NCBI RefSeq assembly: GCF_009741275.1
Contig: NZ_WOWS01000005.1
Location: forward strand, 124,001 to 188,000
DNA: 64,000 nucleotides
Source of the DNA: Winogradskyella endarachnes
GTDB lineage: Bacteria; Bacteroidota; Bacteroidia; Flavobacteriales; Flavobacteriaceae
Direction: 5' to 3'
Shown: positions 1 to 64,000 of the stretch, one piece after another
How the letters are laid out: every line of letters starts with the position of its first letter
Position numbering within the stretch: the stretch's first letter is position 1
The notes under the pieces: generated by a model
The model's input: the letters and a program-made list of their open reading frames with translations, nothing else
Told to the model about the DNA's origin: nothing
Database searches by the model: none
Translations under genes and position numbers: made by a program

Positions 1-96
1 AATTTACCTGTTATAAAGAATGGGAAATATCATGGTTATATTTCAAAATCTAAACTTTTAACGGCTTATAGACAACAATTGATTAATTTTACTTAA
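1..96 (+). CDS. C-terminal end of a CBS-domain protein, probably a ClC chloride channel (partial)
   Basis: An open frame enters from the left edge and stops with TAA after 31 residues. The visible tail contains LPVIKNGKYHGYISKSKLL followed by TAYRQQL. This resembles the last strand-helix of a CBS domain, and the pattern 'LPV..xGxYxGFvSKSKlfxAYR' is what I remember from the C-terminus of Bacteroidota ClC channels carrying CBS pairs. The assignment rests on these few residues, and any other CBS-containing protein is possible. The frame, stop and absence of internal stops are seen directly. The function is inference. Confidence 0.5.
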   Translation, partial: NLPVIKNGKYHGYISKSKLLTAYRQQLINFT

Positions 97-156
97 TCAA
101 AGACTCAATATTTATTTTCACCTATTAGAAAAACCTTATCACTAATTAAAATTTTT

Positions 157-402
157 ATGAAACCCATAAAAACCATTACATTAATCGCCCTTTTAGCTTC
201 ATTTACAAGTATAGCTTGTGGATTAATTTTAAATGTTGACTACAAAGAGAAGCTAATTGGTTTTGGTGTTGTAGGTTTATTTTTTATTGTTTTTCCGCTA
301 TTCTCTTACTACAGATGGAAAGATAAAGATGTTAAAGACTATATGCTTTCAAAAGAAAATCTTGATAAAATGCGCAAAAGTCAAGAAGAATCTAAGTATT
401 AA
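157..402 (+). CDS. Small membrane protein, two predicted transmembrane segments
   Basis: This is an 81-residue protein that I do not recognise as a named family. Two hydrophobic stretches are seen: residues about 5-27 (ITLIALLASFTSIACGLIL) and about 34-51 (IGFGVVGLFFIVFPLFSYY). A charged Lys/Glu-rich tail (about 53-81) is probably cytoplasmic. It starts with ATG 60 bases after the stop of the upstream CBS protein on the same strand, so it may share that transcript. Small two-helix proteins like this are common and uncharacterised in Flavobacteriaceae. No functional claim is made. Confidence 0.7.
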   Translation: MKPIKTITLIALLASFTSIACGLILNVDYKEKLIGFGVVGLFFIVFPLFSYYRWKDKDVKDYMLSKENLDKMRKSQEESKY

Positions 403-557
403 AAATAAAAAAAAATCTCACCAAAATTAGCAAAAACCCTAAGCCAATTGGGAGAAAACAAAGGAAATTTCAACTCTAAGTTAACTTATTGATTATCAAT
501 TATAAAGTTAAAATTTAAAATAAAACGTTTTATTAACATTAGCGTTCTTTTTTATCT

Positions 558-565
558 TATCTTTG
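558..565 (+). promoter_or_regulatory. Putative -7 promoter box of the cold-shock gene
   Basis: TATCTTTG fits the Bacteroidota -7 consensus TAnnTTTG and lies 26 bases before the cold-shock ATG, implying a short leader. A clear -33 TTTG/TTG element at the usual spacing is not obvious, so the support is the -7 match and its position only. The rest of the 403-591 gap is AT-rich and shows nothing else. Confidence 0.4.
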
Positions 566-591
566 TCTTTTAATTTTTATATTATATTATA

Positions 592-783
592 ATGACTGGA
601 ACAGTTAAATTTTTTAATGATTCAAAAGGATTTGGATTTATTACCAACGAAGAAACAGGAAAAGACATCTTTGTACACGTATCAAACCTTAATGGCGTAG
701 AGTTACGCGAAGGAGATAACGTAGAATACACTGAAGAAGAAGGAAGAAAAGGAATGGTAGCCGCTAATGTAGAGGTACTATAA
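592..783 (+). CDS. Cold-shock domain protein, CspA family
   Basis: This 63-residue single cold-shock domain binds single-stranded RNA/DNA and acts as an RNA chaperone in the cytoplasm. The N-terminal [17 protein letters not shown] contains RNP1 (KGFGFIT, residues 12-18), and RNP2 is IFVHV (26-30), with the usual aromatic residues. The length is slightly shorter than the 66-70 residues of E. coli Csp proteins, as in other Flavobacteriia. It is monocistronic: a promoter-like box lies 26 bases upstream and a strong terminator starts 20 bases downstream. An antisense open frame of 76 codons across it is a shadow and is not called. Confidence 0.95.
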
Positions 784-803
784 GTATATATCTTACAAGT
801 TTC

Positions 804-834
804 AACGCTCAACCTATGGTTGGGCGTTTTTTTT
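804..834 (+). terminator. Rho-independent terminator of the cold-shock gene
   Basis: An 11-bp stem (804-814 with 818-828, one G-T pair) with loop TAT is followed by a run of eight T from 827. It directly follows the cold-shock stop codon. Confidence 0.9.
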
Positions 835-920
835 GTGCTTATCTAAAAAATTAGAATATGACATTACAGAATAAAGAACGCACATGCTGTTTATTATAAA
901 CATAATGCGCATTTTATATT

Positions 921-1382
921 TTATTGAAACATAATAGGTAAATTAGACTTAACTAATTTGGCAATATAATAAGGTTGCGTCATTACACTAGTTGCATTCC
1001 CTTTTGGTCCCTTATGTTTTACAGTCACTATTTTTTGCTCTGATGTTGTGGAAACGTCCAAGTCAATTGAATGTCCTCCGCTTCCTTTAACATTCAAAAA
1101 TACCGCTATAACAGTATATTTTGAAAAATCTATTTTAGTTTCAGTAAAACTTTGAGATACTTTATTGATTGTATCCATTTGATTTATTAATGCATTCCAA
1201 TCCTTTTCATTGGTAATTACTAAATTTTGTTTTTCTATACCTTCTGCACCAGAGCCATAAAGATTACCTTTAGCTATTAATACAGTTTCAACAGATTTAC
1301 TTGCCATATCAGTACTAGTCTTATTGCATTTACATCCAAAAACAAATATTAAAGACAATAGGATTAAGGTTTTAATTTTCAT
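921..1382 (-). CDS. Lipoprotein with PrcB-like C-terminal domain
   Basis: This protein is about 153 residues from the ATG at 1382. A TTG nine bases further upstream also opens the frame, but the ATG leads straight into a lipoprotein signal (KIKTLILLSLIFVFGC, Cys about residue 17). The mature part contains VIAVFLNVKGSGGHSIDLDV and a C-terminal QPYYIAKLVKSNLPIMF. I associate this pattern with the PrcB_C domain, first named from the PrcB subunit of the Treponema dentilisin protease complex. In flavobacteria such proteins are stand-alone outer-membrane lipoproteins of unknown role. It lies 10 bases after tadA on the same strand, so co-transcription is likely. The domain name is from memory. Confidence 0.75.
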   Translation of the reverse strand: MKIKTLILLSLIFVFGCKCNKTSTDMASKSVETVLIAKGNLYGSGAEGIEKQNLVITNEKDWNALINQMDTINKVSQSFTETKIDFSKYTVIAVFLNVKGSGGHSIDLDVSTTSEQKIVTVKHKGPKGNATSVMTQPYYIAKLVKSNLPIMFQ

Positions 1383-1392
1383 GTGTTTCAAT

Positions 1393-1842
1393 TTAGTTTA
1401 AATTACGTTTTTCAATAAAAAACCGTTTCATAAGCGCCGAAGCTTCTTCCGCTAAAACACCACTAACAACTTCGGTTTTAGGATGCAACGTTGTTCCCAT
1501 TGTTTTAAACCCTCTCTGTGTATCTGAAGCACCAAAAACAATTTTAGAAATCTGGCTCCAATACAAAGCACCAGCACACATTTGGCATGGTTCTAAGGTG
1601 ACGTAAAGTGTACATTTATTTAAATATTTTCCACCTAAAAAATTAGCAGCAGAAGTTATTGCTTGCATTTCTGCATGTGCCGTAACATCATTTAACAATT
1701 CAGTTAAATTATGTGTTCTTGCAATTATTCTATCTTCTATTACAATAACTGCACCAACCGGAATCTCCCCTTTCTCAAAAGCCATTTCCGCTTCTTGAAG
1801 GGCTTTTTTCATAAAATAAGTATCGTCAAAAGGATTTATCAT
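1393..1842 (-). CDS. tadA: tRNA-specific adenosine deaminase (TadA)
   Basis: This is a 149-residue cytidine/deoxycytidylate deaminase-fold enzyme, assigned as the TadA enzyme that converts adenosine 34 of tRNA-Arg(ACG) to inosine. The zinc site is visible as H56-A-E58 (AHAEMQAI) and PCQMC (Cys86, Cys89), with Glu58 the proton shuttle. The N-terminal MKKALQEAEMAFEKGEIPVGAV and the RGFKTMGTTLHP stretch are typical of TadA rather than guanine deaminase, although the two are close. Length matches the family. It heads a short unit with the PrcB-like lipoprotein behind it. Confidence 0.9.
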   Translation of the reverse strand: MINPFDDTYFMKKALQEAEMAFEKGEIPVGAVIVIEDRIIARTHNLTELLNDVTAHAEMQAITSAANFLGGKYLNKCTLYVTLEPCQMCAGALYWSQISKIVFGASDTQRGFKTMGTTLHPKTEVVSGVLAEEASALMKRFFIEKRNLN

Positions 1843-1922
1843 AATTGTAAAAATACAATTTCAAAAATTATAATAATTAATCACGGCAAGAAATTTGATG
1901 CTATCAAACAAAGCCAACAATT

Positions 1923-2849
1923 ATGAAATCTAGCTATTCTATTTCAATTCCAAAACCATGCCACAAAAATTGGGCTAAAATGACACCAAATGAAAAAGGT
2001 CGGTTTTGCCAATCGTGCTCAAAAACAGTAATTGATTTTACTTCGATGCCTAAAGAACAAGTGGAAGACTATTTAGCTCTTAAGAATAAGAAAATATGTG
2101 GCCGATTTGAAGTTTCTCAACTCGAAGAAATTAGAATTAAAATTCCACAGCAATTAATGAAACAACAAACTAGTTTTTATAAATTATTCCGATTGGCATT
2201 ACTCATTACCATGGGAACAACACTCTTAAATTGCTCTGACCAAAATGGAAATATAAAAAAAATTAATACTATTGAAATTGTAGACTCCTTAAAAACAGAA
2301 ACCAAAGCTAGTATAGAAATTGAAACCACAACGATTATTAAAAATGATTCCATAAAATGTAAGACTATTTCTAAAAATAATGATTCTATAGCTATAACTG
2401 TTCCCAAAATAAATAATGAAATTATAGAAATTATGGGAGACATAGTTATTGAACCACCAGAAATAGAAGACTTACCAGAGGAAGAAATTATTATAGGCTA
2501 TATCACTATTAATAAACCACCAGAATTACAAAACACGCCTCAAAATCTATCGAATTCTGAAAAGAAGACATACCTAACTCATAAAATTAATGAGATTATA
2601 ACAGCAAATTTTAATACTGATTTTGGCAAAAAATTAAACCTTACAGGAAAACAACGAATATTAACACAATTTACAATAGACACAAAAGGCAATGTCTCGC
2701 ATATTAAAACAAAAGGCACTCATCAACAATTAGAAGATGAAGCTAGACGGGTTTTAAAATTATTACCTCAATTTATACCTGGTGAACAAGCCGGAAGAAA
2801 AGTAAGTGTTGCCTACTCTTTACCAATTGTCTTTATGGTAGAAGACTAA
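1923..2849 (+). CDS. TonB-like protein with N-terminal Cys motif and C-terminal energy-transducer domain
   Basis: This is a 308-residue protein. The N-terminal block CHKNWAKMTPNEKGRFC..C followed by KTVIDFT looks like a small Cys-rich cytoplasmic motif seen in many Bacteroidota proteins. A hydrophobic segment at about residues 86-103 (LFRLALLITMGTTLLNC) is the probable membrane anchor. A Pro/Glu-rich periplasmic linker follows, and residues about 210-305 form a TonB C-terminal domain (TKGNVSHIKTKGTHQQLEDEARRVLKLLPQF, split here by reading, ending in YSLPIVFMV). Such TonB variants may energise outer-membrane receptors or act in signalling. It starts 80 bases from the divergent tadA, and dxs follows 20 bases after its stop. 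Confidence 0.7.
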   Translation: MKSSYSISIPKPCHKNWAKMTPNEKGRFCQSCSKTVIDFTSMPKEQVEDYLALKNKKICGRFEVSQLEEIRIKIPQQLMKQQTSFYKLFRLALLITMGTTLLNCSDQNGNIKKINTIEIVDSLKTETKASIEIETTTIIKNDSIKCKTISKNNDSIAITVPKINNEIIEIMGDIVIEPPEIEDLPEEEIIIGYITINKPPELQNTPQNLSNSEKKTYLTHKINEIITANFNTDFGKKLNLTGKQRILTQFTIDTKGNVSHIKTKGTHQQLEDEARRVLKLLPQFIPGEQAGRKVSVAYSLPIVFMVED

Positions 2850-2869
2850 TTAAATTGTACTTTTACAAC

Positions 2870-4654
2870 GTGAATAAAACACTTTTAGATCATATTAATC
2901 TACCAAAAGATTTACGTCAACTTAAACAAGCAGACTTACCTCAGCTCGCCCAAGAGTTACGTAATTATATAATAAATATAGTTGCCACAAAGGAAGGACA
3001 CTTAGGAGCTAGCTTAGGCGTAATTGAGTTAACAATTGCACTGCATTACGTTTTTAACACACCAAACGATAAATTAATTTGGGATGTTGGTCACCAAGCG
3101 TATGGTCACAAATTACTTACGGGTAGAAAAGAAGTTTTTGAAACTAATAGACAACTTAATGGTATCAGTGGTTTCCCTAAACGTAGTGAAAGTGAATACG
3201 ATACTTTTGGAGTTGGGCATTCTTCTACTTCAATTTCTGCAACTTTAGGTATGGCAATTGCATCACAATTGAATGGTGAAGACAAACATCATATTGCAGT
3301 GATTGGTGATGCTTCTATTGCAAGTGGAATGGCTTTTGAAGGGTTAAATCATGCAGGTGTTACTGATGCAAATTTACTTGTTATACTAAATGATAATGCT
3401 ATTGGTATTGACCCAAGTGTTGGTGCCTTAAAACAATATTTAACCAACGTAAAAAAAGGCACAGAAAAACAAGACAATATTTTTGAAGCTTTAAATTTTA
3501 ATTATTCTGGGCCTATAGATGGCCATGATATACCGTTACTAATTTCTGAATTAAGACGTCTAAAAACCATAAAAGGCGCAAAATTTTTGCACATTATTAC
3601 CACTAAGGGCAAAGGTCTAAAACAAGCAGAATTAGACCAAGTAAAATATCACGCTCCAGGAAAATTTGATGCAAATACAGGAGAATTAATTGTAAAATCC
3701 AATGCTAATCAACCTCCAAAATTTCAAGATGTATTTGGAGAAACCATAGTAGAGTTAGCATTAAAAAATGATAAAATAGTTGGTATTACACCAGCTATGC
3801 CAACAGGCAGCTCTTTAAAGTATATGATGGACACTATTCCTAATCGTGCTTTTGATGTTGGGATTGCAGAACAACATGCTGTTACTTTAGCTGCTGGTAT
3901 GGCAACGCAAGGGCTTATACCGTTTTGTAATATCTATTCTACATTTTTACAACGTGCTTATGACCAAGTAATCCACGATGTAGCTTTGCAAAATTTACCA
4001 GTTATTTTTTGTCTAGATAGAGCCGGTTTGGTTGGTGAAGATGGTGCAACACATCATGGTGTTTTTGACTTAGCCTATTTAAACTGCATACCAAATATGG
4101 TGATATTTGCACCAAGTAATGCAATTGCGCTACGGAATATAATGTACACTGTACAATTAGGTATAGATTTCCCTATTGCCATACGCTATCCAAGAGGACG
4201 AGGTCGTTTATTAAATTGGAAAAAACCGTTTGAGACCATAGAAATTGGTAAAGGTAATTGTATAAAAAGTGGAAATGATATTGCTATACTCTCTATAGGT
4301 ACAATTTTAAAAAATGTTGAAGATGCCATAGCATTAACAGAGACTAATGAATCTATTGGTTGCTACGATATGCAATTTGTAAAACCTTTAGATGAAAATT
4401 TATTACATCGCATTTTTACAAAGTATAAAGCAATAATTACCATTGAAGATGGTGCTATAATTGGAGGATTTGCTAGTTCTATTTTAGCTTTTGCAAATAC
4501 ACATCAATACAAACAACGTATTGTAACTTTAGGGATAAAGGACCAATTTATTGAGCACGGTTCGGTTAGTCAGTTACAAAAATTACAACAATTAGATACG
4601 TTATCAGTAAAAAAAGCGATTGAAGAATTACTACTCTTCATTAACAACAACTAG
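2870..4654 (+). CDS. dxs: 1-deoxy-D-xylulose-5-phosphate synthase
   Basis: This thiamine-diphosphate enzyme condenses pyruvate and glyceraldehyde-3-phosphate to DXP, the first step of the MEP isoprenoid pathway and a feeder of thiamine and pyridoxal synthesis. Visible signatures are VGHQAYGHKLLTGR, the TPP/Mg loop GDASIASGMAFEGLNHAG, the pyrimidine-domain IAEQHAVTLAAGMA with the activating Glu, and DRAGLVGEDGATHHGVFD. The GTG at 2870 is chosen because homologues begin close to 'LL..I..PKDLR'. A TTG at 2855 would add five residues, and no ATG is available. The length, about 594 residues, is in the usual flavobacterial range. Its last 24 bases overlap the end of a convergent small gene. Confidence 0.93.
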   Translation: MNKTLLDHINLPKDLRQLKQADLPQLAQELRNYIINIVATKEGHLGASLGVIELTIALHYVFNTPNDKLIWDVGHQAYGHKLLTGRKEVFETNRQLNGISGFPKRSESEYDTFGVGHSSTSISATLGMAIASQLNGEDKHHIAVIGDASIASGMAFEGLNHAGVTDANLLVILNDNAIGIDPSVGALKQYLTNVKKGTEKQDNIFEALNFNYSGPIDGHDIPLLISELRRLKTIKGAKFLHIITTKGKGLKQAELDQVKYHAPGKFDANTGELIVKSNANQPPKFQDVFGETIVELALKNDKIVGITPAMPTGSSLKYMMDTIPNRAFDVGIAEQHAVTLAAGMATQGLIPFCNIYSTFLQRAYDQVIHDVALQNLPVIFCLDRAGLVGEDGATHHGVFDLAYLNCIPNMVIFAPSNAIALRNIMYTVQLGIDFPIAIRYPRGRGRLLNWKKPFETIEIGKGNCIKSGNDIAILSIGTILKNVEDAIALTETNESIGCYDMQFVKPLDENLLHRIFTKYKAIITIEDGAIIGGFASSILAFANTHQYKQRIVTLGIKDQFIEHGSVSQLQKLQQLDTLSVKKAIEELLLFINNN

Positions 4655-4801
4655 GTCTTTAGTTTGCTCAACCTTTTGCTCTACATCGTTTGATTTATAA
4701 GAAAAACTTTCATCGTTTTTGCTCGAAATATCGTCTAACATTAATAGGCAAGTCACAACAACAAAGAATATGACTAAGCCTCCAAGTATATTATTTCTCA
4801 T
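4631..4801 (-). CDS. Short single-pass membrane protein (hypothetical)
   Basis: This is 56 codons from the ATG at 4801 (a TTG at 4831 is less likely). One hydrophobic helix, about residues 5-23 (ILGGLVIFFVVVTCLLML), is followed by an acidic, polar tail. It lies on the same strand as dgt, 87 bases beyond the dgt stop, and its 3' end overlaps the last 24 bases of dxs in antisense. I recognise no family. The clean membrane helix and position support a real gene, but its size leaves doubt. Confidence 0.45.
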   Translation of the reverse strand: MRNNILGGLVIFFVVVTCLLMLDDISSKNDESFSYKSNDVEQKVEQTKDLVVVNEE

Positions 4802-4888
4802 AAGCAGGTGTTTTAACAGCTTGAATATCAATCAAATTAAAACAATTAACTGTTAAAAAGCAAATTTATTCGATGAAATGCATGGTTT

Positions 4889-6235
4889 TTAAATCAGGCC
4901 TTTTAATTTTTTATGTAACAACATTGCATTGGTATCAGATAATTTTGAAATATACAGACAAACAGCTAGTAGATTATTATACAATGAATCATTACTTAAC
5001 TGTACAGTTTTTGGTAGTGTATTCAATAAAAGTTTATCGTAATTAGTAAGATTACCTTCAAAATAATTAAATGCCATTTTACCAAAAGATTTTAATAACT
5101 GATTTAAAATTTCGTAACCAGCAATCTCTTTATTAATCACATCTTTAGATTGATAAACATTTTTGATACTAATATTAATAATATCTTTTATTTGCGCTTT
5201 ATACTGGCTAACATCTAATAGTGCCGTTTCAAATTTACCCGCTAAAATATCTTCTTCATGTGTCATAAATAAAGAAGCTGCTTCATTGATTAACCTACCA
5301 ATGGCCAATGCTCTTAAATAACTTATTCTGTCCTCTGTTGTTCTTAAAGCATTGTAATTTTCAGTTTTAATACTGTCTCTTACCAAATTTATTAAATACT
5401 CTAAAGCATATTCTTCTTGTATTAACCCAAGATTAATTCCATCTTCAAAATCAATTATAGTATAACAAATATCATCCGCAGCCTCTACCAAATAAGCCAA
5501 AGGGTGTCTATTAAAACTTAGGTTTTCACTACTTCGTTTTGTTAAACCTAGCTCAAAAGCAACCTCATTAAACATCTGTTTTTCGCTTTGAAAAAAACCA
5601 TATTTTTTATCTACTACATGATTAGATGGTCTTTTTGGTAATGATTCTTTTGGGTATTTCATAAATGCACCTAAGGTAGCATAGCTTAATCTTAAACCTC
5701 CTTCTCTTCCTTCTCTGCTTTCAGTTAAAATTTTAAAACCGTTGGCATTACCTTCAAAATCACATAAATCTTGATACTCTTTATCGGTTAAGAGATTTTT
5801 AAATTCTGCCCCATTACCTGACTTAAAATAAGCACCTATGGCTTTTTCTCCAGAATGGCCAAAAGGTGGATTCCCAATATCATGTGCTAATGCAGCTGCC
5901 GCAACAATAGCTCCAAAATCATTCATTGTGTAACCATGTACGTTCTCTAGTTGAGGATGCTTTTTTAACAACAACTGTCCTACTTTTCTACCTAATGATC
6001 TTCCTACCACACTTACTTCTAAACTATGTGTTAAGCGTGTGTGTACAAAATCTGTTTTAGATAATGGAACCACTTGAGTTTTATCTTGAAGCCCTCTAAA
6101 CTCTGATGAAAATATAATTCTATCATAATCTACTTCAAAACCTAAACGGGTTTCATCTTGTTCTTTTCTTAATCTTTTATTGGTGTCGCCAAAGCGTTTT
6201 AAGGAGAGTAATTGTTCCCAGTTCATAGAATTCAT
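4889..6235 (-). CDS. dgt: dGTP triphosphohydrolase (HD domain)
   Basis: This is a 448-residue cytoplasmic HD-superfamily enzyme that hydrolyses dGTP (or other dNTPs) to the nucleoside and triphosphate, balancing dNTP pools. The metal-binding set is visible: HTRLTHSLEVSVVGR (His65, His70), AHDIGNPPFGHSGE (His118-Asp119) and a later YLVEAADDICY with the final Asp. The N-terminal MNWEQLLSLKRFGD is characteristic of the Bacteroidota subfamily. The true start could be the ATG at 6226, since MNS adds only three residues. It is followed by the small membrane gene and shares the strand with no other close gene. Confidence 0.9.
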   Translation of the reverse strand: MNSMNWEQLLSLKRFGDTNKRLRKEQDETRLGFEVDYDRIIFSSEFRGLQDKTQVVPLSKTDFVHTRLTHSLEVSVVGRSLGRKVGQLLLKKHPQLENVHGYTMNDFGAIVAAAALAHDIGNPPFGHSGEKAIGAYFKSGNGAEFKNLLTDKEYQDLCDFEGNANGFKILTESREGREGGLRLSYATLGAFMKYPKESLPKRPSNHVVDKKYGFFQSEKQMFNEVAFELGLTKRSSENLSFNRHPLAYLVEAADDICYTIIDFEDGINLGLIQEEYALEYLINLVRDSIKTENYNALRTTEDRISYLRALAIGRLINEAASLFMTHEEDILAGKFETALLDVSQYKAQIKDIINISIKNVYQSKDVINKEIAGYEILNQLLKSFGKMAFNYFEGNLTNYDKLLLNTLPKTVQLSNDSLYNNLLAVCLYISKLSDTNAMLLHKKLKGLI

Positions 6236-6400
6236 TTATAACAAAACTAAGAAAGTTCTTTTTAAAAAATTAAAAACATATAGTTAATGTAAAATTTACA
6301 TTTAAAATATAGTTGACGTTCCTATAACTAAGGGGTAACAATTTATTAATTTATAAATAGCTATGCGATAACCATTTGATAACTAGATAAGAAGCCACAT

Positions 6401-6412
6401 TACATAATTTTG
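6401..6412 (+). promoter_or_regulatory. Putative -7 promoter box shared with the TonB receptor gene downstream
   Basis: TACATAATTTTG contains TAATTTTG, a match to TAnnTTTG, 37 bases before the ATG at 6449. The same 12-mer occurs at 9125-9136, 17 bases before the receptor ATG at 9153. The repetition suggests common control of the secreted protein and its receptor. No convincing -33 element was found for either copy. Confidence 0.4.
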
Positions 6413-6448
6413 ATACTAATTAATCTAAATAACTAATTATTAAAAATC

Positions 6449-9022
6449 ATGAAAAAAATTTTACTTTTATTAACAGTGTTCACTTGCGGAATTGTGATGG
6501 GTCAAGATCCTGTAACAATACTTACAACAAACACTACATGGTCTGGAGATGTTTCTTTGAATGGTAAAGTAGTCGTTGATGCAGGTGTTACCTTAACGAT
6601 TGAACCTGGAACAGTTGTTAAATCGGCCTTTAAGTCAGACCCTGTTGATGCCGTAGCATTAATTGTGGCAAAAGATGGTACTCTTATCGCTAATGGTACT
6701 GCAGCATTACCAATTATATTTACAGCTGAATCTGATCCATTAACTGCTGCTGATGTTGCTGCAGGCACCTACGTAAGCGCTTTTAATTTAGATTTAGGTG
6801 GTCTTTGGGGAGGTATTATTCTACTTGGTAACAATGTTACTGGTTCTGGTACTACAGGTACGGATAATATTGAAGGTATTGCTTCAGGTCAAACTTGGAC
6901 AGAATATGGAGGTACTGCAACAGATGATAGTTCAGGGTCATTAAAATATATTTCTATCCGTCATGGTGGTGCTACTATAGCTAACGGTGATGAAATCAAC
7001 GGACTAACATTAGGTGGTGTAGGTAACGGTACTATTATTGAAAATATTGAAATTATCTCTAATACCGATGATGGTATAGAGTTTTTTGGTGGTAATGTAA
7101 ACGTAAACAATCTTCTTGTTTATAACCAAACAGATGATGCTATTGATATCGATCAAGCATACTCAGGTACAATTACTAATGCTTATGTAGCAATGGGTGC
7201 TGTTTCTGATAATGTATTTGAAATTGACGGCACTGAGTCTACTGCTACACCTACTGTTACTGGTTCATATACAATCAATGGTGTAACTGCTGTTGGTATT
7301 GGGTCTTCTCAAACACAAACCGATCAATATGGTCACTGGAAGTCTGACGCTACAGGAAATAATATGAATATAGTATATAAAGACTTTCAATCAGGAACAA
7401 CAATTGAAGGGCTTGACCTTGATACATTTGGTTCTTCTCTTACATTTTCTAATGTAGACTTTATTACAACTGATAATTTTGCCACTATCAATATGGCTAG
7501 TGATTCACCAAGTGGCGCTTTTACTAGTGCTGAAGCTGAAATACTTTCTGAACAAGTTGTTGGTACTGGTGCTAACACCTGTTCTTTTAGTGAATGGACA
7601 GCTTATGCAACTATAGATAGTAACCTTTGTTCTTCTACAGTTGTAGGAGATGGTACTGTTACTATATTAACTTCGGATACTACTTGGTCTGGTGATATAG
7701 CATTGGATGGTAAGGTAGTTGTTGAAGCTAACACTACGTTAACAATTCAGCCTGGTACTGTGATTAAAGCTGCTTTTAAATCTGACCCTGTAGATGCTTC
7801 CGCTTTAATTATAGCTAAAGATGGTAACATTATAGCTAACGGAACTGAACCATTACCAATTGTATTTACTACTGAATTTGATGCCCTTACTGCTGCAGAT
7901 GTTGCTGGTGGTGTTTATGTAGCTGATGGTCAAAACTTAGAACTTGGTGGTCTTTGGGGTGGAGTTATTATACTTGGTAACAATGTTACAGGTTCTGGTA
8001 CAACAGGTACGGATAACATTGAAGGTATTGCTTCTGGGCAAACCTGGACAGAATATGGAGGTACTGCAACTAATGATAGTTCAGGATCATTAGATTATAT
8101 TTCTATCCGTCACGGTGGAGCTACTATCGCTAATGGTGATGAAATCAATGGTCTTACTTTAGGTGGTGTTGGTAATGGTACTTCTATATCTAACATAGAA
8201 ATCGTTTCTAATACCGATGATGGAATTGAGTTTTTTGGCGGTAACGTAGATGTTGATAGAATACTCATTTATAACCAAACTGATGATGCAATAGATATTG
8301 ATCAAGCATACTCAGGTACAATTACCAATGCTTATGTGGCAATGGGTGCCGTTTCTGATAATGTATTTGAAATTGACGGTACTGAGTCTACTGCTACACC
8401 AGTTGTTACTGGTTCATACACTATTAATGGAGTAACTGCTATTGGTATTGGATCTTCTCAAACTCAAATCGATCAATATGGTCACTGGAAGTCTGATGCT
8501 ACAGGAAACAACATGAATATTGTATATAAAGACTTTCAACCAGGAACAACAATTGAAGGTCTTGACCTGGATACATTCGGTTCTTCACTTACATTTTCTA
8601 ACTTAGATTTTGTTACTACTGATGATTTAGCAACTATTAATATGGCAAGTGACACACCTAGCGCTGCATTCACTAGTGCTCAAGCCGAAATAATTTCTGA
8701 ACAACTTAGTGGATCAGGATCTACTGAAACACATTTTTACTCTTGGACTGCTTATTTCTATAGTGAAACTGGTACATTAGGCCTTGAAGATGAGTTAGAG
8801 CTAGATAGGATTGCAATTTATCCAAACCCTGCTTTAAATAATATAAATGTACGAAGTCAATCTCCAATAGAATCTTTAAAGTTATATAATATATCTGGTC
8901 AATTGATTCTGGAAAATAGAAACTCAAATACTATAAATGTTTCTGAATTAACAAATGGAATATATTTATTAGAAGTAGTTTCTGGATCAACAAAAATGAT
9001 TGAGAGAATTATCAAAAAATAA
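6449..9022 (+). CDS. Secreted beta-helix-like protein with two tandem repeats and T9SS sorting domain
   Basis: This 857-residue protein has an N-terminal signal peptide (KKILLLLTVFTCGIVMGQ). Two near-identical halves follow, about residues 20-400 and 401-775, each opening with VTILT..TTWSGD and carrying TLTIEPGTVVK, GLWGGIILLGN, YISIRHGGATIANGDEINGL, DDGIEFFGGNV, DDAIDIDQAYSGT and FEIDGTES. The last 70 residues (IAIYPNPALNNINV to MIERIIKK) are a type A T9SS C-terminal domain, so the protein is exported and probably surface-attached. The strand-rich repeat resembles parallel beta-helix proteins, and acidic clusters suggest metal or ligand sites. The same module is found once in the lipoprotein at 12291. 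I know no demonstrated function. Homologues are often labelled 'multidrug transporter', which the sequence does not support. Confidence 0.85.
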   Translation: MKKILLLLTVFTCGIVMGQDPVTILTTNTTWSGDVSLNGKVVVDAGVTLTIEPGTVVKSAFKSDPVDAVALIVAKDGTLIANGTAALPIIFTAESDPLTAADVAAGTYVSAFNLDLGGLWGGIILLGNNVTGSGTTGTDNIEGIASGQTWTEYGGTATDDSSGSLKYISIRHGGATIANGDEINGLTLGGVGNGTIIENIEIISNTDDGIEFFGGNVNVNNLLVYNQTDDAIDIDQAYSGTITNAYVAMGAVSDNVFEIDGTESTATPTVTGSYTINGVTAVGIGSSQTQTDQYGHWKSDATGNNMNIVYKDFQSGTTIEGLDLDTFGSSLTFSNVDFITTDNFATINMASDSPSGAFTSAEAEILSEQVVGTGANTCSFSEWTAYATIDSNLCSSTVVGDGTVTILTSDTTWSGDIALDGKVVVEANTTLTIQPGTVIKAAFKSDPVDASALIIAKDGNIIANGTEPLPIVFTTEFDALTAADVAGGVYVADGQNLELGGLWGGVIILGNNVTGSGTTGTDNIEGIASGQTWTEYGGTATNDSSGSLDYISIRHGGATIANGDEINGLTLGGVGNGTSISNIEIVSNTDDGIEFFGGNVDVDRILIYNQTDDAIDIDQAYSGTITNAYVAMGAVSDNVFEIDGTESTATPVVTGSYTINGVTAIGIGSSQTQIDQYGHWKSDATGNNMNIVYKDFQPGTTIEGLDLDTFGSSLTFSNLDFVTTDDLATINMASDTPSAAFTSAQAEIISEQLSGSGSTETHFYSWTAYFYSETGTLGLEDELELDRIAIYPNPALNNINVRSQSPIESLKLYNISGQLILENRNSNTINVSELTNGIYLLEVVSGSTKMIERIIKK

Positions 9023-9040
9023 CTACCTCCCTTAAATATT

Positions 9041-9075
9041 AGAAGAGCTTTAGACACCTAAAGCTCTTCTTTATT
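9041..9075 (+). terminator. Rho-independent terminator after the beta-helix gene
   Basis: A perfect 13-bp stem (9041-9053 with 9058-9070) and four-base loop ACAC are followed by TTATTT. It separates the secreted protein gene from the receptor gene, so the receptor needs its own promoter. Confidence 0.85.
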
Positions 9076-9152
9076 TAAAAGGATTTATCCTCCAAACCCC
9101 TGAATAACTTTAAATGTAATTACCTACATAATTTTGTAAAATATATAATAAC

Positions 9153-11999
9153 ATGAAGTACATTTATGCCTTGTTTTTTTTGGTAGGCCTTAATGCTTTT
9201 TCTCAGTCAGTAACAGGAATTGTAATGGATGGAGAATATAATGAACCCTTAGTTTTCGCTAATGTACTTATTAAAGGTACAACTACTGGTACAACAACAG
9301 ATTTTGATGGGAAATTTGTTTTAGAAGTAGATCCTGGCACATACACATTAGTGTTCTCATTTGTAGGTTATGATACCGTAGAGATTACGGACATTAACGT
9401 TGATAACACAACAAAAGAAAATTTTATTGAAGTTACATTATTGCCGTCAGCCAATCAGCTTGATTCTGTAGTAATAACCACAACCTCAAAACGAAATTCT
9501 GAAGCCTCTGTTCTAAATCTCCAAAAAAGATCTGTTACTTTAGTTGATGGCCTTTCTATTCAATCCATAAAAAAAAGTGGAGATAGCGACGTTGCAGGTG
9601 CTATTAAAAGAGTTCCAGGTATTTCTGTTCAAGGTGGTAAATATGTTTATGTCCGTGGATTAGGAGATCGTTATTCAAAAACCCTGCTAAATGGTATGGA
9701 GTTACCTGGTTTAGATCCCGATAGAAACACCATACCAATGGATATATTTCCTACTAATATAATTGAAAATATTTTAGTTAAAAAGTCAGCTTCTGCAGAA
9801 ATTGGTGCTGACTTCACCGGAGGAACTGTAGATATTACTTTAAAAGATTTTTCTTTTAATCCCACGTATAATGTCAGTTTTAGTGCTGGTTATAACCCTG
9901 ATATGCATTTCAATTCTAATTTTTTAGAAGACGAAACAAGTAGCACTGATTGGTTAGCAAGAGACGATGGACTTAGAGATTTGCCAATAGACCCTAACTT
10001 AGATTTACCTCCTGCACTGCCAAATCCATTAATTAGTGCAGAAGAAGCTGCAGTTCTTACAGATAATACGCGCAAGCTAAATAAAACTTTAGCACCTATT
10101 AAAACCAGTAGCAACTTAAATTATAGTTTTGCAGCTTCAGCATCAAATGGCTATAAATTTAAAGAAGATGGAGAAGCTTCAATAGGCTATCTTGCAGCAA
10201 TAGGCTATAAATCTCAAACCGTATTATATGAGGATTTTTTTCGTGGAAATGCCTTTTTAGTTCCCAATACAGATGGATATATAACAAATGAATACGACTT
10301 AAATCAAACTAGTGTACTTGGTAGAACAAATAATTATGTAAGTGCTCTGCTTGGCGTTAGTTTTAAAAATCAAAAAAATAAGATTGGTATAAACTATATT
10401 AGCCTATTAAATGGTGAATCTAATGCCCAAAATTTAGAGCGACAATCATTTATTGAAAACCCTTATTTTGGTGTTGGTAGCACAATAACATATACGCAAA
10501 GAAAGCTTGTAACTATACCTTTATATGGTAAACATAGTATTGGTAATGGTAATTTTAGAATCAACTGGAAAGTAGCCAAATCTAATTCCACACTTAACGA
10601 TAAGGATTTTAGACGTACTATTTTTGAAACCGATTCAGATCAAACTTACTTCCAGTTAACTCCTAATACCATAGCAGCACCTTCAAGAACATGGCGTGAT
10701 CTAGATGAAGAAGGTGTTGTAGGGAAGCTAGATTTTGAACTCGATATCGATGCTAACAGTTTTACAGGGAAACTTGGCCTAGGCGCCTCTTATATTGACA
10801 AAGAACGAAACTTTGATTCTAAAAATTTTGATATCTTCTACAGCGGAAATAGTCAAGTTTTAGAAGGCAATCCAAATAATATACTTGCCGATGAGAATAT
10901 TTGGGTACAATCTGAGACTCCTTTTGAAATATCTGATGGCTCTTATATTCAAGGCGGATTCGAAAGAACAAATATATACTTTTCAGAGTTAGATAATACT
11001 GCCTATTACTTTTCTGCTGAATTGAAATTTTCAGATGTTATAAAAGTGGTAATGGGCACAAGATTTGAAACTTTTAGTCTTAGATATACTGGTGAAGATT
11101 TGTTCGGCACAGAATTTAATCGCGAAAAATTTATAGATGACAAAGATGCTTTTAGTAACATCAACCTTATAATTTCTCCTAATGAAAAGAGTAATATTAG
11201 AATATCTTACTATAAAACAACTGCAAGACCATCATTTAAAGAAGCATCAACTGCCTTTTTAGTAGATCCTGTTCAAGAACAAATTTTTGTTGGAAATCCT
11301 GATATACAATCTGCATATATAGACAACTACGACTTACGCTACGAATATTTTGGAAAAAAGAATCAGATGTTCGCTATTAGTCTGTTTGCAAAGCAATTTG
11401 AGGACCCTATTGAAGTCGCCGTAGTGAGTGAAAACACACCAAACGATTTTACAGTGGTAAATAACGAAGAAGCCACGGTTTTAGGGATAGAATTAGAAGT
11501 AAGAAAAAATATATTAACCACTGATAAATTAACGCTTAATTTCAGTGCAAATGGATCTTACATAGATGCTAAACAAACCATGAGTGATGCTGAATATGAA
11601 AGCCGATTGGTAATAGCCGAAAATAATGGAGAAACAATCGATAGAGAACGAGAACTTCAAGGGCAATCTCCTTATATGATAAATGCAGGATTGGTAGGTA
11701 AGCTTGCCGAAAGTGAGCTAGAAGCTGGTCTTTTTTATAATGTTCAAGGCCAAACATTACAAATCGTAGGATTTGGAACATTAACTGACGTTTACACAGA
11801 ACCTTTTAATAACTTGGATCTATCGATTTCAAAAGTTTTTAGTAGTAAAAAAGTTAAGAAAAAAGTTTCATTTAAAATGAAAAATTTATTGCAAGACAAA
11901 CGCCAAAGCTTTTATGTTTTCAACGACAAAAGAGAGGAGCTTTTTAGTAGTTATTCTCCAGGTATATTGTTGTCTTTAGGCGTGAGTTTGGAATTTTAA
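9153..11999 (+). CDS. TonB-dependent outer-membrane receptor (copy 1)
   Basis: This is a 948-residue receptor: signal peptide (KYIYALFFLVGLNAFSQ), carboxypeptidase-regulatory-like beta domain at about 19-105 (VTGIVMDGEYNEPLVFANV..GTTTDFDGKF), plug at about 120-240 (VPGISVQGGKYVYVRGLGDRY, LNGMELPGLDPDRNTIPMDI), then a 22-strand-type barrel ending in the aromatic LSLGVSLEF. It should import a ligand using TonB energy. The plug is closely similar to that of the receptor at 13626, and both sit behind a gene for the same beta-helix-like family, so the two proteins probably act together. It is not a SusC-type receptor by its plug and lacks a SusD partner. The substrate is unknown. Confidence 0.9.
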   Translation: MKYIYALFFLVGLNAFSQSVTGIVMDGEYNEPLVFANVLIKGTTTGTTTDFDGKFVLEVDPGTYTLVFSFVGYDTVEITDINVDNTTKENFIEVTLLPSANQLDSVVITTTSKRNSEASVLNLQKRSVTLVDGLSIQSIKKSGDSDVAGAIKRVPGISVQGGKYVYVRGLGDRYSKTLLNGMELPGLDPDRNTIPMDIFPTNIIENILVKKSASAEIGADFTGGTVDITLKDFSFNPTYNVSFSAGYNPDMHFNSNFLEDETSSTDWLARDDGLRDLPIDPNLDLPPALPNPLISAEEAAVLTDNTRKLNKTLAPIKTSSNLNYSFAASASNGYKFKEDGEASIGYLAAIGYKSQTVLYEDFFRGNAFLVPNTDGYITNEYDLNQTSVLGRTNNYVSALLGVSFKNQKNKIGINYISLLNGESNAQNLERQSFIENPYFGVGSTITYTQRKLVTIPLYGKHSIGNGNFRINWKVAKSNSTLNDKDFRRTIFETDSDQTYFQLTPNTIAAPSRTWRDLDEEGVVGKLDFELDIDANSFTGKLGLGASYIDKERNFDSKNFDIFYSGNSQVLEGNPNNILADENIWVQSETPFEISDGSYIQGGFERTNIYFSELDNTAYYFSAELKFSDVIKVVMGTRFETFSLRYTGEDLFGTEFNREKFIDDKDAFSNINLIISPNEKSNIRISYYKTTARPSFKEASTAFLVDPVQEQIFVGNPDIQSAYIDNYDLRYEYFGKKNQMFAISLFAKQFEDPIEVAVVSENTPNDFTVVNNEEATVLGIELEVRKNILTTDKLTLNFSANGSYIDAKQTMSDAEYESRLVIAENNGETIDRERELQGQSPYMINAGLVGKLAESELEAGLFYNVQGQTLQIVGFGTLTDVYTEPFNNLDLSISKVFSSKKVKKKVSFKMKNLLQDKRQSFYVFNDKREELFSSYSPGILLSLGVSLEF

Positions 12000-12020
12000 A
12001 TAAAACAGCTATCCTAAAAT

Positions 12021-12060
12021 AAAAAAAGAAGCACCTTAATATTAAGGTGCTTCTTTTTTT
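12021..12060 (+). terminator. Rho-independent terminator of receptor copy 1
   Basis: A perfect 40-base palindrome centred at 12040/12041 (core GAAGCACCTTAAT and its complement) ends in a run of seven T. The AT-rich region from 12061 to 12290 that follows holds no gene. It must carry the promoter of the next lipoprotein gene, but no convincing box was seen. Confidence 0.9.
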
Positions 12061-12290
12061 AATCTAATAATATAATTCTCCAATAATTAAGAATTATAGA
12101 ATTTATTTAGTACTTCTTTTAATTTAAGATTTGTTTATTATCTAAACTTTAATTTTTATTCCAATTTATTAAAACAATCTAACCTTTAAATTACAATTAG
12201 ATAATCTCGAGATAACATTGAAAAGCAAAAATCGTAGTTTCTTTGCACCTCAAATACAAAAACTAAACACTGTATAATAAAACTAAACTC

Positions 12291-13562
12291 ATGAAAAAAT
12301 TACTTTTAATCACATTAGTCGCTTCATCTCTAGTATTCACTAGCTGTTTTAAAGATGATGATACACCTATTATTATAGAAGAAACTACTATCTATATTAA
12401 CGATAGTGGAGATGACACCACTGAATGTCCTACGGTTGCTGTTACAGGAGCAATTACTGAAGATACAACTTGGACTGCTGATAATATTTACCAATTAAAC
12501 CAAAAGGTAGTAGTAAGCGAAGGTGTTATTTTAACAATTGAGCCTGGTACTATTGTAAAAGGTTCTGCTGGTACAGGTTCTTTAGCTTCTGCTTTAATTG
12601 TTGCTAGAGGTGCAACTTTAAACGCTCAAGGTACTGCAGACCAACCAATTATTTTTACATCTACAAGTGATGATATTTCTTGTGGTGAAACTGCAGGTAC
12701 TAACTTAGATCAAGACGATAGAGGTCTTTGGGGTGGATTAATTGTTTTAGGTTATGCACCATGTTCTTTTTCTGGTGATATTACTGAAGCTCAAATTGAA
12801 GGAATTCCTGCTGCCGATACTTTTGGTCTTTACGGCGGAACTGATGCAGATGATAGCTCTGGAGTTTTACAATACATCTCTATACGTCATGGTGGTGCTT
12901 TAATTGGAGAAGGTAACGAAATTAACGGATTAACACTTGGTGGTGTTGGTACAGGTACTATTATCAATAACATAGAGGTTGTTGCTAACGTTGATGATGG
13001 TATTGAATTTTTTGGTGGAACTGTAGATGCTACTAACTTATTAGTTTGGGCTCAAGGTGATGATGCTTTAGATATTGACCAAGCTTATTCTGGTACTATT
13101 GATAACGCTGTAGTTGTATTAGGAGATTTTTCTGATCACGCTTTTGAAATTGATGGTCCTGAAGGAACTGCAACTGGTTCATTTACTTTACAAAATGCAA
13201 CTATTATAGGTAACACAGTTACAGAAAATGGTGAGTACGCTGATTACAGAAGTAACGCTATGGGAACAACAAGTAATATATACGCTTACGGTTTTAAAGA
13301 TTCTTCTGATGTAGAATTAGATAACGACGGTGTTGCTACAAACTATAATGATGGATTAATAGTATTTGGAGCATGGGAAATTGTTTTACCAACTGGTGTA
13401 ACAAGTGCTGCTGATATATTTGTAAACAAAGCAGAAACTGTAACCGTAACTGGTTTAGGTTCTACAGCAACAGCTGTAACGGCAGGTTCTCAAACCGTAG
13501 GAGCTACAACAGCTAACTTAAGCTGGACTTACGCTAATGCAACTGCAGGCTTAGGATTCTAA
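12291..13562 (+). CDS. Lipoprotein with one beta-helix-like module, partner of the downstream receptor
   Basis: This is a 423-residue protein with lipoprotein signal KKLLLITLVASSLVFTSC (Cys19), followed by an acidic spacer. From about residue 50 it carries one copy of the module duplicated in the 6449 gene: ILTIEPGTIVKGSAG, RGLWGGLIVLG, YISIRHGGALIGEGNEINGL, DDGIEFFGGTVD, DDALDIDQAYSGTI and FEIDGPEGTATG. It lacks the T9SS domain, so membrane anchoring is by lipid instead of sorting. Acidic clusters (DDGIEF, DDALDID, FEIDG) are conserved across all three modules and are candidates for binding Ca2+ or the ligand. Its receptor gene starts 63 bases downstream, across a hairpin. Confidence 0.85.
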   Translation: MKKLLLITLVASSLVFTSCFKDDDTPIIIEETTIYINDSGDDTTECPTVAVTGAITEDTTWTADNIYQLNQKVVVSEGVILTIEPGTIVKGSAGTGSLASALIVARGATLNAQGTADQPIIFTSTSDDISCGETAGTNLDQDDRGLWGGLIVLGYAPCSFSGDITEAQIEGIPAADTFGLYGGTDADDSSGVLQYISIRHGGALIGEGNEINGLTLGGVGTGTIINNIEVVANVDDGIEFFGGTVDATNLLVWAQGDDALDIDQAYSGTIDNAVVVLGDFSDHAFEIDGPEGTATGSFTLQNATIIGNTVTENGEYADYRSNAMGTTSNIYAYGFKDSSDVELDNDGVATNYNDGLIVFGAWEIVLPTGVTSAADIFVNKAETVTVTGLGSTATAVTAGSQTVGATTANLSWTYANATAGLGF

Positions 13563-13581
13563 AAATCACTAATAACTTTAT

Positions 13582-13610
13582 GCCCATCGATTATTTATTA
13601 ATCGATGGGC
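13582..13610 (+). terminator. Hairpin between the lipoprotein and receptor genes (terminator or attenuator)
   Basis: A 12-bp stem (13582-13593 with 13599-13610) has core GCCCATCGAT and a five-base loop. The following TATTTAAATA is a weak T tract, and the receptor ATG at 13626 lies only 15 bases beyond the stem. It could end most transcripts after the lipoprotein and let some read through, setting the ratio of the two products, or it could stabilise the upstream mRNA. Confidence 0.6.
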
Positions 13611-13625
13611 TATTTAAATATTAAT

Positions 13626-16451
13626 ATGAAAAACATACAAAAAGTTTTAATTTTTGTTTTCTTTCTAACTTCGTTTTTTTCCTTTGCACAAGGTATTGTT
13701 ACTGGTACTATTATAGATGATGAATTTAGTGAACCAATGGCCTTTTCTAATGTTTTAGTAAAAGGAACTTCTATTGGCGTTAGTTCTGACTTTGATGGAA
13801 AATATCAATTAGAGTTAGAAGAAGGGACTTACACCTTAGTGTTTTCATTTGTTGGCTACACCACTAAAGAAATCACAGATGTAGTAATTAAAAATGGAGA
13901 AACTGTAATTTTAGATGTTCTTTTAGAAACAAATTCTTTAGACACCGTTGTTATAACGACATCTACAAAAAGAAATACAGAAAGTGCTGTTCTTAATCTT
14001 CAGAAAAAATCTGTCGTAGTTATGGATGGTATTTCTGCACAAGCAATTAAAAACTCAGGTGCAAGTAATGTTGCAAGCGCAGTAAAAAGTGTACCAGGTG
14101 TCTCAATACAAGGAGGAAAATATGTTTATGTACGTGGTTTAGGAGATAGGTATACTAAATCTATTTTAAACGGCATCGACATTCCTGGTCTAGATCCAGA
14201 TAGAAATACAATTCAGATGGATTTATTCCCAACTAATATTCTTGAAAATGTTATTGTCTTAAAATCAGCAGCTGCAATTTATCCTGCAGATTTTACAGGT
14301 GGATTGGTAAATATTGTAACAAAAGATTTTCCTACTCAAGCGGAATATTCAGTTTCATTAGGTTTGGGTTATAATCCTGATATGCATTTTAATGACAATT
14401 ATTTAACGTCTTCAGGAAGTGATACTGATATTTTTGGATATGATGATGGTACACGAGACCTACCAATAAATAGATACCAACAAATACCTGGTACTTTTGA
14501 TGATAGATTATTACTAACTACATTAACTGATAGATTTTCAAAAGAATTAAGAGCTAAACAAGAAAAAAGCGGAATGAACTATAGTTTTGGGTTCTCTTTA
14601 GGAAATCAATTCGATGTAGGTGATAACAAAATAGGTTATTTAGCTTCGTTTTCTTACAAAAACGAAACTACATTTTATAAAAACCGTGAAGACGGGGCCT
14701 TTGTAAAAAACTTCTCTGATTCTTCCATCAATGAGTTGAGCTCTGTTTTTGACTCTAAAGGTTCAGAAGGTATAAATAATGTTATACTTAACGGAATGTT
14801 AGGCCTAACATACAAAACAGATTTATCTAAATATAAGATTAATTTTCTGCACATTCAGAATGGAGAATCTGGCGCAGGTTTTTATAACCAAATTATATCA
14901 CAAGATGCCGTAGGTGGTGGTTTAGAACCATTAACTAAAAATGCCATTGTTTACACTGAACGCTCTGTAACAAATTTAATATTCTCTGGTCAACACCGAT
15001 TAAGTACTGAAGAAAATCCATTTAATTTAGAATGGAAAATAGCACCAACTTTCTCTAAAGTAATGGATAAAAATCATAGAATTACGCCATTACAACAAGC
15101 AGATAATGGTGATTCATTTATTAGTCCATCGGCTTCAACTTTTCCAATTCAATTGTGGAGAAACTTAGTTGAAGAAAGCTGGTCTGGCAAAGTAGATTTA
15201 GATAAAAATGTTGAGATGTTTGGACGCAGTGCAAAACTTAATTTTGGAGGAGCGTATACCTATAAATTTAGAGATTTTAGCATCGATGATTATACGTTTA
15301 ACATTGCAGGCGATGATGCATTTATTGCTAGTGGTGATGTTGATCAGTTATTAAATTCTGATAATATCTGGACACCTTCAACAGATAATGGAACACATTT
15401 AGTATTTGGTGATCAATTTAATGCTAATGATGCTTATGAGGGTGAACAAAATATTGCTGCAACTTATTTTTCAGCAGAGTTTAGTTTAGCCGAAAAATTA
15501 AAAACAGTTTTAGGTGTAAGAACAGAATATTTTGGTTCTTATTATACAGGTCAAAACAATACTGTTGTTTATGATAGAGAACCTATCTTAGATGAGTTTG
15601 ATGTATTTCCTTCTGCCAATTTAATTTACGCTGTAAATGATGATATAAACATAAGAGCATCTTATGGTAGAACAACAGCAAGGCCATCTTTTAAAGAAGC
15701 TTCTGTTGCACAAATATTTGACCCAATTACAAGTCGTTTATTTATTGGTAATATTGATTTAGTACCTACTTACATAAACAACTATGATTTAAGATTTGAA
15801 CGCTTTGGAGAAAACGGACAAATGTTTGCTGTTAGTGGTTTCTATAAAGACCTTACTGATCCAATTGAGCAATCATTCTTTTTACAAGCACCTACGCAGA
15901 TAACAGTTGACAATTTAGGTAATGCTACTGTTTACGGTATTGAATTTGAACTTAGACAACGTCTAGGATTTATTTCAGAAGGTTTAAATGACTTAAAAGT
16001 CAATGCTAACATCTCTTTTATGAAATCTGAATTAACAATGTCTGATGGTGAATTTGAAAGCCGTACACTAGCCGCTAGAGATGGCGAAACCGTAGAACGC
16101 GAAAGAGATTTGCAAGGCCAAGCACCATATTTGGTAAATGTTGGTTTAGATTATAATAATTCAGACTTAGGTCTACAAACTGGATTATACTACAACGTAC
16201 AAGGTGCAACTTTAGAAGTTGTTGGTATTGGATTAGTGCCAGATGTATATACACAGTCTTTTGATAGTCTAAACTTTACACTTAACAAAACATTAGGTGA
16301 GAGCAAAAAATCTACGATAGACTTAAAAGTAACTAATATTTTAGGTAGTGAAAGATTAAGTGAATACGAATCTTACAAAGCTGCTAATCAAACCTTCTCT
16401 TTAAGAGAACCAGGTACTGAGATATCTTTAGGTTATTCTTTTAAATTCTAA
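13626..16451 (+). CDS. TonB-dependent outer-membrane receptor (copy 2)
   Basis: The ATG at 13626 (MKNIQKVLIFVFFLTSFFSFAQ, a good signal peptide) is preferred over an ATG at 13605, which lies inside the intergenic hairpin. The product of 941 residues has the same order as receptor copy 1: beta domain (VTGTIIDDEFSEPMAFSNV), plug (VPGVSIQGGKYVYVRGLGDRY, LNGIDIPGLDPDRNTIQMDL) and barrel ending GYSFKF. Stretches such as TTARPSFKEAS, NNYDLR and 'RERDLQGQ.PY' occur in both receptors. The two pairs therefore look like an old duplication. The substrate is unknown, and proximity to a Pit phosphate transporter is only a hint. Confidence 0.9.
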   Translation: MKNIQKVLIFVFFLTSFFSFAQGIVTGTIIDDEFSEPMAFSNVLVKGTSIGVSSDFDGKYQLELEEGTYTLVFSFVGYTTKEITDVVIKNGETVILDVLLETNSLDTVVITTSTKRNTESAVLNLQKKSVVVMDGISAQAIKNSGASNVASAVKSVPGVSIQGGKYVYVRGLGDRYTKSILNGIDIPGLDPDRNTIQMDLFPTNILENVIVLKSAAAIYPADFTGGLVNIVTKDFPTQAEYSVSLGLGYNPDMHFNDNYLTSSGSDTDIFGYDDGTRDLPINRYQQIPGTFDDRLLLTTLTDRFSKELRAKQEKSGMNYSFGFSLGNQFDVGDNKIGYLASFSYKNETTFYKNREDGAFVKNFSDSSINELSSVFDSKGSEGINNVILNGMLGLTYKTDLSKYKINFLHIQNGESGAGFYNQIISQDAVGGGLEPLTKNAIVYTERSVTNLIFSGQHRLSTEENPFNLEWKIAPTFSKVMDKNHRITPLQQADNGDSFISPSASTFPIQLWRNLVEESWSGKVDLDKNVEMFGRSAKLNFGGAYTYKFRDFSIDDYTFNIAGDDAFIASGDVDQLLNSDNIWTPSTDNGTHLVFGDQFNANDAYEGEQNIAATYFSAEFSLAEKLKTVLGVRTEYFGSYYTGQNNTVVYDREPILDEFDVFPSANLIYAVNDDINIRASYGRTTARPSFKEASVAQIFDPITSRLFIGNIDLVPTYINNYDLRFERFGENGQMFAVSGFYKDLTDPIEQSFFLQAPTQITVDNLGNATVYGIEFELRQRLGFISEGLNDLKVNANISFMKSELTMSDGEFESRTLAARDGETVERERDLQGQAPYLVNVGLDYNNSDLGLQTGLYYNVQGATLEVVGIGLVPDVYTQSFDSLNFTLNKTLGESKKSTIDLKVTNILGSERLSEYESYKAANQTFSLREPGTEISLGYSFKF

Positions 16452-16480
16452 GGGCAAAAGAACACATAATTCCTAAAATC

Positions 16481-16516
16481 AAAAAAGGCTTTCTGATTAC
16501 TCAGAAAGCCTTTTTT
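16481..16516. terminator. Bidirectional Rho-independent terminator
   Basis: A perfect 16-bp stem (16481-16496 with 16501-16516) has core GGCTTTCTGA, loop TTAC, A-run on the left and T-run on the right. It serves the receptor gene on the plus strand and the MORN-type gene on the minus strand, which converge here. Confidence 0.9.
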
Positions 16517-16532
16517 ACTTTAATAATAAATA

Positions 16533-16889
16533 TTATTTATTAATGGCAACCTTAGTTTTATTGTTCCATTTGTTAACAGTAATAATTTTAGAATCAATAT
16601 AATCTACTTCTTTTAAAGAATCACCTTCCCAGAAAAACCATTTACCAACTTTTTTACCATCTTCATAAGTACCAACTGCTATTTTGTTTCCATCAGCATC
16701 AAAACTTGTCCACTCACCTTGTAACTTTCCGTCTGCATTAAAAGCACCTTTCTGTTGTACTTCTCCATTATCATGGTAATAAGTTGCGATTGTTAAATCA
16801 CCTTTCTTCTCTAATTTTGGTTCTGTAATATCTTGAGCATATGTAAAACCAACACTCAACATTATTAATAATATAATTAACTTTTTCAT
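16533..16889 (-). CDS. Secreted MORN-repeat protein
   Basis: This is a 118-residue protein with a signal peptide (KKLIILLIMLSVGFTYAQ, cleavage about residue 19) and at least two MORN-variant repeats: YYHDNGEVQQKGAFNADGKLQGEW and GTYEDGKKVGKWFFWEGD (named by their G-x-W-x-x-Y spacing). Relatives are often labelled YwqK-family antitoxin, but a secreted stand-alone copy with no toxin partner makes that label unlikely to be functional. It lies between two terminators or gaps and appears monocistronic. The role is unknown. Confidence 0.75.
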   Translation of the reverse strand: MKKLIILLIMLSVGFTYAQDITEPKLEKKGDLTIATYYHDNGEVQQKGAFNADGKLQGEWTSFDADGNKIAVGTYEDGKKVGKWFFWEGDSLKEVDYIDSKIITVNKWNNKTKVAINK

Positions 16890-17137
16890 ATCTATTTGGG
16901 ATTTTATTAATGTTTACATTACAAACATAACATTTTTTTTACACTAAAACAACATTTACGTAACATTTAGTTAACATTAGATTGCTTTTAGTTTGATTAT
17001 CAGTCGTTTAGTAAATTAACATTCCGCCATCAGCTCAATTGTAAGTTTTAGACTGCACAATAAAACCTTTGTTTTACCCACTAAGTAAAAAATAATTAAA
17101 TTTGAATTATAAATAATAGCCCCCTATTTTAGTTATT

Positions 17138-17740
17138 ATGTGGTACTCTCAATTCTTCCTAAAGTTTTGCTTTATTTGCTTATTAATGCAATTATCTTTT
17201 CAATTTGCAATTGCACAGACAAAAAACGAAAAAGAAGAACGTACACAATTATCAGAATTTCCAAAACTCGCCAAAAACACTATTAGTAAGCTTCCTAAAA
17301 ATTGTAAACGTTTTAAGTATTACTTTGAAACAGATGGTGACCAATTGAGTTTTGAAGTGAAATTTACATTCAACAAAAGACGTTACAGTCTAGAGTTTTT
17401 AGATGACGGCCACATAGCAGATATAGAATCTATTGTTAAACTAAGGCATATACCTACATCCATCAGACAGAATATAAATTCTTATTTTAAACTCACATTT
17501 AAAACTTATAAACTTATAAAACTTCAAAATCAATATGTCTATAACTCAGAGCGTAACCCATCACAATTTGTATATGATGTTTTACTAAAAAAACATAATA
17601 CGCCTCCTAATTATGAAATTATTGCAGAAGTTAAAATAGACAAGCAAAGAGAACTCAGAGAATTTACCTTTAATAACAAAGGAGAATTTATTAATTACAG
17701 AATTGTAAACCAAGATTCTTATGAGCATGTCCTATACTAA
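17138..17740 (+). CDS. Secreted PepSY-like protein (hypothetical)
   Basis: This 200-residue protein has an N-terminal signal sequence (FFLKFCFICLLMQLSFQFAIAQ, cleavage near residue 27). The mature part has the alternating pattern 'YSLEFLDDGHIADIESI' then 'EIIAEVKIDKQRELREFTFNNKGEF', which resembles PepSY-like or beta-lactamase-inhibitor-like periplasmic folds. That is an impression, not a firm assignment. Its last 20 bases overlap the start of the DUF2490 gene, so the two are translationally linked. Both precede the Pit phosphate transporter. Confidence 0.65.
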   Translation: MWYSQFFLKFCFICLLMQLSFQFAIAQTKNEKEERTQLSEFPKLAKNTISKLPKNCKRFKYYFETDGDQLSFEVKFTFNKRRYSLEFLDDGHIADIESIVKLRHIPTSIRQNINSYFKLTFKTYKLIKLQNQYVYNSERNPSQFVYDVLLKKHNTPPNYEIIAEVKIDKQRELREFTFNNKGEFINYRIVNQDSYEHVLY

Positions 17741-18407
17741 AAACAGCTTAACTGTTTTTTTTACTTTACTAGCCTCAAATCTGTATACTCAAAATAATTT
17801 TGAAGGCTTAGGTGAAACTGGTATCTCCATAAATCATAAAGTAAACAGTAGTTATAAATTTAATTTTTCGGCCCGTTCACGTTATTATTTATACCAAGAT
17901 GATAATTTCGGTTTTAGTAATCGGCAATTAGATTTTGTTCATTTTTCTACATTAAACGTAGATTATAATCACAGTTTAAGTTTGGGCGTGCAGTATAGAT
18001 TAAGAGAAACTATAGATGGTGCAAATGATGAATTAAGACTAACGCAGCAATTTAATTATACTAAACATCGAAATACGGTTCGTTTTGGCCATCGTGTTAG
18101 ATTTGAGCAACGAATTTTAGAAAATTTCACTATTTTTAGAACACGTTATCGTTTTGCTTTAGATTTTCCTCTTATTGGAGAAAAACTAAATATTGGCGAG
18201 TATTATTTAATAACTTCTACGGAATTATTATTAAGTTTAAGTAATGTAATGAAACCAGAAATAGACCATAGAACAACAGCACAAATCGGTTGGCTATTAT
18301 CGAAAAAAACTAAAATTCAGTTTGGTTTAGAATACCGATTTGAAGCTTTTAACATAAATACAGCTAACAAACTTTATGTTTTAACGTCATATATCCTTAA
18401 GGTGTAA
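17721..18407 (+). CDS. DUF2490-type outer-membrane beta-barrel protein
   Basis: The 228-residue product has a short signal region (MSYTKNSLTVFFTLLASNLYTQ) and then alternating amphipathic strands: FNFSARSRYYLY, LSLGVQYRLRET, RFGHRVRFEQRI, RYRFALDFPLIG and KIQFGLEYRFEAF. This is the pattern of DUF2490 barrels, widespread and uncharacterised in Bacteroidota. ATG 17721 and ATG 17727 are both possible. It overlaps the upstream PepSY-like gene and stops 125 bases before the Pit transporter gene. A porin-like role in phosphate uptake would fit but is speculation. Confidence 0.7.
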   Translation: MSMSYTKNSLTVFFTLLASNLYTQNNFEGLGETGISINHKVNSSYKFNFSARSRYYLYQDDNFGFSNRQLDFVHFSTLNVDYNHSLSLGVQYRLRETIDGANDELRLTQQFNYTKHRNTVRFGHRVRFEQRILENFTIFRTRYRFALDFPLIGEKLNIGEYYLITSTELLLSLSNVMKPEIDHRTTAQIGWLLSKKTKIQFGLEYRFEAFNINTANKLYVLTSYILKV

Positions 18408-18532
18408 GACATATTTAACTGTTAATAAATCAATTATAGAAACAAAACAACAACTTTCAATAATAACAATAAGATAACATTATGTTTAGAATAAATAAGG
18501 TACTTTGCGTTCAATTTTTAGTGACCTTTTAA

Positions 18533-20806
18533 ATGGAAAACTTATATCTATATATGCTTGCTGCACTGGCGTTTTTGGCCGTAGCAGACTTAGTAGTTGG
18601 TGTTAGTAATGATGCTGTTAATTTTTTAAATTCTGCTATAGGATCTAAAGCAGTTTCCTTTAAAACTATAATGATTGTCGCTAGTCTTGGTGTTGCCGTA
18701 GGTGCGTTAACATCTAGTGGAATGATGGAAGTAGCTAGAAAAGGAATATTTAATCCTGGTGAGTTTATGTTTAATGAAATTATGGTCATTTTTATGGCTG
18801 TAATGCTCACAGATATTTTGCTTTTAGATTTTTTCAATACTTTAGGTATGCCTACCTCAACAACAGTATCTATCGTTTTTGAATTACTAGGTGCATCTGT
18901 AGCCGTTGCTTTAATCAAAATATATGGTGATAGCACTCAATCTATAACAGACTTATCAGTTTATATAAACAACTCTAAAGCCATAGAAATTATATTAGGA
19001 ATTCTGCTTTCTGTAGTGGTAGCCTTTTCTGTTGGTGCCATAATTCAATATACATCGAGATTACTTTTATCATTTAAATTTCAAGAAAAACCAGCATGGT
19101 ATGGTGCTATTTTTAGCGGAATAGCAACGTCTTCAATTTTATATTTTATTCTCATAAAAGGTATTAAGAATGCTAGTTTTATGAATGCCGATATTAAATT
19201 TATTATATCTACAAACCCAGTTGCTTTAATAGGCATTAGCTGTTTAGTACTCACAATAATTTCTTACCTACTTATAAGCTTCTTTAAAACTAACATTTAC
19301 ACGCTAATTATAGTAGTCGGTACGTTTGCATTAGCTGTTGCGTTTGCAGGTAATGATTTAGTAAATTTTATAGGCGTACCAATTGCCGCCTTAAACTCTT
19401 ACGAAGCCTGGTCTGCAAGTGGCGCGTTGCCAAACAAATATGTAATGACCGCTTTAGGTGAACCCGTACAAACACAGCCTTTTTTATTACTTATTGCTGG
19501 TCTTATTATGGTGTTAACCTTATGGTTTTCTAGTAAAGCTAAAGCCGTAGTAAAAACCTCAGTAGATTTATCTAGACAAGATGATATTAAAGAGCGTTTT
19601 GAACCTAATTTTTTATCTCGAAGCATCGTTAGATTTTCTATATCAGCATCAGACAGTCTAAATGCTATACTTCCCAATTCTTATAAAGAATGGACAGAAA
19701 AGCAGTTTGTAAAACCTAAAGTAATTGTAAAAGAACAAGACCTACCTGCCTTTGATTTAGTGAGAGCAGCTGTTAATTTAATGGTAGCTAGTGTTTTAAT
19801 TTCTATTGCAACATCACTTAAATTACCACTATCAACAACTTATGTTACCTTTATGGTGGCTATGGGTACATCTTTAGCAGACAGAGCTTGGGGAAGCGAA
19901 AGTGCTGTTTACCGAGTTGCAGGTGTACTAAATGTTATTGGTGGCTGGTTCTTTACAGCATTTAGCGCTTTTGTTGCTGCTGCAATTATGGCTTACATTT
20001 TATATCATGGCGAAGGCTATGCGTTAGTTGGCTTACTTGTGTTAGCTGTACTTTTATTAATACGCAGTTACATGTCTCATATTAAAAAGTCTAAAGTATT
20101 AAAAGAAGTAGATCAGTTAGAAAAAGCTGAAAGCAGTTCTACACAAGGTGTAATCCAAGAGAGCGCAGGTAACATTGCTAGTGTAGTAAGACGAGGAAAT
20201 AAAATTTATACATCTGCTATAAACGGCCTTGCTATTCAAGATTTGAAACTTTTAAAGAAAAATAGAAAACAAATAGATAAGCTTTCTAATGAAATAGATG
20301 ATTTAAGAGATCATATTTTCTACTTTATTAAAAATCTTGAAGAACCAAGTTTAGTAGCAAGTAATTTCTATATTAATATATTAGGGTATTTACAAGATAT
20401 GACGCAATCTTTAGATTATATTTCTAAAGTAAGTCATAAGCATATTAATAATAACCATAAGAAATTAAAGTTTAGCCAAATTAAAGAGTTAAAAGAACTA
20501 GATGCTCGTATGGAAGCGTTATTTTCTAAAACACAAATCGCTTTTGAATCTCGCTCTTTTGAACAAATTGGCGCTGTATTAGCTGAAAAAACTGATGTTT
20601 ATAAATTAGTTAAAGAAAAAATTCAAAAACAAGTAGAACGCACCAGAAGCGAAGAATCTAGTCCTAAAAACACTACACTATATTTTAGTCTTTTATTAGA
20701 AACTAAAGACCTATTAACAGCTACAATGAATCTTCTTGAAGAATATTTTGGTGCACACGACAGTTCAGTGGAACCTGCAAAATTAACACAACAGGAAGAA
20801 GAGTAA
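18533..20806 (+). CDS. Inorganic phosphate transporter, Pit family, with C-terminal PhoU-like extension
   Basis: This is a 757-residue inner-membrane transporter that moves phosphate (as metal-phosphate with H+ in known Pit proteins) into the cytoplasm. The two inverted signature motifs are visible: GVSNDAVNFLNSAIGSKA (about 23-40) and AFAGNDLVNFIGVP (about 269-282). Ten to twelve hydrophobic helices are spread over residues 5-515, with PTSTTVSIVFELLG and PLSTTYVTFMVAMG as the paired re-entrant motifs. Residues about 525-757 form a hydrophilic helical tail resembling PhoU, which may regulate transport. Such long Pit proteins are usual in Bacteroidota. A TACTTTGC box about 30 bases upstream may be the promoter. 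Confidence 0.9.
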   Translation: MENLYLYMLAALAFLAVADLVVGVSNDAVNFLNSAIGSKAVSFKTIMIVASLGVAVGALTSSGMMEVARKGIFNPGEFMFNEIMVIFMAVMLTDILLLDFFNTLGMPTSTTVSIVFELLGASVAVALIKIYGDSTQSITDLSVYINNSKAIEIILGILLSVVVAFSVGAIIQYTSRLLLSFKFQEKPAWYGAIFSGIATSSILYFILIKGIKNASFMNADIKFIISTNPVALIGISCLVLTIISYLLISFFKTNIYTLIIVVGTFALAVAFAGNDLVNFIGVPIAALNSYEAWSASGALPNKYVMTALGEPVQTQPFLLLIAGLIMVLTLWFSSKAKAVVKTSVDLSRQDDIKERFEPNFLSRSIVRFSISASDSLNAILPNSYKEWTEKQFVKPKVIVKEQDLPAFDLVRAAVNLMVASVLISIATSLKLPLSTTYVTFMVAMGTSLADRAWGSESAVYRVAGVLNVIGGWFFTAFSAFVAAAIMAYILYHGEGYALVGLLVLAVLLLIRSYMSHIKKSKVLKEVDQLEKAESSSTQGVIQESAGNIASVVRRGNKIYTSAINGLAIQDLKLLKKNRKQIDKLSNEIDDLRDHIFYFIKNLEEPSLVASNFYINILGYLQDMTQSLDYISKVSHKHINNNHKKLKFSQIKELKELDARMEALFSKTQIAFESRSFEQIGAVLAEKTDVYKLVKEKIQKQVERTRSEESSPKNTTLYFSLLLETKDLLTATMNLLEEYFGAHDSSVEPAKLTQQEEE

Positions 20807-20823
20807 AAAAACTTATACTTTGT

Positions 20824-20857
20824 AAAAAGCCCAATATGAATGTATTGGGCTTTTTTT
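20824..20857 (+). terminator. Rho-independent terminator of the Pit gene
   Basis: A 13-bp stem (20824-20836 with 20843-20855) with core GCCCAATA, a six-base loop and a run of seven T lies 18 bases after the Pit stop. Confidence 0.9.
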
Positions 20858-20952
20858 ATGTGAAATTGTTAATTAATTAAACTTTTCAACGTCCAAAACG
20901 TTCGTTTCATCGTATATAACACCATAAAACGATAATAACCAAAAACAATAAA

Positions 20953-21804
20953 ATGAAGAAAATTTCAATCTTATTAGTAACAGCAATTTTATTAAGTTCA
21001 TGTGTGTCTAAGAAAAAATATGTAGCGCTAGAGCAGCAACATGGTGAAACTGTTAGTGAACTGACTAAAACACGAGTAGAGAAAGAAGAGTTAGAAAATA
21101 AATTTGCTAAAATTGAAGCACGTGTAAACGAATACAACGCTAAAATTCAATCTTTAAATAGTGATGTTGAAGGGTTAACTTTAGAAAACAAATCTAAATT
21201 TCAAGTATCGGAAGATGGTACAGTTGCTTCTGTTGCCAGCAAAGAAAAAATGCGTGCAACATTACAAAATGTAAGTGCCGAAAAATTAGCAGGTGCTAAA
21301 ACCTTAAAGGATTCTATGAACTTAGCAGTTCAGTATAACTTAAGTAAAGCTATAAATACTAGTGACCTTAATGAAGAAGGCGATATGGTTGTAGATATTA
21401 ACGAGACTGTAGTTATGATCTCTATTGATGATGATATGCTATTTAACACAGCAAGTTACAGAGTAAGCAATAAAGCAGATAATATTTTACAGAGATTGGC
21501 AGACGTTATTAACTCTGAGCCAAGCTTAGACGTTATGGTAGAAGGCCATACAGACTCTAGATCTATTAATACAGAAAAAGTATCGGATAACTGGGAATTA
21601 AGTGTGTTAAGAGCAACATCTGTTGTTAAAAGATTACAAAATAAATTTAAAGTGGCTCCAGAACAATTAATTGCATCTGGCCGTAGTAGCTACCAACCTT
21701 TAGTAGATAACAACACTAGTGCTAATAGAGCTAAAAACAGAAGAACACGCATTATTTTAATGCCAAACATTGATAAGTTTTTTGCCTTAATGGAAGAGAA
21801 ATAA
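20953..21804 (+). CDS. OmpA-family lipoprotein
   Basis: This is a 283-residue lipoprotein: signal KKISILLVTAILLSSC (Cys17), a coiled-coil region at about 25-75 (Glu/Lys-rich heptads), a middle domain, and an OmpA/MotB peptidoglycan-binding domain at about 160-275 with DDDMLFNTASYRVS, VEGHTDSRSI, ELSVLRATSVV and NRRTRIILMP. The Asp and Arg that contact diaminopimelate in OmpA domains are present in GHTDS and NRRTR. It probably ties the outer membrane to the cell wall. It is monocistronic, between two terminators. Confidence 0.88.
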   Translation: MKKISILLVTAILLSSCVSKKKYVALEQQHGETVSELTKTRVEKEELENKFAKIEARVNEYNAKIQSLNSDVEGLTLENKSKFQVSEDGTVASVASKEKMRATLQNVSAEKLAGAKTLKDSMNLAVQYNLSKAINTSDLNEEGDMVVDINETVVMISIDDDMLFNTASYRVSNKADNILQRLADVINSEPSLDVMVEGHTDSRSINTEKVSDNWELSVLRATSVVKRLQNKFKVAPEQLIASGRSSYQPLVDNNTSANRAKNRRTRIILMPNIDKFFALMEEK

Positions 21805-21830
21805 GAAGCAAATCTTTAAAGATATTATTA

Positions 21831-21870
21831 AAGCATCCTACCGTTAAAAGCGGTATTGGATGCTTTTTTT
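21831..21870 (+). terminator. Rho-independent terminator of the OmpA lipoprotein gene
   Basis: A two-part stem is seen: 8 bp (21831-21838 with 21858-21865), a TT bulge, then 5 bp (21839-21843 with 21851-21855), followed by seven T. Confidence 0.85.
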
Positions 21871-21906
21871 ATGCCCAAATTTGTACATTGTAGAAAATAA
21901 TTATTA

Positions 21907-22626
21907 ATGAAGTCATTTTTTACAATCATTTTATTCTGTTTTAGTTTCACGTGCTTAGCTCAAAACATCACCTCAAAAGAAATTCTACAAAACACCATTA
22001 AGTATCAAGATCCAAATGGTAATTGGCAAAACTTTAATGAAACCTTTACGGTGGTAATGACCACACCTAAATCTTCTAATCGAAAAAGTGTTATTACAAT
22101 TAATTTACCCAAAGAGAAATTTAAAGTTACCGCGACTAAAGACAGCATTACTACAACTTATAGTTTAGATAAGAGCCAATGCCAACTACAGTATAATGGT
22201 AAAGTATTAGATAGTGTTTCTGCCAAAACAAAAAAGATGAGTTGTGGTAGAGCTTTTCTTTATAAAAACTACTACACCTATCTTTATGGTTTGCCAATGA
22301 AACTAAAAGATTCTGGTACTAACCTCAGCGATAAGGTAGAAAAGAAAACCTTTAAAGGCAAAGAGTATTTGGTTTTAAAAGTTACCTATGATGAAGCCGT
22401 AGGAAGCGATGTATGGTACTTTTATATTAATCCTGAAACATATGCTTTAGAAGTCTACCAATTCTTTAAAACCGACGATAATGGAGAAATAAAACCAGAG
22501 TCTGGAGAATACATTTTACTTTCTGAAGAAGTCATTATAAATGACATTAAAATACCTAAAGTACGCGCTTGGTATTATAATAAAGATGATAAATATTTGG
22601 GGACTGATACATTGATAGAGGATTAA
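21907..22626 (+). CDS. Secreted/periplasmic DUF6503-like protein
   Basis: This is a 239-residue protein with signal peptide KSFFTIILFCFSFTCLAQ (cleavage about residue 19). The start of the mature region, ILQNTIKYQDPNGNWQNF, and later 'VWYFYINPETYALEVYQF' match what I remember of DUF6503, a lipoprotein-localisation-like (LolA/VioE-type) fold common in Flavobacteriia. Two Cys (in SQCQLQY and KKMSCGRAF) could form a disulfide. It is preceded by the OmpA terminator and followed by its own hairpin, so it is transcribed alone. The family label is from memory and the function is unknown. Confidence 0.65.
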   Translation: MKSFFTIILFCFSFTCLAQNITSKEILQNTIKYQDPNGNWQNFNETFTVVMTTPKSSNRKSVITINLPKEKFKVTATKDSITTTYSLDKSQCQLQYNGKVLDSVSAKTKKMSCGRAFLYKNYYTYLYGLPMKLKDSGTNLSDKVEKKTFKGKEYLVLKVTYDEAVGSDVWYFYINPETYALEVYQFFKTDDNGEIKPESGEYILLSEEVIINDIKIPKVRAWYYNKDDKYLGTDTLIED

Positions 22627-22653
22627 TAAATCTATTCTTTATTGAATAAATAA

Positions 22654-22675
22654 AGCATCTCAGAAATGAGATGCT
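22654..22675. terminator. Hairpin between convergent genes, probable terminator
   Basis: An 8-bp stem AGCATCTC (22654-22661) pairs with 22668-22675. T-richness on the plus side is modest (CTTCTATAT). The A-rich left flank gives a T tract on the minus strand too, so both converging genes may end here. Confidence 0.6.
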
Positions 22676-22685
22676 CTTCTATATA

Positions 22686-23612
22686 TTAAAGAATTTTTCT
22701 TAATGGAGATGCGCTGTTATATGGGACTTGTCCTGATGGAATCCATCTACAAGTATCCTTTAAATGTCTAACCTGATCATCAAAGAATATCTGAGCACCA
22801 AAAGATTGAAGAATTTTTCGCTTAGGCCAACCACCTAAAAAATAAACTTCGTCAACATAAACTCCCCATTTTCTGAGAGTTTTTATAACTCTTAAATGTG
22901 ATGGAGCATTTCTAGCAGTAACAATTGCAATTCTAAGTGGAGACAATTCAATTCGTTCAGGTAATTCTGATTGAATATTAGATAGTTTTTTTAATAAAGA
23001 TGCGAATGGTCCCTCTTTTAGAGGTTCATTTTCATGTTTCTGTTCAAATTGATGAAAAGAAGCCATACCTTCTGTTTTATATCTCAATTCAGATTCTTCG
23101 GAAAACAATACCGCATCTGCATCAAAAGCTATTTTAACTCTATCATCAGTATTTTGATAGTCTAAAGGACTATCCATAATAGTCGCTGCTGCACATAAAC
23201 CACTATCTATTACAATTTGAACATCAGTTTCATTCTTAGATAAAAATAAATCTATATAGTAACCATCAATCAAGTTTTGATTTAATGGTTCACCGCCTGT
23301 AAAAGCCATTCTCGTTATATCTAAGTCATAATTATTTAAAGAGTTCAACATCCTCATTCCTGTTTCAGGGCTATTTTTAGACATAATTACTACTTCTATA
23401 ATTTTATTCTTAGTCAATTGGTTTAAGTTAAGAATATTCTTAATTAAATGAAATGCTGAGCCAGGTTTTAATGGTTTCTCTTCATTTTGTAACTGATATT
23501 TACGATACGCTTCGATTCCTTTGTTTTCAAAAATTAAGTTTTCTTCTTCTAAATCAAAGAGCGCTCTAGATGAGACTCCTATTACTAATACATTATTTAA
23601 ATCTAATGCCAT
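22686..23612 (-). CDS. Cytosolic 5'-nucleotidase, IMP/AMP-type family
   Basis: The ATG at 23612 (MALDLNNVLVIGVSSRALFDLEEEN) is chosen. Upstream codons would add an unrelated hydrophobic stretch that is probably not translated. The 308-residue protein matches the bacterial members of the cytosolic 5'-nucleotidase 1 family (PF06189 from memory): GVSSRALFDLEEE near the start, GMRMLNSLNNYDLDITRMAFTGG, then IAFDADAVLFSEESE (HAD-like nucleophile Asp region) and 'IVTARNAPSHLRVI' with the later FFDDQVRHL. It would dephosphorylate nucleoside monophosphates. It reads away from the probable small RNA promoter at 23681. Confidence 0.82.
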   Translation of the reverse strand: MALDLNNVLVIGVSSRALFDLEEENLIFENKGIEAYRKYQLQNEEKPLKPGSAFHLIKNILNLNQLTKNKIIEVVIMSKNSPETGMRMLNSLNNYDLDITRMAFTGGEPLNQNLIDGYYIDLFLSKNETDVQIVIDSGLCAAATIMDSPLDYQNTDDRVKIAFDADAVLFSEESELRYKTEGMASFHQFEQKHENEPLKEGPFASLLKKLSNIQSELPERIELSPLRIAIVTARNAPSHLRVIKTLRKWGVYVDEVYFLGGWPKRKILQSFGAQIFFDDQVRHLKDTCRWIPSGQVPYNSASPLRKIL

Positions 23613-23680
23613 ATTATTGTTTGTTTTTAAGTGTATTTGGACACTTGTTAATAAAAAAATAATTAGCAGAACTATTTGTC

Positions 23681-23711
23681 TTGTCAAAAAGATTTCAATT
23701 CAGTACTTTTG
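23681..23711 (+). promoter_or_regulatory. Bacteroidota-type promoter of the small RNA
   Basis: TTG (23681-23683) and TACTTTTG (23704-23711) are separated by 20 bases, a good match to the -33 TTG / -7 TAnnTTTG arrangement. The start of transcription would be about 23717. It diverges from the 5'-nucleotidase gene. Confidence 0.6.
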
Positions 23712-23716
23712 AAGCA

Positions 23717-23827
23717 TGAAAAGGAGGTGAGGTATTCCTCAATCTTTTTTAATTATTTGGCCTCGAAACCAATTAATACATAATGACAAAAATTGGGAGG
23801 TTCTGCAAAACCGTCCCTTTTTTTTTT
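23717..23827 (+). ncRNA. Probable small RNA, about 110 nt, with Shine-Dalgarno-like 5' end
   Basis: A consensus promoter precedes it and an intrinsic terminator ends it: GGGA+GGTT (23795-23802) pairs with AACC+TCCC (23809-23817, one bulged G), followed by ten T (23818-23827). Between them are a small hairpin (TGAGG-TATT-CCTCA, 23728-23741) and a long-range pairing CCAATT (23769-23774) with AATTGG (23791-23796), extended by CCTC/GAGG. That longer helix overlaps the terminator stem, so two exclusive folds exist. The first bases, AAAAGGAGGTGA (23719-23730), are an almost ideal Shine-Dalgarno. They follow an ATG whose frame ends after four codons, and no plus-strand gene lies downstream. It could be a leader with a tiny peptide, a known Bacteroidota RNA such as Flavo-1 or a 6S-type RNA, or a new sRNA. 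Confidence 0.6.
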
Positions 23828-23946
23828 ACCTCTACTTTATATTTTGAGGTTATTATTTGTTTTAAACTCTATATTTTTCTAATACAATTAAGCTTAAGTT
23901 TTATCCTTTGATAATATACTATAGCTTTATATAACTTTTTTATATA

Positions 23947-23990
23947 TAAATCACTAACTTTCAGTATTTTAAGTTGGTATTAGTGATTTA
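23947..23990. repeat. Long inverted repeat in the gap before nrdA
   Basis: Ten bases TAAATCACTA (23947-23956) are matched by their complement at 23981-23990, with an inner ACTT/AAGT pair (23957-23960 with 23971-23974). The gap 23828-24059 otherwise contains AT-rich DNA and the nrdA terminator. Its role is unknown. It may be an extra structured element of the nrdA 3' region. Confidence 0.4.
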
Positions 23991-24002
23991 AAATTTTGCG
24001 TT

Positions 24003-24036
24003 AAAAAACCACCTATATTTCAAGGCGGTTTTTTTA
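24003..24036 (-). terminator. Rho-independent terminator of the nrdBA operon
   Basis: Read on the minus strand, ACCGCCT pairs with AGGTGGT (one G-T pair) around an eight-base loop and is followed by six T. On the plus strand the same position would give an A-C mismatch, which favours the minus-strand role, 24 bases after the nrdA stop. Confidence 0.75.
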
Positions 24037-24059
24037 CAACATTTAATCCATTTAATTAA

Positions 24060-25856
24060 TTACCCCTCACAACTTGTACATTCCTTCTTTTGCTTAAACT
24101 TCTGTGCAGCATTCATACTATGTTGGTAGTACAACGATTTTACGCCAAGTTGCCATGCAGTTACGTATAATTTATTAATATCTTTTACTGGCATATCTGG
24201 ATGCACCATAATATTTAAAGACTGCGCTTGATCAATGTGGTTTTGTCTGTTTGCAGCTTGGTAAATAATAGACATCTGATCAATTTCAGAATAGGTTTTA
24301 AATACATCTTTTTCGTGATCTGTAAGACCTTCTAAGTGCTGTACAGAACCATCGTAATCTCTAATACTCTTCCAGATTTCAGAAGTATTCATTCCTTTTT
24401 CTTCTAACAATGCTGTTAAAAAAGGGTTTTTAATAGTCGTCTTAATCTTTGCAATATCCTTAACATAGCTATTAGACCATATTGGCTCAATACCTTGCGA
24501 TACTTGTCCTAAAATAAATGCTGATGATGTTGTTGGTGCCACTGCATTTAAGGTAGTATTACGTCTTCCGTATCCTTTTAATATTTTTGGCTCACCAAAT
24601 AATTTAGCTAATTCTTCTGATGCCTTAACAGATTTATCTTTTATAGTTTTAAATATTTCACTATTTAAATCAAAAGCTTCCTTACTGTCAAAACCTACCA
24701 TTTTAGATTGTAATAAAGAGTGCCATCCTAATGCGCCTAATCCTAAAGCTCTATTATCTTTAGCGAAGTTATAAGCTTTCTCCATAAACATAAAAGTCTG
24801 TCTATCATCTCTATTTGGAGAATCTCTATATACTTCTAGTTTTGTAATAAATTCTTCTAATACAGCATCTAAGAAATAAACCATGGTTTCAACAGCATCT
24901 GTATCCTTCCACTTATCGTAATGCAATAAATTTATAGAAGATAATACACATACAAAAGACCACTTATCATTAGTTGGCAACATAATTTCAGAACACAAGT
25001 TACTTGCATAGATTTCATGTTTATTATCTCTGTATACGTCTGGCGCATTATTGTTAGCATTATCTCTAAAGAATATATAAGGGTATCCTATTTCTCCTCT
25101 ACGTTGTAATACTTTTGCCCAGATAGAACGTTTTTCTACATCACCATCTATCATTTCTTGCATCCACTCGTTACCTACAGTAACACCATGCGTTAATTCT
25201 TGAATTGGGTTTCCTTCTGTTCCTATTTCTAAAAACTCATTAATATCATTATGTTCTATTGGTAAATATGGTGAGAAACGACCTCTTCTTACAGAACCTT
25301 GACTTACAACATCTACCATTTTTTCAAATAGTTGCATTATATGTACAGCTCCTGAAGACTCTCCATTATTTTTAACTGGTGCGCCTCTATGACGTAATTT
25401 TCCAAAATAACCAGATGTACCTCCTCCCAGTTTAGACATCATACCAACCTCTGACTGTGTGTATAAAATATCACCCATATCATCAGAAATATGCGACCCA
25501 AAACAACTAATAGGTAAACCTCGTTTTTTTCCAAAGTTAGACCATACTGGAGAAGCTAAAGAATAATAGCCTTCTGCCATATAGCCATAAAATTTATCTG
25601 CAAAACCATCTATACCCAATATTTTTTCGGCATTAATTGCAATTTCTTTAATGCGTTCCTCAGGTGTTGTATCACCTGTAAGGTAACCAGATGCTAAAAA
25701 CTTACGACTATGATCGGTTAACCATTTAATTTCTGGCTCTGCTTTGGCTTCTTTTATAGCTTCTTTTCTGGCTCTAATTAACTCATCATGGCTAGATGTT
25801 TTAGCAGTTTCTATATTTTCTTTTTGCTTGAGGTCTGGATTAATGTGGTCGTTCAT
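24060..25856 (-). CDS. nrdA: Class I ribonucleotide reductase, catalytic subunit NrdA (no ATP-cone)
   Basis: This 598-residue alpha subunit reduces ribonucleoside diphosphates to deoxyribonucleotides. It shows the first redox Cys in PISCFGSH (Cys118), the substrate-site NLCSEI (about 286-291, with Asn, catalytic Cys and Glu), the second redox Cys in SFVCVLSSINL, the radical-transfer tyrosines near the C-terminus (LYYQHSMN), and a C-terminal CTSC (593-596) that passes electrons from thioredoxin. The N-terminus has no ATP-cone, which explains the shortness compared with about 760 residues in E. coli. The overall-activity domain sits on NrdB instead. It starts 3 bases after nrdB. Confidence 0.93.
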   Translation of the reverse strand: MNDHINPDLKQKENIETAKTSSHDELIRARKEAIKEAKAEPEIKWLTDHSRKFLASGYLTGDTTPEERIKEIAINAEKILGIDGFADKFYGYMAEGYYSLASPVWSNFGKKRGLPISCFGSHISDDMGDILYTQSEVGMMSKLGGGTSGYFGKLRHRGAPVKNNGESSGAVHIMQLFEKMVDVVSQGSVRRGRFSPYLPIEHNDINEFLEIGTEGNPIQELTHGVTVGNEWMQEMIDGDVEKRSIWAKVLQRRGEIGYPYIFFRDNANNNAPDVYRDNKHEIYASNLCSEIMLPTNDKWSFVCVLSSINLLHYDKWKDTDAVETMVYFLDAVLEEFITKLEVYRDSPNRDDRQTFMFMEKAYNFAKDNRALGLGALGWHSLLQSKMVGFDSKEAFDLNSEIFKTIKDKSVKASEELAKLFGEPKILKGYGRRNTTLNAVAPTTSSAFILGQVSQGIEPIWSNSYVKDIAKIKTTIKNPFLTALLEEKGMNTSEIWKSIRDYDGSVQHLEGLTDHEKDVFKTYSEIDQMSIIYQAANRQNHIDQAQSLNIMVHPDMPVKDINKLYVTAWQLGVKSLYYQHSMNAAQKFKQKKECTSCEG

Positions 25857-25859
25857 AAT

Positions 25860-27134
25860 TTAAAATAGGTCGTCGCTTGTTATACTTTTTGTTCTTTTAC
25901 TATAGTTGATAGAGCGTTTCACAAAGAAATCTCCATGTTTTGTTCCAATAATTTCATCATCAAACCATTCGGTTTGTTCTATTAATTTTTCATCAACATC
26001 GAATACTTTTTCAATACCAATGCTTTCTAATGAGTTATTAAATCTATTTTTAATAAATTCATTTATTACGTCTTTTGGTAAGAAGTCTAATTCACCTGCT
26101 TCAAAAATCCAATCTACAAGTGTACTTTCAGATTTAAAGGCTTCTTTACATAATTCTCTTACAACATTACTATGCTCTTCATCAAACCATGTTGGGTTTT
26201 CCTTTTTAATAATTTTAATAATATCTATACCAAAATCACCATGTATTTGCTCTTCTTTAGAGGTTGCTTCTACAACATTAGAAACACCTTTAAGCATATT
26301 TTTATGCTTATTAAAAGCCATTATTATTAAAAACTGAGAGAATAAAGATACGTGCTCTATAAATAGAGAAAATAATAAAATTGACTCTGCATATTCTTTA
26401 TTGTCTTCGCTCTTAGCATTCTTTAAAGCTGTTTCTAAATAATGAACTCTTCTCATTATTACTGGCTTCTTCTTTAAGTGCTTAAACTCATTATTTAGAC
26501 CTAAAATTTCTAATAAATGTGAATAAGCATCGTGGTGACGTACTTCACTTTCTGCAAATGTTGCTCCTACAGACCCAATTTCTGGCTTAGGCATTTTGTG
26601 ATAAATATCTCCCCAAAATGACTTTACCGCCACTTCAATTTGTGAGATTGCCAACATTGTATTTTTTATGGCGTTTTGCTCTACAATGGTTAATCTTGTT
26701 TTAAAATCTTGAATATCACTTGTAAAGTTAAATTCTGAGTGAATCCAATATGAGTGTCTTATGGCATCTACATACTCATATAACTCTGGATACTCGTAAG
26801 GCTTTAGGTTAATTCGTTTTTCAAAAATATTTGTCTTTCTTAATCTTGCTTGCTCGTCTCTGTATAGTATATAAGCCTTAGCCACACCAGGAAAAGAGCT
26901 TGCCATTAATTTCTCTTCAACTAAATCTTGTACTTCCTCTACTGTTGGCAGATACTTATGATCTTTAGCCTTTCTTTCTAATAAGGTTTGCAAAACATTT
27001 ACAGAAATTTGATTTGCATCTTCTTTGGTACCATTTCCTACAGACATCATAGCCTTTTCAATGGCATTAGAAATTTTATTTAAAACAAACGGACTTGTCT
27101 CATAATCCCTCTTAATAATCTGTGTAATTTCCAT
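25860..27134 (-). CDS. nrdB: Class I ribonucleotide reductase, radical-generating subunit NrdB with N-terminal ATP-cone
   Basis: This is a 424-residue beta subunit. Residues about 1-95 are an ATP-cone (IIKRDYETSPFVLNKISNAIEKA, then VEEVQDLVEEKLMAS and AKAYILYRDEQARLRK). The ferritin-like core follows, with metal ligands in VEQNAIKNTM, in ESEVRHHDAYSHLLEIL (Glu, His, and a Tyr at the E. coli Tyr122 position) and in the EEQIHGDFGIDI helix. In E. coli the ATP-cone is on NrdA. The arrangement here matches Leeuwenhoekiella blandensis NrdB, where dATP binding to the NrdB cone drives inactive beta4 oligomers. Whether the cofactor is Fe or Mn cannot be read from sequence. It is first in the nrdBA operon. 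Confidence 0.93.
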   Translation of the reverse strand: MEITQIIKRDYETSPFVLNKISNAIEKAMMSVGNGTKEDANQISVNVLQTLLERKAKDHKYLPTVEEVQDLVEEKLMASSFPGVAKAYILYRDEQARLRKTNIFEKRINLKPYEYPELYEYVDAIRHSYWIHSEFNFTSDIQDFKTRLTIVEQNAIKNTMLAISQIEVAVKSFWGDIYHKMPKPEIGSVGATFAESEVRHHDAYSHLLEILGLNNEFKHLKKKPVIMRRVHYLETALKNAKSEDNKEYAESILLFSLFIEHVSLFSQFLIIMAFNKHKNMLKGVSNVVEATSKEEQIHGDFGIDIIKIIKKENPTWFDEEHSNVVRELCKEAFKSESTLVDWIFEAGELDFLPKDVINEFIKNRFNNSLESIGIEKVFDVDEKLIEQTEWFDDEIIGTKHGDFFVKRSINYSKRTKSITSDDLF

Positions 27135-27942
27135 GTAATTTTAATTTTAAAGTCTAAAAAGCCATTAGAATAAGTTAACTCATTCATTATCTTAATAGTA
27201 ATTCCGTAAATCGTTTTTTAATTTTTCCCTAACAAGGAATAAAAGAGGCGAATTTTAACACTTTTCTAAATCTATGTTTAGATAAACAATCCTATTTTCC
27301 CTTCAACAAAGATTGACATTTGTCATTAAAAAAGAAAGGGTATTTTGTAAACGTTGTCAACAAGTTTTTAACAAACTCTTGTAAGCCCTATAAAATGGAC
27401 ATTTTTAGATAAAATTGGATAACCACCTGTTTTACAGTATTTTATAAATTTTTTGTGTCGTAAAAATTTGTAGGTTTTATACTATTAAAACTAAGACTAG
27501 CAACGACGTTTATTGACTTTAATAAATTGAGAAAAGACTATTTTTAAAAACAAAAAAGAGCGTTACACCAACGCTCTTTTCCCCTAATAACTAACTTTTA
27601 CTAATGATTTAATTTTAACAGATGATCATTAATAGTTAACACTGAATTGAAAAATTAAAATTGCAAAATATTAATTTTCCCAACTAATAATAGCTTAAAA
27701 TGTCTTAAGCAAAACCCTCATAATGCTGAATAAAAAAGACAATTTTTGCTACTCAAATATCAATATAAAATACTAATTATCAACCCCCTATTGTATAAGT
27801 GGTTAAAAATAGTGTATAAATGGTGACACATTTTTTTTTAATTATGCTTTATAGCACATTATACACAAAACCATGCATTGCATACATATTTATATCCATT
27901 CTATTAATTATATATATATCTTTATGTTAAATCCTTATAAGC
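27135..27942. other. Long AT-rich intergenic region between divergent nrdBA and the LytTR regulator
   Basis: About 800 bases hold no convincing gene on either strand and no tRNA-like fold. It must carry promoters for nrdB (minus) and the response regulator (plus). Near 27350-27385 it has a cluster of TTGT/AACAA half-sites (GTTGTCAACAAG is a 10-bp palindrome with flanks) that could bind a regulator of nrd expression. A hairpin at 27554-27580 divides it. No clear NrdR box or -7 box was recognised. Confidence 0.5.
27554..27580 (-). terminator. Orphan hairpin with T tract on the minus strand
   Basis: A perfect 11-bp stem AAAAGAGCGTT (27554-27564) pairs with 27570-27580. On the minus strand it is followed by TTTTTTGTTTTTA, better than the plus-side TTTTCCCC. 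No gene ends here on either strand, so it implies an unannotated transcript from the 27580-27942 side, or it shields the operons from each other. Confidence 0.5.
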
Positions 27943-28677
27943 ATGTTAAAAGCAGTAATTGTAGATGATGAGCCAAAAGCCATACAAAGTTTAATTTGGG
28001 AACTTAGCAACTTTAAGCAAGATATTGAGGTGGTTGAATCATTCTCTAATCCTGAGGAAGCTATAAAATACCTTAACACTAACACGCCAGACTGCTTGTT
28101 TTTAGATGTGCAAATGCCAACTATTGGTGGATTTCAATTTTTAGAAAAAGTCAATCATTCAGACTTCGCAGTTATTATCACAACCGCTTATGATGAGTAT
28201 GCTATAAAAGCCTTAAAACATGAGGCTATAGACTACCTCTTAAAACCAATAGACTCCGACGACCTAAAGGATTGTATTGCAAAAATCAAGAAACATAGTG
28301 AGCGCGTTATAAATTCCGTTAACCTAGAGCGCATGCTCTCAAATTTTAATTCTAAACACAACAAAAAACGAATTACCATTAACACAGACGGCAAATTACT
28401 CTTTTTAGATGTTGATGATATTATTTACATAGAATCTGATGGTAATTACAGCACACTATTTTTACAAAATCAGAAAAAAATTGTAGTGACCAAAAAATTA
28501 AAGGAAGTAGATGCCCTTTTACCAGTGCACTATTTCTTTAGAATACACAATTCTTACATCATTAACTTAAACAAAATAAAAGCTTTCATAAAAAATGAAG
28601 GCTACGTTATTATGGATAGCGATCATAAAATCCCTGTAGCTAGACAGCGCAAGTCAGATTTCTTAGAAAAATTATAA
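27943..28677 (+). CDS. LytTR-family response regulator
   Basis: This is a 244-residue two-domain regulator. The receiver (residues 1-120) has the acidic pair Asp8-Asp9, the phosphoacceptor Asp55 (CLFLDVQMP), Thr in IITTAY and Lys in YLLKPI. The LytTR DNA-binding domain (about 138-244) shows DIIYIESDGNYSTLFL and FFRIHNSYIINLNKI. It lies 4 bases before the histidine kinase gene, so the two form a two-component system. LytTR regulators bind imperfect direct repeats, often upstream of exopolysaccharide or starvation genes. Targets here are unknown. Confidence 0.92.
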   Translation: MLKAVIVDDEPKAIQSLIWELSNFKQDIEVVESFSNPEEAIKYLNTNTPDCLFLDVQMPTIGGFQFLEKVNHSDFAVIITTAYDEYAIKALKHEAIDYLLKPIDSDDLKDCIAKIKKHSERVINSVNLERMLSNFNSKHNKKRITINTDGKLLFLDVDDIIYIESDGNYSTLFLQNQKKIVVTKKLKEVDALLPVHYFFRIHNSYIINLNKIKAFIKNEGYVIMDSDHKIPVARQRKSDFLEKL

Positions 28678-28681
28678 AGTC

Positions 28682-30655
28682 ATGATGTGTTATTCCCCAA
28701 ATAAACTAATCAGCTTTTATTGTTTCATACTTTGTTTTACTTTAAACAGCTTTGCACAAGAATCGACGTTTCAAAACACCTTAGATTATATACAAAAGGT
28801 TAAACCCACAAAATACGCAACCATTGATTCTATTTTAAAACCTTTTGAAAGTGATAGTTTAAAAATGAGACAACTACTCTCAAATTCTAAAGCACAAAGT
28901 TATCACGAAGTTTCTTGCTATGCTTTAAATGCTTTAGGTACTATTAATAGAAACATCTCTAATTATAATTCATCTATAAGATACCATACAGAAGCTAAGA
29001 AGTATGCAGACTTGGCAAATAATATTGAGTTAGAAATCATTAGTCTTAATATGATTGGGGTTGCATACAGACGTATGGACGTCATTAAACCCGCATTAGA
29101 CTACCATACTGAAGCTTTAAAACTCGCCTATACTATTCCTAATCCTACGCCTACTATAAGACGAAGCATTGCTGTTTCTCAAAATAGTATTGGCAACATA
29201 TACATGGCTTTAAAGCAATACGATATAGCTATTACCCAATTTAAAAAATCTTTAAAACTAGAAAAGGAAGACAACAATCTTTTAGGTCTTGCAATTAACC
29301 ACCATAATATAGGATATGCAGAAGAAGCAAAAGGAAACTTAAAAGACGCCTTATTTAATTATAAAAAATCATTAGAACACAATAACACCATAAACTCAGA
29401 CATTGGTAGAGTTATCTGCTACAACAGTATTGGAGCTGTTTATCTTAAACAAAAAAAATTTAAAGAAGCCGAACCCATTATTAGAGAAGCGCTTAACAAA
29501 GCATTAAATTTAGATGACCAATTTTACATTACCTCATCTTATCTTAATTTAGGAAGTTTAGAATATGAATTAAATGAAATTGAACTTGCTGAAAAACACC
29601 TAAAAAAAGCGCTCAACATTGCAAGTTCTTACAACCTAAAATCTTCAGTTGCAGATGCTAGTAAATTGCTTTCTAAAATAAACGAAAAAAATGAAAATTT
29701 TGATATTGCTCTAGACTTCTATCAAAAAGCAGTAGAGATTGAAAACACCATTTTAACAGAACAAAATCTACAGTACGTAAACGATATAGTTATTGAGTAT
29801 GAGAGTGAAAACAAAAACAACCAAATTAAAGCCTTAGCCTTAGAAAACGAAGCGGTAAGATTACGATTAGAGCGCAATAAAAACATCTTACTATTTACAT
29901 CATTATTACTTGTTATTATAGGAACAATACTATTTATAATGAATAGAACCAAAGCCTTAAAACGCGATAAACACATCTTAACATTAGAACAAGATATGCT
30001 TAGAAGCCAAATGAACCCACATTTTATCTTTAACTCTTTAAATTCAATTAAGCTTTATATAATTAATAATGAAAAAGAGAATGCAGTATATTATCTTAAT
30101 AAGTTTTCTAAATTAATCCGAAAGATTTTAATGGCTTCAAAAGAAAAAGAAACCTCTTTAGAAGACGAACTAGAAACGATGAAACTTTACATGAATATTG
30201 AAAATATTAGATTTTCTAATGAAATAGATTTTCAAATTAACGTAGACCCTTCTATTAATACAGAAGTTACTAAAATACCATCATTGGTGCTGCAACCTTT
30301 TTTAGAGAATTCGCTATGGCATGGTTTATCCTCTAAAGCAGACAATAAAAAAATTGAATTAAATGTCATTAAAAAATCTGAAAAATATATCATTGTAGAA
30401 ATCATTGATAATGGTATAGGAAGAGTAGCTTCTCAAAAAATTAAGGAACAAAAAAAATTACAAAGAAATTCCGTTGGTATAGACATTACCAAAGCCAGGC
30501 TTGCTAACTTCTCTCTCTCTTTTAAAGACAGCTACAGTTTAAGAATTGAAGATTTATATACCGACGATAAACCTAGCGGCACTAAAATATCATTACTAAT
30601 ACCTACCCAAAAGTTAAAAAGTAAAGTAGAAAATTTAACCACCAAAAGCTCCTAA
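28682..30655 (+). CDS. TPR-containing LytS-type sensor histidine kinase
   Basis: This 657-residue kinase has a signal sequence (about 1-26, ending NSFAQ). A periplasmic region of about six tetratricopeptide repeats (about 60-360, e.g. ALNALGTINRNISNYNSSI, NSIGNIYMALKQYDIAI, NLGSLEYELNEIELAEKHL) is followed by one membrane helix (about 400-420, ILLFTSLLLVIIGTILFIM). The cytoplasmic His_kinase block has RSQMNPHFIFNSLNSIKLYI, with the phospho-His at about residue 447, and an ATPase domain with VLQPFLENSLWHG and 'IIDNGIGR'. The TPR sensor probably reads a protein or peptide signal. Its last 21 bases overlap the convergent DUF4412-like gene. Confidence 0.92.
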   Translation: MMCYSPNKLISFYCFILCFTLNSFAQESTFQNTLDYIQKVKPTKYATIDSILKPFESDSLKMRQLLSNSKAQSYHEVSCYALNALGTINRNISNYNSSIRYHTEAKKYADLANNIELEIISLNMIGVAYRRMDVIKPALDYHTEALKLAYTIPNPTPTIRRSIAVSQNSIGNIYMALKQYDIAITQFKKSLKLEKEDNNLLGLAINHHNIGYAEEAKGNLKDALFNYKKSLEHNNTINSDIGRVICYNSIGAVYLKQKKFKEAEPIIREALNKALNLDDQFYITSSYLNLGSLEYELNEIELAEKHLKKALNIASSYNLKSSVADASKLLSKINEKNENFDIALDFYQKAVEIENTILTEQNLQYVNDIVIEYESENKNNQIKALALENEAVRLRLERNKNILLFTSLLLVIIGTILFIMNRTKALKRDKHILTLEQDMLRSQMNPHFIFNSLNSIKLYIINNEKENAVYYLNKFSKLIRKILMASKEKETSLEDELETMKLYMNIENIRFSNEIDFQINVDPSINTEVTKIPSLVLQPFLENSLWHGLSSKADNKKIELNVIKKSEKYIIVEIIDNGIGRVASQKIKEQKKLQRNSVGIDITKARLANFSLSFKDSYSLRIEDLYTDDKPSGTKISLLIPTQKLKSKVENLTTKSS

Positions 30656-31348
30656 CATAGAGCCATATTTGGTTGTGTCTATAGAAAAATCCGTTTTTTC
30701 TAAACCAATACATTCCATAGTCATATTGTTTTTAGATTTCTTTTTATCTACATAAATCATCTCCATCATTAACCCATTTTCTGCATACTTTTCCATTATA
30801 GAGGTATCAAAACCTTTAGGCATGTTTTTTACGTTAGCCCCAAAAGCTTTATTAAAACTTACCGTAACATCATCTGTGATATAAAATGTTATCTTCATAT
30901 TATCATTTTCTGTAACATAGCCTTCGCACTCGTATCCATTAATTGTTTTAGAATCTATTTCCGTGAATGAATAATTAGACATATCCTCATCAGAAGTTAA
31001 ATCTGAAGCTTTCAGTTTTGTTTTTTGTACTACATTTTTACCCATCATTTCCATAAACATAGCAGAAATTTCTAAATCAGAATCTAATACCATAAATATA
31101 TTAGAGTCTTCGCTTCCTTTGTTCATTTCAGCACTATTAAAACCAAAATAACTTTCGTTTTCGCTTAAATAATAATCAAAGGTTATAGCACCCTTTTTGT
31201 GAGTCATCTTTAGTTTATAGATATAATCAAAATCGTAAGTATCTGGCAGCTCTACTTTATTGGCTTTACCAAATTGAGCAAAAGCAGTTTGTATTGATAA
31301 GGCGCAAATAAGAAAAAGAAAATGTTTTAATGAATTTGAAATTTTCAT
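30635..31348 (-). CDS. Secreted DUF4412-like protein
   Basis: The 237-residue product has signal peptide KHFLFLICALSIQTAFAQ (cleavage about residue 25) and a Met-rich mature region. YIYKLKMTHKKGAITFDYYL, INGYECEGYVTENDNMKITF and the C-terminal EMIYVDKKKSKNNMTMECIGLEK match the general pattern of DUF4412 outer-membrane or periplasmic proteins in Flavobacteriia. The role is unknown. Tail-to-tail overlap with the kinase gene means that transcripts from the two strands overlap. Confidence 0.7.
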   Translation of the reverse strand: MKISNSLKHFLFLICALSIQTAFAQFGKANKVELPDTYDFDYIYKLKMTHKKGAITFDYYLSENESYFGFNSAEMNKGSEDSNIFMVLDSDLEISAMFMEMMGKNVVQKTKLKASDLTSDEDMSNYSFTEIDSKTINGYECEGYVTENDNMKITFYITDDVTVSFNKAFGANVKNMPKGFDTSIMEKYAENGLMMEMIYVDKKKSKNNMTMECIGLEKTDFSIDTTKYGSMLGAFGG

Positions 31349-31534
31349 ACAAGAGGAATTTATAGATTAATTTCCATAAAATTAAAACCCTAACACTGAA
31401 TAATCAATATTTTATGTATAACCTGAAACTTATAATGTATACTCGGAAATACCTGTAAGTGAATAGATTACATTTTCTTACAATACAATCTAAAGCAGAT
31501 ATTTAATAATGTTAAAAAAGACAACTATATTGTT

Positions 31535-32104
31535 CTATCGCTTATATGTTTCTGCAACCTTTTCTAATTCAGCATACCAATCTTCTCCAAATTTTCTAAT
31601 TAAAGCCTCTTTAACAAATTTGTAAATTGGCACTTGCAACTCTTTACCCAATGCACAAGCATCATCACAAATTTCCCAACGCTCATAATTTACACCAGAA
31701 AATTCAGAATAGTCTTTAACTCTAATAGGATATAAGTGACAAGAAACTGGTTTTTTCCAAGAAATTTCACCTTGATTATAGGCTTCTTCAATGGCGCAAA
31801 GTGCCGTTTTTTTCTCATCAAAAATAACATAAGCACAATCAGCACCATTAATAAGAGGAGTTTCTAAGTCACCAAACTCTGTAGTTATAGATGTGCCTTG
31901 TTGCTCAATAGCATCAATACCTTCTTGTCTAAGAAATGGTTTTACTTTAGGATAAATATCTTCTAGTATTTTTACCTCATCTACCGATAATGGTGCACCT
32001 GCATCGCCATCAATACAGCAAGCACCTTTGCAAGCCGAAAGATTACAAACAAAATCTTTCTCAATAATATCTTCTGAAACGATGGTTTTTCCTAGTTGAA
32101 ACAT
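31535..32104 (-). CDS. DUF3109 family Cys-rich protein
   Basis: This 189-residue protein is recognisable from CNLSACKGACCIDGDAGAPL near residues 24-43, PVSCHLYPIRVKDY and WEICDDACALGKEL. The Cys pattern (C-x4-C-x3-CC, then single Cys and C-x3-C) suggests a metal or Fe-S cluster site, as proposed for related YkgJ-type Zn/Fe-chelating proteins. DUF3109 (name from memory) is conserved in Bacteroidota and its function is unknown. No signal peptide, so cytoplasmic. It is alone in its transcript by spacing. Confidence 0.85.
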   Translation of the reverse strand: MFQLGKTIVSEDIIEKDFVCNLSACKGACCIDGDAGAPLSVDEVKILEDIYPKVKPFLRQEGIDAIEQQGTSITTEFGDLETPLINGADCAYVIFDEKKTALCAIEEAYNQGEISWKKPVSCHLYPIRVKDYSEFSGVNYERWEICDDACALGKELQVPIYKFVKEALIRKFGEDWYAELEKVAETYKR

Positions 32105-32300
32105 GCCACAAAAATACTCAATCTTACACTATATCAAAGTTGAATTATTATTAATCGTAATTTAATATTGGAAATCTTTAATATTATCGCACCTTTGCAA
32201 AAAATTTCAAAATAGTTTATTACACTATATTTGTAATAATCTGAAATAAAAATAGTTACAATAAATTTTAAAAATTACCTAAATTTAGAATAAGTAAGAA

Positions 32301-32882
32301 ATGGAATTAAGTTTAAAAGAAATATTTACAGCCTTTATGGTGCTCTTTGCGGTTATTGATATTATAGGAAATATTCCTATTATTATAGACCTACGTAAAA
32401 AAGTTGGACACATACAAAGTGAAAAGGCATCAATTATTGCAGGTATAATAATGATTATTTTCCTTTTTGTTGGAAAAAGTCTTTTAAACCTTATTGGTAT
32501 AGACGTTAACTCTTTTGCTGTGGCAGGTGCGTTTGTAATCTTTTTTATTGCCCTAGAAATGGTTTTAGGCATCACCTTATATAAGGATGATGAACACAGT
32601 GCTGTAACTGCCTCTGTGTTTCCGTTGGCGTTTCCGCTAATGGCAGGACCAGGAAGTTTAACAACATTACTATCTTTACGTGCAGAATTTGCTATAGAAA
32701 ATATTATCGTTGCTGTAATTTGTAACGTTATTGTAATTTACATAGTACTTAAAACATCGTCAAAAATTGAAAATATAATTGGTACAAACGGTATTAATAT
32801 TATTAGAAAAATATTTGGTGTAATTTTGTTAGCCATTGCAGTAAAACTATTTGCTCATAATATTAAGGAGTTATTAGCCTAA
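32301..32882 (+). CDS. MarC family membrane protein
   Basis: This is a 193-residue inner-membrane protein with about six hydrophobic helices. LFAVIDIIGNIPIIIDLRKK near the start and FPLAFPLMAGPGSLTTLL in the middle are the two halves of the MarC (UPF0056) signature. The family was once linked to multiple antibiotic resistance in E. coli, but that link was not supported later, and its substrate is unknown. It is followed 13 bases later by a small membrane protein and then an oxidoreductase, probably one operon. Confidence 0.9.
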   Translation: MELSLKEIFTAFMVLFAVIDIIGNIPIIIDLRKKVGHIQSEKASIIAGIIMIIFLFVGKSLLNLIGIDVNSFAVAGAFVIFFIALEMVLGITLYKDDEHSAVTASVFPLAFPLMAGPGSLTTLLSLRAEFAIENIIVAVICNVIVIYIVLKTSSKIENIIGTNGINIIRKIFGVILLAIAVKLFAHNIKELLA

Positions 32883-32895
32883 TACCATTTTAAAC

Positions 32896-33096
32896 ATGAA
32901 GATATTTACAATTATTATTTCAATTTTGGCAACTGTACTTATCATTTTTAATGCCACCAAATTAAACTTTGACGCACTGTTCACAGGCGAAAGTCAAACC
33001 GCATTAATCACTATTATTACAGCATTGTGTGCTATTCTATTATTACAAATTCTAAGAATATCTAAAAAGATTGAAAAATTAAGTAAAAAACAATAA
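32896..33096 (+). CDS. Small membrane protein (hypothetical)
   Basis: This 66-residue protein has two hydrophobic segments (about 3-20, IFTIIISILATVLIIF, and about 37-53, LITIITALCAILLLQIL) and a basic C-terminus (KKIEKLSKKQ). It lies 13 bases after the MarC gene, and its stop codon TAA shares its last A with the ATG of the next gene, which indicates translational coupling. No family recognised. Confidence 0.7.
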   Translation: MKIFTIIISILATVLIIFNATKLNFDALFTGESQTALITIITALCAILLLQILRISKKIEKLSKKQ

Positions 33097-33701
33097 TGAA
33101 TTTTGATGCGTTAATTATTGGTGGAGGAGCCGCTGGTTTGTCTTGTGCTTTAATTTTAGGGTCTGCAAAAAACAAACCTTTTACAGAAGGGAAACAAATA
33201 GGCATTATTACACATCAAAAAACTTCTCATCTTCAAAACGCATTATTTAATAATGTTTTAGGGTTACCTGCTGGCACTTTAGGAGCTGACATTTTAAATG
33301 ATGGTATAAAACAACTTCATGATTTATATCCTCATATCAATCAAATTGATGGTGAGAAAGTCCTTTCTGTATTAAAAAATAACGATGGTTTTACTGTTGA
33401 AACCAATAAAAACACTTATAATTCTAAAATTGTAGTAATTGCAGTAGGCTATACCAATTTAATGACCATTGATGGCTTAGATAATTATATTGAACCTCAC
33501 CCAAGAGCTGTAAAAGAAAAAGATAGAATTTGGTTAAAAAACTCAGACCATCTTATTGAGAAAAACTTATATGTTGCTGGTACCTTAGCAGGTTGGCGTA
33601 GTCAATTTGCTATTGCTAGCGGAAGTGGTGCACATGTGGCTACTGATATTTTAACGCTTTGGAATAACGGAAAGCATACCAAAGTACACGATAAAGCTTA
33701 A
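33096..33701 (+). CDS. Short FAD-dependent thioredoxin-reductase-like oxidoreductase
   Basis: This is a 201-residue flavoprotein. FAD-binding signatures are present: DALIIGGGAAGLSCAL at residues 3-18 and, near the end, NLYVAGTLAGWRSQFAIASGSG, the motif that closes the FAD domain in thioredoxin-reductase-like enzymes. The second nucleotide-binding (NADPH) domain and the CxxC active site of true thioredoxin reductase (about 310 residues) are both missing. The protein is therefore a minimal flavin fold whose electron donor is unknown. It overlaps the preceding small gene by one base and belongs to the MarC unit. Confidence 0.78.
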   Translation: MNFDALIIGGGAAGLSCALILGSAKNKPFTEGKQIGIITHQKTSHLQNALFNNVLGLPAGTLGADILNDGIKQLHDLYPHINQIDGEKVLSVLKNNDGFTVETNKNTYNSKIVVIAVGYTNLMTIDGLDNYIEPHPRAVKEKDRIWLKNSDHLIEKNLYVAGTLAGWRSQFAIASGSGAHVATDILTLWNNGKHTKVHDKA

Positions 33702-33706
33702 CCTTC

Positions 33707-35317
33707 TTAATCTTGAATAAAATTTGGAGTTTCAGTGCTTAAGAGAATTACTTCTTGTACCATAATATCCTCTTTATTTATAATCTCTTCAAAAGCATTA
33801 TCATCAAATAATTGACGCGCTAATGTAGCTTTAATAAGTCGTCTTACCTCTTCATTATAGGCTACAAAGGTGATATTAGTTCGCTCTCGCTGATTGACGT
33901 AGGTTTCAAATTTCACAACAATATCATCGCTAACTTCAAAATTATTTATAAAATCGTATTTAGAAATATTAGCATAAATACTTCGGTCTTTATCTAATTC
34001 TTCAAACACAAAATAACCAAAGTGTCCTCGACGTCTTAAATAATTAATGGTTTCGTTATCAAACAATCGATCTACAGGTACAAACACATCTGGTATAATG
34101 CCTCCTCCTCCATACACAACTTTGCCTTTTGGAGTTGTAAATTTTAAAGAATCATCTACCACTATATTTTCTTCATCTACTAATTCTCCTGTTCTTAATC
34201 GCTTTAGATAATCGTTATAGTAATCTTTATTAGCACCATTTACATAAGGCTTTTGAATAGAGCGACCCGTTGGCGTATAATATCTAGATACTGTTAACCG
34301 TACAGCGCTTCCATCACCTAAGGCCATTTCGCGTTGTACCAAGCCTTTACCGTAAGAGCGTCTTCCTACAATAATTCCTCTATCGTTATCTTGTAAAGCA
34401 CCTGCTATGACCTCACTAGCAGACGCTGAATTCTCATTTATTAAGATATATATTTCACCCGCTTCAAAATCACCACGGCGTGTAGCATACGTGCGTTCCT
34501 CTGTTCCTTTTTTATCTCTTGTAAATAAAATTAATTTGTCATCCTCTAAAAACTCGTCAGCAATCTGCTCTGCAATACCGAGAAAACCACCAGGATTATC
34601 TCTTAAATCTAAAGCTAATTTTTCTGCACCTAACTCTTGAAGTTCATCTAAAGCCTCCTTAAACTCATCAAAGGTAGATTCGGCAAAACGATTCATTTTA
34701 ATATATCCCAAATCGTCTGTAAGCATGTAAGAAGCCTCAACACTTTTAATGGGAATTTCTTTGCGTTTTACATCAAACTCTAATAATTCATCCTCTCCTT
34801 TTCTAAAAACCGTTAACTTTACTTTTGTGTTTTTTTCGCCTCTTAATTTCTCTCCTAATAAATCATTATCAATTTTTCGACCATAGAGTGTATCTCCATT
34901 TGCATACAATATACGATCACCACTCATTATACCTGCACGTTCACTTGGGCCACCTTCTGTAGGCTTAATAACCGCAATGGTATCTTTATATGGATAAAAA
35001 TTAATACCTATACCCACAAAATTACCTTTCATGTTTTCGGTAATACGTTCTAAATCTTCTTTTGGTATATAGGATGAATGCGGATCTAGATTATTTAAAA
35101 TACCATTTACAGTAACATCAACAATACTATCTGTATTTACATCTTCCACGTATTCGTAATCTATGTAATCTATTAATCTGTTGAGTTTATCTTTTTTACT
35201 ATTTGTAGAAAATAGATTATCTGAAGTATCTGAAAAATTCAACTTTCCACCAATAACCACTCCTGCCGCTATTGCAACACCTATTATAAGTGGTATATAT
35301 TTATTTTTAGTAACCAT
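33707..35317 (-). CDS. S41 family C-terminal processing peptidase
   Basis: This is 536 residues from ATG 35317. A GTG at 35326, which overlaps the stop of the deaminase gene, would add three. The N-terminal helix YIPLIIGVAIAAGVVIGG anchors or exports the enzyme to the periplasm. A PDZ domain (about 80-170: IGINFYPYKDTIAVIKPTEGGPSERAGI, given here in parts) precedes the S41 domain, with LGYIKMNRFAESTFDEF, the nucleophile Ser in ENSASASEVIAGALQD and the general-base Lys in GRRSYGKGLVQ. Such Tsp/CtpA-type proteases trim or degrade periplasmic proteins from their C-terminus. It is coupled to dCMP deaminase upstream. Confidence 0.9.
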   Translation of the reverse strand: MVTKNKYIPLIIGVAIAAGVVIGGKLNFSDTSDNLFSTNSKKDKLNRLIDYIDYEYVEDVNTDSIVDVTVNGILNNLDPHSSYIPKEDLERITENMKGNFVGIGINFYPYKDTIAVIKPTEGGPSERAGIMSGDRILYANGDTLYGRKIDNDLLGEKLRGEKNTKVKLTVFRKGEDELLEFDVKRKEIPIKSVEASYMLTDDLGYIKMNRFAESTFDEFKEALDELQELGAEKLALDLRDNPGGFLGIAEQIADEFLEDDKLILFTRDKKGTEERTYATRRGDFEAGEIYILINENSASASEVIAGALQDNDRGIIVGRRSYGKGLVQREMALGDGSAVRLTVSRYYTPTGRSIQKPYVNGANKDYYNDYLKRLRTGELVDEENIVVDDSLKFTTPKGKVVYGGGGIIPDVFVPVDRLFDNETINYLRRRGHFGYFVFEELDKDRSIYANISKYDFINNFEVSDDIVVKFETYVNQRERTNITFVAYNEEVRRLIKATLARQLFDDNAFEEIINKEDIMVQEVILLSTETPNFIQD

Positions 35318-35325
35318 AAGCTGCA

Positions 35326-35769
35326 CTATAAGGCAGTTTCTTCATTTAAATTTTCAATATGTTCTAATTCAATTCCAGCTTTTTCTAGAAATTTTAGACC
35401 TGAATCGTCTTTATAGCCTTGGTGATAAACAACTCTTACAATACCTGCTTGGTGAATTAATTTACTGCATTCTTTACAAGGAGATAATGTAATATATAAC
35501 GTTGCTCCCTCACAAGATTGTGTAGATGATGCTACTTTTAAAATTGCGTTTGCCTCCGCATGTAACACATACCATTTTGTGTAACCTTCATCATCTTCGC
35601 AATAGTTTTCAAAGCCTGTTGGTGTTCCATTATAACCATCAGAAATAATCATTCTATCTTTTACAATAAGTGCGCCAACCTGCTTGCGTTTACAATGTGA
35701 TAATTTTCCCCATTCTTTAGCAATGCGCAAATAAGCTTTATCGTAACGTAATTGTTTAGTGTCTGGCAT
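35326..35769 (-). CDS. Deoxycytidylate (dCMP) deaminase family protein
   Basis: This 147-residue zinc enzyme is expected to convert dCMP to dUMP for dTTP synthesis. HAEANAI (His70-Ala-Glu72) and SPCKECSK (Cys98, Cys101) form the catalytic zinc site, and GYNGTPTGFENYCEDD is the typical dCMP-deaminase substrate loop, distinguishing it from TadA. Bacillus ComEB is a relative. No signal sequence; cytoplasmic. Directly followed by the S41 peptidase gene, a pairing I recall as common in Flavobacteriaceae. Confidence 0.9.
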   Translation of the reverse strand: MPDTKQLRYDKAYLRIAKEWGKLSHCKRKQVGALIVKDRMIISDGYNGTPTGFENYCEDDEGYTKWYVLHAEANAILKVASSTQSCEGATLYITLSPCKECSKLIHQAGIVRVVYHQGYKDDSGLKFLEKAGIELEHIENLNEETAL

Positions 35770-35862
35770 TAAAATTTTCTTAAAAATGTACGCTTGTACG
35801 GAACGAATATAAATGGTTAGTATTTTATAACCAATTTACTTTCTGTAAAATTTAACCAAACT

Positions 35863-36459
35863 TTAAGTATTACTTAATAATTCGCTACCCAATATCATAG
35901 GAATTACTAAACCTGCAACTATTGAAGAAAGTACCATAACCCAATCTCGTTTAGAAACTCTAAAGATGGTTTGGCATAAAAAACCAACAAATAAAACAAT
36001 GAATACAATAATAACTTGGGCAAATTCAATTCCGAGTGCAAACTCAATAAGAAGTTCTAACTTATTTTCACTCTGACCAGAAAACATTTTAAATTCTCTA
36101 GCAAAGCCTAAACCATGTATAATACCAAAAAATAAGGTTGTAAAAAATAACAAACCAACTTTATTAGATTTTGAATTTTTTCCAGATGTAAATATGTTGT
36201 ATATCGCAGCAGCTAATATGGTTACAGGTATTAAAAACTCAACTAATTTTCCGTTAACACTTACAATGCCATAAGCTGCTAAAACCAAAGATAATGTATG
36301 TCCTAAAGTAAACATAGAAACGAGCAAAAGTACGCGCTTCCAATCTTTAAAAAGATAAGGCACAGATAATACCATTAAAAAAAGAACATGGTCATAACCA
36401 TTAATATCTAAAACGTGGTTCATGCCATACTCAACATTAAACCAAAAATTTTCTAACAT
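35863..36459 (-). CDS. HupE/UreJ-like membrane protein
   Basis: The ATG at 36459 (MLENFWFNVEYGMNHVLD) is preferred over a TTG 24 bases upstream. The 198-residue product has about six transmembrane helices, with conserved HVLDINGYDHVLFLMVL, FTLGHTLSLVLA and GIIHGLGFA. Such paired His motifs are seen in HupE/UreJ nickel/cobalt-permease-like proteins. In Bacteroidota this subgroup (HupE/UreJ_2) occurs without hydrogenase or urease, so metal transport is only a possibility. It is transcribed divergently from the SAM riboswitch operon. Confidence 0.8.
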   Translation of the reverse strand: MLENFWFNVEYGMNHVLDINGYDHVLFLMVLSVPYLFKDWKRVLLLVSMFTLGHTLSLVLAAYGIVSVNGKLVEFLIPVTILAAAIYNIFTSGKNSKSNKVGLLFFTTLFFGIIHGLGFAREFKMFSGQSENKLELLIEFALGIEFAQVIIVFIVLFVGFLCQTIFRVSKRDWVMVLSSIVAGLVIPMILGSELLSNT

Positions 36460-36595
36460 AGCTAACTCTTTTGGGAAATTCAAAGTTACAATTAAAAGAT
36501 TATATCCTTCTGTTAAATAAAATGAATAATATTTGTTTTTTGTGATATTCTTTCGGAATATTGTAATTCGTAAAGTTCAAATAACGTATTGAAAT

Positions 36596-36715
36596 GTTAT
36601 CAAGAAAGGCAGAGGGATTAGACCCAGTGAAGCCTTAGCAACCCTTAAACTTATTAAGAAGGTGCTAAATTCTACTTAATTACCGATTCATTTATCGTGT
36701 AATTGGATAGATAAC
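36596..36715 (+). promoter_or_regulatory. SAM-I (S-box) riboswitch
   Basis: The P1 stem GTTATC (36596-36601) pairs with GATAAC (36710-36715). Inside are hallmark segments of the S-box core: AGAAAGGCAGAGGGATTAGA, the CCC..GAAGCCTTAGCAACC strand that closes P2, and AAGGTGCTAAATTCTAC in J3/4, followed by a P4-like hairpin. It binds S-adenosylmethionine and lowers expression of methionine genes. From 36716 to the ATG at 36830 there are two further pairings (AATTATTACCT with AGGTAATTATT, and ACGTCA with TGATGT before a T-rich stretch) that could form the expression platform, although the terminator is weak to the eye. Confidence 0.93.
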
Positions 36716-36829
36716 TAACAAATTATTACCTATTCAAGGTAATTATTACATCTTATAACATTTTATTAATTACACGTCAATTTTTGATGTATTTGAGTTT
36801 TTGTTAACTCTTAATTAAAGTGATATACA

Positions 36830-37999
36830 ATGAGTACAAAACATATAGAAACAGAGGCTATTCGTACCCAAATAGAGCGTTCTCAATTTTTAGAACATTC
36901 TAGTCCACTGTATTTAACCTCGAGCTACGTATTTGAAGACGCTGAAGATATGCGCGCCTCATTTGCTGAAGAAAAAGAACGCAATATTTACAGTCGTTAT
37001 TCTAACCCAAACTCTTCAGAATTTGTAGAAAAAGTGTGTAAAATGGAAGGCGCAGAAGGTGGTTATGCCTTTGCTTCTGGTATGTCTGCCGTGTTTTCTA
37101 CGTTTGCTGCGTTATTAGATGCCGATGACCATATCATTTCATCACGAAGCATTTTTGGTTCCACACAAACCTTATTCAATAACATTTTACCAAAGTGGAA
37201 CATCTCAACAAGCTATTTTAAAATTGATGAATTAGACCAGATTGAAAGCCTAATTCAACCGAATACTAAAATAATTTATGCTGAAAGTCCAACCAATCCT
37301 GCAGTAGATATTTTAGACTTACAACGCTTAGGCGATATTGCAAAAAAACACAATATTTTATTTATAATAGATAATTGTTTCGCAACGCCTTATTTGCAAC
37401 AACCCATAAAATTTGGTGCCGATTTGGTGATTCATTCTGCCACCAAATTAATGGATGGACAAGGTAGAGTGCTTGGAGGTGTAACCGTTGGAAGTGCCGA
37501 CTTAATTCAGAAAATATATTTATTCTCAAGAATTAGTGGTCCAGCCTTATCACCTTTTAACGCTTGGGTACTCTCTAAAAGTTTAGAAACCTTACCCGTT
37601 AGAGTAGATAGACATTGTGATAATGCCTTAAAAGTGGCCACGTTTTTAGAGAGCCATGATAATGTGAAATTGGTAAAATACCCGTTTTTAAAATCGCATC
37701 CACAATACCAATTAGCTAAAAAACAAATGAAACTAGGTGGAAATATCGTGGCTTTTGAAATAAAAGGCGGTATTGAAGCCGGAAGACAATTCCTCAATTC
37801 AATTAAGCTACTATCACTCTCTGCAAATTTAGGAGACACAAGAACTATTGTAACGCATCCTGCATCAACAACGCATGCTAAAATCCCTGAAGCTATACGT
37901 TTAGAAACAGGAATCACAGCTGGTTTAATTAGGATTTCGGTTGGTCTAGAACATCCTGAAGATATTATTAACGATTTAAAACAGGCCCTAGAAAACTAA
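36830..37999 (+). CDS. metZ: Trans-sulfuration PLP enzyme, O-succinylhomoserine sulfhydrylase-like
   Basis: This is a 389-residue Cys/Met-metabolism PLP enzyme. Visible motifs are YSRYSNPNSSEFVEKVCKMEGAE, FASGMSAVFSTFAALL, YAESPTNPAVDI, IDNCFATPYLQQP, and SATKLMDGQGRVLGG, whose Lys should bind PLP, then THPASTTHAKI near the C-terminus. Placement behind a SAM riboswitch and before methionine synthase argues for a route from activated homoserine to homocysteine. Cystathionine gamma-synthase or O-acetylhomoserine sulfhydrylase cannot be excluded by motif reading. Confidence 0.85.
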   Translation: MSTKHIETEAIRTQIERSQFLEHSSPLYLTSSYVFEDAEDMRASFAEEKERNIYSRYSNPNSSEFVEKVCKMEGAEGGYAFASGMSAVFSTFAALLDADDHIISSRSIFGSTQTLFNNILPKWNISTSYFKIDELDQIESLIQPNTKIIYAESPTNPAVDILDLQRLGDIAKKHNILFIIDNCFATPYLQQPIKFGADLVIHSATKLMDGQGRVLGGVTVGSADLIQKIYLFSRISGPALSPFNAWVLSKSLETLPVRVDRHCDNALKVATFLESHDNVKLVKYPFLKSHPQYQLAKKQMKLGGNIVAFEIKGGIEAGRQFLNSIKLLSLSANLGDTRTIVTHPASTTHAKIPEAIRLETGITAGLIRISVGLEHPEDIINDLKQALEN

Positions 38000-38059
38000 C
38001 GTCAGTTCGAGTGATTTTATGACATCGGAATAAAATTGTATCGAGAACACATACATATT

Positions 38060-39061
38060 ATGAGCAAAATAAAAGAAGAATTACAAAAACGAATCTTAGT
38101 TCTCGATGGAGCCATGGGAACCATGTTGCAGCAATATAATTTCTCAGAAGAAGATTTTAGAGGCGAACGCTTTAAAGATTATCCATCACCATTAAAAGGA
38201 AATAATGATTTATTGTCCATAACGCAACCCAAAGCCATAGCAGAAATTCATGCAAAATATTTTGAAGCTGGTGCAGATATTGTAGAAACTAATACCTTTT
38301 CTGGAACTACCATTGCCATGGCAGATTACGATATGGAAGATTTAGTATATGAGTTGAATTTTGAATCTGCAAAAATCGCTAGAGAAGTTGCAGATAAATT
38401 CACTAAAGAAAATCCTGAAAAACCGCGTTTTGTAGCCGGAAGTATTGGACCAACAAACCGAACAGCAAGTTTATCACCAGACGTTAACCGACCAGAATAT
38501 AGAGCCATTACTTTTAACGAATTACGTGTAGCCTACAAACAACAAGTAGAAGCCTTAATTGATGGTGGTGTAGATATGCTTTTGGTGGAGACTATTTTTG
38601 ATACCTTAAATGCAAAAGCGGCTTTATTTGCTATTGAAGAAGTAAAAGAAGAACGCCATATTGATATTCCTATTATGGTTTCGGGTACCATAACTGATGC
38701 CTCAGGCAGAACATTATCTGGCCAAACGGTTGAAGCATTTTTAACCTCAATCTCACACATTCCGTTATTAAGTGTTGGCTTTAATTGTGCGCTTGGTGCG
38801 CAACAACTACAACCTTATTTACAACGCTTATCGGACGAAACAGAGTTTTTTACCTCAGCACATCCAAACGCTGGTTTACCAAATGCTTTTGGAGAATACG
38901 ATGAAACCCCAGAACAAATGCAAGGTTATATTGAAGCTTATCTTAAAGATAACCTCATCAACATTATTGGTGGTTGCTGTGGCACTAGTCCTGAGCACAT
39001 TAAAGCCATCGCTGAAGTTGCTCAGAAATATGAACCAAGGAAATTGGTTGTTGGTGTATAG
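38060..39061 (+). CDS. metH: Methionine synthase, homocysteine-binding half (split MetH, N-terminal module)
   Basis: The ATG at 38060 ([24 protein letters not shown]) is chosen over a TTG 24 bases upstream. The 333-residue barrel binds and activates homocysteine. Zinc ligands are the Cys in SVGFNCALG (about 242) and the pair in [10 protein letters not shown] (about 304-307). Full-length MetH carries this as its first domain; here it is a separate gene. I recall the split form as common in Flavobacteriaceae. Its last codons, LVVGV and the TAG, lie inside the left terminus of an inserted cassette at 39044, so the native C-terminus was probably '..EPRK'. Its reading frame is the same as that of the C-terminal half. 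Confidence 0.92.
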
Positions 39062-39490
39062 TTGATAGTGGTCAGTTAAAAAAGAAAAGAATGGATTATA
39101 CAGAATTAGATGTTTGGAAATTTTCAAGGGAGCTTGTGAAAAAAGTTTACTTACTAAGTAATTCCTTTCCTCAGGAAGAACTGTACGCCTTAACAAATCA
39201 AGTTAGGAGGTGTTCCATTTCTATTCCTTCAAATATTGCAGAGGGATTAGGAAGACAATCCAACAAAGAAACGATTCATTACTTATTTATTTCAAAAGGT
39301 TCATTATATGAACTTGAAACACAACTTTTTTTAGCTTTCGATTTAGATTACATCTCTGAAGAACAATTAAAACGAATTTTAGAACACGTTACCTCTTGTA
39401 AAAAGCTGCTTAACGGATTCATTAATTATTTCAAATCAAAAAAGTAAGATGAGTGCATCCAGCAACTATCAACAAACAACTAAAAACCAA
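39044..39490 (+). mobile_element. 447-bp four-helix-bundle (S23/IVS-protein) cassette with terminal inverted repeats
   Basis: Both ends read TTGGTT-N11-GTTGATAGT inward: left at 39044-39069, right as the complement at 39465-39490. Both anchors match perfectly at identical spacing, and the 11-base middle is only half matched. The cassette encodes the S23-like protein at 39091. The left end contributes the last codons and stop of the upstream MetH module, and the right end contains the ATG and the first dozen codons of the downstream one. The length is divisible by three, and the two MetH halves share a frame, so exact removal would join '..YEPRK' to '[11 protein letters not shown]..' in one open frame. 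No clear target duplication is seen. Confidence 0.75.
39091..39447 (+). CDS. Four-helix bundle protein, 23S rRNA intervening-sequence (S23) family
   Basis: This is a 118-residue all-helical protein: [39 protein letters not shown] and [20 protein letters not shown] are the usual landmarks of the family (PF05635 from memory). The family was first found in intervening sequences inside Leptospira 23S rRNA genes, and relatives (Avd) act with diversity-generating reverse transcriptases. Here it lies between the two methionine synthase genes, inside inverted repeats, in a frame offset from theirs, and stops 1 base before the next start codon. It has no evident link to methionine synthesis, so it is best seen as cargo of a small mobile cassette. 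Confidence 0.88.
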
Positions 39491-42400
39491 AAGTATCTAA
39501 CATTATCTGGATTAGAACCACTCGTGGTAACACCAGACAGTAACTTTATAAACGTAGGCGAACGTACCAATGTTACTGGCTCACGTAAATTCCTTCGACT
39601 TATAAAAGAAGAAAAATACGACGAAGCCTTAGAAGTGGCAAGAGACCAGGTTGAAGGAGGCGCACAAATCCTTGATGTTAACATGGACGAAGGTATGCTA
39701 GATGGTGTACATGCCATGACCACCTTCTTAAATCTTATTGCCTCAGAACCTGATATCGCTAGAATTCCCATAATGATTGACAGTTCTAAATGGGAAATTA
39801 TTGAAGCCGGTTTGCAAGTTGCGCAAGGGAAATGTGTGGTAAATTCTATAAGTTTAAAAGAAGGTGAAGCCCAATTTAAGCACCATGCTAAACTTATTAA
39901 ACGTTATGGTGCTGCTGTGGTGGTGATGGCTTTTGATGAAGATGGCCAAGCCGACAATTACGATAGACGCATTGAAATTTGTAAACGTTCGTATCATATT
40001 TTAGTAAACGAACTTCAATTTCCGGCACAAGACATCATCTTTGACCCCAATATTTTTCCGGTGGCTACAGGTATGGACGAGCATCGTAGAAATGCACTCG
40101 ACTTTTTTGAAGCGACCAAATGGATTAGAGAAAACTTACCTCATGCCAATGTTTCTGGTGGAGTGAGTAATGTGTCTTTTTCATTTAGAGGAAATAATGT
40201 TGTACGCGAAGCCATGCATTCGGCCTTTTTATATCACGCCATTAAAAACGGCATGAATTTAGGAATTGTTAATCCTACAATGCTTGAAGTTTATGATGAA
40301 ATTGATAAAGTTTTATTAGAACGTGTAGAAGATGTTTTGTTTGATAGACGCGATGACGCTACGGAACGCTTATTAGATTTTGCCGAATCGGTAAAAGGAC
40401 AGAAAAAAGAACAAGATGATAAAGTACAAGAATGGAGAAGCGACTCATTACAAGATAGAATTACCCACGCCTTAGTAAAAGGTATTGACACTTATATTTT
40501 AGAAGATGTGGAAGAGGCACGTTTAGCCACTAGCCAACCTATTGAAGTCATTGAAGGGCACCTAATGAATGGTATGAATGTGGTTGGCGATTTATTTGGC
40601 AGTGGAAAAATGTTTTTACCGCAAGTGGTGAAATCGGCACGAGTTATGAAAAAAGCGGTTGCGTACCTTCAACCTTTTATAGAGGAGGCAAAAAAAGCCC
40701 CTAAATCCCCAAAGGGGACTTCTTACTGGAAGACAGCCGACCCACTGTTATACGGATTAATGAAAGCACATGCGCAAAAAATGCGAAACCAACCCACAGA
40801 AGCAGAAGTTTTACTTTGGAATGTTTTAAGGAATAAACAATTAGATGATTATAAATTTAGAAGACAGCATATTGTTGGAAGTTATATTGCCGATTTTATT
40901 TGCTTAAAAAAAGGATTGATAGTAGAAATTGATGGACTTATACATCAATTACCAGAAAACAAAGCTTCAGATGAAGAACGAACAAAATGGTTAAATGAAC
41001 AAGGTTATCGTGTCATACGATTTACAAATGATGACGTTTTATCAAATCTTGATAATGTTATTGAAAGATTAAAAGAAGCCCTAAAAGTTTCCCCTTTGGG
41101 GACGGAAGGGGCCAAATCTGCTGGTAAAATATTAATGGCCACCGTTAAAGGAGATGTGCATGATATCGGAAAGAATATTGTAAGTGTCGTTCTAGGTTGT
41201 AATAATTATGAAATCATTGACCTTGGTGTAATGGTGCCACCAGAGAAAATTATTGAAACCGCTATTAAGGAAAAGGTAGATATCATTGGGTTGAGTGGGT
41301 TAATTACACCGTCGTTAGATGAAATGGTTTACGTGTCTAAATCACTTGAAAAAGAAAAAGTAAACATTCCTTTAATTATTGGAGGTGCAACCACGTCTAG
41401 AGCCCATTCTGCCGTAAAAATTGCACCTCATTATAACCATACTGTGGTTCATATTAATGATGCTTCAAGAGCAGTAACTGTTGTCGGAGATTTACTAAAA
41501 GAAGACAGTATAGTTTATAAAAACCAAATTAGAGAAGAGTATGATGCGTTCCGAGAGCAATTCTTAAAACGTACCAAGAAAAAGGATTATTTAACGATTG
41601 CTGATGCTCGAAAAAACAAATTTAAAATCAATTGGAATACTTCTGAAATTGTAAAACCAAAACAATTAGGCATTCAAATTATTGAAGATTTTGATATCAC
41701 TAAACTTGAAGAATTCATTGATTGGTCGCCATTTTTTAGAAGTTGGGATTTGCATGGCAAATATCCAGCCATATTAACGGATGATGTTGTTGGTACACAA
41801 GCCACAGAATTATTTGCTGATGCGCAGGTGTTACTGAAACGTATTTTTGATGAAAAACTGCTTAAAGCAAAAGCCGTATTTGGACTATTTGAAGCGAATA
41901 CTGTAAACGATGATGATATTACAATCTCTGATTGTAATGCTGAACTTGATTCAGCATCTAATGAAGGCACCTATACTTTTCTAACCCTTCGTCAGCAATC
42001 CAAAAAATCTGAAGGCAAACCAAACATTGCCTTAGCCGATTTTATTGCACCAAAAGCAACCAACAAACAAGATTATATGGGTTGTTTTTGTGTAACAACG
42101 GGATTTGGAACCGCAGAATTAGCAGCACAGTTTGAAGCCGAACACGACGATTACAATTCAATTATGATTAAAGCTTTAGCAGATAGATTAGCAGAAGCTT
42201 TTGCTGAATATTTGCACAAGGAAGTAAGAACAAAACATTGGGGTTATGCTAATAATGAAAACTTGTCTAACGACGAGTTAATTAAAGAAAATTATAAAGG
42301 TATTAGACCAGCACCAGGTTATCCTGCTTGTCCAGACCATCTAGAAAAGAAAACCATTTGGGATATACTTAAAGTAGAAGAAAACATTGGAGTAAAACTT

Positions 42401-42580
42401 ACAGAGAGTTTAGCCATGTGGCCAGCAGCGAGTGTCAGTGGTTACTATTTTGGTAATGCAGAAGCTAAATATTTTGGTTTAGGAAAAATAAAAGAAGACC
42501 AAATTGAAGACTATAGTAAACGAAGGGACATTTCAAAAGAAGAAGCAACGAAATGGTTGAGTCCTAATATTGCAGATTAA
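39449..42580 (+). CDS. metH: Methionine synthase, folate/cobalamin/activation half, carrying an in-frame DUF559 insertion
   Basis: This is 1043 residues. Order: element-derived N-terminus (about 1-14); pterin-binding barrel (about 15-290: [31 protein letters not shown] region, [13 protein letters not shown]); helical cap (about 310-415); foreign insertion (about 417-555) with a DUF559 endonuclease domain; cobalamin domain (about 556-690) with the lower-ligand His in [11 protein letters not shown] and [13 protein letters not shown]; and SAM-binding reactivation domain (about 750-1030) with [12 protein letters not shown]. Without the insertion it would be about 900 residues, the usual size. A second short insertion (about residues 828-840) coincides with a palindromic repeat. 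The insertion lies in the cap-cobalamin linker, so activity may survive. Confidence 0.93.
40697..41113 (+). mobile_element. 417-bp DUF559-endonuclease cassette inserted in frame in metH
   Basis: The left end at 40697-40720 is GCCCC-N5-CCCCAAAGGGGAC. The right end (41087-41113), read in complement, is GGCCCC-N6-CCCCAAAGGGGAA. These imperfect inverted repeats each contain a CCCC-AAA-GGGG hairpin. Between them lies an uninterrupted 139-codon stretch in the metH frame. The encoded domain has '[17 protein letters not shown]', [45 protein letters not shown] and '[12 protein letters not shown]'. This is the DUF559 (Vsr/PD-(D/E)xK-like) pattern with the conserved Glu, Asp and E-x-D intact. In this frame the repeats encode Pro/Gly-rich linkers ([14 protein letters not shown]). 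Confidence 0.85.
41937..41957. repeat. REP-like palindrome inside metH
   Basis: ATGCTGAA (41937-41944) pairs with TTCAGCAT (41950-41957) around loop CTTGA. I know this TGCTGAACTTGATTCAGCA unit as a common dispersed repeat in Flavobacteriaceae intergenic DNA. Here it lies within codons of the MetH activation domain (translated NAELDSAS), where homologues have a shorter loop, and it keeps the frame. Confidence 0.7.
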
Positions 42581-42585
42581 CTGTC

Positions 42586-42654
42586 ATTCCTGTGAAAACA
42601 GGAATCTATTGATAAATAAATTATTAATTAAAAAAATTCCCACTTTCTTGGGAA
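42586..42654. repeat. Pair of palindromic repeats after metH
   Basis: ATTCCTG (42586-42592) pairs with CAGGAAT (42599-42605), and TTCCCA (42637-42642) pairs with TGGGAA (42649-42654). Both resemble the very common dispersed 'GTCATTCCTG..CAGGAATC' and 'ATTCCC..GGGAAT' repeats of Bacteroidota. They fill the gap between metH and metF and may act as a weak terminator or mRNA-stability element. Confidence 0.65.
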
Positions 42655-42660
42655 GTAAAC

Positions 42661-43614
42661 ATGAAAGTAACAGACCACATAAAAAACGCCAACGGAAAAA
42701 CCTTATTTTCCTTTGAAATTATTCCACCAAAAAAAGGAAATAGCATACAACAACTCTATAATAATATTGACCCATTAATGGAATTCAATCCACCATTTAT
42801 AGATGTTACAACCTCTAGAGAAGAATACCTATACATTGAAAAAGATGGACTGCTAGACCGTAAAATTACTCGTATGCGACCAGGAACTGTAGGTATATGT
42901 GCTGCCATATCGCATAAATATAATGTAGATACAGTTCCGCATGTCTTATGTGGAGGTTTTACTAAAGAAGAAACCGAATATTTATTGGTAGATTGTCATT
43001 ATTTAGGCATTCATAATGTAATGGCTTTACGAGGCGATGCCATGAAGCATGAGCAATATTTTAAAGCTTGTGAAGGAGGTCATCAATTTGCCAAAGAATT
43101 GGTTGGGCAAATTCAGAATTTAAATAAAGGTCAGTATTTACACGATGTTGTAGAAGTAGACGACAAATCGGATTTTTGTATTGGTGTGGCAGGTTATCCT
43201 GAAAAACACTTAGAAGCACCGTCTTTAAAAACAGACTTAAAACGTTTAAAAGAAAAAATAGATGCTGGTGCAGATTACGTGGTAACCCAAATGTTTTTTG
43301 ACAACCAAAAGTATTTTGAATTTGTAGAAGCTGCCAAAGCCGAAGGGATTAATGTGCCAATTATTCCAGGTATAAAACCTCTTGCTGTAAAACGCCACCT
43401 ACAACTATTACCACAAGTATTTAAAATTGATTTACCAGAAGATTTAATTGATGCTGTTGAAACTTGTAAAAACAATCAACAAGTAAGACAAGTTGGAGTT
43501 GAATGGGCTATTCAACAATCTAAAGAATTACAAGATGCTGGTGTACCTGTATTGCACTATTATTCTATGGGTAAAAGTGATAATGTAAAAGCTATAGCAT
43601 CTGAATTGTTTTAA
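42661..43614 (+). CDS. metF: Methylenetetrahydrofolate reductase
   Basis: This 317-residue flavoenzyme reduces 5,10-methylene-THF to 5-methyl-THF, the methyl donor of the adjacent methionine synthase. Signatures: FSFEIIPPKKGNS at the start (catalytic Glu in the FEIIPP motif), FIDVTTSREEYLY, HNVMALRGDAM, IGVAGYPEKHLEAPS, DAGADYVVTQMFFDNQKYF and IIPGIKPLAVKRHL. The length is in the normal range for bacterial MetF. It is last in the methionine operon, 80 bases after metH across two palindromes, and converges with the DMT transporter gene only 3 bases away. Confidence 0.94.
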   Translation: MKVTDHIKNANGKTLFSFEIIPPKKGNSIQQLYNNIDPLMEFNPPFIDVTTSREEYLYIEKDGLLDRKITRMRPGTVGICAAISHKYNVDTVPHVLCGGFTKEETEYLLVDCHYLGIHNVMALRGDAMKHEQYFKACEGGHQFAKELVGQIQNLNKGQYLHDVVEVDDKSDFCIGVAGYPEKHLEAPSLKTDLKRLKEKIDAGADYVVTQMFFDNQKYFEFVEAAKAEGINVPIIPGIKPLAVKRHLQLLPQVFKIDLPEDLIDAVETCKNNQQVRQVGVEWAIQQSKELQDAGVPVLHYYSMGKSDNVKAIASELF

Positions 43615-43617
43615 ATA

Positions 43618-44454
43618 TTAGGCTTTTTTCTTGGTTACAACATTTAAAGTTAACCCTGTAACTATTAATAAAACGCCTACAATACTCCAAACGGTGTACA
43701 CTTCTTTAAACCATATTAGTCCAATAATTATTGTGAAGATGACTTCAAGGTATTTTAGTGGTGCTACTTGGTTTGTTTCTCCAACTTGTAAAGCTTTAGT
43801 CATATACAATTGAGCAAAATATCCAAAAACACCTAAACTCATAAGGATAAACCATTCGAGACCTATAGGAGTTATCCAATTTTTTATTGATAAAATTCCG
43901 CCAATTATTGTAGATATAATCATAAAATAATTCACAATGACAACAGGGTGATCGGCATCACCTATTTTTCGGATAAATATATAAACGAATCCTGCAAATA
44001 AAGCCGACGTTAGTGCTAATAATACACCAACAATTTCTATTTCTGAATCATCAAAACCTTTTATAATTAAAACACCTGCAAAAGCGATAGCAAAAAAGAG
44101 CCATTGAATAGGTTTTATTTTTTCTTTTAAAATAAATAACGCGAAAACAGTTGCAAAAATTGGCGCTATATACCTCAATGATACTGCTGTACCCATTGCT
44201 ATATATTTAATAGCTGAAAAGAACAAAATCATTGAAATAAGACCAACAACGCTTCGCATAATCATTAAACCTCTTTTATTTCCGAGCAATGAAATTTTAT
44301 TTTTCAATAAAAAAGGTATTGTAAAAAATAAGGAGCCTAACGCTCTAAAAAATACTATTTGATATACGCTAAAATCTTTAAGTGATTTAACAAAAACATT
44401 TAATAATGTAAATGCAAGTGCACTAATTATCATGTATTGTATGGCTTTTTTCAC
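43618..44454 (-). CDS. DMT superfamily (EamA) transporter
   Basis: This 278-residue inner-membrane protein has about ten hydrophobic helices in two EamA repeats: FFRALGSLFFTIPFLL, SMILFFSAIKYIAMGTAVSLRYIAPIFATVFALF (split here for reading) and, in the second half, YMTKALQVGETNQVAPLKYLEVIFTII. Members export or import metabolites such as amino acids; the substrate cannot be told. It ends 3 bases from the convergent metF stop with no room for a separate terminator, so transcripts must overlap. Confidence 0.88.
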   Translation of the reverse strand: MKKAIQYMIISALAFTLLNVFVKSLKDFSVYQIVFFRALGSLFFTIPFLLKNKISLLGNKRGLMIMRSVVGLISMILFFSAIKYIAMGTAVSLRYIAPIFATVFALFILKEKIKPIQWLFFAIAFAGVLIIKGFDDSEIEIVGVLLALTSALFAGFVYIFIRKIGDADHPVVIVNYFMIISTIIGGILSIKNWITPIGLEWFILMSLGVFGYFAQLYMTKALQVGETNQVAPLKYLEVIFTIIIGLIWFKEVYTVWSIVGVLLIVTGLTLNVVTKKKA

Positions 44455-44479
44455 AAGTTGGTCTATTTAAAATTTTATA

Positions 44480-44514
44480 AAAAATAAAGGGTAACTTAAA
44501 ACGTTAAGTTACCC
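44480..44514 (-). terminator. Rho-independent terminator of the T9SS protein gene
   Basis: An 11-bp stem GGGTAACTTAA (44489-44499) pairs with 44504-44514 around AACG. On the minus strand it is followed by TTTATTTTTTAT, 26 bases after the stop of the gene at 44541. Confidence 0.8.
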
Positions 44515-44540
44515 AATTCACAGTAAATATTGACACCTAT

Positions 44541-45509
44541 TTACTCAATAACAATCCTTTTTGTTGCCGATTGTACACCGGCATTAATTTTTAACAAGTA
44601 AATCCCAGAAGCTAAATCAGAAACATTTAATGTATCATTTATTAGACTTGTAGTAGATATTACTTTTGAACCAAGAATATTAAACATTTCTACAGAATCA
44701 AATTGTGTTTGATCCTTAGACTTTATTGTAATATTATCTGATGCAGGATTAGGAAATACATTAATATTAGATGCAAACACATCATTTACAGATGCGGTAG
44801 AATCTGCAACTAATGAGAAGTTATCATAAAACACTTCAGTATTGCTATCAATTGAACCAAGAGATCTAACATAAACAACAGCAAAAGTATTTGTTGCTGT
44901 AAAAGATACTGTAGTATAAGTAGCCCATGTATCAGAAGCTGGAATATCCATATAAGCATCTACACTAGAATCAGCTGCACCATTGGCATCTATACCGTCT
45001 TCACTAGTAATTTCGGTATTTAAAATATATACTTCTGAATCAGTTCCTGCTGCTTCAGAACGTGAGTCTACTGAAAAAATATAGTTAGCACCAATTGTTA
45101 GTCCTACTACTTTCTGATATAAACGACGAGAACTTCCCGTTATAACTGGATTTCCGTCATCATATAACTTAACTCCTCTTGTTCCATTATTTCCACTACT
45201 AGTAGATCCTGGTTGCTCATCTAAAGAACCTGGCATTCCAAGATATTTAAGTTCTAAAGCATCTTCTAAAGCGTCATTATCCCATATAGCCTGATAAGGA
45301 CTATCTATTGTAGCACCTGTTTCATCAAGTATTGTATTATTAGGAGTCATATCATAAGCATCTGCGTTGTCTCCTGTACTACTTGTATGATCATCACATG
45401 TAGGGTTTAACATAAGGTTTTGGCTCCAGCCGTAATTAAAACACATACAGAACACCAATAAGATGTAAAATGGTTTTGTTGGCTTTGTAAAAAGTAGTTT
45501 TGTTTTCAT
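44541..45509 (-). CDS. Secreted T9SS protein with a putative alginate-binding module
   Basis: This is a 322-residue protein. Signal peptide about 1-29 (YILLVFCMCFNYGWSQ). A beta-sandwich-like module (about 30-235) begins LMLNPTCDDHTSSTGDNADA and contains YDMTPNNTI, DSPYQAIW, GVKLYDD, RRLYQKVVGL and 'EVFYDNFSLV'. The C-terminal T9SS type A domain (about 250-322) begins INVFPNPASDNITI and ends TKRIVIE. The same module occurs at the C-terminus of the PKD lipoprotein at 57471 (DNADAWDMTPNSTV, DSPYRALW, RRAYQPF), which ties this gene to the alginate locus. I infer carbohydrate binding at the cell surface. Upstream is a GntR-like double operator. Confidence 0.8.
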   Translation of the reverse strand: MKTKLLFTKPTKPFYILLVFCMCFNYGWSQNLMLNPTCDDHTSSTGDNADAYDMTPNNTILDETGATIDSPYQAIWDNDALEDALELKYLGMPGSLDEQPGSTSSGNNGTRGVKLYDDGNPVITGSSRRLYQKVVGLTIGANYIFSVDSRSEAAGTDSEVYILNTEITSEDGIDANGAADSSVDAYMDIPASDTWATYTTVSFTATNTFAVVYVRSLGSIDSNTEVFYDNFSLVADSTASVNDVFASNINVFPNPASDNITIKSKDQTQFDSVEMFNILGSKVISTTSLINDTLNVSDLASGIYLLKINAGVQSATKRIVIE

Positions 45510-45592
45510 ACTTGTTGTTGTTTTAGTTATTATTTAGAGATTTTACCGAGCTCAATAACAGACAATTATCATAAAGAAGACTAACTCTTTAA

Positions 45593-45617
45593 TTGGTTTA
45601 CCAAACTGGTCAACCAA
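45593..45617. promoter_or_regulatory. Putative GntR/FadR-type double operator
   Basis: TTGGTTTACCAA (45593-45604) and CTGGTCAACCAA (45606-45617) both fit TGGT-N2-ACCA, the type of site bound by FCD-subfamily GntR regulators. It lies 84 bases upstream of the T9SS gene start. The likely ligand-sensing partner is the GntR protein encoded at 55629. The rest of the 45510-45828 gap is AT-rich with A/T runs, and nothing else was seen in it. Confidence 0.4.
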
Positions 45618-45828
45618 ATATAGCAAAAAAACAAACACAATTACATCACAACTAAAGAATTAATAAAAAAACAGCCTTTTTTAACAAATAAAACCAATTA
45701 TTGAAGTTAAAATTAGACACAAGTATTTTTTTTTGCTAAAAAATTGAGAGATTAACAATTAGATATTAACTACTATTAGTTTTTAGCTTCTAATTATTAT
45801 ACTCTAATGAAAAAGTTGAAAACTCAAC

Positions 45829-46341
45829 TTAATTTTTTAAAACGTTTGTTAAGCTTTTATAAGATTGTTGCTTAATTTCATCTAGTGAGAAATCAGCAGT
45901 TAGATGAAGAAATTCAACAGGAAAAGAATTTTCCTTATATAAAGATTTTGATTTATTGTCTGAAGAAACAACAATAATTCCATCTATAGATCCATCACTA
46001 AGACTTTTAATATAGCTCAACGCTTTATCATTACAGTTAAATGATTGATAAAATAGAATTCTATAACCTAATGATTCTGCAGATTTTTGCAAATGGCAAA
46101 GAGAATGCCCAAAATGAGATTGAGTAACTTCTGGCAAAATAACAGCTATAGAACCTGTTTTTTGCATTCTAAGTGAAACAGCATAATTATTAGGTACATA
46201 ATTATGCTGTTTTGCTATACTCTTAATTGCGTCACGTGTAGCCTTACTTATTTCTAACTTATTATTCAAAGCCTTAGATACCGTAGATATAGAATATCCT
46301 GATAAATTTGAAATTTCTTTAATAGTAACAGCTGATGACAT
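45829..46341 (-). CDS. Half-length LacI-family DNA-binding protein
   Basis: This is 170 residues from ATG 46341. Residues about 6-55 are a complete LacI helix-turn-helix and hinge (TIKEISNLSGYSISTVSKAL, RDAIKSIAKQHNYVPNNYA). Only the first part of the periplasmic-binding-like domain follows (GSIAVILPEVTQSHFGHSLC, IDGIIVVSSDN) before a stop, so the second lobe that completes the effector pocket is missing (normal length about 340, as in the regulator at 48275). The sequence after the stop shows no obvious continuation. It starts 6 bases after the aldolase stop, in the kdgK-eda operon. It may be a degenerate gene or a ligand-blind DNA-binding protein. Confidence 0.75.
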   Translation of the reverse strand: MSSAVTIKEISNLSGYSISTVSKALNNKLEISKATRDAIKSIAKQHNYVPNNYAVSLRMQKTGSIAVILPEVTQSHFGHSLCHLQKSAESLGYRILFYQSFNCNDKALSYIKSLSDGSIDGIIVVSSDNKSKSLYKENSFPVEFLHLTADFSLDEIKQQSYKSLTNVLKN

Positions 46342-46347
46342 CAATAA

Positions 46348-47016
46348 TTAGGCTTTTAAATCACTTATTATACTTAAAGCATTTCTAGTATCAGATTCGA
46401 TTTTTGCTAAATCGTAAGTACCATCTGCACCTTTAGCTATTAACTTTGAGCCCATGCCAACACAGGTAACACCAGCATTAAACCAACCTTCTAAATTTTC
46501 TTTAGTTGGCGCAACTCCTCCAGTTGGCATTACACTTGTCCATGGTTGAGGTCCTTTAATAGCCTTTACAAATCCAGGTCCATAAATTCCTCCTGGGAAT
46601 AACTTTACAACCTCACAACCCAACTCTTCTGCTCTACAAATTTCTGCTAACGAACCACATCCAGGAGACCACGCTACTTTACGTCTGTTACAAACGATAG
46701 CTATATCTTCTCTAAGCACAGGAGTTACTATAAAGTTAGCACCCAATGCCATAAAACGAGACGCAGATGCTGCATCCGTTACAGACCCAACTCCCATAAT
46801 CATTCCTGGTAATTCTTTTACTACCCATTTATTTAATTCTCCAAAAACTTCGTGAGCAAAATCGCCTCTTGCTGTAAATTCAAGTAAACGCGCTCCACCA
46901 TTGTATGTTGCTTGTATTACTTTTTTACTTGTTTCTAGATCTGAGTTATAAAACAATGGAACTAAGCCAGTTTGTTTCATAACATTTGCAACTTCTATTC
47001 TTGTATAATTTGCCAT
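46348..47016 (-). CDS. eda: 2-keto-3-deoxy-6-phosphogluconate (KDPG) aldolase
   Basis: This 222-residue TIM-barrel aldolase cleaves KDPG to pyruvate and glyceraldehyde-3-phosphate, the last step of alginate-monomer breakdown. The Schiff-base Lys lies in CEVVKLFPGGIYGPGFVKAI; the catalytic Glu is in LLEFTARGD; SVMPTGGVAPTKENLEGWF is the phosphate-binding loop. The length is slightly over the 205-215 of E. coli Eda. It is second in the operon kdgK-eda-short lacI, with 65 bases between kdgK and eda. Confidence 0.93.
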   Translation of the reverse strand: MANYTRIEVANVMKQTGLVPLFYNSDLETSKKVIQATYNGGARLLEFTARGDFAHEVFGELNKWVVKELPGMIMGVGSVTDAASASRFMALGANFIVTPVLREDIAIVCNRRKVAWSPGCGSLAEICRAEELGCEVVKLFPGGIYGPGFVKAIKGPQPWTSVMPTGGVAPTKENLEGWFNAGVTCVGMGSKLIAKGADGTYDLAKIESDTRNALSIISDLKA

Positions 47017-47081
47017 ATGTATTGTGATAAAAACAGCACATAAAATATGTGCTGTTTAATTAGTTTATAGTTTTAGTCTTA

Positions 47082-48128
47082 TTAACGTGCAACTCTACCA
47101 GACGCATCTCCACCCATAAGTTTTTCAACCTCAGAAACGGTTACTAAGTTAGCATCACCTTTAATTGTATGTTTTAAACAAGAAGCTGCAACTGCAAAGT
47201 CTAAAGCATTTTGATCGTCTTCTGGGTATTTTAATAATCCGTAGATTAATCCTCCCATAAACGAATCTCCTCCACCTACTCTATCTACGATATCTGTAAT
47301 TTGATATTGACGTGTTTCATACATTTTAGAACCATCATATAAAACTCCAGCCCAAGTATTATGAGATGCAGAAATTGAACCTCTTAAAGTTGTAATCACT
47401 TTTTTAGCTCTTGGAAATTTCTCCATCATTTGCTTACATACAGATAAGAAAGCTTCAGCCTTTACATCATGACCATCTTTATGTACATCTAAACCTTCTG
47501 GATGAATACCAAAGTGTTTTTCTGCATCTTCTTCATTACCTAAAACAATATCACAGTAAGATGTTAATTCTGTCATTATTTTTTCTCTATGTGCATCATC
47601 ACAGAATGTCCAAAGTTTAGCTCTATAGTTTAAATCTGTAGATATTGTTACTCCCATTTCACTAGCTACTTTTACAGCTTCTAAACAAGCATCAGCAGCA
47701 CCTTGAGAAATTGCAGGTGTAATCCCTGTCCAGTGAAACCACGCTACATCTTTAAACACAGATTTCCAATCTACCATTCCTGGTTCTATTTCAGAAATTG
47801 CAGAATGTGCTCTATCATATACTACCTTACTTCCTCTACTTACAGCACCTGTTTCTAAAAAATAAATCCCTAAACGATCTCCTCCATAAATAATTTTATC
47901 TACACCTACACCTCTTTTACGCATTTCCATCATGGCGCACTCACCAATATCATTTTTAGGTAAACGGGTTACGAAATCTACAGGCACTCCGTAGTTTGCT
48001 AAAGATACTGCCACGTTAGATTCTCCTCCACCATACACTACGTCAAAATTGTTTGCTTGAGAAAATCTTAAAAAACCTTGAGGTGCTAATCTTAGCATAA
48101 TCTCACCAAAAGTGACTACTTTTTTCAT
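47082..48128 (-). CDS. kdgK: 2-keto-3-deoxygluconate (KDG) kinase, PfkB family
   Basis: This 348-residue sugar kinase phosphorylates KDG to KDPG with ATP. PfkB signatures: 'VYGGGESNVAVSLANYGVPV' near residue 32, TISTDLNYRAKLW, and DRVGGGDSFMGGLIYGLL near the C-terminus, with the catalytic Asp in GGGDS. Adjacent KDPG aldolase and the alginate locus support KDG as substrate over fructose or ribose. It is first in its operon; the palindrome at 48163 lies 35 bases before the start codon. Confidence 0.9.
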   Translation of the reverse strand: MKKVVTFGEIMLRLAPQGFLRFSQANNFDVVYGGGESNVAVSLANYGVPVDFVTRLPKNDIGECAMMEMRKRGVGVDKIIYGGDRLGIYFLETGAVSRGSKVVYDRAHSAISEIEPGMVDWKSVFKDVAWFHWTGITPAISQGAADACLEAVKVASEMGVTISTDLNYRAKLWTFCDDAHREKIMTELTSYCDIVLGNEEDAEKHFGIHPEGLDVHKDGHDVKAEAFLSVCKQMMEKFPRAKKVITTLRGSISASHNTWAGVLYDGSKMYETRQYQITDIVDRVGGGDSFMGGLIYGLLKYPEDDQNALDFAVAASCLKHTIKGDANLVTVSEVEKLMGGDASGRVAR

Positions 48129-48162
48129 TATAAATTTTTGTTTAATTAGTTATATAATTGTT

Positions 48163-48184
48163 ATTGGTTAATCGATTAATCAAT
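48163..48184. promoter_or_regulatory. LacI-type operator upstream of kdgK
   Basis: A 22-bp palindrome centred at 48173/48174 with one mismatched pair has core GTTAATCGATTAAT. It shares TTAATCGATTAA with the operator at 48241. The position just upstream of kdgK suggests repression of kdgK-eda by the divergently encoded LacI protein. Confidence 0.7.
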
Positions 48185-48240
48185 TCTATTAAAATAAATC
48201 AAAACTGTGTAGTTTTGATTGTTTTACATTTAACTATTAT

Positions 48241-48264
48241 ATTTGCTTAATCGATTAAGCAAAT
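48241..48264. promoter_or_regulatory. LacI-type operator upstream of the lacI-family gene
   Basis: A perfect 24-bp palindrome (half-site ATTTGCTTAATC) ends 10 bases before the TTG start at 48275. It fits autoregulation by the LacI-family protein. Its centre is 79 bases from that of the kdgK operator, a spacing that would allow DNA looping by a tetramer. Confidence 0.75.
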
Positions 48265-48274
48265 ATATAAAAAC

Positions 48275-49318
48275 TTGGCGAATAAAAAAAGAACAACATT
48301 AAAAGACATTGCTAACGAATTAAATATTTCTCCTGCGGCAGTTTCTAAGGCCATGCATAATGATTCTAGAATAAGTGAGAAAACAAAAAAGGAAGTAGCA
48401 CGTGTTGCTAAGGCATTAAATTATCAGCCCAATCATATTGCAAGTGCTTTAAGAAAAGGTAAAAGTAATTTGGTTGGTGTTATTGTACCTAGAACAAATA
48501 GTAATTTCTTTTCTTCTGTAGTAGAGCAGATAGAAGCTGTACTTGATAAAGCTGGTTATAATATTATTATTACGCAATCTAACGAATCTTTTAAAAAGGA
48601 ATGTAAAAACATAGACACATTACTCTATACTCAGGTAGATGGTATTATTGCTTCAATGGCAAACGAAACTGTAGATTTATCTCATTATGAAAAAATTAAA
48701 TTAAAAGGAATTCCACTAATTGTTTTTGACAGAGGTGAAAACGACTTAAATGTAGATTACATAGGAATTGATGATTACGACAGCAGTCATATGATTGTTG
48801 AACATCTAGTGGAGCAAGGCTGCAAACGAATTGCTCATATAGGTGGTTATAGACGTACTCGAATCTTTAAAAACAGAATTCTTGGCTTCATAGATGCCAT
48901 TGAAAAAAATAATTTACCACAAGACGATGAGCTTATTATAGAATCTGATTTAACCTTAAATGATGGCAGGCTAGGTATGGAACAACTGTTAAAACTTAAA
49001 AACAGACCTGATGCTGTCTATGTCTCTAACGATTATGCCGCTTTAGGTGCTTTACAAGTTTTACAAGAACATAATATTAAGGTTCCTTATGACATTGCAT
49101 TAGTTGGATTTAGTAATGAACCTTTTTCATCTTTAGTAACACCTACTATAACAACAGTAAATCAGCATAGTGGCGAAATTGGAAAACGAGCTGCAGAAAC
49201 CTTCTTAAAACGCATTAACCAAGACGATTGGAAACCTAAGTTAACTAAAACCATTTTAAAATCTGAATTGATTGTAAGAGCATCGTCAAACAGAATATTA
49301 AAAGATTTAACGCTTTAG
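48275..49318 (+). CDS. LacI-family transcriptional regulator of the KDG/alginate genes
   Basis: This 347-residue full-length LacI protein has its HTH at about 7-30 (TLKDIANELNISPAAVSKAM), hinge helix HIASALRKGKSNLVGV, and a two-lobe sugar-binding core ending with DIALVGFSNEPFSSLVTPTI. TTG is the only start in reach, since the operator and in-frame context exclude a nearby ATG. Homologues begin close to this point. It is divergent from kdgK across two palindromes with the same core, so it is very probably their repressor or activator. The inducer is likely KDG or KDPG, which is inferred from the operon. Confidence 0.9.
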   Translation: MANKKRTTLKDIANELNISPAAVSKAMHNDSRISEKTKKEVARVAKALNYQPNHIASALRKGKSNLVGVIVPRTNSNFFSSVVEQIEAVLDKAGYNIIITQSNESFKKECKNIDTLLYTQVDGIIASMANETVDLSHYEKIKLKGIPLIVFDRGENDLNVDYIGIDDYDSSHMIVEHLVEQGCKRIAHIGGYRRTRIFKNRILGFIDAIEKNNLPQDDELIIESDLTLNDGRLGMEQLLKLKNRPDAVYVSNDYAALGALQVLQEHNIKVPYDIALVGFSNEPFSSLVTPTITTVNQHSGEIGKRAAETFLKRINQDDWKPKLTKTILKSELIVRASSNRILKDLTL

Positions 49319-49326
49319 TAAAAGTT

Positions 49327-49358
49327 AAAAAACAGAGAAGCGAACCTCTCTGTTTTAA
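49327..49358. terminator. Bidirectional terminator between lacI-type gene and the SusD-like gene
   Basis: A 10-bp stem AAAACAGAGA (49329-49338) pairs with 49347-49356 around an eight-base loop. A-rich left and T-rich right flanks suit both converging genes. Confidence 0.75.
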
Positions 49359-49408
49359 TAAATTTTAGCTATACCTACAACTTAATTTAGGTCAATCACT
49401 TTATAAAC

Positions 49409-52400
49409 CTAGTTTAATGTAAAAGCAGTAGACGATGAAGAACTTACTACTTCAGTAAATGCTGTTAAAGGTGTTGTTCCATTAAAAACAGTATAAGCCG
49501 AACCTCCATCACCATAACTATCGTATACTGCTATACCGTAATTACCTGATGCCAAACAAAAATTATAGGACTTAATTGTAAAATCATCGTCTGGATTAAC
49601 ATATGGACCACCAGAAATAATTACGGTTGGATCGCCTGACAAATCAAAAATTTGCCATGTAGTTTCATCTGGCCAATCATCTAATTGAATTTCAATTGTT
49701 ATTTCATGTATATCAGCAGTTTCAACTCCTGTTGTAAATAACGTACTTTCAGAATCAGTAAATACGCCACCACAAGCATAAATTTCGCCATTAACTCCTT
49801 CTAATCTATAATTTCCGTTAATGCCCATTCCATTGTTGCTGGTGTCGTAAAACAACAAGTCATAGTCTCCATCCTCTAAACAAATAGGGATACCAATTGA
49901 ACTCATCCCAGAATAACTTCCATTTATTCCTCCAGAGAATAATGGAGTTAAAGTGTCGCTTGTACTATAAAGTTCCCAATAAGTTTCTTCTGGAGCGTCA
50001 TTAAAATTAATGGTTAATATAGTTTGGTATGCGGAACAGTTTCCTACAAGCACAACCTCAAATGAGATATTACAGTCTTTTCCGTCAATAGAAACAGCAA
50101 ATTCTGCTGTTCCATATGATGAGGGTATTCCTGTTATAGTAAATTCTAAAACTCCCTGTAATTCATCAAAAACACCACTCTCTATTGAAGCCGTTAAGCC
50201 CTCAACTCCATCCGACTGTATACTCATTGCTTCGTAATTACCGCCTGCTTGAGTAGTATAGGGTATTTGAAAAGTAAAATTAGTGACAGCTTCCCCATAT
50301 ATTAACTCATTTCCATTATCTACCACACCCTCACAATTTAAAAACTCTAATTGTGGCGGACTATATGTAGAAATATTCTCAAAATTAATATCAAATGTTA
50401 GTTCATCCATGTCATGAGCAAAGGTTTCTCCTGCACGAAATACATGATTTGTTCCTCTAGTAACTGTAGCATCATTACGTTTCATTGCGAGATAAGACTT
50501 ACCCTCTCCCCAAAGTTCAATTCTTGTTTGCAAGTAAATAAAATCAATAAGAGTTTGACCAGATAAAGAATTTACTATCTGATTCGCACCAGAAATACGA
50601 TCATTTAAAAGATTAACCATTATTGTTCTTGCGCTAGAATCGTCACCTAATCTCGCTGCACACTCTGCACTTAACAAATAAAATTCATCAGATCTCATAA
50701 ATATTAAATCATTTGTAATTTCCTGTACTATTCCACCAGCCGTTCTACTAAGATCAAAGAATTTATTTATTGGTTGCAAAGCTGTCCCTCCTGTACCAAA
50801 CTGATTTTTTCTTATATCATCATCTGATATTTGAGAATACAATAAATCATCAATAGATTTTCTATCCCCTGCCCAGGCATAGCCATAAGTAAAATAATCT
50901 ATATGTCCCCACCATTGGATTAATTGAATACCATCATCTATACTTAAGTCTTTACCCCATAACCACGAGCTAGTATTAACATCGTTGAACCCGGATCCTG
51001 CCCCTGGATAAGTCAACTCTGCAGCATTAGTTAATGGAGTGCCGTTACCAATTACAGTGTCTGCTAATATTTTAGCGTTAAGATAGTCTCCCATAGAAGC
51101 ATATACATATGCCAGTAATCCTTGTGCTACAGTTTTATCTATATGCAATTTATTTGGTCTCGTATAATTATCTAGCAAATTAATGGCAGTACTGAAATCA
51201 CTTAACATTTGATTGTAAATATCACCTATTGGCACAGGATTAACATCATATTGACTACCTACATGCAATGGTAAGATAATTTCTGAAGGGTTATATTGCT
51301 CTTGATACAGTTGCGTTAAGTAAAAATACGCGTAACCTCTTAGTGCCAAAACTTGCCCTAGTACCCATTGGTCTTCCTGGTTAGTGGGTAAAGAACCAGA
51401 CGGAGCTAATGATTGTATGATAGTATTTGCATTATTAATTACTCTAAAATAATAGTCATAAATCAATGCTGGAGGATTGTCCGATGAAGATACTTCTCCT
51501 ATGGTGTCATCATAATTAGACGTACGGTTATACCATCCATATGCAGTTTGTGATAATGCCATATCACCACACAATATGTCTGTAAAAATATCTACTCCCT
51601 TTTGCCCAAAATCATAGTGCCTTGTTCCTGATTCATATAATAAATAATATATATCATCTAAACTTAAACTGCCATCAAGCGATGCTGTAATTAATGGCCC
51701 ATAAGATGTGCCAATACCATTGGTAGCATAGACTCTAAATGAATAAACTTCATTTGAATTTAAATTGGTTATGGTTTTATTAAAAACTCCCTCACCTGTT
51801 CCCAAAGCTAACATATCAGATTCTATCGTTGGGACACCTTCTGTACTCCAGCAAACACCGCGTTCGGTAATATCCGAACCACCATTATATAAAACACCCA
51901 TATCTAGGCCTACTGTACCATTTTCTAAATAATTATATAATGTTGTTTCAAATTGACTCGGTAAATCATGTGTTCTAAATAAGACTTCTTCTCCATAGGC
52001 AATTCCAGCATCACTAGAAGCAAATGCTCTAACTCTATACAATGTATCTGGCTGAAGGTCATATAATGAACTACTAAAAACGCCTGTTCCAGAACCTTCT
52101 AAAGAGTGAATAGAGTTAATAGTTGGAGTAGCACCTATTGCCCAGCAAAGACCTCTAGAAGTTATCGTTCCAGAATTAATTGATACAGAACCAGAGCCCA
52201 AAGCAGTTAAACCATCATTATATATTAACTCACCTGTTATTACTTCTGGTAAATCTGCAGACTGGTCTGGGTTACTAGTTGTAAATGAAATTTGATTTCC
52301 ATAATTAGTACCATTATCATTGGTAGCATAAGCTCTAATGTAATACACCGTAGATGGATTTAATGGATATAAATCTGAAATAAAACTCCCTGTGCCTGTA

Positions 52401-52810
52401 CCATCAATTGTAAAGTTATTTGCAATCGTAGGATTTGGCATAGTATTCCAGCAGACACCTCGTTGGGTTATCGGCGAACCTCCTTCGCTGGTTATAATAC
52501 CTCCTGAGAGTAACGATGTTGGGGAATCGTTAGTAACAGGAACTGTACTAAGCGAAGGTAAATTATTTACGTTAGGCATTAAAAACGTAATACTGTCTAT
52601 ATCCTCAACTGCAATACTAAGGATGTCTCCGTTGTTTTGATAAACTCTTTTAAGAGTAGCACTATTATAATTCACAACATTTACACTATCTATCGATTCC
52701 ACAGGCAATTGTAAGTCAGTACCATTAGAGAGATGTGTAACCTCCACAATTTGTGAAAATCCAAATTGTAAAAACAATAATAAAACGATATTAATAAAAT
52801 ATTTTTTCAT
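49409..52810 (-). CDS. Giant multidomain secreted protein with a SusD-like core
   Basis: This is 1133 residues. Signal peptide about 1-20 (FINIVLLLFLQFGFSQ) without a lipobox Cys. Residues about 22-70 are a short beta domain with 'IDSITF'. Three similar repeats follow (about 85-170, 185-275, 290-375), each with ITQRGVCWNT- or ITERGVCWST-like start, G.G.F...L, then VYYIRAYATNDNGTNYG-type end, resembling fibronectin-III-like domains. About 385-810 resembles RagB/SusD: ALRGYAYFYLTQLYQEQY, TVAQGLLAYVYASMGDYLNAK, 'EFYLLSAECAARLGDDSSA' and IELWGEGKSYLAMKRND. The end holds two related beta domains (WELYSTSDT.., WQIFDLSGD..) with CLEDGDYDLLFYD and CLASGNYGIAVYD. No SusC gene is adjacent. Confidence 0.8.
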   Translation of the reverse strand: MKKYFINIVLLLFLQFGFSQIVEVTHLSNGTDLQLPVESIDSVNVVNYNSATLKRVYQNNGDILSIAVEDIDSITFLMPNVNNLPSLSTVPVTNDSPTSLLSGGIITSEGGSPITQRGVCWNTMPNPTIANNFTIDGTGTGSFISDLYPLNPSTVYYIRAYATNDNGTNYGNQISFTTSNPDQSADLPEVITGELIYNDGLTALGSGSVSINSGTITSRGLCWAIGATPTINSIHSLEGSGTGVFSSSLYDLQPDTLYRVRAFASSDAGIAYGEEVLFRTHDLPSQFETTLYNYLENGTVGLDMGVLYNGGSDITERGVCWSTEGVPTIESDMLALGTGEGVFNKTITNLNSNEVYSFRVYATNGIGTSYGPLITASLDGSLSLDDIYYLLYESGTRHYDFGQKGVDIFTDILCGDMALSQTAYGWYNRTSNYDDTIGEVSSSDNPPALIYDYYFRVINNANTIIQSLAPSGSLPTNQEDQWVLGQVLALRGYAYFYLTQLYQEQYNPSEIILPLHVGSQYDVNPVPIGDIYNQMLSDFSTAINLLDNYTRPNKLHIDKTVAQGLLAYVYASMGDYLNAKILADTVIGNGTPLTNAAELTYPGAGSGFNDVNTSSWLWGKDLSIDDGIQLIQWWGHIDYFTYGYAWAGDRKSIDDLLYSQISDDDIRKNQFGTGGTALQPINKFFDLSRTAGGIVQEITNDLIFMRSDEFYLLSAECAARLGDDSSARTIMVNLLNDRISGANQIVNSLSGQTLIDFIYLQTRIELWGEGKSYLAMKRNDATVTRGTNHVFRAGETFAHDMDELTFDINFENISTYSPPQLEFLNCEGVVDNGNELIYGEAVTNFTFQIPYTTQAGGNYEAMSIQSDGVEGLTASIESGVFDELQGVLEFTITGIPSSYGTAEFAVSIDGKDCNISFEVVLVGNCSAYQTILTINFNDAPEETYWELYSTSDTLTPLFSGGINGSYSGMSSIGIPICLEDGDYDLLFYDTSNNGMGINGNYRLEGVNGEIYACGGVFTDSESTLFTTGVETADIHEITIEIQLDDWPDETTWQIFDLSGDPTVIISGGPYVNPDDDFTIKSYNFCLASGNYGIAVYDSYGDGGSAYTVFNGTTPLTAFTEVVSSSSSTAFTLN

Positions 52811-52817
52811 AATGGCT

Positions 52818-53321
52818 CTATAATTTTATTAATTTCTTTGAAGATTTTAAACTACCGCTTTTTAACTCCACGAAGTACACTCCAGATGGAAATTCCTTTA
52901 CTGAGATAGTTTCTGTGTGAAGACCATTTAGAGATCCAAGTTCTTTTTGCAAAACGGCTCTACCGGTAATATCATAAATTTTGTACGTGTAGGGGAAAGC
53001 AGACTTAGATTCGAAACTAATCTTAAAAACATCTTGAGTCGGATTAGGAAAAACCTTAAAAGACTCAGAGTCCATAATAAAGTCTTCACTACCTAATGTT
53101 TCTTGACTATAGTGGTAATTTTTGAATTCATCTAAAGGTATACTTATAACCTGGTCATTATTGAGATAAATAGAAACATCACTTAATCCAAAAATAATCT
53201 TTTGTACATCAGATAAATTGTAGTCAGTTACCGAGTCATCTATACCGACAAAACTTATCGATTGGGACATTATAAGGTTCAGAGAAGTAGAAAGAAGTAA
53301 AGTAATAATAATTTTTTTCAT
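52818..53321 (-). CDS. Small secreted T9SS sorting-domain protein
   Basis: This 167-residue protein has signal peptide KKIIITLLLSTSLNLIMSQ, a short beta region with DYNLSDVQKIIFGLSDVSIY and 'QVISIPLDEFKNYHY', and a T9SS type A C-terminal domain (about 88-167: FKVFPNPTQDVFKISF to SSKKLIKL). The beta region (a 'LSDVQKItF..' strand pair) resembles the N-terminal strip of the next protein, where it reads 'VEDIDSITF'. It lies 7 bases before that gene in the same direction, so they are co-transcribed and perhaps form one surface assembly. Role unknown. Confidence 0.75.
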   Translation of the reverse strand: MKKIIITLLLSTSLNLIMSQSISFVGIDDSVTDYNLSDVQKIIFGLSDVSIYLNNDQVISIPLDEFKNYHYSQETLGSEDFIMDSESFKVFPNPTQDVFKISFESKSAFPYTYKIYDITGRAVLQKELGSLNGLHTETISVKEFPSGVYFVELKSGSLKSSKKLIKL

Positions 53322-53452
53322 ATCAATTGGTTTTTATTTATAGATGTAAAAAGTGTAAAACGGTTGCGTCAATAAAATAAAATCCTATTACAACCAACTA
53401 AACAACACTTCCTTAAAGCGCTAAATATCAATAATTTAAGTTTATGTAAAAT

Positions 53453-53489
53453 AAAAAAGCGCTAATGTATTTCTACATTAACGCTTTTT
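53453..53489 (-). terminator. Terminator of the SDR reductase gene
   Basis: The stem AAAAAGCG...CGCTTTTT encloses a second stem TAATGTA/TACATTA (53463-53469 with 53474-53480), with one mismatched pair between them. On the minus strand it is followed by TTTATTTTA, 20 bases after the stop. Confidence 0.75.
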
Positions 53490-53509
53490 ACGCTTCTATG
53501 AAAAAAGTT

Positions 53510-54274
53510 TTAGATACCTAAAGCTTGTCCACCACCAATCTGAATTGTTTCAGCTGTAACAAACGCGGCATTCTCACTTGCTAAGAATGATACTACACCA
53601 GCAACATCTTCTGGTTGTCCTAATCTACCTAGCATAATGTTGTTTGCCCAAGAAGCAAAAACTTCTGGTTTAGTTGCTTTGATTTGCGCATGGAATGGCG
53701 TGTCTATTGTACCAGGAGATACTGCATTAACTCTAATTCCGTACTCCGCTAAATCTTTTGCTAATGCTCTAGTGATAGCATGTACACCAGCTTTTGATGT
53801 TCCGTAGATACCAGCTCCTGGTCCACCTGCCGTCCATCCTGCATTAGATGTATAATTAATTATTGAAGGGTGCTCTCCTTTTTTTAAGAACGGTATAGCT
53901 GCTCTAGATGCAAAGAATACAGAATCTAAGTTAAGCGCCATTACAAATCTATAAAAGTCTGTTGTCATCTCTTCAAAACGAGAACGACCTCCTAAACCAC
54001 CTGCATTATTTACAAGTACATCAATTTTACCATACTTTTCACCAATTTTAGTGATGTTTGTTGTTACAGCTTCTTCTTTAGTAACATCAAATCCATAGTA
54101 TTCTGCAGTAATACCTTCTGCTGTTAGCTCTGCAACTCTTTTTGCTCCTTCTTCATCTTCAATACCGTTTAAAACAACAGTATAACCATCTTGTCCTAAT
54201 CTTTTTGCTACTGCAAAACCTATTCCACCTGTAGCACCTGTTACAACTGCTACTTTTTTGTTTGAATCACTCAT
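53510..54274 (-). CDS. SDR-family reductase, probable DEH (4-deoxy-5-hexoseulose uronate) reductase
   Basis: This 254-residue short-chain dehydrogenase has the cofactor loop VVTGATGGIGFAVAKRLG, NNAGG, catalytic Ser in YTSNAGW and Tyr-x3-Lys in GIYGTSKAGVHA, followed by RVNAVSPGTIDTPF. In alginate loci an SDR of this kind reduces DEH (from lyase products) to KDG with NAD(P)H. The adjacent transporter, GntR regulator and lyase, and the nearby KDG kinase, support that role here. The family alone would not identify the substrate. Asn in the NGIEDEE segment after strand 2 hints at NADP or NAD choice, which I cannot resolve. Confidence 0.85.
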   Translation of the reverse strand: MSDSNKKVAVVTGATGGIGFAVAKRLGQDGYTVVLNGIEDEEGAKRVAELTAEGITAEYYGFDVTKEEAVTTNITKIGEKYGKIDVLVNNAGGLGGRSRFEEMTTDFYRFVMALNLDSVFFASRAAIPFLKKGEHPSIINYTSNAGWTAGGPGAGIYGTSKAGVHAITRALAKDLAEYGIRVNAVSPGTIDTPFHAQIKATKPEVFASWANNIMLGRLGQPEDVAGVVSFLASENAAFVTAETIQIGGGQALGI

Positions 54275-54323
54275 TTTTTTGACTACGTTTTATTATTATT
54301 TTTATTTTCTTATTTCTCTAATT

Positions 54324-55613
54324 TTATTTCTCTACAGATTCAATATTTCTAGCGAAGTAATAAATTGCCCCTACTCCTAATGGCACAGCTACTGCTATTG
54401 CAACAAAAATTGGAGTGTAAGAGAATTTCTCTTGAATAATTGGAACTAAGAAATTCATAAGTATTACTGAAAATACACCAACCATTCCTGCTAAACCAGC
54501 TAATGAACCAACTGATTTTCCACTAAATAAATCACTTGGTAATGTTTGTACATTTCCAATTGCAAATTGAAATCCAAATAGTACAAAGAATACAATTGCA
54601 ACAAAACGTTCTGGAGTATTTCCTATCATAACTGTAGCAACTAATCCTAAGAACATAATAACTCCACCAATTAAAATAGTAAGTTTTCTACCTTTATCAA
54701 TTGAACCTGTTTTTGAAATAATTCTACCAGAAAATAATCCTCCAACAACACTACCTAAAGCTGCACCAACATAAGGTACCCAAGCAAACATACCAACTTC
54801 TTTTACGTTAAAACCGTAAACATCTGCTAAATAAAGAGGCATCCAACCTACAAATAACCACCATATTGGTTCTAAGAAAAATCTACCAACTACAATAGCC
54901 CAAGATTCTTTATAAGACAGAATTTCAATTAAACTTTTACCTTTAGTTTCTTCAGTTGCATTTTGATCTGCTTCACTTTGTCCTTCAAGAATATATTTTT
55001 GCTCTTCTGTACTAATCCAAGGATGTTTTTTTGGTCCTGCTTTGTTAATTAATAACCAAGGAATAATCCATAAAATACCAAAAGACCCAATTACCATAAA
55101 GGTAGTTCTCCAACCATAAGCAACAAATAATGTTGCTATAAATGGAGGTGCAATTACAGATCCTATTGAAGCGCCCGCATTAAACAATCCTTGCGCAAAA
55201 GCTCGTTCTTTTATAGGAAACCATTCTGCATTACTTTTTACTGCTCCTGGCCAGTTACCTGCTTCAGAAATACCTAATGTACTTCTAAAAATGGTAAGTC
55301 CAACCAATCCACGTACTGTTGAATGTAAGAAAGAAGATAATCCCCAAACACCAATACTAATAACATACCCAATTCTTGTTCCTACCTTATCAAATAATTT
55401 TCCCGAAAATAATTGACCTAGTGCATAAAACACCATGAAAATATTTAAGATTAAACCATAATCAGTTTTATCTAATCCTAAAGAGTTAGAAATTGATCCT
55501 ACTTCACCTTCACTTCCCCACATAATAGCTAGAGCACTTCTATCTATATAATTTATTACGGTAGCTATGAAAATTAGCCCAATAATAACCCATCTTAATC
55601 CTTTTACTTTCAT
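54324..55613 (-). CDS. MFS transporter, hexuronate/ACS-type
   Basis: This 429-residue protein has twelve hydrophobic helices. The start WVIIGLIFIATVINYIDRSA and the GISEAGNWPGAVKSNAEWFP segment are hallmarks of the anion:cation symporter family that includes ExuT. KDKXG-like LFDKVGTRIGY follows helix 2. It should bring unsaturated uronate (DEH or short alginate oligomers) across the inner membrane by proton symport. It lies between GntR (15 bases upstream) and the SDR reductase (49 bases downstream). Confidence 0.9.
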   Translation of the reverse strand: MKVKGLRWVIIGLIFIATVINYIDRSALAIMWGSEGEVGSISNSLGLDKTDYGLILNIFMVFYALGQLFSGKLFDKVGTRIGYVISIGVWGLSSFLHSTVRGLVGLTIFRSTLGISEAGNWPGAVKSNAEWFPIKERAFAQGLFNAGASIGSVIAPPFIATLFVAYGWRTTFMVIGSFGILWIIPWLLINKAGPKKHPWISTEEQKYILEGQSEADQNATEETKGKSLIEILSYKESWAIVVGRFFLEPIWWLFVGWMPLYLADVYGFNVKEVGMFAWVPYVGAALGSVVGGLFSGRIISKTGSIDKGRKLTILIGGVIMFLGLVATVMIGNTPERFVAIVFFVLFGFQFAIGNVQTLPSDLFSGKSVGSLAGLAGMVGVFSVILMNFLVPIIQEKFSYTPIFVAIAVAVPLGVGAIYYFARNIESVEK

Positions 55614-55628
55614 ATTTAATGTTTATAG

Positions 55629-56336
55629 TTAATCGTTAACATTATAGCAATATTGATATAATGCGCTAAAGTGATCTTTCATTTTTTGTTTCGCAACTTG
55701 AGGTTTTTGTTCCTTAATAGCCTCAAAAATTGCTCTATGTTCATCTATTCCTTTTTGGGCAAGACTTTTATCGCATACGTGATATTTTTCAAAATTTGTT
55801 ATAATTTCTGGAGTTATACTTAACATAAATGTATTGATTGAACTATTTCCACAAGCTCTTGCAATGGCTAAATGAAATAACAAATCCTCTTGAACAGCAT
55901 CTTCTCCCTTTAAAACCTTGGCTTCATAAGCTAACAAAGCGTTCTTAATTTTTTCTAAATCTAGCTTTGATCTTCTGATTGAAGCTAAACGTACTGTTTT
56001 TAACTCTAGTAAAATTCTAGTTTCTACTAATGATTTAAAATCTGGTGTTTCTATTCTAAGAATTTCTTCTATCATTCCATTCATGGCTATAACACCAATA
56101 TTGGCTACAAAAGTTCCACTTTGTGGAATAGAATCGAGTAAACCGTAAAATTCTAATTTTTGAATTGCATCTCTAACATTACTTCTTGTAACTCCAAATT
56201 TCTCTGACAACGTTCTTTCTGAAGGTAATTTATCGCCTGGTTCTAAATTTTTTACATTAATCAATTCTCCTATCTTAGAAATAATCAATTTTTGAGTTTC
56301 TAAACTTTCATTTTTTGACAATATTTCTAAATTCAT
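55629..56336 (-). CDS. GntR-family (FadR/FCD subfamily) transcriptional regulator
   Basis: This is a 235-residue regulator. The winged HTH at about 10-78 shows LEPGDKLPSERTLSEKFGVTRSNVRDAIQKLEFYGLL (split in two by eye) and the C-terminal FCD domain at about 90-225 has helices with conserved 'ETRILLELKTVRLASIR', DLLFHLAIARACGN and 'DEHRAIFEAIKEQ', the His residues of which usually bind a metal used to sense an organic acid. It is the first gene of the GntR-MFS-SDR unit. Possible binding sites are the TGGT-N2-ACCA pair at 45593. The effector is probably an alginate-derived uronate. Confidence 0.9.
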   Translation of the reverse strand: MNLEILSKNESLETQKLIISKIGELINVKNLEPGDKLPSERTLSEKFGVTRSNVRDAIQKLEFYGLLDSIPQSGTFVANIGVIAMNGMIEEILRIETPDFKSLVETRILLELKTVRLASIRRSKLDLEKIKNALLAYEAKVLKGEDAVQEDLLFHLAIARACGNSSINTFMLSITPEIITNFEKYHVCDKSLAQKGIDEHRAIFEAIKEQKPQVAKQKMKDHFSALYQYCYNVND

Positions 56337-56497
56337 ATGTTGTTTATTTGCAATATTTTTTACCTAATTTAAAATTCAAAATTAACAAAATTAAGAACTA
56401 CGGTATTTAAATATTAGTTAATATTAGTGCTTAAAGAATTCTACCTGCACAACTAATCAACGGAAGAATTCAATAAGCGACTAACTCAAATATACTT

Positions 56498-57424
56498 TTA
56501 ATGGCTAACTTCTAACTCATAATATCTTACCTTAGCGTAAGAACCTTCATCTCTAGATTGAAAATAGTTTCCCGCTTTAAAATAATTTTCAAAAACACCC
56601 CATTTTTTCATATGAATGTTTTCGTATACTTTGTATTCATTACCATTTAATATGATTACCATTTTTCCATCTGAGACTTTCACCTCTAAAGTAAATTTTG
56701 AAAAGCCTACTTCTTGTTCAAAATTAAAACCTTCATCATCGTCCCAGGCATCTTCATGCAAAATTTCTGGTACTTGGGCATTTAAATTTTTTAATAGTTT
56801 AGTCTTTACCCTAATTTTACCTTTATCCCAATAGATTTTTAATATTGGCGGTGCATTATTGTCATCTTCACCAATTAAATCTCTTTGTTCGTTAGTTAAT
56901 CTTCCATGAATTTGCATAATAATTACCCTGTGATATTTACCGTTATCATCTCTAGATACTTCATCCATCGCCAATTTACCCTTCATGTAAGCGCCATCTT
57001 TAAATGTCCAATTAACATTGTTTTCACCTGGCACCATTTGTTCCCTCAATTCAGATCTAGTATATTTTGTATTTCTAGTTTTAGACGCAGTAGGCATTGC
57101 ATGAAAAACAATAGCGCCTTTTGTTGAGTCTATATACATATACGGCTTTGCTATTTCATTGGAAGCAAAATCTTCAATTTCAGGTGGTTCTATTTCGTAT
57201 GGTTTCCCCTTATCGTTAGTTACAGGAAGTGTTACTTTCCAGTGACTTAAATCTATATCTGGTAATTTTACTTTCTTCTTCTTTTTCTTCTTTTTCTTCT
57301 TCTTTTGTTTTTCAACTTTCACATCCGAATTAGATACGTTGTCTTTTTGAGTTTGACAGTTCGCATTTACTGATAAGAACATTAAAAGAATTGCAGAAAG
57401 TATGATATTCCGGAAGCTACTCAT
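56498..57424 (-). CDS. Alginate lyase, polysaccharide lyase family 7, with poly-lysine linker
   Basis: This 308-residue secreted lyase cuts alginate by beta-elimination. The three PL7 motifs are present: RSELREQ (about 124-130), QIH (about 167-169) and YFKAGNYFQS (about 282-291), giving catalytic Arg, Gln, His and Tyr. The signal peptide (NIILSAILLMFLSVNANC) ends in a Cys that could be lipidated, although NANC is a poor lipobox. Between signal and catalytic domain lies a run of 11 Lys (57272-57304), an unusual basic linker. It is the last gene of the susCD operon, 46 bases after the PKD lipoprotein. Confidence 0.94.
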   Translation of the reverse strand: MSSFRNIILSAILLMFLSVNANCQTQKDNVSNSDVKVEKQKKKKKKKKKKKVKLPDIDLSHWKVTLPVTNDKGKPYEIEPPEIEDFASNEIAKPYMYIDSTKGAIVFHAMPTASKTRNTKYTRSELREQMVPGENNVNWTFKDGAYMKGKLAMDEVSRDDNGKYHRVIIMQIHGRLTNEQRDLIGEDDNNAPPILKIYWDKGKIRVKTKLLKNLNAQVPEILHEDAWDDDEGFNFEQEVGFSKFTLEVKVSDGKMVIILNGNEYKVYENIHMKKWGVFENYFKAGNYFQSRDEGSYAKVRYYELEVSH

Positions 57425-57470
57425 TTTATTATTATTTATTTTATACGTCTATTATGTTTTATAAACAATC

Positions 57471-58916
57471 TTAGAAACCTGGAGTTATAACCGAAACTTC
57501 ATCTATAAAAACCTCATTACTACCATCGATTACTGCTCCTGTAGGTTTTCCATAGAACAATGCTGTAGTTGTTGTTGCTTCAAAGGTAAATTCATATTCT
57601 TCAAAGGCATTGTTATTATTTGTTCCACCAGTTACAACAAGTTTTGCTAGGTTATCTGTCTCTAAAGTTGTTTCATCAACTATTTCGTTATCCATAATAT
57701 AAACAGATAACTCTCCTGTTCCTTCTGCTTTTACCCAAAGTTTTATGGTGTAAACCACACCTGGTTCTACTGCAAATGGTTGATATGCTCTTCTTTGTAC
57801 TTCGTGAAGTTTTATAGATCTGTCTGGTGTGTAGTGTGTAGAACTAACTCCTGGAGCCTCATTACTAGTATTGAAATTAGCTTCTATCCAATCATTTAAA
57901 GTAGTATTATACCATAAAGCTCTATAAGGGCTATCAATAGTTCCAAGAACATCATCGTTTACAGTGCTATTAGGCGTCATATCCCATGCATCTGCATTAT
58001 CACTAGATGTACCAACATACTCATCTATGGAACCATTCAAAATTTCCGCTGCAAAAGTTGCCTCAATACCTCCAACCGGTACCGCTTGTGTTGTACTGTT
58101 AGATGTACCTGAAGCATTTGTGGTTGTTAAAGTTACGTTATAAGTTCCATCTGCAGCATAAGTGTGTACTGGATTTAACTCAGTAGATGTATTACCATCT
58201 CCAAATTCCCAAAAATGTGAAACTGCTAATATAGATGCATCTGTAAATTCAACTGTTAACGATGATACTGTAAATGTAAAATTAGGTATAGTAGATAAGA
58301 CAAGACCTTCAATACTTTGTGTAACAGAAACTTCAACATCTAAAAAGTTAGTAGCTGTTAACGTTGCTTGAAAAGTATCATCTGTTAAATATACATGTAC
58401 AGGATTGAAACTAAAATCTTCTTCTGTATCTACTTCCGAATCCCACTCTAGAGTGTCGCCATCTCCAAAATCCCAAACTAAGGATTTTGCACCTGATGTA
58501 AGGTTTTCAAATGTTACCTCTGTGTCTATACTTGAATGATTAAAATCTACAAAAATAGGTGACACCTCTTCTGAAGCTTCTGCTGTTAAACCATCAGAAC
58601 TTGTTGTTGTTAACGTTACGGTATATAAACCACCTGTGGTATAGGTGTAATCTGGATTTGCTTCTGTGGATGTGTTACCATCACCAAAATCCCATAAATA
58701 AGATACAGCATCTGTTGAAAAACTTCTAAAGATTATTGCCAAACTATTGTCTGGATCCGTAGAGGTTGTAAACAATGTATTAGGCTGTATATTATTAACA
58801 TTTCCTGTTGGTGCGACAAACTCGTCATAACCTTCATCATAACAAGATGTTATTGAAAATGTAATAATTAAGAAAAGAACACTTAAGGAATATTTTTTTA
58901 TAAATGTATGACTCAT
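57471..58916 (-). CDS. PKD-domain surface lipoprotein with alginate-locus binding module
   Basis: The 481-residue product has lipobox SITSC (Cys about 25). Three PKD repeats lie between about 45 and 285, marked by VSYLWDFGDGNTSTEANPDY, SLVWDFGDGDTLEWD and SHFWEFGDGNTSTELNPVH. A C-terminal module (about 290-480) with DNADAWDMTPNSTV, DSPYRALWYN, RSIKLHEVQRRAYQPF and 'EVFIDEVSVI' matches the module of the T9SS protein at 44541. It holds the SusE/SusF-like position after susD and is likely a surface glycan-binding protein for alginate. PKD domains act as spacers. Confidence 0.85.
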   Translation of the reverse strand: MSHTFIKKYSLSVLFLIITFSITSCYDEGYDEFVAPTGNVNNIQPNTLFTTSTDPDNSLAIIFRSFSTDAVSYLWDFGDGNTSTEANPDYTYTTGGLYTVTLTTTSSDGLTAEASEEVSPIFVDFNHSSIDTEVTFENLTSGAKSLVWDFGDGDTLEWDSEVDTEEDFSFNPVHVYLTDDTFQATLTATNFLDVEVSVTQSIEGLVLSTIPNFTFTVSSLTVEFTDASILAVSHFWEFGDGNTSTELNPVHTYAADGTYNVTLTTTNASGTSNSTTQAVPVGGIEATFAAEILNGSIDEYVGTSSDNADAWDMTPNSTVNDDVLGTIDSPYRALWYNTTLNDWIEANFNTSNEAPGVSSTHYTPDRSIKLHEVQRRAYQPFAVEPGVVYTIKLWVKAEGTGELSVYIMDNEIVDETTLETDNLAKLVVTGGTNNNNAFEEYEFTFEATTTTALFYGKPTGAVIDGSNEVFIDEVSVITPGF

Positions 58917-58930
58917 AATATTATGTTTTT

Positions 58931-60142
58931 TTATCTAACTACTATATTAAAGGCGTCTAATCTTGATTCTACACCAGAGTTAGTAGCGAAAATAATTACC
59001 GATTCGTTGTCTCCTGCTTCAAAACTTAAAGAGTGCTGTTTAAATACATTATCTACTCTATCAACATTTGTATCTGTTCTAGTAGCGATAATATTTTCTT
59101 CAAGTTGTGCTTCGGCATAATTTGAAGTATTTGGGGATAAAATTGATACTTTCATTTGACCAAATGTATCTTCCTCAAATGCCGTAAAATAAGTTATAAC
59201 GTACTCAGCACCTGGAGTTACTTCAATTTCTTGGTATGCTACTCTATCTCCACCTGCTGGGAATTTTGCAGCTTGCACACCATCAGGTAAATCAGCACCT
59301 TCTCCTGGGCTTGAATCTGTATTAATTTGTATAACCGTTGTACCTCCTCCTAGTGGGCTCCATGCGTCATTACTTGGTACTCTCCACGAATCTCTACCAT
59401 CGCCAGACCCATCAAATAAACTATTATCTTCAAAACTAGCCTCGGCTATTTCTGGCACAGGAATAGTTGGCACAGCTTGATTAACCGTAATTAATTTCTC
59501 TGTGTAATTAGATTTATTTAAATTGTCTGTTACCGTAAGCCCTACTGTATAGGTACCTGGACTTGGGAATTCAATAATTAACTCTTGATCTTGTAAAGTT
59601 GCTTCATCTAAGGCTAAAATTTGTGCTTCTAAATCTGCCACATTTTGCAAAACGTCGTCGGTAAGTGCATTCTCTGCTGCTACAAGCGCCAATTCTAATT
59701 CTGCTAACTGAGATTCCATAACAACAACTCTTGCCGGATCGTCTTCGCAAGGAATTTTAAATTCTAATTCTGCAATATCCTCTTCTATAGCCACTATTTC
59801 TGCCAGTTCTGCATCAATTAAGAGTTCTAGTACAGGTAAATCTTTATTAATCAATGTTACATCTAAATTGTTACCATCACTGTCGGCTACACTCCACAAA
59901 TATTGGGTTCCGTTAACGGCCAAATTAGATCCTGCTTGAAAATTAAATTGATAATTTGAAGACAACTCAACATCTTCGCAATCGAACTCAGCAAAAGTAA
60001 CATCACTGTAGTTATAAAAGGGTGTAGGACCTGTTATATCCTCTAAATCTCCAACATCAGCTAAGTCGTCACTTACACAACTAGAAAGTATTAACACAGT
60101 TGCTAATGCTAAAAGTTTTAAACTTGAAATCTTCGTTTTCAT
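58931..60142 (-). CDS. Surface lipoprotein with interrupted PKD-like domain and binding module
   Basis: ATG 60142 (MKTKISSLKLLALATVLILSSC, Cys22) is chosen; in-frame ATGs at 60148 and 60166 are alternatives, the latter overlapping susD. About 404 residues. A PKD-like domain starts FDCEDVELSSNYQFNFQAGS and resumes with EFPSPGTYTVGLTVTDN. Between them is an acidic helical stretch of about 90 residues, rich in Glu/Leu/Ala, probably a coiled-coil hairpin. The C-terminal module (about 245-404) has 'EASFEDNSLFDGSGDGRDSW', RVAYQEIEVTPGAEYVITYF and LDAFNIVV, a carbohydrate-binding-like sandwich. It follows susD by 13 bases; expected to be an alginate-binding partner of SusCD. Confidence 0.8.
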   Translation of the reverse strand: MKTKISSLKLLALATVLILSSCVSDDLADVGDLEDITGPTPFYNYSDVTFAEFDCEDVELSSNYQFNFQAGSNLAVNGTQYLWSVADSDGNNLDVTLINKDLPVLELLIDAELAEIVAIEEDIAELEFKIPCEDDPARVVVMESQLAELELALVAAENALTDDVLQNVADLEAQILALDEATLQDQELIIEFPSPGTYTVGLTVTDNLNKSNYTEKLITVNQAVPTIPVPEIAEASFEDNSLFDGSGDGRDSWRVPSNDAWSPLGGGTTVIQINTDSSPGEGADLPDGVQAAKFPAGGDRVAYQEIEVTPGAEYVITYFTAFEEDTFGQMKVSILSPNTSNYAEAQLEENIIATRTDTNVDRVDNVFKQHSLSFEAGDNESVIIFATNSGVESRLDAFNIVVR

Positions 60143-60155
60143 AAACATTATATTT

Positions 60156-61745
60156 TTAGTAACCATTGTTCTGTGTATAAAAATTAGGTAAATTATCTAT
60201 TTCTCTTTGTGGAAAAGGTAAAAACTTTCGGTCTGCGGTATAACTTAAACTATTTTCATTAGAGAAGTCTTGCAAAACGTTATCTGCTTCACCAAATCTA
60301 ATTAAGTCATATAAACGCTGATTTTCATACACAAATTCTACCCTTCTTTCATCTAAAAGCTCCTGCTTAGTTAAATTCCCTAATACTTCTTCAAGGCCAG
60401 CTCTAACTCTAACTTGGTTATACGCATCTATAGCTCTTTGATCTGTAGTACTATTAGCACCTCCTAAAATTGCTTCAGCATATAATAATAGAACGTCAGC
60501 GTATCTTAAAATTATCCAATCATTATCACCTATTTCTCCATCTGTCGGATACTTTGTATTAAAAACATCTACAGTGTTGTCAGAAAGAAAAGAACTATAA
60601 TTTAAAGGATTAACTGAAGCGTAAAAACGCACAGGTTCTGATTCTGGATTCATTACTTCTAAAAAGTCTAGTGTAGCAATATTTACACCATTTGAAGGTC
60701 CTTGCAAGGTCATTGCAAAGCTATGAGATTCTGAATCTGTCTCTACTTGGTCATCTAAACCACTATCACTAGTTACATAATTATCACTACTTACTAAATC
60801 GTAAGCGATTGAAAATATTATTTCGTCATTAATTTCTAACCCTGAGTTATTTGTCCAATCACCTTCTAATACTTCATCTGAATCAGAATAATCACCAGAA
60901 AATTCATTTCCAAATACATGACCAAAATCTAAAGTTAAATTTGCGTTATACTCTGAATCTGAAACAACACCATCACCATTAAAATCATTTGCAGCACCAA
61001 TATCAGTTTTAAGTAGGCTATAACCGAAAGAAGCACTATTCTCTACAACTGATGCCAGTAACAATTCTGCCTCCATATAATTTGGATTTGGTTGGCTCAG
61101 GTATGCTTTAGCTGCTAAACATATTGCAGCCCCTTCGGTAGGTCTATATTTATTTTGCTCAGCACCATTTAAAAACGCTATGGAAGTTCTAAAGTCATCT
61201 ATAATTTTCTCATAAACTTCCTCCTCTGGTAATTGAGGGTAATCACGTGCCTCATCAGAATCAACATCTAAAACTTTATCTATAAAAGGAACATTTTGAT
61301 ACGCTCTAACTAAGTTAAAATGACATAGTGCTCGCATAAAATATGCTTCACCAACAGTGTATTGTTGGTCTTCTGGAGCTAAAAATCGATTATCAATAAT
61401 TGTATTGGCATGCTTAATAGCCGCCATATTATTAGAATAATATGTTGCTACATCACCATTATTAGGGTCTACAGTATATGCGTTAATTTCTGGGTAATTT
61501 CCGTTTTCTGTATTGGCTCTAACATTATCCGATCTTAATTCAATTAATAAGAACTCATTAGCTGGCACTTTTTGATAAGCATCTAAGACACCATTAGCCA
61601 ATAACTCAAACCCATTATCTGTTTGTAACAATTCTTCCAAAGAAAGCGCTGTTGGGTTAGATAAGTCTAATTCTTCTTCACAACTTGTAAACAAAGTAGA
61701 AATAGAAAAACAAACTATTATAAATTTTATATATATCTTTTTCAT
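60156..61745 (-). CDS. susD: RagB/SusD family nutrient-uptake lipoprotein
   Basis: This 529-residue outer-membrane lipoprotein has lipobox LFTSC (Cys22). SusD hallmarks are FELLANGVLDAYQKVP, YTVGEAYFMRALCHFNLVRAYQNVPFI (read in parts), AICLAAKAYLSQPNPNYMEAELLL, WIILRYADVLLLYAEAI, AYNQVRVRAGL and LLDERRVEFVYENQRLYDLIRF. It caps the SusC pore and binds the incoming oligosaccharide, here presumably alginate, judging by the PL7 lyase in the same operon. Length and C-terminal motif are normal. It starts 6 bases after the susC stop. Confidence 0.94.
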   Translation of the reverse strand: MKKIYIKFIIVCFSISTLFTSCEEELDLSNPTALSLEELLQTDNGFELLANGVLDAYQKVPANEFLLIELRSDNVRANTENGNYPEINAYTVDPNNGDVATYYSNNMAAIKHANTIIDNRFLAPEDQQYTVGEAYFMRALCHFNLVRAYQNVPFIDKVLDVDSDEARDYPQLPEEEVYEKIIDDFRTSIAFLNGAEQNKYRPTEGAAICLAAKAYLSQPNPNYMEAELLLASVVENSASFGYSLLKTDIGAANDFNGDGVVSDSEYNANLTLDFGHVFGNEFSGDYSDSDEVLEGDWTNNSGLEINDEIIFSIAYDLVSSDNYVTSDSGLDDQVETDSESHSFAMTLQGPSNGVNIATLDFLEVMNPESEPVRFYASVNPLNYSSFLSDNTVDVFNTKYPTDGEIGDNDWIILRYADVLLLYAEAILGGANSTTDQRAIDAYNQVRVRAGLEEVLGNLTKQELLDERRVEFVYENQRLYDLIRFGEADNVLQDFSNENSLSYTADRKFLPFPQREIDNLPNFYTQNNGY

Positions 61746-61751
61746 AATTAA

Positions 61752-64000
61752 TTAAAATTGTAAGTTAAGTCCTAATGAAACTGTTCGCACGATTGGCCCA
61801 TCACCTCTTTGATAACCTGCCGTTAATGCGGTATTAGCATTGTTCGATGTTTGACCAGCAGCCTCAGGATTAAAACCTTCATAACCAGCAGCTGTAAAGT
61901 ATAATAGATTTTCTCCTGTCATATACACTCTTAATTTACTAATGTTTAAATTAGACAAAAGTGTTTCTGGGAATGAATAACCTAAAATAATATTTCTAAC
62001 AGCTACGAAAGACGCATCCTGTATGTGATCATTTGTAAATCTTCTATGAACAGTTAAATCATAATCTGGAAAATCAGAAACTGGATTGGCTGCAGACTCA
62101 CTTGCATAATACAATTGATCCAAATCAGCAACTCTTACTTCAGCACCATGGGATCCTTGAAGTTGAACTGAAAAATCAAAATTATGGTAGTTAAAATCAG
62201 AATTAAAACCCCATGTAAAGTCTGGATACGGACTACCCAACTCTGTTCTATCTTCATCATCAATGATACCATCTCCATTTAAATCTTTTACATATACCCT
62301 TGCAAAATCATTATTAAATCTGTTGAATGGATTATCTACCCATTCTAATGGAACTTCGCTTTCGTACACCCAACCGTAAAATGATGTAATTGGCTGACCA
62401 ACTCTAGCAATAAATTCCGTAGGTCTAGTATCTTGATCTATTCTAGAAATAATTTGTTCATTACTACCTAAACTTACAACTTCATTTCTATTTAATGCAA
62501 ATTGACCAGATACTGACCATCTTACTTTTTCGCTAGAATAAAGCCTAGAGCCTAACTCAATCTCAATACCTTCATTTTTAACCTCTCCAAGGTTTTGTAA
62601 CCAATTATCTGCTCCATAAACTCCTGCGACAGGGGCAAATAAAATTAAGTCCTCACTGGTTCTAGTATAGTAATCAAATGATAAATTTACAAGCCCTCTA
62701 CCAAATGTCACATCAATTCCAGGGTTAAATTCAATCAATTTTTCCCATCCTAAGTTGGCATTGGCTAAGGTAACTCCTTTAACCCCAACATCACCATCGT
62801 AACCTATTGAACTAAAGGTTTCTTCAAATCTATAAAGAGATTCGTATATATTGTTAGATATTTCATTTGAACCAGAAACTCCATAACTAGCTCTTAATTT
62901 TAAGAATGTAACTAAATCACTAGATGACAAGAATTCCTCACTAGATACTACCCAACCTAAAGATGCTGCTGGAAAAAAACCAAATCGGTTATTAGACCCA
63001 AACCTTGTGCTACCATCTGTACGAGCAGACAGTTGTACTAAATACTTGCCATCATAATCGTAATCTAATCTTCCGAAATAAGACACTAATTTTTCACTGG
63101 CATTATCTGTGTACGTTGTTCCACCGTCCGCTATTGATATGTTATTATTAAAATCATCTGTATATCCAATAGCTTCAGATTGTTGTCTATAAAAATCTCT
63201 TTGAGTAAATTCAAAACCTAATAATGAATTAAAATTATGACTACCAACACTCTTCTTATATCTTAAAAGAGATTCTACAGAGTATTGATTTCTTTCATCA
63301 CGTCTTTCCTCTCTAAAAGCTTCTTGCTCTCTATTTTCTTGACCATATAAATAATCTGCCGCGTTATTCTTAGTATGTCTAAAAATACCCGATAAGCTTT
63401 GCTTAAATGTTAGACCTTTTGCTAATTTAACATCAAAATATGTAGAAGCATTTAAGGTAAACTGTTTTTTAGTTCTAGACCTTTCTAAATAATGTACCAA
63501 TGGGTGAACATTTTTTGTTGTAGACAATGTTAACCCTCCCGATGTAAGATTACTTACTGTAGGTAAGCCTGTATTTGGATCTATATTAATAGACCTTGGA
63601 TTATCTGGATCTATTGTAAATACGTGATCGAAAGCTCTAGAAAAACCATAGCTACCCACACCAATATTTTCAAATAGCGCACCTGCATCACCTGGATCAG
63701 ACTGTGTTATATAATTAAGATGATCTTCGTTTAAATAAAGCGGAATATGACCGTATTGCCTTAAAGGATCCGTAAATCTTGTTGGCAGTCTAACCTGATC
63801 GTTATAATTAACACGTAAATTACCACCAAACTTGATTTTCTTATTTTTAGACTTACTATCTACTTTTATTCTAGCATTAAATTTTGTTAACTTATCTTCT
63901 AATGCCACACCTTCATCCTCTAAATACCCAAGAGAAGCAGCATAGTTAGTTAATTCTGTACCTCCTCTTGCTGAGAAAGAATGACTTTGTATAATACCGC
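61752..64000 (-). CDS. susC: SusC/RagA family TonB-linked outer-membrane protein (partial, N-terminus beyond the window)
   Basis: The frame is open to the right edge, so about 750 C-terminal residues are visible out of an expected 1000-1050. The first visible residues, SHSFSARGGTELTNYAASLG, correspond to the beginning of the barrel after the plug. Strand pairs such as RTDGSTRFGSNNRFGFFPAA and LGWVVSSEEF are typical, as are the C-terminal domain with 'DLNGDGIIDDEDRTELGSPYPDF' and the final aromatic SLGLNLQF. It is the TonB-driven pore that imports alginate oligosaccharides together with SusD. A GTG at 63908 is internal and not the start. Confidence 0.93.
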   Translation of the reverse strand, partial: GIIQSHSFSARGGTELTNYAASLGYLEDEGVALEDKLTKFNARIKVDSKSKNKKIKFGGNLRVNYNDQVRLPTRFTDPLRQYGHIPLYLNEDHLNYITQSDPGDAGALFENIGVGSYGFSRAFDHVFTIDPDNPRSINIDPNTGLPTVSNLTSGGLTLSTTKNVHPLVHYLERSRTKKQFTLNASTYFDVKLAKGLTFKQSLSGIFRHTKNNAADYLYGQENREQEAFREERRDERNQYSVESLLRYKKSVGSHNFNSLLGFEFTQRDFYRQQSEAIGYTDDFNNNISIADGGTTYTDNASEKLVSYFGRLDYDYDGKYLVQLSARTDGSTRFGSNNRFGFFPAASLGWVVSSEEFLSSSDLVTFLKLRASYGVSGSNEISNNIYESLYRFEETFSSIGYDGDVGVKGVTLANANLGWEKLIEFNPGIDVTFGRGLVNLSFDYYTRTSEDLILFAPVAGVYGADNWLQNLGEVKNEGIEIELGSRLYSSEKVRWSVSGQFALNRNEVVSLGSNEQIISRIDQDTRPTEFIARVGQPITSFYGWVYESEVPLEWVDNPFNRFNNDFARVYVKDLNGDGIIDDEDRTELGSPYPDFTWGFNSDFNYHNFDFSVQLQGSHGAEVRVADLDQLYYASESAANPVSDFPDYDLTVHRRFTNDHIQDASFVAVRNIILGYSFPETLLSNLNISKLRVYMTGENLLYFTAAGYEGFNPEAAGQTSNNANTALTAGYQRGDGPIVRTVSLGLNLQF

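Follow-up and report, generated by a model that had tools for sequence, protein, structure and literature searches.

The methionine synthase gene of Winogradskyella endarachnes carries in frame a cassette that is well supported as a mobile, palindrome-ended, nuclease-coding element, and that probably spreads in a homing-like manner without splicing. The insertion is in frame and has palindromic ends, empty alleles are found in relatives, presence is patchy, lineages are mostly site-specific, inserts in close pairs diverge discordantly with their flanks, and the domain is under purifying selection. A wider proposition, which we entertain with slightly more doubt than belief, is that selfish elements of this kind occur throughout the phylum Bacteroidota and answer by other means the problem for which inteins rely on splicing. 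Each would encode its homing-type nuclease as a domain that is translated, folds independently and brings its own linkers; such elements would persist in essential proteins and would mobilise solo hairpins derived from them, which would leave short peptides in frame at the loops that cassettes also use. If so, a mobile nuclease can invade essential genes without splicing and be carried as a tolerated domain. This would offer a testable way for proteins to acquire domains, account for the unusual architectures in which DUF559 is joined to tRNA synthetases, MetH, RecG and restriction enzymes, flag the loops at which essential enzymes accept some 140 additional residues, and suggest what a family whose name still reads 'unknown function' may do.

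The Host Gene and Its Insert

The window, by which is meant the whole 64,000-nucleotide stretch analysed, contains a split metH gene with the following features.

38036-39061: N-terminal part of MetH, a separate ORF
39449..42580, + strand: host ORF, C-terminal part of methionine synthase (pterin-binding, cap, cobalamin and activation domains), 1043 aa including the insert
40697..41113, + strand: whole in-frame cassette, 417 bp or 139 codons, no stop
40697..40718, + strand: left border palindrome GCCCC-N5-CCCCAAAGGGG-A, reads APKSPKG
40763..41083, + strand: DUF559 (PF04480) nuclease core, MetH aa 439-545, Pfam E 5.8e-36
41090..41112, + strand: right border palindrome T-CCCCTTTGGGG-N6-GGGGC, reads SPLGTEGA
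41937..41957, + strand: MetH site 2, an adjoining landing site outside the cassette, with the 8-bp-stem palindrome ATGCTGAACTTGATTCAGCAT, reads NAELDSAS

The initial annotation, made from the letters of the window, had placed an in-frame unit of this length between the cap and the cobalamin domain, and both the reading frame and Pfam bear this out, DUF559 being flanked by B12-binding_2 (aa 335-407) and B12-binding (aa 559-650). The insert is a PF04480 member at 123.1 bits against a curated cut-off of 20.6; beyond PF04480 and its relative PF18741, Pfam detected no other domain in the 139 residues, and in particular no separate DNA-binding domain. An intein is rejected on two grounds, as Pfam detected no Hint/intein domain and the edges (A-P-K, and E-G-A then K) lack splicing residues by eye, in agreement with the same annotation. 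The cobalamin-independent synthase MetE (PF01717) was not detected in the Winogradskyella genome of the window, and the insert-bearing MetH is therefore the sole methionine synthase detected there. The only other DUF559 of this genome lies in frame inside RecG. The two halves of metH are separated by a gene for a 23S rRNA intervening-sequence protein (PF05635, E 2.5e-38; 39091-39447), around which CCCC/GGGG borders were not seen.

Empty and Filled Alleles

When 37 genomes of the genus, its own included, were searched with the MetH ORF, host parts were recovered in 27, of which two are filled (the window genome, G000, and G318) and 25 are empty. Empty metH alleles hold 12 nt in place of the 420 nt of the window, and the net gain is thus 408 nt. 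The same junction is filled in other genera (L017, L021, L022 and L030), and also in L073, but there with a longer insert that has other ends. Among named loci, the insert is 94% identical to that of W. litoriviva and 91% identical to that of W. sediminis. RecG is filled in 8 of the 30 same-genus loci fetched, and the fewest occupancy changes on the host tree number at least five for RecG and at least two for MetH. Occupancy is thus patchy across the genus, and the suggestion that the host carries the insert permanently has to be qualified, as the insert also turns over partly independently of its host.

That the insert is an old native MetH domain, or an artefact of assembly, is extremely improbable. 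MetH proteins with the insert are indeed abundant in databases, about 118 of the 120 hits listed looking like MetH by Pfam; however, the same 139 residues are not found across the MetH family, given the 25 empty genes of 27 within the genus, and the same domain occurs in unrelated genes, while its presence in independent assemblies, such as those of W. litoriviva and W. sediminis, speaks against an artefact. Both readings are refuted by the empty alleles.

Border Palindromes

The left border is composed of GCCCC (40697-40701), TAAAT, CCCC (40707-40710), AAA, GGGG (40714-40717) and A, and the right border of T, CCCC (41091-41094), TTT, GGGG (41098-41101), ACGGAA, GGGG (41108-41111) and C. The inverted repeats and CCCC-AAA-GGGG hairpins described previously are therefore present, with the proposed spacer of five on the left but of six on the right. 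In the 3.61-Mb genome CCCCAAAGGGG occurs 12 times, two of these being the metH borders, and its reversed control never; GCCCCTTTAATTCCCCAAAGGGGA, with up to 3 mismatches, gives 8 matches and its control none. Consequently, the metH borders are not a matter of chance. Of the other copies of CCCCAAAGGGG, two make up a single pair spanning about 95 bp (L008), another apparently lies in the reading frame of a small gene, where it gives SSPLGKVDG (L010), and the remaining seven stand alone in what look by eye like intergenic positions. Visual inspection of the MetH and RecG junctions revealed no obvious target-site duplication.

Among the 37 same-genus genomes, CCCCAAAGGGG and an internal DUF559 cassette tend to occur together: nine have both, three the cassette only, four the palindrome only and 21 neither (Fisher 0.0008, kinship ignored). 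Only internal cassettes (MetH, RecG, IleRS, LeuRS) enter this table, N-terminal PALP-type fusions in G300, G306, G309, G311, G326 and G333 being left out, and in G000, G326 and probably G318 borders that belong to cassettes are among the palindromes counted.

Hairpins recur at cassette ends well beyond metH. In nearly every class the best hairpin at either border averages 15-21, whereas shuffles average about 10-11 and control regions lying further from the cassette mostly 10-12; the single metH2 right border scores 12.0. Borders whose hairpin is matched by at most 1 of 40 shuffles number 12/15 left and 8/15 right for recG, and 14/20 and 11/20 for leuS. For metH site 1 they number 2/10 and 5/10, and in 3/10 right flanks the best hairpin fell within host sequence; the metH borders are short when judged as single cases. 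Free-standing DUF559 genes, for which similar ends had been suggested, show this as a tendency (21/29 left and 23/29 right flanks), such genes being open frames below 240 aa in the hairpin and inverted-repeat sample and below 215 aa in the 220-domain tree discussed below; border repeats are thus not confined to MetH. In addition, left stems carry matching changes on both sides, in recG (TCCTCCC/GGGAGGA, TCTTCCC/GGGAAGA, ATTCCCC/GGGGAAT, CCCTCCC/GGGAGGG) and in leuS (CTTCCCC/GGGGAAG, CCCTTTCC/GGAAAGGG, CCCCCTCC/GGAGGGGG), which, from a comparison of the stems by reading, is taken to suggest selection on the palindrome itself.

The ends of PALP fusions are near-perfect terminal inverted repeats (TIRs) of about 30 nt. 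When left and right borders were scored against each other, with success defined as exceeding all 20 shuffles, the score succeeded in 6/6 ilvA-type, 2/2 ileS, 1/1 metH2, 17/29 free-standing, 10/20 leuS and 5/10 metH site 1 cases; it was not significant for recG (1/15) or hemD (2/9), and was 0/1 for hisD. In recG it is the hairpins that stand out, not the TIRs.

Three States of One Loop

Single loops of MetH and LeuRS are found empty, with a short peptide, or with a cassette. MetH site 2, which reads NAELDSAS in the window, has SPLGGDLEA in L021 and a DUF559 cassette in L017, L264, L273 and L276. Within the genus, LeuRS site 1 (assigned by the sequence of the editing domain) is empty in the window genome (FNVNGHDDVIDVFT), holds in some members a short in-frame peptide (SSAVETSH, SEAKQS, SDEESH or TLSEVEES) of what look like other repeat families, and holds the cassette in G308, G320 and, by L113, G330. 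LeuRS site 2 is empty, or has CHSELVSES, or a solo border peptide of the SPSGRLGG type (L020, L033, L042); in other families it has the cassette (L203, L206, L209). The short in-frame peptides that share loops with cassettes (SSAVETSH, SEAKQS, SDEESH, HSELVSES and AELDSAS; L220-L249, and 41937-41957 of the window) apparently belong to several repeat families, and resemble a Bacteroidota equivalent of the palindromic elements known from Rickettsia.

These states, together with the solo palindromes, bear on a rival reading that we regard as unlikely, namely that the true mobile unit is a REPIN/MITE-like palindromic element, moved in trans (for example by a Y1 transposase) or by palindrome recombination, with DUF559 as its cargo. 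It would explain why the genome contains these ends as solo copies and as a 95-bp pair, and why LeuRS and MetH loops carry short border-like peptides without nuclease; the genome also has one Y1_Tnp match (25.2 bits). However, the ends do not have the GTAG/CGTC tags of REPs, which on inspection are absent from both metH borders and the solo consensus; the Y1_Tnp match is in frame with a HemF-like protein, and by eye such borders were not seen around it; and the nuclease retains its putative catalytic residues under purifying selection. The single open frame joining Y1_Tnp to the HemF-like protein is located at L142 1441-2973 (C34); separately, HemF of another genome (L214) has DUF559 as an N-terminal fusion.

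Range of Host Genes and Lineages

DUF559 is present in 143/299 genomes of the same family and 109/198 of the phylum, with 46/150 and 33/150 of the matches listed, respectively, in open frames of at least 250 aa. A scan of named genomes confirmed 577 of at least 591 candidate stretches, and among the best 80 of at least 577 loci the domain is in a frame of at least 215 aa in 64 and in a short frame in 16. Hosts were named by Pfam, RecG from homology and the remainder from reading translations. Hosts backed by Pfam include MetH (site 1, site 2 and two more), LeuRS (second site), IleRS, ValRS and MetRS; the restriction and methylase proteins HsdR, HsdM, type ISP, and Eco57I/TaqI_C-type and other methylases; and a UvrD-type helicase, UvrA, CinA, an IcmF-type mutase, adenine deaminase, an Aldedh/MaoC protein, Epimerase_2, DegT and an epimerase-type protein. 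According to Pfam, one domain adjoins a peptidase M23, and terminal fusions involve HemD, HemF, QueG, RNase H, a PALP enzyme, HisD and GATase_5. Within Bacteroidota, defined loops of MetH, LeuRS, IleRS, MetRS, ValRS, RecG, UvrA, CinA, HsdR, HsdM and other proteins repeatedly carry DUF559 in frame, with borders of this kind. Judged by their record titles, the best 80 of at least 577 loci come from Bacteroidota, with a single exception: a MetH insert on a MAG contig labelled 'Nitrotoga', perhaps a binning error.

Cassettes inside several types of restriction-modification protein were recorded at L173, L174, L175, L177, L179, L187, L200, L207 and L211. A MetRS of 792 aa (P0007, N-terminally incomplete by its Pfam match) has two DUF559 domains and one more border-like peptide.

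Nuclease Fold, Selection and History

The domain has a fold like that of Vsr and I-Bth0305I, the VIA-align step re-aligning Foldseek hits only. Residues E453, D482, E493, D495 and H499 of MetH are invariant columns in an alignment of 11 sequences, and we take them, by analogy, to be putative catalytic positions. The corresponding fold residues, which had been thought intact, are kept in nearly all domains, D55 and H72 in all 64 in-frame domains and E66 and D68 in 63, and all four in 28-29 of 29 free-standing domains. The domain is under purifying selection: median dN/dS, from few unsaturated pairs, is 0.09-0.23 by class for inserts against 0.06-0.14 for hosts, and among three Winogradskyella MetH it is 0.07-0.13 for the insert against 0.04-0.05 for the host part.

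Synonymous divergence of insert and host differs in all close pairs, which were chosen by the analyst (three of MetH within Winogradskyella, two of RecG). For MetH it is 0.175/0.386 between the window and W. litoriviva (p 1.2e-4; adjacent 60-codon blocks 0.54 and 0.41), 0.338/0.486 between the window and W. sediminis (p 0.012), and 0.333/0.473 between the latter two species (p 0.016). For RecG it is 0.087/0.303 between G299 and G325 (p 7e-6), and in the opposite direction, 0.59/0.39, between the sister genomes G000 and G301 (p 6e-4). The insert departs from its flanks both ways, and one codon constraint does not fit both. A test of all pairs, with L073 left out and divergence near saturation, gave a minority of outliers, 5/36 for metH, 14/105 for recG and 40/190 for leuS, and the close pairs are more telling. 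Such divergence, together with empty alleles in close relatives and the many host genes, upholds the early proposal of a small mobile unit in essential genes. Insert and host nonetheless co-diverge strongly in RecG (Spearman 0.79, Mantel 0 of 999) and weakly in metH (0.32) and leuS (0.31), and both vertical descent and separate movement of inserts occur.

Lineages are largely site-specific. After removal of identical domains, a tree of 93 domains requires 9 changes of host site (minimum 8, shuffled mean 56) and one of 220 domains requires 53 (minimum 41, shuffled mean 145). Internal inserts form a clade apart from free-standing genes in the smaller tree (SH-aLRT 89); in the larger the split is less clean, 'free' needing 18 changes. 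L177 has a second domain (660-744; branch 4.97) whose membership of DUF559 is doubtful. The nearest relative of 156 in-frame domains is at the same site for 116 and elsewhere for 40, some of the latter at sites seen once. In the four genes with two full cassettes, the copies are closest to each other in MetH L017 (87%) and L276 (85%), and are not mutually nearest in MetH L264 and MetRS P0007.

It is improbable that the domain is a useful accessory, serving the host in defence, repair or regulation, that passes on mainly by vertical descent and is often lost. Purifying selection and the co-divergence in RecG would fit such a role; yet the hosts are unrelated, from tRNA synthetases to MetH, presence is patchy, divergence is discordant in both directions, and palindromic ends recur.

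Proposed Mechanism and Related Systems

Homing-like copying by the cassette's own nuclease is the preferred reading because of the fold, the selection, the site-fixed lineages and the insert-specific divergence. The coding part is a compact Vsr-like endonuclease domain, the ends are G/C-rich hairpins read as short Pro/Gly-rich linkers (SPKG/SPLG), and the cassette is placed in short variable loops beside conserved motifs of important proteins. Judging from the open frame, it is presumably translated within the host protein, and independent folding between flexible linkers would account for its being tolerated. Most likely, the nuclease would cut or nick either the empty allele or the hairpin ends, whereupon the cassette would be copied in during repair, so that its own activity would drive its spread into the same loop of empty alleles, much as an intein- or intron-borne homing endonuclease would, minus the splicing. 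Several observations count against this explanation. Solo palindromes without nuclease exist, and the ends may therefore define the element; the co-divergence of RecG and its insert implies much vertical descent; outliers in the test of all pairs are a minority; 40 of the 156 in-frame domains have their nearest relative at a different site; Pfam detects no separate DNA-binding domain; the TIR score is not significant for recG or hemD; the association of CCCCAAAGGGG with cassettes ignores kinship; and the paired copies in MetH L264 and MetRS P0007 are not mutually nearest.

Rickettsia palindromic elements and Vsr-like homing endonucleases each have half of the cassette's features. The former, like other in-frame bacterial MITEs, are described in the available part of the source as having palindromic ends, about 105-146 bp and no nuclease, with copies between genes and in frame in conserved protein genes whose host apparently works (PMC2229807). 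By that description the cassette is similar, being palindromic and in frame in several genes; it differs in its length of about 400 bp, conserved nuclease domain and mostly site-specific lineages. Vsr-like (EDxHD) homing endonucleases such as I-Bth0305I (PDB 3r3p) are found, in the portion of the account at hand, in self-splicing introns or inteins or free-standing, with extended DNA-binding regions (PMC3943268), whereas no splicing element or further domain was detected in the cassette. REP/REPIN systems with RAYT transposases, in the accessible passages of their description, have paired hairpins, some around the enzyme gene, solo copies, and REPs inside ORFs (PMC3733652); going by those passages, the cassette likewise has paired hairpins around an enzyme and solo copies, but its enzyme has a PD-(D/E)XK-like fold, is not a Y1 transposase, and is itself in frame in host genes. 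As in inteins, a nuclease is in frame beside conserved motifs, but the borders are Pro/Gly-rich linkers in which splicing residues were not seen. In-frame DUF559 cassettes were not found described in the open-licence PMC literature, nor was the combination of palindromic ends, in-frame position and Vsr-like nuclease, the parts of which are separately known.

Relatives of the domain are also encoded on 72 viral contigs (L330-L401), where they are 24-47% identical and mostly distant.
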